NCBI RefSeq assembly: GCF_003611635.1
Contig: NZ_RAVZ01000064.1
Span: 1 to 33,167, forward strand
Direction of reading: 5' to 3'
From: Corallococcus terminator
GTDB lineage: Bacteria; Myxococcota; Myxococcia; Myxococcales; Myxococcaceae
DNA length: 33,167 nt
Position 1 is the first letter of the stretch. Every line of letters starts with the position of its first letter. Positions 1-33,167 of the stretch are shown in pieces. Both the position numbers and the translations under genes were made by a program. Below the pieces are notes generated by a model. The model made no database searches. It was not told the origin of the DNA and saw only the letters and a program-made list of their open reading frames with translations.

Positions 1-1251
1 TCCGAGGAGGAAGGCGGACTCGGGGACGACGAGGACTCCTACGAGAAGGAGGCTTCCTTCGGAGGCGCTCCTGGCGCCCCACCCCGACAGTCGGCGGCGC
101 CCTCCAAATCCATGCCTCCCCCGCCCCCAAGGCGTCCGGGAGCCCCCATGGTGGGCGGCCGGGCGGCGTCCGCCCCGCGTGGCGGGAGCGCCACCGGAGA
201 GGTCGCCGTCTCGCGCGAAATGATGAGGAACGAACCCTCGCCCAAGGGGGGCGGTGGGCTGGAGCGCGCCAAGAAGCGCAAGGCCGCCGTGGAATTCGAC
301 GACGCCCCGATGGCGGACCTGTCGATGCCCGAGGAGCAGGAGCACGCCGAGGACCGCCTGGAGCCCGCGGAGGGGTTGCTCGACTACGAATCGCTGACGC
401 TGGCCCCTCCCGGTGTCGCGTATCACCGCGGCCGGCTGCAGCCCCGTCCGGCGCACGTCACCCAGGCGATGCTGGCCCTGTCGGCGGTGCGCGTGCAGGT
501 GGACGTGGTGAGCCTCGTGGCGGTGGCCATGGCCAGCGCCGACGCCGTGAACGTGCTTTCGCCGCCCACCTGGGCCGTGCCTCCGCGTGAATCCGCGCGG
601 CACTTCGATGCGCGCTTCGACGCGGACGCGAGCGCGGACGTGCCGTCCGACGGGGCGTGGCACACGGTGCCCATGTTGACGCTGCCGGTGGAGTTCAAGG
701 CCGAGTACGTGAGCGTGCCCTCCGTGGAGCCGCGCGTCTTTCGCACGGTGCGCCTGGACAATCCGACGCCCCACCCCCTGCTCGCGGGCCCGGTGGACGT
801 GACGCTGGAGGACGAGTTCCTGATGACGTCCCCGCTGCCCACGATGGGGCCGGGGGAGACGCAGCGGCTGGGATTGGGCGTGGAGGAAGCGCTCCAGGTG
901 GCGCGCAACACCCGCTTCGACGAGGCCACGGGCGGCATGTTCGGCAACAGCACGGTGCTCACGCACCATGTGTCGGTGGAGCTGGCCAACCACCTCAACC
1001 GGCCGGTGAACATCTCCGTCTCCGAACGCGTGGGCGCGGTGCCGGAGTCGCAGAAGGACATCAAGGTCGAGGAGACGGAGGTCGCGCCGCCGTGGAACAA
1101 GCCCACGCCCATCCCGGGCGAGGCGGCGGTGGAGGGTGAGCGCGTCTGGCGCGTGAGCATCCCCGCCGGAGAGAAGCGCTCCCTGAAGGCGACGTGGATC
1201 GTGAAGCTGCCCGCCAGCAAGATGCTGCTCGGCGGAAACCGGAGGACGTGA
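1..1251 (+). CDS. DUF4139 domain protein, 5' truncated by window start
   Basis: The frame is open from base 1 to the TGA at 1249-1251, so the start lies outside the window; an internal ATG at 112 is unlikely to be the real start. The visible 416 residues begin with an acidic, then proline/glycine-rich low-complexity stretch (residues 1 to about 90). A beta-rich C-terminal region follows that matches the DUF4139 (mucoidy inhibitor A C-terminal) style, with phrases such as LLAGPVDVTLEDEF and FRTVRLDNPTPHPLLAGP. The same phrase type recurs in the next gene, so the two are probably paralogous over this domain. No membrane segment is visible in this part. The biochemical role of DUF4139 proteins is poorly known, so no activity is assigned. 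The stop overlaps the next start (TGATG), implying translational coupling. Confidence 0.8.
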   Translation, partial: SEEEGGLGDDEDSYEKEASFGGAPGAPPRQSAAPSKSMPPPPPRRPGAPMVGGRAASAPRGGSATGEVAVSREMMRNEPSPKGGGGLERAKKRKAAVEFDDAPMADLSMPEEQEHAEDRLEPAEGLLDYESLTLAPPGVAYHRGRLQPRPAHVTQAMLALSAVRVQVDVVSLVAVAMASADAVNVLSPPTWAVPPRESARHFDARFDADASADVPSDGAWHTVPMLTLPVEFKAEYVSVPSVEPRVFRTVRLDNPTPHPLLAGPVDVTLEDEFLMTSPLPTMGPGETQRLGLGVEEALQVARNTRFDEATGGMFGNSTVLTHHVSVELANHLNRPVNISVSERVGAVPESQKDIKVEETEVAPPWNKPTPIPGEAAVEGERVWRVSIPAGEKRSLKATWIVKLPASKMLLGGNRRT

Positions 1252-2810
1252 TGCGCACTTCCATCTTGTTGCCCCTGGTCAAGGTGACGGTCCTGGAGGA
1301 CCGGGCCCTCATTGAACGCAGTGGAGAGGTGACGCTGCCGCAAGGCGCCACCCGGCTCATCGTGGACGGCCTGCCGGCGGTGGCGGTGGACCGCTCGCTC
1401 CAGGCGAAGCTGACGGGCGGCATGGTGACGCAGGCCGGCCTGCGCCGCTCGATGCGCGCCGTGCTTCCGGAGGCCCTGCGGGAACAGCACTCGGCGCTGG
1501 CCCGCCGTGCCTTCGAACACGAGCAGGCGATGGAGCTGGCCCACGCGGAGGTGCGGCGCCTGGAGGTGAAGCGGGGCCTGATGCAGGCCGCGCGCGCGGA
1601 CGTGCTGCGCGCCATCGCCGAGCGCACCGGCGCAGGCGAGGCGGACCCCGCGCGGTGGAAGGAGCAGCTCGACACGCTTCGCAAGGAGCAGACGGCGACG
1701 GACGACGCGCTCCGGCAGGCGCGGCGCCACGAGGCCCGCCTCCAGCGCCAGCACGAGCAGGAGACCCGCGACATCCTGTCCCGCACGGAGCTGCCGGAGC
1801 CCAAGCTGGACGTGCGCGCGGAGCTGGACGTGAGCCACGCGGCGGGAGGCACGGCGACGCTGACGCTGACGTACCTGGTGCCCTGCGCGGCCTGGCGCCC
1901 GGCCTACCGCGCGGCGCTGCGCTCCACGCCGGAGGCGGCGACGGTGACGGTGGAGTGCGAAGCCGTCGTCTGGCAGAACACGGGTGAGACGTGGAAGGAC
2001 GTGACGCTGGCGTTCTCCACGGCGAGACCCACGCTGGGCGCCACGCCGCCCCGGCTCCAGGACGACTGGCTGTCATTGCGCGACAAGACGGTGCGCGAGA
2101 AGCAGGTGGTGGATGTGTCCATCCGCGAGGAAGCGCTCCAGACGACGGGAGAGGCCGGGGCCACGAAGGCCGCGGATGCGCTGCCCGGCATGGACGACGG
2201 CGGCGAGCCGGTGACGCTGGCGGCGACCCACAAGGCCACGGTTCCTTCGGACGGCGAGGCCCACCGCGTCGCGCTGTTCGTCTTCACCGCCCCGGCGAGT
2301 TCGGAGCTGGTGGCGTGTCCGGAGCAGTCGCCGCTGGTGCACCGGGTGGCGAGGTTCGACAACACCGGGCCGGCGGTGCTGCTCGCGGGGCCCGTGGATC
2401 TGGTGCGTGAAAAGGGCTACGTGGGCCGCGCGCAGTTGAAGTTCTCCGGCCGGGGCGAGCGGGTGAAGCTGGGTTTCGGCAGCGAGGACTCGCTGCGGGT
2501 GTCGCGGCAGGTGGACGTGGGTGAGGACGTCGCGCGCATCACCGGCCGGCGCACGCGCACGCAGCGGGTGAAGCTGTTCGTCTCCAACATGGGCGCGAAG
2601 CCGGCGGACCTCGCGGTGGAGGAGCGCATGCCGGTGTCGGAGGTGGAGGCGGTGGAGGTGGCGTTGCTCAAGGACGCCGCGAAGCCCGCGCCCACGAAGG
2701 TGAGCGAGGAAGGAATCGTGCGCTTCCAGCTCAACCTGCCGCCGCGCTCACGCCAGACGGTGGCCTTCGGCTTCACGGTGTCCAGCGCCGCGAAGGTGTC
2801 GGGCCTGTAG
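1251..2810 (+). CDS. MuiA-like protein (DUF4140 + coiled coil + DUF4139)
   Basis: This 519-residue protein starts at ATG 1251, which overlaps the previous stop by one base and has GGAGG at 1241-1245. The frame opens earlier, but that part lies inside the upstream gene. The N-terminal ~75 residues (LVKVTVLEDRALIERSGEV) match the DUF4140 module found at the front of mucoidy-inhibitor-A proteins. Residues about 75-180 are Glu/Arg/Ala/Gln-rich and look like a coiled coil, and the remainder is the beta-rich DUF4139 module (YLVPCAAWRPAYRA, then LLAGPVDLVREKGYVGRAQLKFSGRGERVKLGFG). No signal peptide is seen, so a cytoplasmic location is inferred. Compared with its neighbour it has the full family architecture. 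The overlap indicates one operon and perhaps a hetero-oligomer. Molecular function is unknown. Confidence 0.85.
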   Translation: MRTSILLPLVKVTVLEDRALIERSGEVTLPQGATRLIVDGLPAVAVDRSLQAKLTGGMVTQAGLRRSMRAVLPEALREQHSALARRAFEHEQAMELAHAEVRRLEVKRGLMQAARADVLRAIAERTGAGEADPARWKEQLDTLRKEQTATDDALRQARRHEARLQRQHEQETRDILSRTELPEPKLDVRAELDVSHAAGGTATLTLTYLVPCAAWRPAYRAALRSTPEAATVTVECEAVVWQNTGETWKDVTLAFSTARPTLGATPPRLQDDWLSLRDKTVREKQVVDVSIREEALQTTGEAGATKAADALPGMDDGGEPVTLAATHKATVPSDGEAHRVALFVFTAPASSELVACPEQSPLVHRVARFDNTGPAVLLAGPVDLVREKGYVGRAQLKFSGRGERVKLGFGSEDSLRVSRQVDVGEDVARITGRRTRTQRVKLFVSNMGAKPADLAVEERMPVSEVEAVEVALLKDAAKPAPTKVSEEGIVRFQLNLPPRSRQTVAFGFTVSSAAKVSGL

Positions 2811-2840
2811 CCACCGCGAGACACGAGGAGCCCGGGAGCC

Positions 2841-3602
2841 ATGCCCTTCGCGACGAAGTCCGGCCGACGCATCCACTTCGAGGTCGAAGGCCAGGGCCCT
2901 CCCCTGCTCCTGTTTCACGGCCTGCTCCAACTGGGTTCGCACTGGACGCTCAAGGGGTACGTGCCCGCGTTGAAGGACACGTACACGGTGGTGACGTTCG
3001 ACTCGCTGGGCCACGGCCAGAGTGACACCCCGCACGAGCCCGGTGCCTACGGGCTTCGGCGCCGCGTGGAGGACGTGCTGTCGGTGCTCGACACGCTGTC
3101 GATTCCCCAGGCGCATGCGTGGGGCTATTCGATGGGGGGCTGGACGGTGTGTGGGCTGGCGGCCTTCGCGCCGGAGCGGCTCGCGTCGTACGTGGTGGGA
3201 GGCTGGGATCCGGTCAACGGCCTGCGCACGGCCTACGCGGCGCTGTCGAAGCTGCTGCCGTCGGAGCCGGAGATGGATTGGTTCCAGGTGTTGCTGACAG
3301 CCGCGCGGCGCGCACCGGAACTTGCGGAGGCCATCGAAGCGGGAGACCTGGAGGCGCTGCGGTGGTGCCTCAAGGCCTGCGAGGACACGACGGGCCTGGA
3401 TGATGCGCTGGTGCGGTCCGCAAGGCCGGGGCTCCTGTACTGCGGAACCCAGGATCCGTACCACGACCCCATGAAGGCCGTGGCGGAGCAGGCCGGAGCG
3501 GACTTCGCGAGCATCGAGCACGCGGACCACGGTGGCGCCTGGGCGAAGGCGGCGAAGGTGTTGCCCCGGGTGCTGCCGTTCCTGGCGTCCGTCAACCGGT
3601 AG
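2841..3602 (+). CDS. alpha/beta hydrolase
   Basis: A 253-residue alpha/beta-hydrolase-fold protein starting at ATG 2841 with GGGAG just upstream, 30 bp after the DUF4139 gene and probably in its operon. The nucleophile elbow is GYSMGG with Ser97. The oxyanion-side HG is in LLLFHGLLQ (about residue 27). The likely acid is in GTQDPYHDP near residue 200, and the catalytic His is in HADHGG (His230). The length and simple core are typical of esterase/haloperoxidase-like members. Nothing indicates the substrate. No signal peptide is visible, so it is probably cytoplasmic. It ends 7 bp from the convergent lipoprotein gene. Confidence 0.9.
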   Translation: MPFATKSGRRIHFEVEGQGPPLLLFHGLLQLGSHWTLKGYVPALKDTYTVVTFDSLGHGQSDTPHEPGAYGLRRRVEDVLSVLDTLSIPQAHAWGYSMGGWTVCGLAAFAPERLASYVVGGWDPVNGLRTAYAALSKLLPSEPEMDWFQVLLTAARRAPELAEAIEAGDLEALRWCLKACEDTTGLDDALVRSARPGLLYCGTQDPYHDPMKAVAEQAGADFASIEHADHGGAWAKAAKVLPRVLPFLASVNR

Positions 3603-3609
3603 GCCCGAC

Positions 3610-4149
3610 TCATGGGGCGGGTTGGAGCGCCACCACCCGGACGTCGAAGTCGTTGCAGGCGGGGTCCTTGCAGATGCCATTGAGCCACGCCTCGCCCTTG
3701 CCAAACATCACCCCCTTGGCATTGACGAAGAGGTCGGCGTAGCGCTGCCCGGTGATGGCCTGCGCGACGGCGGGCGTGACGATGGCGTCGTAGCGAGCGA
3801 TGAATGCCTTGGCATTGGCGATCTTCACCTTCTTGCCGCCGATGCTCGCGGTGAAGGGATACGCGACCATCGCCGAGACGGCACTGGCGTCGTGCGCGGA
3901 TACCGCTCGCTGCAACGAGGCCACCGCCTGTTCGTACTTCGCGGGGTCGCCCAGCACGGTGGTGATGCGGGCGTTGACCTCGGCATGGTCATCCGTCGCG
4001 GCAGGCGTCCCGGAATCGACCGGAGCGGAGGCAGGAGCCTCCACGCGCGGCGCGGCGGGAGCCTCCGTGGATGTCTCCCGCGCGACTGTTGCCGGAGGCT
4101 CGGCACGCTGACAGGCGGTCAGCGACGCGATGACCAGCAATCCTCCCAC
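3610..4149 (-). CDS. small lipoprotein, function unknown
   Basis: A 179-residue protein read leftward from GTG 4149, preceded by AAGGA six bases upstream. The N-terminus is a short hydrophobic stretch ending in a lipobox (SLTAC), so it is probably a lipid-anchored envelope protein. The signal is unusually short and lacks an N-terminal Lys/Arg, so a noncanonical start further upstream cannot be excluded. Residues about 15-45 are an Ala/Pro/Glu-rich linker. The rest (about 50-175) is a compact domain with NARITTVLGDPAKYEQAVASL and a C-terminal pair of cysteines (CKDPACNDFDV) that could form a disulphide. I do not recognise the family. It may be co-transcribed with the monooxygenase upstream, but the 180 bp gap contains a hairpin that argues for a separate unit. 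Confidence 0.7.
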   Translation of the reverse strand: MGGLLVIASLTACQRAEPPATVARETSTEAPAAPRVEAPASAPVDSGTPAATDDHAEVNARITTVLGDPAKYEQAVASLQRAVSAHDASAVSAMVAYPFTASIGGKKVKIANAKAFIARYDAIVTPAVAQAITGQRYADLFVNAKGVMFGKGEAWLNGICKDPACNDFDVRVVALQPAP

Positions 4150-4301
4150 GATGTGTCCTTGCAGCCACGCCCCCGGCCTGGAACTCCTGTCCCTGGCAAT
4201 CCGGGCACGCTACCCGGGCCGACGGGGTGGCTCGGCGTCAGGCCCGACGATTCGCGGTGGAGCGTGGAGTCGTAGCCGCATCGAGCGTTGAGTGATGGAC
4301 G

Positions 4302-4323
4302 GGGCCTGCACCTCGGCAGGTCC
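4302..4323 (-). terminator. hairpin after FAD monooxygenase gene
   Basis: An inverted repeat with arms CCTGC (4305-4309) and GCAGG (4316-4320) extends to about 8 bp with one G-U pair and has a six-base loop. It begins 7 bases after the leftward monooxygenase stop. No clear U-tract follows, so Rho-independent termination is only plausible. Confidence 0.45.
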
Positions 4324-4329
4324 GCCGCA

Positions 4330-5505
4330 TCACCGCGCGGCCATCACCAGGTCCCGGAGCTGCTGCGTGGCCATGCTCGCGGGAATGCGCCGCAGCAGCG
4401 CATCGCGCACGAAGCGGGCGGCACCATTCTCCCATTGGCCCACGCGACCCATCTGCCGTGAGCGCACGACGATCTGGTTGGCGCGCGTCAGCCGACGGGC
4501 CTCGTAGGCACGCAGCGCGTCTTCCACCGCTCCGGGCGCCGCCAGGCACTCCGCCAGCACCACGGCATCCTCGATGGCCTGACAGCCGCCCTGCCCCATG
4601 TTCGGCGTCATCGGGTGCGCTGCGTCGCCCAGCAATGTCACCCGGCCCCGGCTCCAGTGCCGCAGCGGAGGACGGTCGTGGATGTCCGTGCGCAGGACGC
4701 GCTCGGGAGGCGTCACCTCCAGCAGGGCCTTGATGGGGGCATGCCATCCGGCGAAGCGCTCGCGCAGGACGGCGAGTGTCTGTCCCGGAGCATCCTCCGC
4801 TCCAGCCGGAGCATTGAGCGTGGCGTACCAGTACACCTCGCCATGGCCGATGGGCACGATGCCGAAGCGCGCGCCGGGCCCCCAGGATTCGGAAAAGTGC
4901 CCCGGGGAGACGAGGTCCGCGGCCGGGCACACGCCGCGCCAACTGGTGTAGCCGGAGTACCGGGTGGGCTGCTCCCCCCACAGGCCGGTGCGTACGGCGG
5001 AGCGCAAGCCATCCGCGCCCACCAGCACGTCACCGGACACGGAGGTGCCATCGGACAGGGAGGCGGTGACGCGGGCTACGTCGTCCTGGAAGCCTGTCAC
5101 CGCGATCCCCAGACGCACGGAGTCCTCCGGGCCCGCATGGGCATGCAGGACGGACTGGAGGCGGGCCCGGTGCAGCGCCACCATCGGAGCATCCAGTTCC
5201 CGCTGGAGCGCTCCCACGTCCACCCGGGTGAGCGGTGCTCCCTTCATATCGAGCACGACGGACTCCACGGACCGCTCTCCCACGGCCACCACCGCGTCGC
5301 ACAGCCCGATGCGGCGCAGGGCGAGCGAGGCGTTCATCTGCACGATGATGCCCGCGCCCACCTGTCGAAACGCGTCCGCGCGTTCGAGGACCGTGGCGCG
5401 CAGGCCGGCGCGGCGCAGGGCGCAGGCCAGCGTGAGCCCTCCAATGCCAGCCCCCGCGATGAGGACGTGTCGGGCGGAGGGAGACGCGACGGGAGGCGGG
5501 GTCAT
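4330..5505 (-). CDS. FAD-dependent aromatic monooxygenase-like protein
   Basis: A 391-residue flavoprotein monooxygenase of the PHBH/salicylate-hydroxylase superfamily, expected to hydroxylate or epoxidise an organic substrate using NAD(P)H and O2. Evidence: an N-terminal Rossmann dinucleotide motif GAGIGG (residues 18-23) with a following acidic ER end to the second strand (VLERA), the mid-protein DG motif VGADGLRSAVR, and the FAD-ribityl motif GDAAHP at residues 293-298 followed by NMGQGGCQAIEDA. Length is typical of single-component class A enzymes. The start at ATG 5505 has AAAGG upstream. It follows the MBL-fold gene by 31 bp on the same strand, so the two may be co-transcribed. The substrate cannot be told from sequence; alternatives are a UbiH-like or antibiotic-inactivating enzyme. 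Confidence 0.9.
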   Translation of the reverse strand: MTPPPVASPSARHVLIAGAGIGGLTLACALRRAGLRATVLERADAFRQVGAGIIVQMNASLALRRIGLCDAVVAVGERSVESVVLDMKGAPLTRVDVGALQRELDAPMVALHRARLQSVLHAHAGPEDSVRLGIAVTGFQDDVARVTASLSDGTSVSGDVLVGADGLRSAVRTGLWGEQPTRYSGYTSWRGVCPAADLVSPGHFSESWGPGARFGIVPIGHGEVYWYATLNAPAGAEDAPGQTLAVLRERFAGWHAPIKALLEVTPPERVLRTDIHDRPPLRHWSRGRVTLLGDAAHPMTPNMGQGGCQAIEDAVVLAECLAAPGAVEDALRAYEARRLTRANQIVVRSRQMGRVGQWENGAARFVRDALLRRIPASMATQQLRDLVMAAR

Positions 5506-5536
5506 GGCTGCCTTTCAGGAAGGCCCGCGCTGGAGA

Positions 5537-6385
5537 TCAACCGAACCAGCGGCCGGAGTCCGGGGCGAAGATTCGCACACGCTCCAGCAGCGATGCGGGC
5601 AGGCGGGCCTTGAGGGTCGCGTGGACCTGCGCGGGGCTGTAAGCCTGACTGAAATGCATCAGGACCAGGGCCTCGTTCTGGAAGCGGTCGGCCATGGAGG
5701 CGATCTCCTCCAGGTGGATGTGGGCCCGCTCCTGCGCATCGCGCACGGTGCGCTCCGCGTCGATGAACGTGCATTCGAGGATGAGCACGCGGCTGTCGAA
5801 CAGGGATGGCTGGCGCTCCAGCACGTTGGACAGCGTGTCGGTGCAGTAGGCCAGCTCCAGACGTTCGACTTCATCGAAGAGGGGCTCACCGGCCTGGCGA
5901 CGGCGGCCAATCTCCGCCGGGGGCAGCTCGCGGTACTCGGGCTTGAGCTTGGAGACGCGGCGGATGAACTGGTAGCCCAGCGAGGGCACGGGGTGGTGCG
6001 TGCGAAAGGCACGCACCCACAGATCCTGCTGGACCTTGAGGGTGTCACCGGGACGCATGGGGACGGTATGGAGATCCGCCTTCATGCGGTGCAGCCGCCC
6101 CAGCGCCGCGATGGCCTCCTGGACGGGGGCTTCAATCTCCGCGGGGAGATAGACCTGCGGTGGGCCCTTCCCCACCAGCGCACGGATGCCGAGGAGCGAC
6201 CCCAGCGCGCTGGCGTGGTCCGCATGGCCATGGCTCAGGAAGATGCGGTCGGTGCCGGCGAAGGAGCGGATGGGAACGCCAGCATCCAGCAGCACGCCCA
6301 GTTCCGGCACGAGGAGCGACGTGTACACGCCGCCCACGGAGATACCGCGCACGGTATAGGGTCCTGCCTGCACCTCGGTCAGCAT
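5537..6385 (-). CDS. MBL-fold metallo-hydrolase (RNase Z-like)
   Basis: A 282-residue metallo-beta-lactamase-fold protein. The zinc signature HGHADH lies at residues 52-57 (His52, His54, Asp56, His57) after strands carrying LLVPELGVLLDAG. Further metal-binding positions are plausible in FRTHHPVPSLGYQF and in the C-terminal LVLMHFSQAYS. The overall pattern resembles the RNase Z/ElaC and phosphodiesterase branch rather than beta-lactamases, so a phosphodiester substrate is inferred. No signal peptide is present. The start is at ATG 6385 with no obvious Shine-Dalgarno. Only 38 bp separate it from the divergent lipoprotein gene at 6424, so the two promoters must share or overlap this space. It lies 31 bp upstream of the monooxygenase. 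Confidence 0.88.
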   Translation of the reverse strand: MLTEVQAGPYTVRGISVGGVYTSLLVPELGVLLDAGVPIRSFAGTDRIFLSHGHADHASALGSLLGIRALVGKGPPQVYLPAEIEAPVQEAIAALGRLHRMKADLHTVPMRPGDTLKVQQDLWVRAFRTHHPVPSLGYQFIRRVSKLKPEYRELPPAEIGRRRQAGEPLFDEVERLELAYCTDTLSNVLERQPSLFDSRVLILECTFIDAERTVRDAQERAHIHLEEIASMADRFQNEALVLMHFSQAYSPAQVHATLKARLPASLLERVRIFAPDSGRWFG

Positions 6386-6423
6386 GCGGCAAAGCTTATG
6401 CGGACTTCGGAAGGAAGGCGCCC

Positions 6424-7221
6424 GTGCGTTGGAAGCCGCTGTGGACGGTGGGGTTCGTGGCCATCGCGGTGCTGCTCCAGGGCTGCGGGCATGGGCAGGG
6501 GCGGCTCAAGCTCGACTCCGCGACAAGCGCCTGCCGAACCCACCCTTCCTCCTGCGCCCAGGCCGCCGGACAGGAGTCCATCCTCCCCCGGGCCATCCGC
6601 GCCGTGGGGACCGCGGGAGGTTCCGCGGTCGCGGCGGCGAAGCTCCTGGATGAGGCGCTGCTGGACCAGGTCACGGAGGCCATGAAGAAATGCGCGGACA
6701 AGGCCCGGACCGAGGTCATCCTCGAACACTTCGGGACCCGAAGCCCGACCCGGGAAGAGTGCTTGGAAGAGGGCACCGACAAGAAGAGAAAGACCCTCAC
6801 CCGGGCCATGATTCTCGGGGAGGAAATGCATCGCGTCGCCTTGCGCTGTGCCGCTGAGAAGTTGAGTGAACTCCGGCCGGGTGGATTCAGCCTTGAGCCC
6901 ACCTACAAGTATGACCCAGACAGCAAGGAGACGACCTGGTTGTCACCAGATAAAGTGGACATCATTCGGCGCGACGGAAACTTCTTCGAATTGAAAGGGT
7001 CCCTTGTGCCAGACGTCGTCCTCCATGAAGGACACCCAGAACGGGTCCAGGCTGTCTACGACTTCAAATTCCCCTGTATCGACCTCTCTCAACATCCTCG
7101 TTGGCGAGAGTACGCACCTGGGCACCCCTACGAAGGGCGAAACCAGAGCGACATCTATATCGAAGCATTCAAGACCAATGCAGTCTTTCGAGTCTCACCC
7201 TGGTTGGGAGCAGGCTTCTGA
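6424..7221 (+). CDS. lipoprotein with C-terminal PD-(D/E)XK nuclease-like domain (SitA-like toxin candidate)
   Basis: A 265-residue protein starting at GTG 6424 behind AAGGAAGG. A basic, hydrophobic signal ends in lipobox LLQGC (Cys21), so it should be a lipid-anchored envelope protein. Residues about 30-130 are helical (TEAMKKCADKARTEVILEHF). From about residue 150 a compact domain contains SLVPDVV with Asp197 and VYDFKFP with Asp213 and Lys215, giving D-x15-D-x-K. This fits the PD-(D/E)XK nuclease fold, with a conserved-looking Gln in NQSDIYIEAF after it. A lipoprotein with a nuclease tip directly followed by an immunity-type gene is the plan of myxobacterial SitA toxins delivered by TraA/TraB outer-membrane exchange; assignment to that group is inference. 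The tip-coding DNA has lower GC than its flanks. An alternative is a toxin delivered by another secretion system. Confidence 0.75.
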   Translation: MRWKPLWTVGFVAIAVLLQGCGHGQGRLKLDSATSACRTHPSSCAQAAGQESILPRAIRAVGTAGGSAVAAAKLLDEALLDQVTEAMKKCADKARTEVILEHFGTRSPTREECLEEGTDKKRKTLTRAMILGEEMHRVALRCAAEKLSELRPGGFSLEPTYKYDPDSKETTWLSPDKVDIIRRDGNFFELKGSLVPDVVLHEGHPERVQAVYDFKFPCIDLSQHPRWREYAPGHPYEGRNQSDIYIEAFKTNAVFRVSPWLGAGF

Positions 7222-7223
7222 AT

Positions 7224-8120
7224 ATGGAAAACCCACGGATGCAGGTCATCCGAAAAGACAGGGCCTACACACAAGAGAGCATCAGCATCTGCTTCTATTT
7301 CTCCAGATCCACTACGGAGATCTCAGGCCCCGCCACACTGGCATTGCGAAAATTTCTTGAAACAACCGGGAAACAAACCTTCACACACTATGCCCATGAG
7401 GACGGTGAATGGCGGGATCTGGATGCTGCCGAATGGGAGTCTATTCGCGCAAAACTCCTGCGTCCGATCCGCACACATGTTGCGCTCACCGACGACAGGC
7501 CCCACCCCGACAAGTATGAGTTCAATTACGATGGCAAAGACCTGCACAACCAGACGTTTCGGCATTACCCTGGCGCAGTCACAGCCGTTCAATTCATTCT
7601 TCCTACGGCATGGCTGAAAACACATGGCCCGCAACGCATCCGAGATCTAGCACTCACGCTGGCCGCACTGCTTCCCTTCAACTCGGGGCATGTGGGGCTG
7701 TCGGCCACGGGCTTCCTGGATGGAGCGACCATCATGAAGGATCTCGTCCCTCAGTTGCTCCAGCATCCAGGAGTCGACGTCCTGGATCTCCAGCGGACCG
7801 CTTATGAAGTCGGCACCCGCCTGCGCGTCCCCCACTGGATGACCTTCATTGGAGATCCAGCCCTGAGCGAAATGGGAGGCACGGACTTCCTGCGCTCCCA
7901 ACTCCACACGCCCGGCACCACCGTGGAGTCCCTGGACGCGTCCCGGGCCGTCGTCACCCTGGGCCCGGCTCCGGAACCCGGAGGCCCCGACCAGCCTCTG
8001 CCCGCGTACCGGGAGCTGGCCCGCGTCCTGGAGCCCTGGGCCTTCCATCCCCCCAACGGCCCCCCGGGCTTCCCCGCCGCGACCTTCCAGCAGTGGGACC
8101 GCCGATTCCTCGACGACTGA
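7224..8120 (+). CDS. DUF3396 / type VI immunity (TsiV-like) family protein
   Basis: A 298-residue protein starting at ATG 7224, two bases after the toxin-like gene's TGA; upstream in-frame codons lie inside that gene and are rejected. A second ATG at 7239 is a possible alternative. The sequence matches the DUF3396/TsiV style, in phrases such as FILPTAWLKTHGP, LAALLPFNSGHVGLSATGF and VGTRLRVPHWMTFIGDPALSEMGG. No signal peptide is seen, so it should act in the cytoplasm, where an imported nuclease would be active. Tight linkage suggests it neutralises the protein encoded by 6424-7221. No T6SS structural genes are present, so the family name should not be read as proof of T6SS. The first half is about 50% GC, the second half near 78%. 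Confidence 0.8.
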   Translation: MENPRMQVIRKDRAYTQESISICFYFSRSTTEISGPATLALRKFLETTGKQTFTHYAHEDGEWRDLDAAEWESIRAKLLRPIRTHVALTDDRPHPDKYEFNYDGKDLHNQTFRHYPGAVTAVQFILPTAWLKTHGPQRIRDLALTLAALLPFNSGHVGLSATGFLDGATIMKDLVPQLLQHPGVDVLDLQRTAYEVGTRLRVPHWMTFIGDPALSEMGGTDFLRSQLHTPGTTVESLDASRAVVTLGPAPEPGGPDQPLPAYRELARVLEPWAFHPPNGPPGFPAATFQQWDRRFLDD

Positions 8121-8142
8121 ACCGGCGTCCCCACTTCACTCG

Positions 8143-9222
8143 TCAGTTCTTCGCGCGCTCGTACTGGTGCGGCCAGCGGACGTCCGCGTGCAGCTCCGTC
8201 GCGGCGCGCAGCGGCCAGTACGGATCCCGCAGCAGCTCCCGGGCCAGGATGACGACGTCCGCCTGCCCCGTGGCCAGCACGTGCTCGGCCTGGAACGCGG
8301 AGCGGATCATCCCCACCGCGCCCGTCAGGACTCCCGCCTCCTTGCGCACCTTCTCCGCCAGAGACGTCTGGTAGCCCGGCCCCACCGGAATCTTCACGCC
8401 GGGCACCACGCCGCCCGACGAGCAGTCGATGAGGTCCACGCCCTCCTTCGCCACCAGCTTCGCCAGCGCCACCGAGTCCTCCGGCGTCCAGCCTCCCTCC
8501 ACCCAGTCCGTGGCGGAGATGCGCATGAACAGCGGCTGGCCTTCCGGCCACTTCGCCCGCACCGCGCGCGTCACCTCCAGCGCGAAGCGCGTGCGGTTCT
8601 CGAACGAACCGCCGTACCGGTCCGTCCGCTTGTTCGACAGCGGCGACAGGAACTCGTGCAGCAGGTAGCCGTGCGCCGCGTGCAGCTCCACCACCTGGAA
8701 CCCCGCCGCCTTCGCGCGCACCGCCGCGTCACCGAACGCCTTCACCACCCGGGCGATGCCCGCCTCATCCAGCGCCGCCGGCTTCGGATAGCCGTCCTCG
8801 AACGCCTCCGCGGTCGGTCCCACCGGCGTCCAGCCACCGTTCTCCGCCGTCACCGTCGAGCCGTGGCTCCCCGTATCCCAGGGCCGCAGCGTGGAGGCCT
8901 TCCGGCCCGCGTGCGCCAACTGCACGCCGGACGCGGCGCCGTTCTGGTGCAGGAAGCGGTTGATGCGCGCCAGCGTCTCCACATGCGCGTCCTTCCACAG
9001 CCCCAGGTCCTGCGGCGAGATGCGGCCCTCCGGCTCCACCGCCGTCGCCTCCGTCAACACCAGCCCCGCGCCACCCACCGCGCGACTGCCCAGGTGCACC
9101 ACATGCCACTCATTGGCGAAGCCGTCCTCGCTCGAGTACTGGCACATGGGGGACACCACCACGCGGTTGCGCAACGAGATGTCACGCAGCTTCAGAGGGG
9201 TGAACAGCTTCGTGTTGCTCAT
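8143..9222 (-). CDS. namA: old yellow enzyme family NADPH dehydrogenase (YqjM/NamA-like)
   Basis: A 359-residue FMN-dependent ene-reductase TIM barrel of the YqjM/NamA class, expected to reduce activated C=C bonds (enones, nitro compounds) with NADPH in the cytoplasm. Key features: PMCQYS with Cys27 and Tyr29 (the thermophilic-like OYE signature), GRISPQDLGLW, QLAHAGRKAS, the substrate-binding HAAHGYLLHEFLSPLSNKR segment, and the FMN phosphate loop near the C-terminus (ATGQADVVILARELLRDPYWP). Length matches the family. GGAGG lies seven bases before ATG 9222. The start overlaps the peptide deformylase stop by 4 bp (ATGA type), so it is translationally coupled to that gene. The symbol is given for family resemblance; the physiological substrate is unknown. 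Confidence 0.92.
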   Translation of the reverse strand: MSNTKLFTPLKLRDISLRNRVVVSPMCQYSSEDGFANEWHVVHLGSRAVGGAGLVLTEATAVEPEGRISPQDLGLWKDAHVETLARINRFLHQNGAASGVQLAHAGRKASTLRPWDTGSHGSTVTAENGGWTPVGPTAEAFEDGYPKPAALDEAGIARVVKAFGDAAVRAKAAGFQVVELHAAHGYLLHEFLSPLSNKRTDRYGGSFENRTRFALEVTRAVRAKWPEGQPLFMRISATDWVEGGWTPEDSVALAKLVAKEGVDLIDCSSGGVVPGVKIPVGPGYQTSLAEKVRKEAGVLTGAVGMIRSAFQAEHVLATGQADVVILARELLRDPYWPLRAATELHADVRWPHQYERAKN

Positions 9223-9845
9223 GACTTGTCCTCCGGGGAAATCGCTGTCTGTCGTTCAGGCAACCCCAGCGCCTCGCGCACCTGCGCCGTGCTCCTGCCC
9301 ATCCAATGCCGTCGGTGATTGTCCTGCGTCGTGAGGCTGCGCGTCTCCATCCGGTCCACGTAGAGCGTGCCCTCCAGGTGGTCCACCTCGTGCTGGAGGA
9401 TGCGCGCGTACCAGCCGCGCGCCGACAGCGTCACCGGCTGCCCCTTCTCATCCAGCGCCTCCACCCGCACGCCGCGCGCCCGGGCCACCAGCGCCGCGAG
9501 CCCGTTCACGCTCAGGCACCCCTCGTGGAACTCCATCGGCGTGGGGTCCTCCACCACCAGCTTCGGGTTGATCAACACGTGGAACGCCACCGGCGCCCGC
9601 TCCCGCGTGGCCAGGTCCGCGGGCGTCGCGCCGGCCTGGTACTCGGCCCGGTCCTCGATGACCACCAGCCGCAAGCCCACCCCCACCTGGGGCGCCGCGA
9701 GCCCCACGCCGGGCGCGTCCCGCATCGTGTCGCGCATCAGTGCGATGAGCTGTCGCGTGTCCTCACTGCCAATTTCCTCGGGGGTCAGCTCCCGCGCGCG
9801 CTGTCGCAGCACCGGCTCCCCTGCCTGGACGATCTTGAGCACCAT
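9219..9845 (-). CDS. def: peptide deformylase
   Basis: A 208-residue metalloenzyme that removes the N-formyl group from nascent proteins at the ribosome. All three family motifs are intact: motif 1 GVGLAAPQVG (about residue 46), motif 2 EGCLSVNG (metal ligand Cys), and motif 3 HEVDHLEG (two His ligands and catalytic Glu). The C-terminal extension, with WMGRSTAQVREALGLPE, is longer than in the minimal enzyme. The start at ATG 9845 precedes MVLKIVQAGEPVLRQRA, a standard deformylase N-terminus. The 3' end overlaps namA by 4 bp. No methionyl-tRNA formyltransferase gene, the usual partner, is nearby, so this may be a secondary copy. Confidence 0.95.
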   Translation of the reverse strand: MVLKIVQAGEPVLRQRARELTPEEIGSEDTRQLIALMRDTMRDAPGVGLAAPQVGVGLRLVVIEDRAEYQAGATPADLATRERAPVAFHVLINPKLVVEDPTPMEFHEGCLSVNGLAALVARARGVRVEALDEKGQPVTLSARGWYARILQHEVDHLEGTLYVDRMETRSLTTQDNHRRHWMGRSTAQVREALGLPERQTAISPEDKS

Positions 9846-10008
9846 AGGTGGCCCACCGTAACAAGCGCTTCACTGCCGCGCCGCATCACCGTGAGACGGG
9901 CACGGGCCCGGTCGCCCGCCTTCCCACGAGAAAGGCGTCACCCATACCCTCTCCGGGCATCACCGGCCTCACGGAGCAAGGGCCAGTGAAGATAGGCTGC
10001 GTCGCACC

Positions 10009-10506
10009 ATGGCTCGCCGCAAGAAGGCCGAAGAGACCACCGCGCGCGTTCGCAACCTGCTCGCCCTGGACGCCGCCGGAATCATGCGCCGCCTGGCCGC
10101 ACGCCGGGAGGAGATGTTCATCCTCTTCTCGCGCCTGCGCAGCCGGGGCCCGCTGGTGGAGACGGTGGCGTCGCACTACGCCGAAGGCGCCTTCATCCAG
10201 CTCATCCACCTGTCCGAACAGGAGCAGGCCGTGGTGGATCATTTCTACGCACGCCTGGACGAACTGCGCTGGTACTTCACCTACACCGAGGACATGCCCG
10301 GCACCGCGCACCAGACATTCATCGCCCTGCACCGGCGGCTGGAGGAGAGCTACCGCCTGTTCGTGGAGACCATCGGCCTGCCCGTACAGCCGGACGGCGT
10401 GCGCGTGGTGAACGCGGAGGCCATCCGCCACGAGGAGACGGCGGTGGAGGCCACGCCCGTGGCGCTCGCCCCCCTGCCCCGCCGTCGCCGCGCGCCGCCC
10501 GCCTGA
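10009..10506 (+). CDS. conserved-looking hypothetical protein
   Basis: A 165-residue protein from ATG 10009 with a weak GATAGG upstream. It begins with a Lys/Arg-rich stretch (MARRKKAEE) and ends in an Arg/Pro-rich tail (PLPRRRRAPPA). The middle (residues 20-130) looks alpha-helical, with ALDAAGIMRRLAARREEMFILF and FYARLDELRWYFTYTEDMPGTA. There is no signal peptide, membrane helix or recognisable catalytic motif. Basic ends could suggest nucleic acid or membrane-surface contact, but that is speculation. The reading frame has normal codon bias for the window and no overlap with another plausible gene. It lies divergent from def and ends one base from the convergent desaturase gene. Confidence 0.65.
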   Translation: MARRKKAEETTARVRNLLALDAAGIMRRLAARREEMFILFSRLRSRGPLVETVASHYAEGAFIQLIHLSEQEQAVVDHFYARLDELRWYFTYTEDMPGTAHQTFIALHRRLEESYRLFVETIGLPVQPDGVRVVNAEAIRHEETAVEATPVALAPLPRRRRAPPA

Positions 10507-10507
10507 C

Positions 10508-11668
10508 TCAGGCCGCGGAGGCTTCCGCCGCTGCCGCGTCCACGCTCGCGTCCGTCGTGGACCGGGCGCCGACCTTCGCCAGCCGCATCATCGACGCCTT
10601 GCCCACGACGACGTCCACCATTTTGCGCGCGCGCGTCCAGACGCTCTCCTGCACGTAGGGGATGCCGTACTTCTCGCACAGGGCCTTCACCTGGGGCTGC
10701 ACCTGGGCGTACTTCAGCATCGGCAGGTCCGGCCAGAGGTGGTGCTCAATCTGGTAGTTCAGCCACAGGTGCGCGTAGTCGTTGAGGTCGCCGCCCGTGC
10801 GGTAGTTCGCGCTGCCCAGCACCTGCTGCACCATGCGTTCCGCCTTGTTCGCGGGCGCGCTGTCGAAGCGGTACAGGTCCTCGCCGGTGTGGTTGGGCCC
10901 CACGACGAAGAACGTGTGCAGGTTGGTGACGACGTCCGCCAGCACGGAGTTGCAGAACACGCTGAACGCCGCCCACGGACCCAGCACCAGGAACGCCGCC
11001 GGGTACAGGCCGAAGTAGACGGCCGCGTACGGCAGGTAGCAGCGCGTGAAGAGCTCCCACACCTCCGCCCGCGTCAGCGCGCCGCCTTCCCGCCGGCCCT
11101 TGCGCCGGAGTGACCCCAGCGTCTCCGGCGCGTAGTAGCTGGCGCGCCAGGTGATGGCCAGGAGCGCCAGTTGCACGTAGCGCAGCGGCAGGGGACGGCT
11201 TGTGTCCCGCAGCGTGCCCTCCGCGTTGCGCTCCAGCAGGTCGGGATCCGCGTCCTCGCCGGTGTGCGAGTGGTGCAGCACGTTGTGCTCGAACACCCAC
11301 GCCTCCGGCAGCATCCAGTCCAGCCAGTCCAGGAAGCGCCGGTTGCCCTTGGCGAACGCCTTGCTCGTGCGCGACGCGGGCAGGCCCGGCACCCGGTCGT
11401 AGCCCCGGTGTCCCACGTGGTGCATGAGCAGCCAGCGCGTCGAGCGCCCCAGCCCCAGCGCCACCGCGCTCAACGGGTTCGGGGCGATCCACGCCGTGGC
11501 CACGCCCAGCCCCGTGGCCACCCGGCCCCAGCGCTCCAGCTTGCGCAGGTGCGCCGCGTCCGCCTCGCCCAGGGAGGCATCCACCTGGGCGCGGATCTCC
11601 TTCAGCTCCCGGTAGAAGCCCTCCGCGTCCACGGAGGCGAGGTCGAAGTCGGGGGTGCCGCGGGACAT
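10508..11668 (-). CDS. membrane fatty acid desaturase
   Basis: A 386-residue integral-membrane di-iron desaturase. The three histidine clusters are HHVGH (about residue 88), HNVLHHSH (about residue 130) and QIEHHLWP near residue 305; the third, with the Q/H-x-x-HH form, is typical of front-end or acyl-lipid desaturases. Hydrophobic stretches flank the boxes (VQLALLAITWRASYY; YAAVYFGLYPAAFLVLGPWAAFSVF). There is no cytochrome b5 domain, so an external ferredoxin or similar donor is presumed. The start at ATG 11668 has GGAG nine bases upstream. It is expected to introduce a cis double bond into membrane acyl chains; regiospecificity cannot be read from sequence. Nearby MaoC and PlsC genes also suggest lipid metabolism. 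Confidence 0.93.
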   Translation of the reverse strand: MSRGTPDFDLASVDAEGFYRELKEIRAQVDASLGEADAAHLRKLERWGRVATGLGVATAWIAPNPLSAVALGLGRSTRWLLMHHVGHRGYDRVPGLPASRTSKAFAKGNRRFLDWLDWMLPEAWVFEHNVLHHSHTGEDADPDLLERNAEGTLRDTSRPLPLRYVQLALLAITWRASYYAPETLGSLRRKGRREGGALTRAEVWELFTRCYLPYAAVYFGLYPAAFLVLGPWAAFSVFCNSVLADVVTNLHTFFVVGPNHTGEDLYRFDSAPANKAERMVQQVLGSANYRTGGDLNDYAHLWLNYQIEHHLWPDLPMLKYAQVQPQVKALCEKYGIPYVQESVWTRARKMVDVVVGKASMMRLAKVGARSTTDASVDAAAAEASAA

Positions 11669-11768
11669 GGAAGGACTCCTCGGAAGCGGGACGGGGAACC
11701 ACGGGCACGGCCGATGCGAAGCCGCACGCTAACCTCCACCCGGAGCGCCGAAAAGCGTTCCTTCCAGC

Positions 11769-12245
11769 TCACCCGCTCGCCGGGCGACGGGGCAACACCA
11801 GCTTCGCGGTGAGAACCTGCACCACCTCCCCCTTCTGGTTGCGCGTCTCGCTGCGCACGGTGGCGATGCCCCGGGCCGGATTCGTGCGCGAAGGAGTGAT
11901 TTCCACCACCTCGCTCTCCACGTGCAGCACGTCCCCGGGGCGCGTGGGCCTGGGCCAGCGGATCTCCCCTCCTGCCCCGACGATGCCGCCCCGGAACGGC
12001 AGCCCGCCCTGCACGTTGAGCTTCATGGTGATGGCGGCCGTGTGCCAGCCGCTCGCCGCCAGCCCCTCGAAGAGCGTGTCCTTCGCGGCCTCGTCGTCCA
12101 GGTGGAAGCCCTGCGGATCGAACTGCCGGGCGAAGGCGCGGATCTGCTCCGCGTCCAGGGCATGCGTGCCACTGACGAACCGCTGGCCCACCTGGAGGTC
12201 GTCCAGGAACAGCTCCTGCTGCTCACCCGACTGCGCTGAACCCAT
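11769..12245 (-). CDS. MaoC-like hot-dog dehydratase
   Basis: A 158-residue single hot-dog-fold protein of the MaoC/(R)-enoyl-CoA hydratase type. The start at ATG 12245 is chosen because AAGGAG lies eight bases upstream; an in-frame ATG at 12293 would add 16 atypical residues and run into the divergent gene's start. The N-terminal half carries LDAEQIRAFARQFDPQGFHLD, whose Asp and His fit the hydratase catalytic pair region, followed by FEGLAASGWHTAAITMKL. The second half has the beta-sheet IRWPRPTRPGDVLHVESEVVEITPS. It probably hydrates an enoyl-CoA or related thioester in the cytoplasm; a non-catalytic or polyketide-related role is possible. It is 33 bp from the divergent acyltransferase gene. 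Confidence 0.88.
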   Translation of the reverse strand: MGSAQSGEQQELFLDDLQVGQRFVSGTHALDAEQIRAFARQFDPQGFHLDDEAAKDTLFEGLAASGWHTAAITMKLNVQGGLPFRGGIVGAGGEIRWPRPTRPGDVLHVESEVVEITPSRTNPARGIATVRSETRNQKGEVVQVLTAKLVLPRRPASG

Positions 12246-12278
12246 GGTCCGTGCTCCTTCGCGCCCGATGCGTCGGGT

Positions 12279-13070
12279 GTGATTAATGCTCACCTACGGT
12301 GTGTGGATCCACCCATCCATGACAGACTGGGGGCTATCCGAATCCTCCTATCGATCGCGTTCTGGACCTTCTTCGCGCTGTCCAGCGCGGTGTTGTTCCT
12401 TGGAGCCCTCCTGCTGTGGGCGATTACCCGCCCGTTCGACGCGGATGGGCGCGTGCTTCACCTGTACTCGTGCTTCTGGGCACAGTTGTATTTCTACGTG
12501 AACCCGCTGTGGCACCTGCGGGTGGAGGGCCGCGAACGCCTGCCCTGGAAGGGCGCGGCGGTGCTGGTGGCCAACCATGAGTCGCTGGGGGACATCCTGG
12601 TCCTCTTCGGCCTCTACCGACCCTTCAAGTGGGTCTCCAAGGCGGAGAACTTCAAGCTGCCGCTCATCGGCTGGAACATGCACCTCAACCGCTATGTGCC
12701 GCTCATCCGCGGCGACCGCGCGAGCATCATCCAGATGATGGCCGGGTGTGAGCGCTGGCTTGCGCGTGGCATCCCCATCCTGATGTTCCCCGAAGGAACT
12801 CGCTCCAAGGACGGCGAGGTGAAGGCCTTCAAGGACGGCGCCTTCACGCTGTCCATCCAGCAGCGCTGCCCCATCATCCCCGTGGTCCTCACCGGCACCG
12901 CGCGGACCATGCCCAAGCACGGGCTGGTCATCCAGCAGGCGGTCCACGCCCGGGTGCGCGTGCTGGAGCCCATCGACCCGGCGGGCTTCGCCGGGGACGT
13001 ACATGCCCTGCGAGACCACGTGCGCGACGTCATTGTCAGCGAGAAGGCGCGCATGGAAGCAGAACGTTGA
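12279..13070 (+). CDS. PlsC-type 1-acyl-sn-glycerol-3-phosphate acyltransferase
   Basis: A 263-residue lysophospholipid acyltransferase that should transfer an acyl chain to a lysophosphatidate-like acceptor at the inner membrane. An N-terminal hydrophobic segment (ILLSIAFWTFFALSSAVLFLGALLLWAI) anchors it. The catalytic NHxxxxD motif is NHESLGD (His100, Asp105), the second motif includes RYVPLIRGDRAS, and the third is FPEGTRSKDG, with VPVVLTG-like IIPVVLTGTA as the fourth. The start is uncertain: GTG 12279 opens the frame but has no clear Shine-Dalgarno, and GTG 12303 is an alternative. The divergent promoter space with the MaoC gene is only 33 bp. Confidence 0.9.
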   Translation: MINAHLRCVDPPIHDRLGAIRILLSIAFWTFFALSSAVLFLGALLLWAITRPFDADGRVLHLYSCFWAQLYFYVNPLWHLRVEGRERLPWKGAAVLVANHESLGDILVLFGLYRPFKWVSKAENFKLPLIGWNMHLNRYVPLIRGDRASIIQMMAGCERWLARGIPILMFPEGTRSKDGEVKAFKDGAFTLSIQQRCPIIPVVLTGTARTMPKHGLVIQQAVHARVRVLEPIDPAGFAGDVHALRDHVRDVIVSEKARMEAER

Positions 13071-13082
13071 ACATCACGCGCC

Positions 13083-13100
13083 CGTGACGGGCCCGTCACG
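13083..13100. promoter_or_regulatory. 18-bp perfect palindrome upstream of Omp85 gene
   Basis: CGTGACGGGCCCGTCACG is its own reverse complement and lies 13 bp after the acyltransferase stop. A further half-site CCCGTCACG follows at 13106-13114, just ahead of the Omp85 gene. It could be a regulator operator or a terminator for the upstream gene; neither can be decided from sequence alone. Confidence 0.45.
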
Positions 13101-13143
13101 ACGAACCCGTCACGAAGCGGCGACTTGAGGGTATGAGCAGGGC

Positions 13144-14556
13144 GTGCCTGTCCGCCTGAATCCCCTGCGTTGCGTGTCGGTCCTCGCCGTGGCCCTCCTG
13201 GGCCTGGGCGCGTCCGGAGCCCGTGCTGAAGAAGACGTCACACCGTCCACTTCCGGACTCCCGGGAAGGATGGAGGTGGCCGAGGTCATCGTGGACAACA
13301 GCCCGGGCAAGACGAAGCACGGGACCATCAGCTCCTACGCGCAGTTGGGCGTGGGCGACATGGTGGACGACGTGGAGCTGCTGAAGGTGGAGCGGCGCCT
13401 GCTGGCCACGGGCCTGTTCCAGGAAGTGCATGTGCGCACGGAGCCCCGGCAGGACGGGCGCGTGCGGTTGATCCTGCAGGTGAAGGACAAGGCGTCGTGG
13501 GTGGTGGCCCCCACGGTGGCGCTGTCGTCCGCCAACACCGGCGGCGGCCTGCTCTACGCGGAGAACAACCTGGCCGGGCGCGCGAAGAAGTTCGCCGCCG
13601 CCGCGCAGGTCAGCACCGGCGAGAGCGGCCTGTTCATGGGCTACCTGGACCCGCTCGTCTTCGGCCTGCCGCAGCTCAAATTCAGCCTGGAGGGCCAGCT
13701 TCGAAGTGATCGCGTGGACGAGTACCTTCCGGGGGCCAGCCAGGACGACCCCGAAATCGTCCGGCGCACGCGGCTCAACTCGGCGTCGGTCGCCAGCGAA
13801 CTGGGCTTCATCCTCTTCGAGCGCGTGCGCGCGGCGGCCAAGTACCGCCTCTCCAGCATCGACGCGCAGTCGCCCGATCCGGAGAAGCCGGTGACGACGC
13901 AGGCGTTCTCCACGGGCCCGTCGCTGCGGGACACGTCGCTGCGCTTCATGGTGGGCCTGGATTCGCGCCAGACGCTGCACGCGGTGACGGAGGGCCTCAA
14001 CCTGGAGGGCTCCTACGAGGTGTCCGTCCCGGGAGTGTGGAGCGAGTTCCGCTACCGCAAATTCGGCGTCCTCTACCGTCAGGGCCTGCGCTTCTTCACC
14101 GAGCAGAACCTCATCCTGCGCGGTGAGCTGGCCGTGGGAAAGGACCTGCCCTTCCACCAGGAATTGGTGATGGGCGGCAACACCCTTCGCGGCTTCCAGT
14201 ACCGCCAGTTCCGCGGCGACACCCGGCTCACCTTCACGGCCGAGTACCACTTCCCGCTCTTCTCCATCAAATCGCTGGCGTTCCGGGGCGTGGGCTTCTC
14301 CGACACGGGCGTCATCGCCTTTCGCGACCTGCCCAACAATGGCACCCTGACCGACGCCAACGGGCGCGTCATCCGCGGCTACCTGCCGGAGTCGAAGTCC
14401 GGGCTCGACAACGCCACCGTGGCGCAGGGCGTGGGCGCGGGCCTGCGCCTGTATTTGAGCAACGTCGTGCTGCCGCTGTTGGGCGTGGACGTGGCCTACG
14501 GCGTCAATTCCGGGCAACTGCGCGTCTACCTGGTCGCGGGCGTCACCCCTTCGTAG
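13144..14556 (+). CDS. Omp85/BamA-family outer membrane barrel protein with POTRA domain
   Basis: A 470-residue outer membrane protein starting at GTG 13144 with GAGGG about ten bases upstream. The Sec signal peptide ends around GARA-EED (residue 28). Residues about 40-115 form one POTRA-like domain (AEVIVDNSPGKTKHGTISSYAQLGVGDM, then VERRLLATGLFQEVHVRTEP and VRLILQVKDK). The rest alternates as a beta-barrel, with the family signature GGNTLRGFQYRQFRGDTRLTFTAEYHFPLF near residues 340-370. One POTRA plus barrel is smaller than BamA (five POTRA), so this is more likely a TamA-like, surface-antigen D15 or two-partner-secretion-type homologue than the essential assembly factor. The cargo is unknown. 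Confidence 0.88.
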   Translation: MPVRLNPLRCVSVLAVALLGLGASGARAEEDVTPSTSGLPGRMEVAEVIVDNSPGKTKHGTISSYAQLGVGDMVDDVELLKVERRLLATGLFQEVHVRTEPRQDGRVRLILQVKDKASWVVAPTVALSSANTGGGLLYAENNLAGRAKKFAAAAQVSTGESGLFMGYLDPLVFGLPQLKFSLEGQLRSDRVDEYLPGASQDDPEIVRRTRLNSASVASELGFILFERVRAAAKYRLSSIDAQSPDPEKPVTTQAFSTGPSLRDTSLRFMVGLDSRQTLHAVTEGLNLEGSYEVSVPGVWSEFRYRKFGVLYRQGLRFFTEQNLILRGELAVGKDLPFHQELVMGGNTLRGFQYRQFRGDTRLTFTAEYHFPLFSIKSLAFRGVGFSDTGVIAFRDLPNNGTLTDANGRVIRGYLPESKSGLDNATVAQGVGAGLRLYLSNVVLPLLGVDVAYGVNSGQLRVYLVAGVTPS

Positions 14557-14663
14557 CGCCCCTTCGGGACGAACCGTGACGGTCCGTCAACTTCCGGGCG
14601 CGCCGGGGCGATAATGCCCTCACCCCGGCCCGTCGCCGGGAAGCCCACCCGCGAGTCGCCCCC

Positions 14664-15497
14664 ATGTCCAAGGTGTCCAGGCCCGCTTCGCCACCGGCAC
14701 GTGCTCCCGCCAGCACGGAGGGCACCCCGGCGCGCCGTTCCGACAACGCGGTCCGCGCCCCGACGGCCTACCGCGTCGCGGACGGGCTCGACGCCCCGAA
14801 GGCAGCGGGAGCCCGCCCTGCCCTGTCCCTGGACGTCCCGGTGCCGGCCCAGGCCGTCACGACGAAGCAGGCCGGCGGCGCCGGCGAACGACAGACCATC
14901 CGGGTGGAGACGAAGGCCGTCGAGCTGCCGTTCGGCTTCACGATGCGCGACCACATCGAGATCCGCGTCAAGCCGCTGGACCTGGGCATCGCCCCCGGGC
15001 AACTCCAGGCGGAGCTGGACCGCGCCACGGCGGAGAAGCTCGCGGACGACACGAAGGCCTACGGGGCGGACATGAAGGCCGCGGGCTTCGATTCGCTCCA
15101 GGAATGGTCCCAGGCCCAGGGCTACTACGGCTCCCCGTCCCACGTCGCCTGGGCGGAGGCCGCCTGCGCCCGGACGGGAGGACAGATTCCCGCCGAGTTC
15201 TGGATGCGCTTCGATCCCTTCGGAGGCACCGCCGGCAACGGCCCCCACATCATCCCCACGGGCCTGTACCCTGGCGCCTCCAGCCGCATCGCCATGGCAC
15301 ACGACACGGACTGGGACCTGGGGCGCTACTTCGGCGCGGGCCCGCTGAGCCAGTTGCAGGGCGCGCCAAACGCCGACGAGTTGGGGACGCTGGGCCTGAA
15401 CCCACTGCTGGGAGGCGACTTCAACTACGTCAGCCCACTCGGCCACCCCGACTGGCAGGTCGCCTACACCACCAGCATCGAGCCGCCCGGGCAGTGA
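14664..15497 (+). CDS. hypothetical protein with weak phospholipase-A2-like HD motif
   Basis: A 277-residue protein from ATG 14664 with no convincing Shine-Dalgarno. Residues 1-75 are a low-complexity Ala/Pro/Arg linker with no hydrophobic signal. Residues about 80-275 look globular, with FGFTMRDHIEIRVKPLDLGIAPGQLQAEL and GFDSLQEWSQAQGYYGSPSHVAWAEAACARTGG. A segment GNGPHIIPTGLYPGA followed by IAMAHDTDWDLGRYFG resembles the glycine-rich loop and the HDxxY/W helix of phospholipase A2-like folds. That resemblance is by eye and weak; the paired cysteine pattern of classical PLA2 is absent. The frame has normal codon bias and lies between the Omp85 and dioxygenase genes. No firm function is assigned. 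Confidence 0.65.
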   Translation: MSKVSRPASPPARAPASTEGTPARRSDNAVRAPTAYRVADGLDAPKAAGARPALSLDVPVPAQAVTTKQAGGAGERQTIRVETKAVELPFGFTMRDHIEIRVKPLDLGIAPGQLQAELDRATAEKLADDTKAYGADMKAAGFDSLQEWSQAQGYYGSPSHVAWAEAACARTGGQIPAEFWMRFDPFGGTAGNGPHIIPTGLYPGASSRIAMAHDTDWDLGRYFGAGPLSQLQGAPNADELGTLGLNPLLGGDFNYVSPLGHPDWQVAYTTSIEPPGQ

Positions 15498-15570
15498 AAC
15501 CAAGCCGGGCCGCGCTTAAGACTTGCTCAAGATTGTCCGTTTACCTTCCAGCGCATCACTGGGAGGCAGC

Positions 15571-16359
15571 ATGCGCGACGACAATCACGACCACGACCGG
15601 GGCCTCGAACACGACCTGAAGCTCCTGGCGGCGAGGACGGACCGGAGGCAGCTCCTGAAGTGGATGATGGCGGGCGCGGCCCTGCTCCCGCTCGTCGGCT
15701 GTGGCGGAGGCAGCGAGGGCAGCGGCTCCGCCTGCGAGTCCTCCGTCCCGGAAGAAACTGGCGGTCCCTATCCGGGGGATGGCTCCAACGGGGCCAACGC
15801 GCTGGTGCTCTCCGGCATCGTGCGCAGCGACATCCGCTCCAGCATCGCGGGCCTCTCCGGCACCGCGGAGGGCGTCCCCTTCACCCTCAAGCTCACCCTG
15901 GTGGACAGCGGCGGCACCTGCGCGCCGCTGGAGGGCTACGCCGTCTACCTCTGGCACTGCGACCGGGATGGCCACTACTCCATGTACACCCTCACCCAGC
16001 AGAACTACCTGCGAGGGGTGCAGGAGACGGACAGCACGGGGACGGTCACCTTCACCTCCATCTTCCCTGCCTGCTACTCCGGCCGCATGCCGCACCTGCA
16101 CTTCGAGGTCTACCCCAACCTCTCCACCGCCACTTCGTCGAAGAACAAGATCAAGACGTCGCAGATCGCCCTGCCCACCGACGTCTGCCAGACCGTGTTC
16201 GCGACAACCGGCTACAGCGCCAGCGTGAGCAACCTGTCGCGGATCAGTTTCTCCTCCGACAACGTGTTCAGCGATGGGACGCAACTCCAGATGGCCACCG
16301 TCACGGGAAGCGTGGCGGAGGGCTACGTCGCCACCCTGACAGTGGGCATCCCGGCATAA
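15571..16359 (+). CDS. intradiol ring-cleavage dioxygenase-like lipoprotein
   Basis: A 262-residue protein from ATG 15571, chosen because GGGAGG lies at 15561-15566; an upstream ATG at 15523 lacks support. The N-terminus has a twin-arginine-type DRRQLLKWMMAG followed by lipobox LVGC (Cys44), indicating export and lipid anchoring. The catalytic domain has the intradiol dioxygenase pattern. ETGGPYPGDG opens the fold, YLWHCDRDGHYSMY supplies Tyr136, and ACYSGRMPHLHFEV supplies Tyr169, His175 and His177, the expected 2-Tyr/2-His Fe(III) set. Protocatechuate/catechol dioxygenases are normally cytoplasmic, so this belongs to the exported subgroup whose substrates are poorly known. Aromatic ring cleavage outside the cytoplasm is inferred. 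Confidence 0.88.
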   Translation: MRDDNHDHDRGLEHDLKLLAARTDRRQLLKWMMAGAALLPLVGCGGGSEGSGSACESSVPEETGGPYPGDGSNGANALVLSGIVRSDIRSSIAGLSGTAEGVPFTLKLTLVDSGGTCAPLEGYAVYLWHCDRDGHYSMYTLTQQNYLRGVQETDSTGTVTFTSIFPACYSGRMPHLHFEVYPNLSTATSSKNKIKTSQIALPTDVCQTVFATTGYSASVSNLSRISFSSDNVFSDGTQLQMATVTGSVAEGYVATLTVGIPA

Positions 16360-16414
16360 TCCATTTCCTTCGACCTGTTTTTGAGACACGCGGGAACCGC
16401 ATTAGAACAAGTCC

Positions 16415-16441
16415 GGGATTCGCGGCATTCATGCGAATCCC
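16415..16441 (+). promoter_or_regulatory. 9-bp perfect inverted repeat in leader of amylase gene
   Basis: Arms GGGATTCGC (16415-16423) and GCGAATCCC (16433-16441) are separated by nine bases and end 15 bp before the amylase start. The position suits an operator or an mRNA hairpin affecting initiation; it is too far from the preceding stop (56 bp) and lacks a U-tract for a typical terminator. Confidence 0.4.
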
Positions 16442-16456
16442 AGGCAAGGCTCCCCC

Positions 16457-19400
16457 ATGCGTGGTTTGAAGGCCGTCGCGTTGCTCGCGGCGGTGACGTC
16501 CGCAGTGTCCCCCGGGTTGTCACGTGCGCAGTCGCAGTCGATTGCCGCGGCGCACGTGTATCACAATCACATGCCCAACTTCTGGCCGTACTACGACGTC
16601 TCGCAATACGCGACGACGCCCGTGGGCGGTCCCATCCGTTACGCCTACGACGCGCAGGTCATCCAGATCAAGCAGTCGCCCCCGGCGAACTACACGTACT
16701 TCCTGCCGTCGGGCGCGCCCATGCCGCACGACGATCTGGTGACGTACTACTCGCACAACGCGAAGACGGGCGCGTACCTGTACTGGCCGCCGGACGTCGC
16801 GCAGGACATGCGCACCAACGCGTCCACCGGTCAGGTGCACGTGACGATGTCCGGCGCCGTGGTGAACAACGTCAACGACCTGTCCACGCGCAAGAACGTG
16901 GCGGGCTACGACAACGCGTCGTGGGGCTCGCCGTGGAAGGCGAAGTACGACGCCCTGCGCACGCCCACCGGCAAGCGCACGTTGGATCTCATCCACTTCA
17001 CCGGCCACCACAGCATGGGGCCGCTGGTGGGCAACGACTACTTCCTCAAGGACTTGGTCTACCAGAGCGCCACGCTCGCCCAGCCCTACTTCCTGGGCGG
17101 CAGCTTCCAGGCGTCCCCGGGCTTCTTTCCCACGGAGCTGGGGTTCTCCGAACGGCTGATTCCCACGCTGGCGAAGCTGGGCATCCAGTGGTCCGTCATC
17201 GGTGACAACCACTTCTCGCGCACGCTGAAGGACTACCCGTTCCTCAACGACCCGGGCTCGGACACGCTGGTGTCCCCGCCCAACCGCTCGGACCTGCAGA
17301 ACACCAGCGGCGTGGGCAGTTGGGTGAGCGCGCAGATGGCGCACGAGCAGCAGACCATCCGCAACAAGTACCCCTTCGCCTCCACACCCCACTGGGTGCG
17401 CTACGTGGACGCCGCCACGGGCGCCGAGTCCAGGGTGGTGGGCATCCCGGTGAACCAGAACGGTTCCTGGCTGGAGGGCTGGGAGGGCTCCGCGACGGTG
17501 GATGTCGTGAACCTCCAGAGCTTCCAGGGGCTGGTGCCGCAGCGGCAGTTCTTCGTGATTGCCCATGACGGCGACAACAGCGGCGGCCGGGCCGGTTCGT
17601 CCGACACCTGGTACAACGGCCGCAGCGCCACCTGTGCCGGGGGCGTGCAGTGCCTGGGCATCAGCGAATACCTGGCGGCCCACCCCCCGGTCGCCAGCGA
17701 CGTGGTGCACGTGCAGGACGGCTCCTGGGTGGACACGCGCGATTCGTCGTCGGATCCGCAGTGGCACCACTGGCGTCTGCCCATGGGCATCTGGAAGGGC
17801 CAGTTCCCCGCGTTCAACGCGGCCACCGGCCTCAACCTGGCGCCCAAGACGAACCTGAGCGGCCTGCAGGAGGGCATGACGGTCTCCTTCGAGCACGGCT
17901 GGCACTACCTGGAGCGCAACTTCGCCCAGCTCCAGGCAGCCCTCAACTACGCGAAGACGGCCGAACAGATCTGGCTGGACGCGCACCCCAACCACTGGAA
18001 GCCCACCACCGCCATCGACAGCCAGGTGACGCACGCGGGCAACCAGTTGAACCCGTGGATGTATTCATTCCCGGTGAAGGGCGACGCGGCCAACGACTGG
18101 GCCGGCGGCGCGAACCCCGCCGAGCTGTCCTGGTACTTCCTCCTGCCCGCGATGGACTCCGGCTTCGGCTACTACGACGAGAACGTGGACGACATCGTCA
18201 AGCCGACGCTGTCCTTCAACCAGTCGCTCTACTTCTCCAAGCCCTACGTGCAGGACCGCATCACCCAGGACCGCACCGGCCCGTCCGTGTGGTGGGCCAA
18301 TCGCTGGCCGTACAACCCCGGCAGCGCCAACACGGACAAGTCCGAGGGCTGGACGCTGCACCACTTCAACAACGTGTTCGGCCTCTACACCTACGCCCAT
18401 GACGTGAGCGGCATCGCCAGCATCAAGGCGCGCGTGCGCGTGCACACGGCGAAGTCCATCGACCCCACGGACAACACGCACAAGGTCTACGATCCGGCGG
18501 CGCTGAAGGCCGCGGGCATCCCCAACATCGACACCACGCGCGTGGGTGCGTGGGTGGACCATCCCCTCAAGCGCCGCGACCTACGCCCGTCGATGAACGG
18601 CGTGTCCTGGCAGCCCGCGCACCTGGCGGTGATGGCGAAGGTGCCGGCGCAGGAGACCGGCGACCTCTACTACGTCACGGTGGGCAACTACCGCGACCAG
18701 TTGCTCGACTACTACATCGAGGCCACCGACACGCGCGGCAACATCACCCGCAGCGAGATCCAATCCGTCTACGTGGGCGCGGGCCGCTACACGCTCACCG
18801 GCGGCAAGTACATCGAGGACATCAACGGCTCGGTGGTGGGCACCGCGCCCTTCCTGGTGGTGGACACCGCCGCGCCCTCCACGCCCACGGGGCTCGTGGC
18901 GGCCACGCGCACGGACCGCTCGGTGAAGCTCACGTGGACGGCCTCCACGGACGACGTGGGCGTCGCGGACTATCTCGTGTTCCGGGGCGGGACGCAGGTG
19001 GGCACCAGCACCACGCCGGCCTTCACGGACTCCGGCCTGACGCCGAACACGGCCTACAGCTACACGGTGAAGGCGCGGGACGCGGCGGGCAACACGTCCG
19101 CCACCAGCAGCGCGCTCGCCGTCACCACGAAGGCTCCGGACACCACGGCGCCGTCGGTGCCCACCGGGCTTGCGTCCGGGGCGGTGACGAGCTCCTCGGT
19201 CGCGCTGTCCTGGACGGCCTCCACGGATGACTACGCCGTCGCCGGCTACCTCGTGCTGCGCGAGGGCGTGCAGGTGGCTTCGGTCACCGGGACGACCTAC
19301 ACGGACACGGGCCTGTCCTCCTCCACGACGTACCTCTACACGGTGAAGGCCCAGGACGCGGCGGGCAACACGTCCGCCGCCAGCACCGCGCTCCCGGTGA

Positions 19401-20821
19401 CGACGGGCACCGGCTACACCACCACCGTCTATTACAAGAAGGGCTTCGCCACGCCGTACCTGCACCACCGTCCGGCGGGCGGCACGTGGACCGTGGCGCC
19501 CGGCGTGGCCATGCCGGACGCGGAGGTGGCCGGCTACGCGAAGTACACCGTCAACCTGGGCGCGGTGGACAAGTTGGAGGCCGTCTTCAACAACGGCAGC
19601 GGCACGTGGGACAACAACAACGGCCTGAACTACCTGTTCCCCGCGGGCACCTCCACGTTCAACGCCGGCACCATCACCCCGGGCGGACCGGTGGTGGACG
19701 CCACGGCGCCCTCCACGCCCACGGGCCTCACCGCACCGTCGAAGACGGACACGTCCGTGTCGCTGTCCTGGACGGCCTCCACGGACAACGTGGGCGTGAC
19801 GGGATACCTCGTGTTCCGCAACGGCACCCAGGTGGGCACGCCCACCAGCGCCGCGTTCACGGACACCGGGCTGTCCAGCAACGTCGCCTACAGCTACACG
19901 GTGAAGGCGAAGGACGCGGCAGGCAACACGTCCGCCGCCAGCACCGCGCTGTCCGTCACCACCAGCACGGGCAGCACCGCGACCGTCTATTACAAGAAGG
20001 GCTTCACCACGCCGTATATGCACTATCGCCCGGCGGGCGGCACGTGGACGACGACCCCGGGCGTGGCCATGCCCAACGCGGAGGTGGCCGGCTACGCGAA
20101 GCTCACCGTCAGCCTGGGCAGCGCCACGCAACTGGAGGCCGTCTTCAACAACGGCGGCGGCACGTGGGACAACAACGGCGGGCTCAACTACTTCCTGCCC
20201 GAGGGCACCTCCACGTTCACCGCGGGCGTCATCACCGCGGGCGCGCCCTCCACCGACACCACCGCCCCGAGCGTCCCCACGGGCCTCACCGCTCCGTCCA
20301 AGACGGCCACGACGGTGAGCCTGACGTGGACGGCGTCCACGGACGCCAGCGGCATCGCGGGCTACGACGTGTACCGCAACGGGACGCTCGTGGGTTCGCC
20401 CGCTTCGGCGGCGTACACCGACACGGGCCTCACCCTGGGCACGGCCTACAGCTACACCGTGCGCGCGCGGGACAACGCCGGAAACGCCTCCGCGCAGGGC
20501 AGCGCGTTGAGCGTCACCACCGCGACGAGCGGAGCCGCCGTCACCTTCCGCTCGACGGCGAGCACCGTGCAGGGCCAGAACGTCTTCGTGGTGGGCAGCC
20601 TCGCCGCGCTGGGAAGCTGGAGCCCGGCGGCGGCCATCGCGCTCTCGCCGGCCAACTACCCGACGTGGGATGCGACGGTGGGCCTGCCCGGCTCCACCGC
20701 GTTTGAATACAAGTACATCAAGAAGGACGCGGCCGGGAACGTCGTCTGGGAGAGCGGCGCCAACCGCGCTTCGACGACGCCCGCCAGCGGCACCGTGACG
20801 CTCAACGACACGTGGCGGTAG
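16457..20821 (+). CDS. secreted GH57/GH119-like alpha-amylase with FN3, CBM25 and CBM20 modules
   Basis: A 1454-residue extracellular glucan-degrading enzyme. The signal peptide ends near SRA-QSQ (residue 24). The catalytic region (about 30-640) has GH57-clan-like signatures: HNHMPNFW (36-43), FTGHHSMGPLVGNDYF (about 184), GFFPTELGFSE with candidate nucleophile Glu227 (or Glu232), VIAHDGDN with Asp371/Asp373 as candidate acid, and SFEHGWHYLERNF. The HNHMPNF form and the module set suggest GH119 rather than GH57. An Ig-like region (about 640-800) precedes FN3 (805-894), FN3 (895-984), CBM25 (985-1078), FN3 (1080-1170), CBM25 (1173-1264), FN3 (1266-1358) and CBM20 (1359-1454, GSWSP, EYKYIKK). 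Both CBM types bind starch or maltooligosaccharides. ATG 16457 has AAGG eight bases upstream. Exact specificity is inferred. Confidence 0.88.
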   Translation: MRGLKAVALLAAVTSAVSPGLSRAQSQSIAAAHVYHNHMPNFWPYYDVSQYATTPVGGPIRYAYDAQVIQIKQSPPANYTYFLPSGAPMPHDDLVTYYSHNAKTGAYLYWPPDVAQDMRTNASTGQVHVTMSGAVVNNVNDLSTRKNVAGYDNASWGSPWKAKYDALRTPTGKRTLDLIHFTGHHSMGPLVGNDYFLKDLVYQSATLAQPYFLGGSFQASPGFFPTELGFSERLIPTLAKLGIQWSVIGDNHFSRTLKDYPFLNDPGSDTLVSPPNRSDLQNTSGVGSWVSAQMAHEQQTIRNKYPFASTPHWVRYVDAATGAESRVVGIPVNQNGSWLEGWEGSATVDVVNLQSFQGLVPQRQFFVIAHDGDNSGGRAGSSDTWYNGRSATCAGGVQCLGISEYLAAHPPVASDVVHVQDGSWVDTRDSSSDPQWHHWRLPMGIWKGQFPAFNAATGLNLAPKTNLSGLQEGMTVSFEHGWHYLERNFAQLQAALNYAKTAEQIWLDAHPNHWKPTTAIDSQVTHAGNQLNPWMYSFPVKGDAANDWAGGANPAELSWYFLLPAMDSGFGYYDENVDDIVKPTLSFNQSLYFSKPYVQDRITQDRTGPSVWWANRWPYNPGSANTDKSEGWTLHHFNNVFGLYTYAHDVSGIASIKARVRVHTAKSIDPTDNTHKVYDPAALKAAGIPNIDTTRVGAWVDHPLKRRDLRPSMNGVSWQPAHLAVMAKVPAQETGDLYYVTVGNYRDQLLDYYIEATDTRGNITRSEIQSVYVGAGRYTLTGGKYIEDINGSVVGTAPFLVVDTAAPSTPTGLVAATRTDRSVKLTWTASTDDVGVADYLVFRGGTQVGTSTTPAFTDSGLTPNTAYSYTVKARDAAGNTSATSSALAVTTKAPDTTAPSVPTGLASGAVTSSSVALSWTASTDDYAVAGYLVLREGVQVASVTGTTYTDTGLSSSTTYLYTVKAQDAAGNTSAASTALPVTTGTGYTTTVYYKKGFATPYLHHRPAGGTWTVAPGVAMPDAEVAGYAKYTVNLGAVDKLEAVFNNGSGTWDNNNGLNYLFPAGTSTFNAGTITPGGPVVDATAPSTPTGLTAPSKTDTSVSLSWTASTDNVGVTGYLVFRNGTQVGTPTSAAFTDTGLSSNVAYSYTVKAKDAAGNTSAASTALSVTTSTGSTATVYYKKGFTTPYMHYRPAGGTWTTTPGVAMPNAEVAGYAKLTVSLGSATQLEAVFNNGGGTWDNNGGLNYFLPEGTSTFTAGVITAGAPSTDTTAPSVPTGLTAPSKTATTVSLTWTASTDASGIAGYDVYRNGTLVGSPASAAYTDTGLTLGTAYSYTVRARDNAGNASAQGSALSVTTATSGAAVTFRSTASTVQGQNVFVVGSLAALGSWSPAAAIALSPANYPTWDATVGLPGSTAFEYKYIKKDAAGNVVWESGANRASTTPASGTVTLNDTWR
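19141..20250 (+). repeat. tandem duplication of FN3-CBM25 unit inside amylase gene
   Basis: Two units of about 555 bp, 19141-19692 and 19693-20250, each encode one FN3 followed by one CBM25. DNA identity is high in patches: TCTATTACAAGAAGGGCTTC occurs in both at about 19429 and 19986, and GCGGGCGGCACGTGGAC also recurs. Flanking FN3 copies (18868 and 20251 onward) are more diverged. Confidence 0.75.
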
Positions 20822-20853
20822 CCCCGTAGCGCGGCGCCGGACCTGGAACGCCC

Positions 20854-20888
20854 GAGCCCCCGCGTGCCTTCACGAGGCGCGGGGGCTC
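20854..20888. terminator. strong hairpin between convergent amylase and DUF4476 genes
   Basis: Perfect 11-bp arms GAGCCCCCGCG (20854-20864) and CGCGGGGGCTC (20878-20888), with a short extra stem inside, lie 33 bp after the amylase stop and 33 bp after the opposing DUF4476 stop. The symmetric position suggests a bidirectional terminator. No U-tract is obvious on either strand. Confidence 0.7.
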
Positions 20889-20920
20889 ATCACTTCGGCC
20901 TTGCTGCTTCGTTGCGCCGA

Positions 20921-21601
20921 CTACTCGGTGATGAGGTCGGTGTACTCGCTGCCGCTGATGGAGTTCCTCCACTTGGAGGAGAAGCCCAGCGCGTGCTGCG
21001 GATTGACCACGTGGGGCACGGCCACCTTCGCCACGTCCAGGCGGGTGATCTCATTGGGGAACAGGTCCAGCACCTTGCCGAACTGCGCCGCCGTCAGGTA
21101 GACGCGCTTGAGCATCTTCTCCGCCTTCTCCTCGCGGACGATCTCGTTGGGCTCGCTCTTGAGCGACTGGTAGAAGCCGCTCCACGTGCTGGCATCCATC
21201 GGGAGCTGTCCGTCCCGGCGTGTGGTGCAGCCTTCGTCCGACCCGGTGCCACAGTCGCGGAACGAGGGCCCGGACTCCCGTTCACGCACTTCCCGTTCAC
21301 GCACTTCCCGTTCACGCACGGGGGCCACGTACTCCGTGTTCCGCTCCGTCCGGGTTTCCGTGTGCGTCTCCGTCGTCGTCATGCCCCCCGTCACGCGCAC
21401 GTCCATCCGCGCCCCGCCGCCACGCACCTTCACGGTGGCGCCCTCCTCGCCGTCCGGGCCGGACGCCTTCACGTGGATGCGCGCACCAGGCATGTCCTGA
21501 TCATCGACATCCACCTGCATGTTGATCTCCGCCCCCTGGGCGAAGGAGACGGACGAGACGAACAGGGACGAGGCCAGCACGGCGCGGACAAGCGGGTTCA
21601 T
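20921..21601 (-). CDS. secreted DUF4476 domain protein
   Basis: A 226-residue protein from ATG 21601, which has AAGGAA upstream; an in-frame ATG at 21649 would add residues ahead of the evident signal peptide (MNPLVRAVLASSLFVSSVSFAQG-AE). Residues 25-85 are a beta-rich, Gly/Asp-containing region. Residues about 93-108 are a charged (VRERE)n repeat. Residues about 110-130 hold two cysteines that may pair (DCGTGSDEGC). The C-terminal ~85 residues (FYQSLKSEPNEIVREEKAEKML, then YLTAAQFGKVLDLFPNEITRLDVAK) match DUF4476, a helical domain common in myxobacterial exported proteins with no known activity. It is probably periplasmic or surface-exposed, and separated from the upstream cytochrome cluster by several hairpins. 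Confidence 0.85.
   Translation of the reverse strand: MNPLVRAVLASSLFVSSVSFAQGAEINMQVDVDDQDMPGARIHVKASGPDGEEGATVKVRGGGARMDVRVTGGMTTTETHTETRTERNTEYVAPVREREVREREVRERESGPSFRDCGTGSDEGCTTRRDGQLPMDASTWSGFYQSLKSEPNEIVREEKAEKMLKRVYLTAAQFGKVLDLFPNEITRLDVAKVAVPHVVNPQHALGFSSKWRNSISGSEYTDLITE
21277..21321 (-). repeat. three 15-bp tandem repeats in DUF4476 gene
   Basis: The plus-strand unit CCCGTTCACGCACTT occurs at 21277-21291 and 21292-21306, with a 13/15 third copy at 21307-21321. Being a multiple of three, it adds five-residue VRERE units without shifting the frame, so copy number could vary between strains. Confidence 0.8.
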
Positions 21602-21691
21602 GGAGGTTCCTTGAGATGGAAGCGGGTTCGCCCGACCGTCGGGCGTCATCGCCGCTGCCCCTTCTCCACGTCGAATCCGCGTATTTATTCA

Positions 21692-21720
21692 CCGGAAGTG
21701 TACGGAACTGATTCTTCCGG
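21692..21720. promoter_or_regulatory. 7-bp inverted repeat upstream of DUF4476 gene
   Basis: Arms CCGGAAG (21692-21698) and CTTCCGG (21714-21720) flank a 15-base spacer about 91 bp upstream of the DUF4476 start. An AT-rich stretch (21679-21691) lies just on the gene side, where a promoter -10 would be expected. A dimeric-regulator operator is possible. Confidence 0.35.
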
Positions 21721-21733
21721 GCCCCAAAGAAGA

Positions 21734-21790
21734 CCGCCCCGACTCCGGTCCTCCAGGCCAGCAGCGGCGTGGGGCACGAGGTCGGGGCGG
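21734..21790 (-). terminator. 10-bp inverted repeat with long loop and short U-rich tail
   Basis: Arms CCGCCCCGAC (21734-21743) and GTCGGGGCGG (21781-21790) pair perfectly across 37 bases. Read leftward the stem is followed by TCTTCTTT, a weak U-rich tail, so it may back up the hairpin at 21801-21825 in ending cytochrome-cluster transcripts. Confidence 0.45.
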
Positions 21791-21800
21791 CGGGAGCGAC

Positions 21801-21825
21801 ACCGCTTCTCCTCAGGAGAAGCGGT
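21801..21825 (-). terminator. near-perfect 25-nt palindrome after cytochrome c gene
   Basis: Twelve-base arms ACCGCTTCTCCT (21801-21812) and AGGAGAAGCGGT (21814-21825) are separated by one base. It starts 21 bp downstream of the leftward cytochrome stop, the usual place for a terminator; an operator dyad is the alternative. Confidence 0.6.
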
Positions 21826-21846
21826 CCGGCAGGAGCACGACGACGC

Positions 21847-23103
21847 TCAGGGGGTGGTGCCTTCGCTGACCGTGCCACCCGTGCGGCCCAGCACGTACTT
21901 GGCCAGCGCGAGCGCGTTGTTCTCGTCCACGAGGGTCGCGTAGGTGGGCATCTGCGTGCCGGGCTTGAAGGCCTCCGGGTTGCGGATCCACTTCGCCACT
22001 TCCTCCACGGGCTTGCCCTTCGCGCCCTGGAGCTTGGCCTCGTAGGCCTTGCCGGGGGCGTGGCACGTCGCGCAGCCCAGGGCGCTGAACATCTTCTCCG
22101 GGTCGCTGTTGGCGGGATCCACCTTGGGACGGCCGCCCGCGGGAGGAGGCACCACCTTGTCGACGGGCTTCATCGAACGGATGAAGGTGTAGATGGCGGA
22201 GAGCTCCGCGTCGTCCGCGTAGCGGTACTTGGGCATGGGCGCGCGCAGCAGGTGGCCGTCCGGCGTCACGCCGCTCTTCATCGCGAGGATGAACTCATCC
22301 AGGGTCCACTTGCCGATGCCGGCCGTCTCGCTGGGCGAGATGTTCGGCGACAGCAGCTTGCCCTCGCCACCCAGCGGCGTCATGTCGAACTCGAAGCCGC
22401 CGCCGAGGACGGTCGCCGGATCCTTCATCTTCTCCCCGCTGCTGCCGAAGCCGGGCGAGTGGCAGAAGACGCAGTCGTAGACGCTGGCCGACAGGTAGCG
22501 GCCGTACTCCACGGAGTCCGCCGCCTTCGCGGGCACCGGCACCTCCGCGGTGCGCGACTTGTCGTTGATGCCCATGGCGAACGAGAACACCATCCGGCCC
22601 GGGGGCGACAGCTCGGAGCGCGGCGGCTGCGCCTTCTCCGGCGCGAAGTCCGGGTGGCCTGAGCGCATGAAGCCGATCACCGCCGCCAGGTCCTTGTCGC
22701 CGATGTTGGGGAACGGCGGCATGGGGCGGAACTTGTTGTTGCGGTCGATGGAGTTGATCACCATGCGGGCGATCTCCTGATCCGACCAGGCGCCCACGCC
22801 CTTCTCCGGGTCCGACGTGATGTTCGCCGAGTAGAACGTGCCCAGATCTGGCGGGAAGTCGTGCATGCGCACGCCCACGGGCTTCGTGTTGCCTCCGCCC
22901 GCGTGACACTCGGCACAGACGGCGCGGAAGACCTGCTCGCCGCGCGCGATGCCCTCCGGCGACGAATCGCGAGTGATGTTGGGTAGCGCGACGTCCTCGT
23001 AGGTCTTATTCACCTTGTGGGTGGCCAGGCCCATCGCGGAGCCGGCACCAATCAGGACCAGGACGACCAGCACTCCGACGGCCAGCAGGATCTTCTTAAT
23101 CAT
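21847..23103 (-). CDS. membrane-anchored trihaem cytochrome c
   Basis: A 418-residue protein from ATG 23103 (GGAG about ten bases upstream); the frame continues upstream but without coding character. The N-terminal helix MIKKILLAVGVLVVLVLIGAG anchors it in the inner membrane with the rest in the periplasm. Three CXXCH haem sites, CAECH (about residue 63), CVFCH (about 211) and CATCH (about 344), each begin a class-I cytochrome c domain with downstream Met-containing segments as candidate axial ligands. Length and three-domain plan resemble cytochrome subunits of membrane alcohol/aldehyde/gluconate dehydrogenases, but no dehydrogenase gene is adjacent. Instead it lies downstream of two lipoprotein genes, one multihaem, suggesting an electron relay across the periplasm. 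A hairpin at 23138-23169 precedes it. Confidence 0.88.
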   Translation of the reverse strand: MIKKILLAVGVLVVLVLIGAGSAMGLATHKVNKTYEDVALPNITRDSSPEGIARGEQVFRAVCAECHAGGGNTKPVGVRMHDFPPDLGTFYSANITSDPEKGVGAWSDQEIARMVINSIDRNNKFRPMPPFPNIGDKDLAAVIGFMRSGHPDFAPEKAQPPRSELSPPGRMVFSFAMGINDKSRTAEVPVPAKAADSVEYGRYLSASVYDCVFCHSPGFGSSGEKMKDPATVLGGGFEFDMTPLGGEGKLLSPNISPSETAGIGKWTLDEFILAMKSGVTPDGHLLRAPMPKYRYADDAELSAIYTFIRSMKPVDKVVPPPAGGRPKVDPANSDPEKMFSALGCATCHAPGKAYEAKLQGAKGKPVEEVAKWIRNPEAFKPGTQMPTYATLVDENNALALAKYVLGRTGGTVSEGTTP

Positions 23104-23198
23104 GGGGAACGTTGCTCCGTACGGCGTGGATTCAGCACTTCGCCATCCCCGGTGAAGGAGAGGGCGAAGCGGGAGGCGTTGGTGGGGAGGGACTGCGA

Positions 23199-24353
23199 CT
23201 ACTGGAACGGAACGCAGGTGGTCGGCGGGGGAATGTTCGGCTGATTCAGCGGCACAGCGTCCGCCAACTGGAGCCCCGCGAACGTGATGACACCCGGCGT
23301 CGGGGGAAGCACGAGCGGATCCGTCTTCCAGGGCCGGTTCTCCACGGTGCTCGTGGTCAGGTCCTTCGGCGTGTAGACCACGGGAACCGGAGGCCCCATC
23401 AGCGGCGGATGGACGATGGCCACGAGGCCCAGGCTGCTCACGGGCGCGCCCGGGGCGACGAAGAAGCCGCGCGTGGACTGGATGGCCGCCAGCGGAGGCG
23501 GCAGCGGCGCGCCCGGAGGCGCCCACTCCAACGTCAGCACACGGCCCGCCGTGGCTTCCACGGTCGTGTTCTCACCCGGCACGCGGAAGACAGGGAAGCC
23601 GGGACGGTACAGCCAGAAGACCGTCACGCCGGCGTACTTCGCCGGGTTGAGCAGGTCCTGCACCGTCACGGGCGTGCCTTCCGTGCTCAGGAACTTCGCG
23701 ACCGCCTCCACGATGCCCTTGTCGCTCACCTGGATGGCTTCCAGGCCCACGCACGCGCTGTGGCCGGTGACGACCGGACGCGCGGCCGCGGTGGGCAGGT
23801 AGTTGCCCACGGGTACGGGGGGCAGCGGGAACGGCGTCGGCGCGTCGTTGGCCAGCGCGCCCTGCCCCAGCGACAGGACGAGGTAGATGGGGGGAGGGCC
23901 CTGCACGGGACCCTTGGGCCAGGGGCGCGTGGGCACCTTCTCGATGGTCCACAGGCCGGCCGTGCTGGCCATCACCGGCGGGGGCGGCGCGGGCGGCTGC
24001 CCCGTCGCGTCCGGCACCGTGTCCAGCACCGTCACCAGCGACTCGCGCACCGTCGAGCGCTGGAACAGCGGGCTGAACTCCGCGTACAGCGGCGGCAGCG
24101 GGCACTGCTTGCGGCCGTTGACGACGGGCCCGTACAGCTCCGAGCACATCGCCAGGTTGATGAAGTAGGCCTCCGGGTCGACCGTGAAGCCGGTCAGACG
24201 GGTGGTGAGGCCCGCCGGCTCGCGGTTCACATAGACGGGGCGCGGGACGAAGGTCGACGACGCGGGCGTGCCGGACTCCTGGCAGCCGACGCCCAACAGG
24301 CTCGCTCCAAGGAGCGTTCCAACGAAGAGTGACTTTTGCATGGCTCGTCGCAT
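23199..24353 (-). CDS. lipoprotein of the cytochrome cluster, function unknown
   Basis: A 384-residue protein from ATG 24353 (or ATG 24341, four codons later), three bases after the stop of the upstream multihaem gene, so almost certainly co-transcribed with it. The signal peptide MQKSLFVGTLLGASLLGVGC ends in a lipobox. The mature part is rich in Pro, Val and Leu with beta-strand character and no CXXCH haem site. It has a few cysteines (AMCSELYG, RKQCPLPP, HSACVGLE, TTCVPFQ) that could form disulphides. A segment TAGLWTIEKV followed later by PGFPVFRVPGENTTVEATAGRVLTLEWAPPGAP suggests repeated sheet domains. I do not recognise the family. Its location between two cytochromes suggests a structural partner at the outer membrane. 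Confidence 0.75.
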   Translation of the reverse strand: MRRAMQKSLFVGTLLGASLLGVGCQESGTPASSTFVPRPVYVNREPAGLTTRLTGFTVDPEAYFINLAMCSELYGPVVNGRKQCPLPPLYAEFSPLFQRSTVRESLVTVLDTVPDATGQPPAPPPPVMASTAGLWTIEKVPTRPWPKGPVQGPPPIYLVLSLGQGALANDAPTPFPLPPVPVGNYLPTAAARPVVTGHSACVGLEAIQVSDKGIVEAVAKFLSTEGTPVTVQDLLNPAKYAGVTVFWLYRPGFPVFRVPGENTTVEATAGRVLTLEWAPPGAPLPPPLAAIQSTRGFFVAPGAPVSSLGLVAIVHPPLMGPPVPVVYTPKDLTTSTVENRPWKTDPLVLPPTPGVITFAGLQLADAVPLNQPNIPPPTTCVPFQ

Positions 24354-24356
24354 CCC

Positions 24357-26294
24357 CTACTTCGCGGGGAGGATGTGGCTGGAGGGAAGCTGATCGCCGC
24401 CGTGGCACGTCTGCGCGCAGTTGCCGAACTTGTTCACGGCGCCGCGCTGCTTGAAGGCGGTCTGGAAGTATTCGTCGCCGTGCTGAGACGGGTGGCACGA
24501 ACCGCACAGGGCCAGGCTGGGGCGCTCGGTGCTCTTGCGCGTCAGGTGGCAGACGGTGCAGTCCGCGCGGTCCGCCGGGTAGCGCGACGAGTTCATGTGG
24601 ATGCGGTGCACCATCTCCTGCGTGCGGCCCACCGTGTCGGTGTCGTAGTGGTGGCACACCTTGCAGCTCTCGATGTGGTCCACCGACAGGCCGTGGCGCA
24701 GGTTGTCCAGTGAGTTCACGCCGCGGTGGCAGATCTGGCAGTTGCCCACGTTGCCCGGGTACGACGTCGCCTCGTCCTGGCCGACCTGGAAGAAGAACGG
24801 CGACAGCTTGGCGACGCGCTCACCCATGGAGGCGCGGTTGAACTTCACCAGCGCCACGTAGGTGCCCGGCTGGGCGTCCGCGGGCAGCGTGAAGGTCTGG
24901 CGCGTGGGCCACTTGAAGTCCGCGAGCCCCGGCGTCAGGCCGGTCAGCGTCGCGTCATCGATGAAGGCGAACGGGAACGGACGGGCCGCGAACTGCGGCT
25001 TGTCGCTCGGGTCGCCCAGCACCTTGAAGTTCTGGATGGGGCCGGCGATGGCCACGTTGGAGATGGAGTCGTTCTCCATGACGGTGCCAATGACGTTCGG
25101 GACGAAGGTCATGATGCCGTTGGACTGGTTGCTGATGATCTCCCGCGCGCTGGGCAGCAGGTCCGGCGAGTGCAGGTGGTTGCCCGCGCTGTCGCGCAGG
25201 TCGACGTAGATGCTCACCGGCTCGCCGGGCTTGTAGAAGCTGCCCTCCGCCGGAGGCGCGAACGTCAGCCGCGAATCCAGGCCCGGGCTGCACTGCACGG
25301 GCTGGCCCGCGTCGTCGGTGCAGGTGGAGGGACGGTCATCCGGGAGCACGTAGGTGACGGGGAAGAAGAACGGCCGGTTGGGAAGCTGGCTCCAAGTCGC
25401 CCGGAGCGCGCCGGGACCCGACAGGCGCGGGACGCGCAGCACCTTGAAGGGGTTGGTGCTGCCCACCATGTCCACGCGCGCGACGGTGCGGTACGTGGCG
25501 GGCTGCGCCATGCCGCCCGCGATGCCCGTGACGGTGCCGGGGTCCTTGTCACCGGGGAAGCGCGGCGGCTTCAGGTTCTCAGAACGCCAGGCGAAGCGCG
25601 AGTGGCCCGCGTAGGGCGACGACGCGAGCAGCTCCGAGCGCAGGTAGGTCTGGCTGGCGCGCGGGGTGCCCGCTTCGTCCAGCACCTCCACGGTGATGGT
25701 GTCGTCCGTCACCTTCTGCCAGTTCGCGTTGCCGAAGTGCACCTCGCGCGTCCAGCACTCCTCCACCGCGCCGGCGAGGCTGTAGAAGCTCCACTCGTCC
25801 TGGCCCTGGCTGACGTTGCCCCAGTCCAGGCCGGCGAACGCCGTCTGGGTCTTGATCCACGTCAGGGCACCGCTCAGGTCCGTGGGGTTGGTGTGCTGGT
25901 TGACCACGGTCTCCGAAACGGAGAACTGGTTCAGGAAGTACTGGGTGTCCGCCAGGATCTGCAGCGTGCCCGTGGGCGGCGACAGCGTCAGCGGATCCTG
26001 ACCGAGCGGCGTGATGCACACGCCCGGGTACGCCGGGCCGGGCGTGCCGTCCGGCAGCAGATTGGGCGTGCCGTTTCCCGCGACCATCTGGCCGTTGGGA
26101 AGAAAGGCGCAGCCATTGATGTACTGAAGGCTCAGCCGGACCGCTCCGGAATTGAGGCCTTGATAGGGGTCGAACCGTTTGGCGCCGCGGCCGGTGGTGG
26201 AGCCCTCGTCGTCAGTGACCTTGAGGAGGTTGCACGACAGCAGGGGCACCAGGAGGGCGCACCACGCGCTCTTGAGCAGGATTGAGCGGATCAT
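24357..26294 (-). CDS. pentahaem OmcA/MtrC-like outer membrane lipoprotein cytochrome
   Basis: A 645-residue protein from ATG 26294; an in-frame ATG seven codons earlier (26315) is also possible and neither has a clear Shine-Dalgarno. A signal ending in lipobox LLSC indicates lipid anchoring. Residues about 25-510 contain beta-sandwich-like regions with no haem sites. The last ~125 residues hold CQICH, CKVCH, CTVCH and CGSCH (24726-24740, 24651-24665, 24546-24560, 24492-24506) and CAQTCH (24402-24419), a CX3CH form, plus extra His that could be axial ligands. The CxxCH-dense tail after sheet domains recalls OmcA/MtrC-type cytochromes, with fewer haems. An outer-membrane electron-transfer role is inferred. 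It is first in a cluster with an unknown lipoprotein and a trihaem cytochrome. Confidence 0.85.
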   Translation of the reverse strand: MIRSILLKSAWCALLVPLLSCNLLKVTDDEGSTTGRGAKRFDPYQGLNSGAVRLSLQYINGCAFLPNGQMVAGNGTPNLLPDGTPGPAYPGVCITPLGQDPLTLSPPTGTLQILADTQYFLNQFSVSETVVNQHTNPTDLSGALTWIKTQTAFAGLDWGNVSQGQDEWSFYSLAGAVEECWTREVHFGNANWQKVTDDTITVEVLDEAGTPRASQTYLRSELLASSPYAGHSRFAWRSENLKPPRFPGDKDPGTVTGIAGGMAQPATYRTVARVDMVGSTNPFKVLRVPRLSGPGALRATWSQLPNRPFFFPVTYVLPDDRPSTCTDDAGQPVQCSPGLDSRLTFAPPAEGSFYKPGEPVSIYVDLRDSAGNHLHSPDLLPSAREIISNQSNGIMTFVPNVIGTVMENDSISNVAIAGPIQNFKVLGDPSDKPQFAARPFPFAFIDDATLTGLTPGLADFKWPTRQTFTLPADAQPGTYVALVKFNRASMGERVAKLSPFFFQVGQDEATSYPGNVGNCQICHRGVNSLDNLRHGLSVDHIESCKVCHHYDTDTVGRTQEMVHRIHMNSSRYPADRADCTVCHLTRKSTERPSLALCGSCHPSQHGDEYFQTAFKQRGAVNKFGNCAQTCHGGDQLPSSHILPAK

Positions 26295-26387
26295 GGAAGA
26301 CGAGGCCGGGATCAAACAGGGGGGAGAAGGAACCAGGTGCTCTCACGCGCGGGCCCACACGTCCCGCCGGCCCAGACGCCCCCCGTG

Positions 26388-26402
26388 CTTCGCGGCGCGA
26401 AG
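26388..26402. promoter_or_regulatory. 15-bp palindrome upstream of cytochrome cluster
   Basis: CTTCGCG and CGCGAAG are separated by one base, about 94 bp upstream of the first gene of the leftward cytochrome cluster. It is suitably placed for an operator; the high GC background makes chance occurrence possible. Confidence 0.3.
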
Positions 26403-26470
26403 ACGTGAAGCCCAGGGAAAGGTCGGGAGGAGAACACCTCATCGGACCGAACTGACCACATTATGAGAGT

Positions 26471-26485
26471 CCGCGCAATTCGCGG
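26471..26485 (-). terminator. short hairpin after menA
   Basis: Arms CCGCG (26471-26475) and CGCGG (26481-26485) with a five-base loop CAATT lie 23 bp after the leftward menA stop. The stem is short and has no U-tract, so support is weak. Confidence 0.35.
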
Positions 26486-26508
26486 TCCACCGGGCGTGCC
26501 GGGTAGGG

Positions 26509-27381
26509 CTACAGCAGGAAGCCGGCGGACATGAGCAGGCAGAATACCAGCCCCAGTCCCGCCGTCTTTCCCAGGTGCGGGTTCAGCGCGCCGCCGTCCT
26601 CCGTCCAGATGGCCCGGATCTCCCTCACCGCCAGGGGCAGCCCCCCCAGGGTGAGCAGCGACCCCAAGCGGTGTTCGGGGAGCAGCAGCCAGGCCAGGCC
26701 GGGGAGGAGGAACGCGCCGCCCACCACCAGCGTGTACTCCCACTGCCCGAAGCGGCGGCCGAACCTCACGACGAGGGTGTTCTTGCCCACGACCCTGTCG
26801 GTATGCCGGTCGCGCAGGTTGTTCACCGCGAGGATGCCGGACGCGATGAGTCCCATGGACAGGCCCGCCAGCGCGACCTCCCGCGTGACCTGTTGGGAGA
26901 GCACGACGTAGCTGCCACACACCCCGGACAGGCCGAAGATGAGCAGCACCAGCACGTCCCCCAGGCCCAGGTAGCCCAGCGGCACGGGGCCCGCCGAATA
27001 GAGGACCGCGCCCGCGAGACAGAAGGCCCCGCCCGCGAACACCGGCCAGCTTCCCTCCCAGGTCAGGAACAGCAGGGCCAGGAAGGAGCCGGTGAAGGCC
27101 AGGGCCGCGGCATTCGCCACCTCACGCGCGCTCAGCCAGCCCTTCTGCGTCACCCGCGCGGGGCCCAGTCGCGCGTCGGTGTCGGCGCCCCGTTCGAAGT
27201 CCGCGTAGTCGTTCACCAGGTTGCTGACGATCTGCATCAGCACGAAGCCAATCAAGAACGTGAAGGCGGGCACCGGCCTCCAGTTCCCCTCCGAGGAGGC
27301 GAAGGCCCATCCCAGCAGCGTGGGCGCGACCGAAGCGATGAGCGTCTTGGGGCGCAGGGCCAGCCACCAGACGCGACTCAT
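26509..27381 (-). CDS. menA: 1,4-dihydroxy-2-naphthoate polyprenyltransferase
   Basis: A UbiA-superfamily integral membrane prenyltransferase that joins a polyprenyl chain to 1,4-dihydroxy-2-naphthoate in menaquinone synthesis. The start at ATG 27381 (290 residues) gives the usual MenA opening MSRVWWLALRPKTLIASVAP and has GGAGG about ten bases upstream; ATG 27435 would add 18 less typical residues. The first Asp-rich site is NDYADFERGAD, followed by ARLGPARVTQKGW, the MenA-specific stretch. The second is NNLRDRHTDRVVGKNTL. About eight or nine hydrophobic helices are visible. It is an isolated gene here, with no other men genes adjacent, and lies downstream of an 11-bp tandem repeat and a weak promoter. 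Confidence 0.94.
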   Translation of the reverse strand: MSRVWWLALRPKTLIASVAPTLLGWAFASSEGNWRPVPAFTFLIGFVLMQIVSNLVNDYADFERGADTDARLGPARVTQKGWLSAREVANAAALAFTGSFLALLFLTWEGSWPVFAGGAFCLAGAVLYSAGPVPLGYLGLGDVLVLLIFGLSGVCGSYVVLSQQVTREVALAGLSMGLIASGILAVNNLRDRHTDRVVGKNTLVVRFGRRFGQWEYTLVVGGAFLLPGLAWLLLPEHRLGSLLTLGGLPLAVREIRAIWTEDGGALNPHLGKTAGLGLVFCLLMSAGFLL

Positions 27382-27474
27382 GGACGGCGTCGCCTCCAGC
27401 AGCGCTGGAGACGTCGACGAAAGCTGTGGGTTCATGGAGGGGGAGGAAGCGGCTGGGGGGAACGCGCTGTAGCC

Positions 27475-27496
27475 CCACGATACAACCACGATACAA
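27475..27496. repeat. perfect 11-bp tandem direct repeat upstream of menA
   Basis: CCACGATACAA is repeated twice without a gap. A one-helical-turn period would place both copies on the same DNA face, as for tandem half-sites of a response regulator. It overlaps the candidate menA promoter. Confidence 0.6.
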
Positions 27497-27504
27497 TTTA
27501 TCAA
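27477..27504 (-). promoter_or_regulatory. possible sigma70-type promoter for menA
   Basis: Read leftward, TTGATA (27504-27499) and TATCGT (27482-27477) are separated by 16 bases. The -35 is a five-of-six match and the -10 four-of-six. It is about 40 bp ahead of ATG 27435 and 95 bp ahead of the preferred start. Support is weak because the -10 lies in the tandem repeat. Confidence 0.3.
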
Positions 27505-27720
27505 TCCAACCCATGACATCCATTTTCAAATGACGCACACGCCCGTCAGATGTTTCATCGGCATGTATCATCCGATCTCCGCCGCAGCGCGGCGCCCCAC
27601 GGAGACATGCGTCAAAACAAAACAGGAAAAGACAGCCATCCCCCACGGGCTCAACACCAGCAATTCAATACAAACAAGACATACTGGAATTTATCGGTGG
27701 CCGACTGGTAGAAGGCGGCC

Positions 27721-28410
27721 ATGAACCGAACCCCTTCCCTGCCCCTGCGTTCCCCCTCACCCCTTTCGCGCCGGGGTGCCCTCGCGCTGCTCGGCGTGTT
27801 CGCGCTGGCGCTGGGCGCCTGTAGCGATGCCACGCCCATCGCCGAGGCGCGCGACCAGGGCACCGGGGCGGAAGTGACGGTGGAGGGCTACGTGTCCGTG
27901 CAACCCGGCGCGTTCGTCTCCGCGCTGGGGGACGAAGGCTTCGCGCTGCAGGACGACACGGGCGGCATCTACGTCAAGCTGGACCCGAAGCAGACCTTCG
28001 GTCTGGGCGCGCACGTGCGCGTCAGCGGCACGCTGGATGAGCAGAACCAGTTGCGCATCCTCAAGGCCGTGGCCGGGGACGTGAAGCTGCTCTCCGGAAC
28101 GAAGCAGGTGTCCGCCGCGGAAGTGACCACCGGCGGCGTGAACGAGTCCGTGGAGGGCGAGCTCATCAGCGTCACCGGCGCCATCACCCAGGCGTTCCAG
28201 GACGACTCGCCCTACGGCTACAAGCTCTACATCAACGATGGCAGCGGTGAGGTGCAGGTGTTCGTGCACGTGTCGGCCGGCTTCGACAAGGCGGCGCTGC
28301 AGGCGCTCACCGTGGGGCAGCGGCTGCGCGTGGTGGGCCTGGCCGCGCAGTATGAGACCACGTACGAGGTGGCGCCCCGCGCGCCGTCCGACCTGAGCGT
28401 CATCCCGTAG
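27721..28410 (+). CDS. lipoprotein with two OB-fold-like domains
   Basis: A 229-residue protein from ATG 27721 with AAGG eight bases upstream. The N-terminus is long and basic (SPLSRRGALALLGVFALALGAC), with twin Arg before a hydrophobic stretch and a lipobox LGAC, so export could use Tat. The mature part has two similar beta-barrel units. The first is VTVEGYVSVQPGAF with GFALQDDTGGIYVKL and LGAHVRVSGTLDE. The second is GELISVTGAITQAFQ with YKLYINDGSGEVQVFVH and VGQRLRVVGLAAQY. This is the pattern of OB-fold nucleic-acid- or ligand-binding modules seen in exported bacterial proteins. The ligand is unknown. It stands alone, followed by two hairpins. Confidence 0.82.
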   Translation: MNRTPSLPLRSPSPLSRRGALALLGVFALALGACSDATPIAEARDQGTGAEVTVEGYVSVQPGAFVSALGDEGFALQDDTGGIYVKLDPKQTFGLGAHVRVSGTLDEQNQLRILKAVAGDVKLLSGTKQVSAAEVTTGGVNESVEGELISVTGAITQAFQDDSPYGYKLYINDGSGEVQVFVHVSAGFDKAALQALTVGQRLRVVGLAAQYETTYEVAPRAPSDLSVIP

Positions 28411-28420
28411 CGCACCCCAC

Positions 28421-28436
28421 CCTCCGCTTCCGGAGG
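28421..28436 (+). terminator. hairpin after OB-fold lipoprotein gene
   Basis: CCTCCG-CTTC-CGGAGG, a 6-bp GC stem with a tetraloop, lies ten bp after the stop at 28410. A second inverted repeat (CTGGCAC/GTGCCAG, 28439-28457) follows directly. Together they could form a double terminator, although there is no U-tract. Confidence 0.5.
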
Positions 28437-28621
28437 TCCTGGCACACCTGGTGCCAGTTCCGGGACGGACGGGGCGTTGGCTTTCGTGCATTCGCCGTGG
28501 AGGGCTCCTCCCGGCGTATCCACTCGCCAACGCGTGCCTGTCGGGCGAACAGGCGGGCAGGTCCCAACCGTACCGGCAGTGCCAATCCATCGGGGTCCCT
28601 GGCGGACGAACGAGGGCTGGC

Positions 28622-31081
28622 ATGGACGCATTTCGAGGAACAGCGGTGGTCTTGTTCGCATGCGCGAGCGTGCTCGGGCCGGGCGCCGCATGGGCCCAGG
28701 TCCCGGGCGAGGACGACTCCGGCGACATGATGTCGGAGGAGAAGCTGGAGGCCCTGCTCGACACGCCCACCGCGCAGCCGTCGCAGGACGAGCTGACGGC
28801 GGAGGCGTTCGGACCGGAGAAGCTGACCTCGTACTTCGCCGAAGGGCTGCTGGCCCGCGCGAGGGCGGAGTTCGACCGGGGCCGGTACAAGTCCGCGCGG
28901 GCCCTGCTCGCGACCGAAGCGCCCCCTTCCCTTCCCGGCCGCTACCTCCAGGCCCAGAGCGCGTTCCTCGCGCGGGACTACACCACCGCGGCCGAGGAGT
29001 TCACGGCGCTCGCGGAGGACTACACGCCGCTGCGCGACCACTGCCTGATGCGGGCCGCGCAATCCCATGAGCGCCTGCGCAAGCCGCTGCGCGCGGCGGA
29101 GCAGTACGGCGCCGTGTCCTCAAGCTCCCCGCTCTACCCGGACGCCCGCTTCGCCATGGCGAGCGTGCTCAAGCGACAACTGCGCATCCCGGAAGCACTG
29201 GCAGCGCTGCAGGAGTTCATCGACAACCGGCAGGCGCGTGGACCGGACGCGCTCCGGATGAAAGCCCTGCTGGCGTACTGCGACCTGGCTCGCGCCGCGG
29301 GCCAGTACAACGCCGAACACCGCGCGCTGCTGGAGGTCTGGGCCACCGCGCCGATGTCGCCCGCGGCGGACCGCGCTCGGGCGATGCTGAGGGATCTGCC
29401 CCTGCCCATGAAGTGGCGGGTGCGCCGCGCCGAAGCGCTGGTGGAGGTGCACCAGAACCTGGCGGCCATGACGCTCCTGTCCCGTTCGGGTCCGCGCACG
29501 GAGCTGCCGGACGAGCTGGCCTGCCGTGCCCAGCTCACCCTGGGCCGCGCCCTGCGCAAGGAGCGCCAGCACCGCCGCGCCATCCAGGTGCTGGAGCCGG
29601 TGGCGCGCGAGTGCCAGTCGCCCGAACAGCGCCCCCAGGCGCTCTACCTGCTGGCGTACTCACAGTCGGTGGTGCATCCCGAGGCGGCCGTGGAGACGTA
29701 CGCCACGCTGGCGAAGGACTACCCGGAGCACGGCTACGCGGACGACGCGCTGTTCTTCGAGGCCTGGACGCAGCAGCGCCTGGGCCAGGCGGACGACGCG
29801 CTCAAGAACTACGAGGCGCTGGCGAAGCGCTACCCCGCCGGCAACTTCGCCGCCGAGGCCCTGTTCCGCGCCTTCTGGCTGCACTCGCGCAAGGGTGAGA
29901 CGCAGCAGGGCCTGGCGTCGCTGATGGCGGTGGAACAGCTTCCGGAGACCGCGCGCACCGACGACGCCCTCTGGCGGGCGCGCTACTGGCAGGCCCGCGT
30001 CCAGGAGACCGGCGGGGCGAAGGAGGAGGCGCTGTCGCGCTACGAGCTCATCGCCACCGAGCGCCCCACCGCGTGGTACGGCCTGCTGTCCCGGACGCGG
30101 CTCGCGCAGCAGGCCCCGGAGCGGATCGCCCGCCTGTCGGAGGCCTCCGCCGCCCCGTCGGTGACGAAGGCGGTCGCGAACGTGCCGACCCAGGTCCCCG
30201 GCTCCGACGAGGTCTGGCCCCTGCCTCCCGGCCCCCTCCAGAAGGATGCCCGCTTCGCCGCGGGCGTGGAGCTGCTGCGCCTGGGCCAGCCGGGCGTGGT
30301 GGAGGAGCTGCTCGCGGTGGACACGCGCGGCCTCGCGGAAGCGCCCGCGCGGCTGCTCTACCAGACGATGCGTCGCACCGGCCGGGGTCGGGCCACGCGG
30401 CAGGTGGCGCGCGTGTCGCTGCGCCAGGAAGCCTCCGGGCCCCTGAGCGCCGCGTCGCGGCCGGTGTGGGAGGCCACGTGGCCGCTCGCGTTCCGTCCGC
30501 TCATCCAGAGCCATTCGCGCTCGGCGCGCGTGGATCCGGACCTCCTGCAGGGCCTCATCCGCGAGGAGAGCCGCTTCAACCCGCGCGCCCGCTCCTCCAC
30601 CGGGGCGCTGGGGCTCGCGCAGCTCATGCCCGCGACGGCGCGGCAGGTCGCGGAGTCCCTGAAGATGACCGGCGTGGACGAGGCGTCCCTGCTCCAGCCC
30701 GGGCAGAACATCCGCCTGGGCGCCGCCTACCTGGGCCAGCTCCTCAAGCACTTCGATGGCAACCCCGCCTACGCGGTGGCCGCCTACAACGCGGGCCCGG
30801 CGGCGGTGGAGCGCTGGCGCCGCGCCCTGCCCCAGGCGGAGCTGGACGAGTGGGTGGAGCACATCGCCTTCGAGGAGACCCGCGACTACGTCAAGCGCGT
30901 GCTCGGCAGCTACAGCGCCTACAAGCTGCTCTACGCGAACGAGGTCCCCACCACCTTCCAGCCCGCGCGCAAGGTCCCGCTGGAGGCCGCGCGCGTGCCG
31001 AAGGTGAGCCCCGCGACGGGCACCGGCGGCAGCGGCAGGAACGTGGCGACGCCGACGTCCTCCATCTCCGGAGGGCGGTAG
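28622..31081 (+). CDS. Slt70-like soluble lytic murein transglycosylase
   Basis: An 819-residue periplasmic enzyme from ATG 28622, chosen for its GAGG seven bases upstream and the following signal peptide (AVVLFACASVLGPGAAWA-QV). Upstream in-frame codons have no such features. Residues about 70-560 are alpha-helical repeats of TPR/superhelix type (ALYLLAYSQSVVHPEAAVETYATLAKDYPEHGYADDALFFEAW). Residues about 630-790 are the lysozyme-like domain: GLIREESRFNPRARSSTGALGLAQLMPATA with catalytic Glu649, NIRLGAAYLGQLL, and AVAAYNAGPAAVERW. This matches family 1 lytic transglycosylases, which cleave the MurNAc-GlcNAc bond with 1,6-anhydro product and help in wall remodelling and recycling. It is longer than E. 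coli Slt70 mainly in the helical region. The C-terminal 40 residues are low-complexity. Confidence 0.93.
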   Translation: MDAFRGTAVVLFACASVLGPGAAWAQVPGEDDSGDMMSEEKLEALLDTPTAQPSQDELTAEAFGPEKLTSYFAEGLLARARAEFDRGRYKSARALLATEAPPSLPGRYLQAQSAFLARDYTTAAEEFTALAEDYTPLRDHCLMRAAQSHERLRKPLRAAEQYGAVSSSSPLYPDARFAMASVLKRQLRIPEALAALQEFIDNRQARGPDALRMKALLAYCDLARAAGQYNAEHRALLEVWATAPMSPAADRARAMLRDLPLPMKWRVRRAEALVEVHQNLAAMTLLSRSGPRTELPDELACRAQLTLGRALRKERQHRRAIQVLEPVARECQSPEQRPQALYLLAYSQSVVHPEAAVETYATLAKDYPEHGYADDALFFEAWTQQRLGQADDALKNYEALAKRYPAGNFAAEALFRAFWLHSRKGETQQGLASLMAVEQLPETARTDDALWRARYWQARVQETGGAKEEALSRYELIATERPTAWYGLLSRTRLAQQAPERIARLSEASAAPSVTKAVANVPTQVPGSDEVWPLPPGPLQKDARFAAGVELLRLGQPGVVEELLAVDTRGLAEAPARLLYQTMRRTGRGRATRQVARVSLRQEASGPLSAASRPVWEATWPLAFRPLIQSHSRSARVDPDLLQGLIREESRFNPRARSSTGALGLAQLMPATARQVAESLKMTGVDEASLLQPGQNIRLGAAYLGQLLKHFDGNPAYAVAAYNAGPAAVERWRRALPQAELDEWVEHIAFEETRDYVKRVLGSYSAYKLLYANEVPTTFQPARKVPLEAARVPKVSPATGTGGSGRNVATPTSSISGGR

Positions 31082-31149
31082 GGCCCCCCGGCTGGGAGCC
31101 ATGCCTCCCGGCCCTTCGCATCGCGGTGCGCACCACCGCGCGGGTCAGG

Positions 31150-31209
31150 CGCGTGGACGCGCTCATCACCGACGCGGGCGCGCTCACGCCGGACAGCCGC
31201 TGGCGGAAG
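31150..31209 (-). pseudogene. decayed second copy of the 3' end of the downstream-read gene
   Basis: This 60-bp block matches 31259-31318 at 54 of 60 positions, at an offset of 109 bp. Read leftward it begins just past the stop of the gene ending at 31210 and encodes the same SAPASVMSASTR peptide before diverging. It therefore looks like a remnant of a partial 3' duplication or tail replacement. No start codon or stop in the expected place is kept. Confidence 0.65.
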
Positions 31210-31875
31210 CTACGGGATGATCCGCTGCGCGACCGCGCTGGTCATGATCAACGAGGCCCGCGTGGACGCACTCATCACCGACGCGGGCGCGCTCACGCTG
31301 AGCGGCTGCTGGCGGAAGAAGTCCGTCTCCCGCTGCGCGAACTCCATGATGTTGCTGATGGTCGCGGGCCGGTTCAGCAGCTCCCGCTGGGACTCGTAGA
31401 AGTCACCCACCTGGCCGGCGGCGACCTCGCGGCCCGCGGCCTGTCCCGCGCGTCCATTCTCTCCGATGCGTTCGAGCAGGCCGGGCTGGGTCGCGGCCAT
31501 TCCCGGAACGGCGAGGGCCGCGGCGCTCGGCGCGGCGCCCATCCCGTAGCCCACCGCGCCCAGCGTCTGCATGGCGCCGGACAGCAGCGGACGGATGGCC
31601 GCGCCCACGGAGCCCGGAGGACTCTGGCGCGTCACCTCCAGGGCCCGCTCACGCTGCCCCAGGGGCCGAGGGCCTTCCGTGCCCGTGAGGTCCACCGGCG
31701 GAGGGGCTCCGGGCGGCTCGAAGCCGTCCTGCTGGAGCGCCACCTGCTGATCCGTCGGGACGGATGCGGACCCGGGGGTGACGGACGCCGCGGGGCGGGC
31801 CTCCGCCACGTCCTCCGCTGGATTGGAAACAGGGCGGGTGACGCCCCGGCTGCCGACAGGACCGATGTTTCCCAT
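31210..31875 (-). CDS. hypothetical protein with low-complexity N-terminus
   Basis: A 221-residue protein read leftward. ATG 31875 is preferred, giving MGNIGPVGSRG; ATG 31893 is possible, and neither has a strong Shine-Dalgarno. Residues 1-85 are Pro/Ala/Gly/Val-rich and probably disordered. Residues about 90-140 are small and hydrophobic (GAAIRPLLSGAMQTLGAVGYGMGAAPSAAALAVPGMAA), perhaps amphipathic rather than a true membrane span. Residues about 145-221 look helical with QVGDFYESQRELLNRPATISNIMEFAQRETDFF. No classical signal peptide and no recognised family. A near copy of its last 60 or so bases lies just past its stop. Confidence 0.6.
   Translation of the reverse strand: MGNIGPVGSRGVTRPVSNPAEDVAEARPAASVTPGSASVPTDQQVALQQDGFEPPGAPPPVDLTGTEGPRPLGQRERALEVTRQSPPGSVGAAIRPLLSGAMQTLGAVGYGMGAAPSAAALAVPGMAATQPGLLERIGENGRAGQAAGREVAAGQVGDFYESQRELLNRPATISNIMEFAQRETDFFRQQPLSVSAPASVMSASTRASLIMTSAVAQRIIP
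31259..31318 (-). repeat. intragenic copy of the duplicated tail
   Basis: This is the in-gene partner of the copy at 31150-31209, matching it at 54 of 60 positions. It codes for residues near the C-terminus of the hypothetical protein. Most mismatches cluster at the segment encoding the residues just before SAPASV. Confidence 0.7.
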
Positions 31876-31908
31876 GGCCCCCGAGGCTACCACGGCGTCC
31901 CCACGACA

Positions 31909-31934
31909 CCGGACGGAATGAACGTCCCGTCCGG
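31909..31934 (-). terminator. 8-bp hairpin after lipoprotein gene
   Basis: Arms CCGGACGG (31909-31916) and CCGTCCGG (31927-31934) pair perfectly across ten bases, 27 bp after the leftward stop at 31961 and ahead of the next gene. The location suits termination between the two leftward genes. Confidence 0.6.
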
Positions 31935-31960
31935 CGCCTGGAGGGGTGTGGCGGGAGGTG

Positions 31961-32776
31961 TTACTTCGCGCCTTCGGGCTGCGTGATGGACTCGGAGCGG
32001 ATGATCAGCTCGCTGGCCACCGCGTTCACGTCGATGCCCGTGAAGTGACGGTACGGGTAGGCGCCATCCGCGATGGTCTCCACGAACTCCACCTCGTCAC
32101 CGACGACAGGCTTGCCATTCACGTCCACCGTGAAGGTGTTCTTCACCGCGCCCACGCGCCACACGCACGCGCCCACGTCCGACGCCGCGCGCTTCGACAG
32201 ACCGTCGATGTCGAAGTCGTTCAGGAAGTGGTGGTTCATCTCCGCCCAGCGGAGGAAGTCCCGCCAGTTGGTGAAGACGATCTGCATGCCGGCCGGCTGG
32301 GGAGAAGAGCCCTGGAGCACGCCGCCCAGATAGACGTTCATCGAGTAGCGCGAACCGCCCGGCGAGCCCGTGAACGTGGGCGTCATGATGGCCGTGTTCG
32401 CCTCGCGACCCGGGGTGATCTTCAGCGTGCTGACCACCTGATCCGCGTCACGCGCGGCCAACTGCAGGCCGCCATTCGCGCCCAGGCTCACCGCGCTGCG
32501 CTGCTCCCACTTCACCGCCTTCGTGAAGGTGCTGGCGACACCGTCCGCCTTCGTCGCGAGTCCGGAGACCACCAGGCCCTCCTTCGCGGACGCAAGCTTC
32601 GCCCGGCCCAGCGCGCAGCTCTTGATGCCATCGAACTGCTTGATGCACTGGGACTCCGCCGCGGACTCCTGCGCGTTCAGCGAACCGGAGGTCTGGGTGT
32701 CGTCGGCGCCGCCAGCGCAGCCCGCCATGCTCATCAGCAGGGAAGCCAGCAGGGTGCCCGTCATCTTCAGGTGCAT
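31961..32776 (-). CDS. lipoprotein, function unknown
   Basis: A 271-residue protein from ATG 32776, with GAGG eight bases upstream. The signal MHLKMTGTLLASLLMSMAGC ends in a lipobox (Cys20), followed by a Gly/Asp/Thr/Ser linker. Residues about 40-130 contain a Cys pair (SQCIKQFDGIKSCALGRAKL) and a LATKADGVASTFTKAVKWEQRSAV region. Residues about 130-270 are beta-rich with YSMNVYLGGVLQGSS, TNWRDFLRWAEMNHHFLNDFD and VDVNGKPVVGDEVEFVE. I do not recognise the family; the pattern suits an exported or outer-membrane protein. It is probably transcribed from a promoter in the gap to its right. Confidence 0.8.
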   Translation of the reverse strand: MHLKMTGTLLASLLMSMAGCAGGADDTQTSGSLNAQESAAESQCIKQFDGIKSCALGRAKLASAKEGLVVSGLATKADGVASTFTKAVKWEQRSAVSLGANGGLQLAARDADQVVSTLKITPGREANTAIMTPTFTGSPGGSRYSMNVYLGGVLQGSSPQPAGMQIVFTNWRDFLRWAEMNHHFLNDFDIDGLSKRAASDVGACVWRVGAVKNTFTVDVNGKPVVGDEVEFVETIADGAYPYRHFTGIDVNAVASELIIRSESITQPEGAK

Positions 32777-33092
32777 GCACTACCTCGTCGTGGGGTGGAC
32801 TGCACCGCCCACCCCTGCACCGCTTGCGCCAACACCCCGAAACTGTCTGTCTTCACTCGTGTGTTTCATGAAATGAGAAACCAGGAGTAGCACCGGGCGT
32901 CACATGAAACAGCGGATTTGTAGCAAGGCCGGTCACACGGTGTGAAGGCGCGGGCAGCAGGCTGACGCGAACCTGAAACCTGGATTCAAGGAATGGGCCG
33001 CGACGGAGCGGGAAGATGCCGCGGCGCACAACTTATGACCGGCCCGGTCGGATAATCTGGGGAGCGCGGTTTCACCCCTGGACTCCCCCACC
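32777..33092. other. divergent intergenic region
   Basis: This stretch separates the leftward lipoprotein gene from a rightward gene cut by the window end. It contains two perfect dyads, TTTCATGAAA (32864-32873) and TCACAC-G-GTGTGA (32933-32945), and a GACCG/CGGTC repeat (33037-33049). A GATAAT (33051-33056) lies about 36 bp before the next ATG and could be a -10, but no matching -35 is visible. No gene is supported inside it. Confidence 0.5.
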
Positions 33093-33167
33093 ATGGCCAC
33101 GAAGATTCCCGACAGCCCCCGCCCCCTCGCGTCCGTCTCGCGGCTGTCCACGCAGGACGCCCGGGGC
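33093..33167 (+). CDS. start of a coding region cut by window end
   Basis: ATG 33093 opens a frame that runs uninterrupted to the last base (25 codons, MATKIPDSPRPLASVSRLST). A GATAAT about 36 bp upstream and a GGGGAG at 33058-33063 are compatible with expression, but the spacing of the latter is too long for a ribosome site. Too little is visible to name a product or exclude chance. Confidence 0.4.
   Translation, partial: MATKIPDSPRPLASVSRLSTQDARG

Follow-up and report, generated by a model that had tools for sequence, protein, structure and literature searches.

Does a leftward run of cytochrome and lipoprotein genes in Corallococcus terminator encode a route for electrons across the outer membrane, or a redox module of another kind? 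The genes lie in a 33,167-nucleotide stretch of contig NZ_RAVZ01000064.1, here called the window, and encode a pentahaem lipoprotein (PENTA), a lipoprotein of no known family (MID) and a trihaem cytochrome c (TRI) (Table 1). The preliminary description had read them as a contiguous trio with gaps of 3 and 95 bp, eight haem sites and two lipoproteins, one of them a new non-haem constituent of an envelope electron-transfer cluster; the frames and gaps are as claimed, PENTA carries four CXXCH and one CX3CH motifs and TRI three CXXCH motifs, both PENTA and MID possess an N-terminal lipobox, and MID has neither a haem motif nor a family match. The gap between PENTA and MID becomes 15 bp if MID begins at M5, a residue kept in at least 90% of 42 relatives and also the start chosen by the gene caller. 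The boundary of the cluster had been set at 26294; a fourth gene on the same strand, encoding a MenA-type prenyltransferase (MenA2), belongs to the conserved neighbourhood. Promoter and terminator scans around the cluster gave consensus matches only. None of the titles and abstracts found in a literature search describes the PENTA-MID cluster; secreted multi-haem proteins are reported for some Myxococcota MAGs, with Anaeromyxobacter named, and the available part of that source does not mention the cluster (PMC11495043).

Table 1. Positions of the cluster genes, domains and haem motifs in the window.
Feature	Position	Strand	Basis or conservation
PENTA, pentahaem lipoprotein, 645 aa	24357..26294	(-)	open frame
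PENTA pentahaem domain, residues 517-645, related to MtrC/MtrF domains II/IV	24360..24746	(-)	PF22113, PDB profile matches
PENTA haem motif 1, CQICH	24726..24740	(-)	Cys and His invariant, 37/37
PENTA haem motif 2, CKVCH	24651..24665	(-)	invariant, 37/37
PENTA haem motif 3, CTVCH	24546..24560	(-)	invariant, 37/37
PENTA haem motif 4, CGSCH	24492..24506	(-)	invariant, 37/37
PENTA haem motif 5, CAQTCH (CX3CH)	24402..24419	(-)	invariant, 37/37
MID, 384-aa lipoprotein, no haem motif, no known family	23199..24353	(-)	open frame
TRI, 418-aa trihaem class I cytochrome c with N-terminal hydrophobic segment	21847..23103	(-)	
TRI haem motif 1, CAECH	22903..22917	(-)	Cys and His invariant in 20 three-haem relatives
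TRI haem motif 2, CVFCH	22459..22473	(-)	invariant in 20 three-haem relatives
TRI haem motif 3, CATCH	22060..22074	(-)	invariant in 20 three-haem relatives
MenA2, second diverged 1,4-dihydroxy-2-naphthoate prenyltransferase	26509..27435	(-)	TIGR00751, adjacency, tree

The four CXXCH motifs of PENTA compare with a chance mean of 0.009 and a maximum of one in 2000 residue shuffles, the candidate distal histidines H563, H566, H605 and H640 are invariant in 37/37 relatives, and the CX3CH site is predicted from its motif to carry haem. The lipobox cysteine is present in 36/37 relatives, the lone exception having a called start downstream of it. In the predicted layout, beta-domains (approximately residues 52-508) are followed by the pentahaem domain (approximately 517-643). 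PF22113 matches PENTA with E 4.3e-05 and 23.5 bits, below the gathering cut-off of 30 bits, and is found at E<=0.01 in 31/37 family members; the OmcA/MtrC decahaem model TIGR03507 scores 18 bits, below its cut-off of 209.3, and when the window genome was searched with it PENTA was not returned at E<=0.01, the one sub-threshold place lying elsewhere (19.7 bits). A PENTA profile searched against PDB sequences found, at E<=1, only MtrC (0.0036), MtrC of MtrCAB (0.0044) and MtrF (0.013). The structural model aligns in order with MtrC (6qyc, residues 328-648; 242 residues, Z 6.1, rmsd 6.3) and MtrF (3pmq, residues 317-640; 243 residues, Z 5.7, rmsd 7.4), both alignments running through the beta and the haem domain, with Z values that are middling and a modelled haem domain of low confidence (pLDDT 40-66 by block). 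Most of the structure matches listed are to beta-domains of complement/alpha-2-macroglobulin and RbmA; among the chains listed, the alignments to MtrC and MtrF alone extend to the last residues of the haem domain (643-645) and no other goes beyond 549, and Foldseek gave no MtrC among the 50 matches listed.

With moderate support, PENTA thus looks like a natural single MtrC module, the C-terminal half of which resembles the last beta-domain and pentahaem domain of MtrC. Its placement outside the OmcA/MtrC systems in the preliminary description probably overstated the distance, as profile and model alignment liken it to half of MtrC. Common to PENTA and to MtrC and MtrF are the lipoprotein nature, the succession of a beta-domain and a pentahaem domain and the in-order alignment with domains III-IV; a module of MtrC domains I-II folds alone and loads five bis-His haems, according to the part of that report available (PMC12304082). 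PENTA differs, however, in having five haem motifs in 37/37 relatives rather than ten in two pentahaem domains, one CX3CH site, an extra N-terminal beta-region of approximately 280 residues and a strict pairing with MID, with no MtrA/MtrB partner recognised in the cluster. The window genome also encodes a PENTA paralogue with five motifs which adjoins genes for a FIST-domain protein, a hybrid histidine kinase and a response regulator; similar-looking neighbours occur at loci L100, L101, L105 and L238.

Of 195 Myxococcota genomes, 61 encode both PENTA and MID and none has a clear orthologue of one without the other; the two genes are adjacent on the same strand in 56/56 loci with gaps of -61 to +20 bp; the flanking genes vary between genera. 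The expected co-conservation of all three genes was borne out strictly for PENTA-MID, while TRI follows more loosely, its fixed order being mostly a matter of Corallococcus. As regards sorting, a lysine at position +2, reported in the accessible part of one study for 8/12 inner-membrane lipoproteins of Myxococcus xanthus (PMC3222651), is present in 0/36 PENTA and 0/42 MID proteins. Versions of the cluster in Myxococcus, Archangium and Citreicoccus contain a Rieske-type gene; it was not retained as part of a mechanism, the window genome having distant homologues only (four places, 33-40% identity).

The lipobox cysteine of MID is present in 42/42 relatives. Neither Pfam nor NCBIfam gave a family for MID at E<=1, CarboxypepD_reg matches one of the 42 members weakly (E 0.045), and a MID profile had no match among PDB sequences at E<=1. 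The model (mean pLDDT 87.4) is beta-rich with short strands; its first domain (approximately residues 46-212) may be prealbumin/CnaB-like (5aq0_B, Z 7.6, rmsd 2.1 over 81 residues; 8bdw_A, Z 7.2), judged from secondary structure and match lists; the portion past residue 212 is barely probed by the comparison. Three assignments were set aside: a porin, as the matches are of the sandwich type, the strands short and the model without sign of a barrel; a lipase, as the top matches, to the Archaeoglobus fulgidus enzyme (Z 8.2-8.8, rmsd 4.7-4.9), were taken as shared beta-domains; and kinship of the second part with 6hif_Y, one of the chains listed, which is intriguing as part of the multihaem hydrazine dehydrogenase complex but matches (Z 6.4, rmsd 2.2 over 80 residues) at the level of a common arrangement. 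Structure prediction of MID alone, which the preliminary description had proposed, agrees with a beta-rich non-haem protein and shows no sign of a barrel.

The three CXXCH motifs of TRI stand against a mean of 0.003 and a maximum of one in residue shuffles. The protein opens with a long hydrophobic segment, is matched by Pfam Cytochrom_C and resembles the cytochrome subunits of glucose, fructose and alcohol dehydrogenases in the PDB (E 4e-22 to 2.9e-17), with best stretches at residues 39-349 (8hdd_B, E 4e-22), 177-319 (7w2j_C) and 46-312 (8gy2_B); the candidate methionine ligands M290 and M385 are invariant in 20/20 relatives. TRI shares with those trihaem subunits the three class I haem domains, but differs in its N-terminal hydrophobic anchor and in that no catalytic dehydrogenase gene was recognised in the cluster or in the neighbourhoods listed, where neighbours are only partly annotated. 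TRI or a two-haem relative lies within 300 bp of PENTA-MID in 44/56 loci, usually upstream, and at 0.6-7.8 kb in four; in the remaining eight, one of them at a contig end, it was not found nearby. The order PENTA-MID-TRI is that of 12/16 genomes of the genus and of genome G039; elsewhere the cytochrome c is upstream, often with two haem motifs, or not found nearby, and Myxococcus and Citreicoccus have a dihaem class I cytochrome in a similar slot. TRI-like genes are also solitary in genomes without PENTA, and nine TRI loci apart from PENTA have no constant neighbour partner.

MenA2, encoded 214 bp upstream of PENTA, scores 171.8 bits against TIGR00751, above the cut-off of 102.15, and is predicted to be a DHNA prenyltransferase, its Asp-rich motifs being apparently kept in an alignment judged by eye. 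The MenA-type gene is part of the conserved cluster neighbourhood in 12/16 Corallococcus genomes; among 92 genomes searched, a second MenA adjoins the cluster in all 13 that have two, and in three further genomes PENTA-MID is within or next to the men operon. No second MenA was found in four cluster-bearing Corallococcus genomes (G021, G024-G026) or in the Myxococcus, Archangium and Citreicoccus genomes searched. The Corallococcus MenA2 proteins form a clade with support 100/100, share approximately 40% identity with MenA1 and have a dN/dS of 0.30 in the one pair tested; 20% of bootstrap trees place all MenA2 rows together on the same side of a branch, and the G034 copy may or may not have a separate origin.

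A TonB-dependent receptor with a CXXCH motif is encoded near the cluster, or near a PENTA homologue, in eight genomes. Receptor, PENTA and MID form one run in G049a, with 12 bp between receptor and PENTA; in G008 (contig C1214) a piece of MID precedes the receptor on one strand; in G192 a PENTA homologue overlaps a receptor with two CXXCH motifs by 4 bp; and in G035-G038 and G042 the receptor gene is co-directional with TRI-PENTA-MID and lies two genes upstream of it. An alignment puts the motif at a single position in receptors whose identity to that of G042 is 28-82%. No such receptor was seen in the window cluster, nor in the loci examined from Myxococcus, Archangium and Citreicoccus. If PENTA-MID has a partner embedded in the membrane, this receptor is the strongest candidate.

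From these observations we tentatively read the cluster, with confidence a little short of even, as a menaquinone-linked outer-membrane redox module of the Myxococcaceae. PENTA, presumably haem-loaded, would be one MtrC-like module held by a lipid anchor, composed of beta-domain and pentahaem domain, and would be sent together with MID to the outer membrane, where its facing is likewise presumed; MID, a non-haem protein, would act as its obligate partner by scaffolding or docking. From its anchor in the inner membrane, TRI would exchange electrons with the menaquinone pool and pass them over the periplasm to PENTA, and the extra MenA would supply or diversify menaquinone for the module. Where its gene is present, the CXXCH receptor would be the likely membrane-embedded partner. 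That a TonB-dependent receptor with a c-type haem covalently bound in its barrel region, the half-MtrC PENTA and MID replace the MtrB porin and the MtrA wire as a new system, fed by a dedicated MenA2 branch through TRI, is rather speculative and on balance doubtful; if true, the receptor-PENTA-MID system would link respiration with redox reactions at the cell surface, or with uptake by reduction, in predatory bacteria that are regarded as aerobes.

Two known systems offer partial parallels. SusC/SusD-type systems pair a receptor with a surface lipoprotein, and in some relatives here the gene of a TonB-dependent receptor accompanies those of two lipoproteins; one of these is a cytochrome, however, and the other is beta-rich, and a CXXCH motif is present in the receptor. 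The other parallel concerns DmkA, which we take to be of the MenA type. In the Gram-positive DmkA/FLEET system a demethylmenaquinone-synthesis gene is encoded with a surface system for extracellular electron transfer (PMC9888254), whereas the PENTA-MID cluster is cytochrome-based and Gram-negative. The analogy is weakened because the available part of the same source lists dmkA of Lactiplantibacillus plantarum as dispensable for extracellular electron transfer, DHNA-dependent iron reduction dropping slightly (PMC9888254).

Alternative readings differ in what the haems are for and in which way electrons run. The preliminary description proposed that PENTA, MID and TRI suffice for a new and complete conduit through the outer membrane. 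That a single gene run encodes two cytochromes and two lipoproteins speaks for it, but MID shows no sign of a barrel in its beta-rich model, TRI is variable and sometimes not found nearby, and the MtrB/PioB-type porin family PF11854 had no match in the window genome at E<=1 (among 14 control genomes two were matched, none above the cut-off); the proposal is unlikely, and we give it hardly any credence. In the window lineage the cluster contains no recognised outer-membrane barrel and so reveals no route across this membrane, which counts against our module reading as well. Inward flow, in which PENTA oxidises an external or periplasmic donor such as a reduced metal, a quinone or a prey-derived reductant and electrons pass by TRI to the aerobic respiratory chain, agrees with the invariant methionine candidates of TRI, as in high-potential class I haems, and with the dihaem class I cytochrome in the similar slot. 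Class I His/Met haems usually have a higher potential than bis-His haems, so that TRI would favour this direction; yet the partly annotated neighbours of the cluster include no recognised gene for a donor or an oxidase, and the link to menaquinone synthesis fits quinone exchange either way. We consider inward flow rather unlikely, and find it somewhat more likely that electrons flow outward to an outer-membrane acceptor.

Redox-assisted uptake, with an ancestral unit of CXXCH receptor and PENTA/MID surface lipoproteins, analogous to SusC/D pairs, in which the receptor imports a bound ferric or other metal complex while PENTA acts as the reductant, would accommodate the receptor linkage in the eight genomes and the aligned position of the motif in receptors of such varied identity. 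It leaves the surface electron supply unexplained, however, and Corallococcus-type lineages would have to use an unlinked receptor, none having been seen in the window cluster or the examined loci of the three other genera; we consider it, too, rather unlikely. More improbable is a role of haem in sensing or structure, with PENTA-MID sensing redox state or gases at the cell surface, or serving in assembly there. The signalling genes beside the PENTA paralogue fit a sensor, and M. xanthus cytochrome c TfcP, for which the available part of the report considers electron transport unlikely, stimulates calcium binding by PilY1.1 (PMC8833165); but no signalling gene is consistently linked to PENTA-MID itself, even if a kinase gene is found upstream of the cluster in G035, G036 and G042, and five invariant, closely spaced haem motifs exceed the needs of a sensor.

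MtrC-type modules are known from metal-respiring bacteria, and PENTA would be a natural single module with MID as its exclusive partner. Such a minimal natural system would allow one to ask what one beta-pentahaem module does. The CXXCH receptor raises the question whether an uptake receptor can join electron transfer, and with the MenA2 link a dedicated quinone branch for a cytochrome-based system becomes testable. In the Myxococcaceae that have both proteins, PENTA-MID suggests that the surface of these predatory, multicellular bacteria hosts a redox function so far unrecognised.

The frames read in the window bear out the preliminary description of three contiguous leftward genes with gaps of 3 and 95 bp, the first of which, between the pentahaem lipoprotein PENTA and the non-haem lipoprotein MID, becomes 15 bp if MID starts at the conserved M5. 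The eight haem sites claimed are likewise present, as four CXXCH and one CX3CH in PENTA and three CXXCH in the trihaem cytochrome TRI, with none in MID. Motif numbers in PENTA and TRI are far above the residue-shuffle expectation, and seven of the eight occurrences of the CXXCH-type DNA pattern in the whole window fall inside these two genes (100 shuffles of the window: mean 2.09, maximum 6). Convergent with the cluster, the gene at 16457-20821(+) encodes a secreted protein of 1454 aa in which, as judged by eye, fibronectin-III-like and starch-binding-like stretches recur.

Coordinates of the cluster genes in the window and of CXXCH-bearing TonB-dependent receptors at other loci (L numbers)
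Feature	Coordinates	Orientation	Basis
PENTA	24357-26294	leftward	frame read in window
MID	23199-24353	leftward	frame read in window
TRI	21847-23103	leftward	frame read in window
Receptor	L237:8376-10598		
Receptor	L110:25-2493		
Receptor	L151:14288-16000		
Receptor	L094:9596-11725		
Receptor	L033 from 1017		
Receptor	L104:3-1937		
Receptor	L239:10705-13263		
Receptor	L240:10777-13245		

Profile searches of 195 Myxococcota genomes identified PENTA orthologues (E<=1e-200) in 61, all of the window's own family, and strong MID matches (E<=1e-48) in the identical 61; weak partial MID matches in much larger frames occur in two extra genomes (G009 and G095), and seven genomes outside the 61 have only a distant homologue or the PENTA paralogue described below. 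The two genes are encoded on the same strand, -61 to +20 bp apart, at all 56 loci where a simple gene caller detected both, and tblastn recovered the same order at G049a, a locus missed by the caller. As the genes flanking the pair vary from genus to genus, the pairing is not background synteny. Of the proposed three-gene unit, PENTA and MID are co-conserved, while TRI is a looser partner: TRI or a two-haem relative is located on the same strand within 300 bp of the pair at 44 of the 56 loci and is 0.6-7.8 kb distant at four; at the other eight, neither was found in the stretch around the pair. A scan of named genomes gave 27 loci, labelled Myxococcaceae or Myxococcales except for one record labelled Comamonas, in Corallococcus, Myxococcus, Pyxidicoccus, Archangium, Hyalangium, Citreicoccus and MAGs, the closest named isolate among them being C. 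praedator (PENTA 92% identical to that of the window). Corallococcus harbours two divergent cluster versions with PENTA ~50% identical, one with the second MenA gene, MenA2, and TRI downstream (window, L140-L147), the other without MenA2 and with TRI upstream (L108, L148, L149, L152), and G049 carries two PENTA-MID clusters (L094, L095) in one genome.

Of the 16 genomes of the window's genus, 12 have TRI downstream of the pair, as does G039; elsewhere it lies upstream. The two-haem form accounts for 28 of the 48 loci with a TRI relative (25 in g19, two in g5, one in G034); 21 of these 28 show a lipobox-like signal versus none of the 20 three-haem forms, 18 of which possess a long hydrophobic N-terminal run. 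TRI-like genes are found in places without PENTA too. In G026 (L108:10426-16974), some 8 kb separate TRI from PENTA, and the neighbours of TRI are MMPL, LolA-like/DUF1329 and, with a score below cut-off, DUF1302-like genes; the arrangement in G021 looks similar.

In M. xanthus, lipoproteins with a +2 lysine have been reported to associate with the inner membrane and those with a +7 alanine with the matrix (PMC3222651). A +2 lysine occurs in none of 36 PENTA and 42 MID sequences and a +7 alanine in three and two, respectively; by this rule, which does not give the membrane face, both are predicted outer-membrane proteins. Aspartate at +2, the inner-membrane signal of E. coli, is present in 12 of the 36 PENTA sequences. 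MID has no known family in Pfam, NCBIfam or among PDB sequences; one of 42 members matches CarboxypepD_reg weakly. Prediction of MID alone, as proposed in the preliminary description, gave a confident, beta-rich model (pLDDT 87.4), in which residues 46-212 resemble prealbumin/CnaB domains (Z ~7), the remainder being less tested; C24, C201 and C380 are invariant in 42/42. MID also has the highest dN/dS, at 0.54 and 0.71 in two pairs; PENTA and TRI, likewise compared in two pairs each, gave 0.29-0.33, and the single MenA2 pair gave 0.30. The high values of MID might fit a surface-exposed partner.

A single-sequence PDB search with PENTA gave no match at E<=1, and a profile of 37 relatives matched only MtrC (6qyc), MtrC of the MtrCAB complex (6r2q) and MtrF (3pmq), with E 0.0036-0.013 in the haem domain. 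Pfam PF22113 (MtrC/MtrF domains II/IV) is matched at E<=0.01 by 31 of 37 members, the window's PENTA scoring under the curated cut-off. In the predicted model (pLDDT 74.4, low in the haem domain and without haems), residues 337-643 align with MtrC 328-648 (Z 6.1) and 335-645 with MtrF 317-640 (Z 5.7), each across beta-domain and haem domain, and among the structural matches listed no other chain extends beyond residue 549. The likeness, to the latter half of MtrC, is accepted because several individually moderate scores agree. All haem-motif Cys and His, cysteines 62, 93, 325 and 335 outside the motifs, and histidines 563, 566, 605 and 640 are invariant in 37/37. With five haems and scores below cut-offs, PENTA is outside the decahaem OmcA/MtrC family; it is probably built from one module of this type and likely works like one. 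A second five-motif PENTA paralogue (G000:C466:33433-34989; L093:8425-10248; relatives in L100, L101, L105, L238), ~24-38% identical over matched parts, neighbours a FIST-domain protein, a hybrid histidine kinase and a response regulator (families checked at L093 only), possibly a haem-based sensory system.

A link to menaquinone is seen in the MenA gene directly upstream of the cluster in the window, the genome's other MenA being part of a men operon of contig C858 (neighbours MenD, MenH, MenC and MenE, by eye). Two MenA genes occur in 13 of 92 family genomes, 12 of the window's genus and G034, and in 13/13 the extra copy adjoins the PENTA cluster, in divergent orientation in G034; in the tree, Corallococcus MenA2 forms one supported clade, ~40% identical to MenA1, the other copy. 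In G041, the cluster lies between an isochorismate synthase gene and MenD-MenH-MenA-MenC with one opposite-strand gene intervening, in G040 similarly with three, and in G080 it is followed by genes for isochorismate synthase and MenD; NCBIfam checks cover MenA and MenC (G041), isochorismate synthase, MenD and MenH (G040) and isochorismate synthase and MenD (G080), the remaining assignments being by clustering. Against this link, four Corallococcus with a divergent version lack MenA2, and where the cluster occurs in Myxococcus, Archangium and Citreicoccus, its linked gene is instead one for a Rieske-type oxygenase. This Rieske/VanA-like gene precedes the cluster at 32 loci (e.g. L097:8433-9440, L099:4826-5830) and at some of them abuts the gene for the dihaem cytochrome; its family was checked by Pfam at L097 only.

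G035-G038 and G042 encode a one-CXXCH TonB-dependent receptor on the strand of TRI-PENTA-MID, two genes upstream of that run; in G049a, a CXXCH-bearing receptor lies 12 bp upstream of PENTA, with none found in the stretch examined around the other cluster of G049. In G008, the receptor lies on contig C1214, ~76 bp downstream of the C-terminal piece of MID, PENTA being on a different contig with the N-terminal piece; in the distant G192, a two-CXXCH receptor and the end of a PENTA homologue share a 4-bp overlap. The CXXCH occupies a single alignment position in the seven frames compared and in G035, and strands counted by eye would put it in an extracellular loop. Family assignment is by Pfam for G036 and G192 and by tblastn for the others. 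Eight genomes have a receptor of this sort, with GNCGRCH or a similar sequence in its barrel region, close to PENTA/MID or to a PENTA homologue; no description of such receptors was found in the literature by title or abstract. Genes for similar-looking 299-aa exported proteins (by eye) lie upstream of the receptor gene in G037 (L239:13391-14290) and G038 (L240:13450-14349), and upstream of PENTA in G008 (L106:1184-2083).

The matches of TRI are to the cytochrome subunits of dehydrogenases for glucose, fructose and alcohol, which pass electrons to quinone. The PENTA-MID pairing, haem motifs and gene links are established computationally; the electron flow is inferred throughout, and electrons would pass from the quinone pool to TRI, on to PENTA with MID and to an acceptor at the outer membrane. 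It is unlikely that electrons flow inward, and reductive uptake together with the CXXCH-bearing receptor appears similarly improbable. A non-electron role of the haem proteins, rated very unlikely, is kept because of the PENTA paralogue beside FIST-domain and histidine-kinase genes and because TfcP, another M. xanthus cytochrome c, has been reported as unlikely to carry electrons (PMC8833165). Besides the outward flow proposed, it is possible that a new receptor-based system stands behind the cluster.
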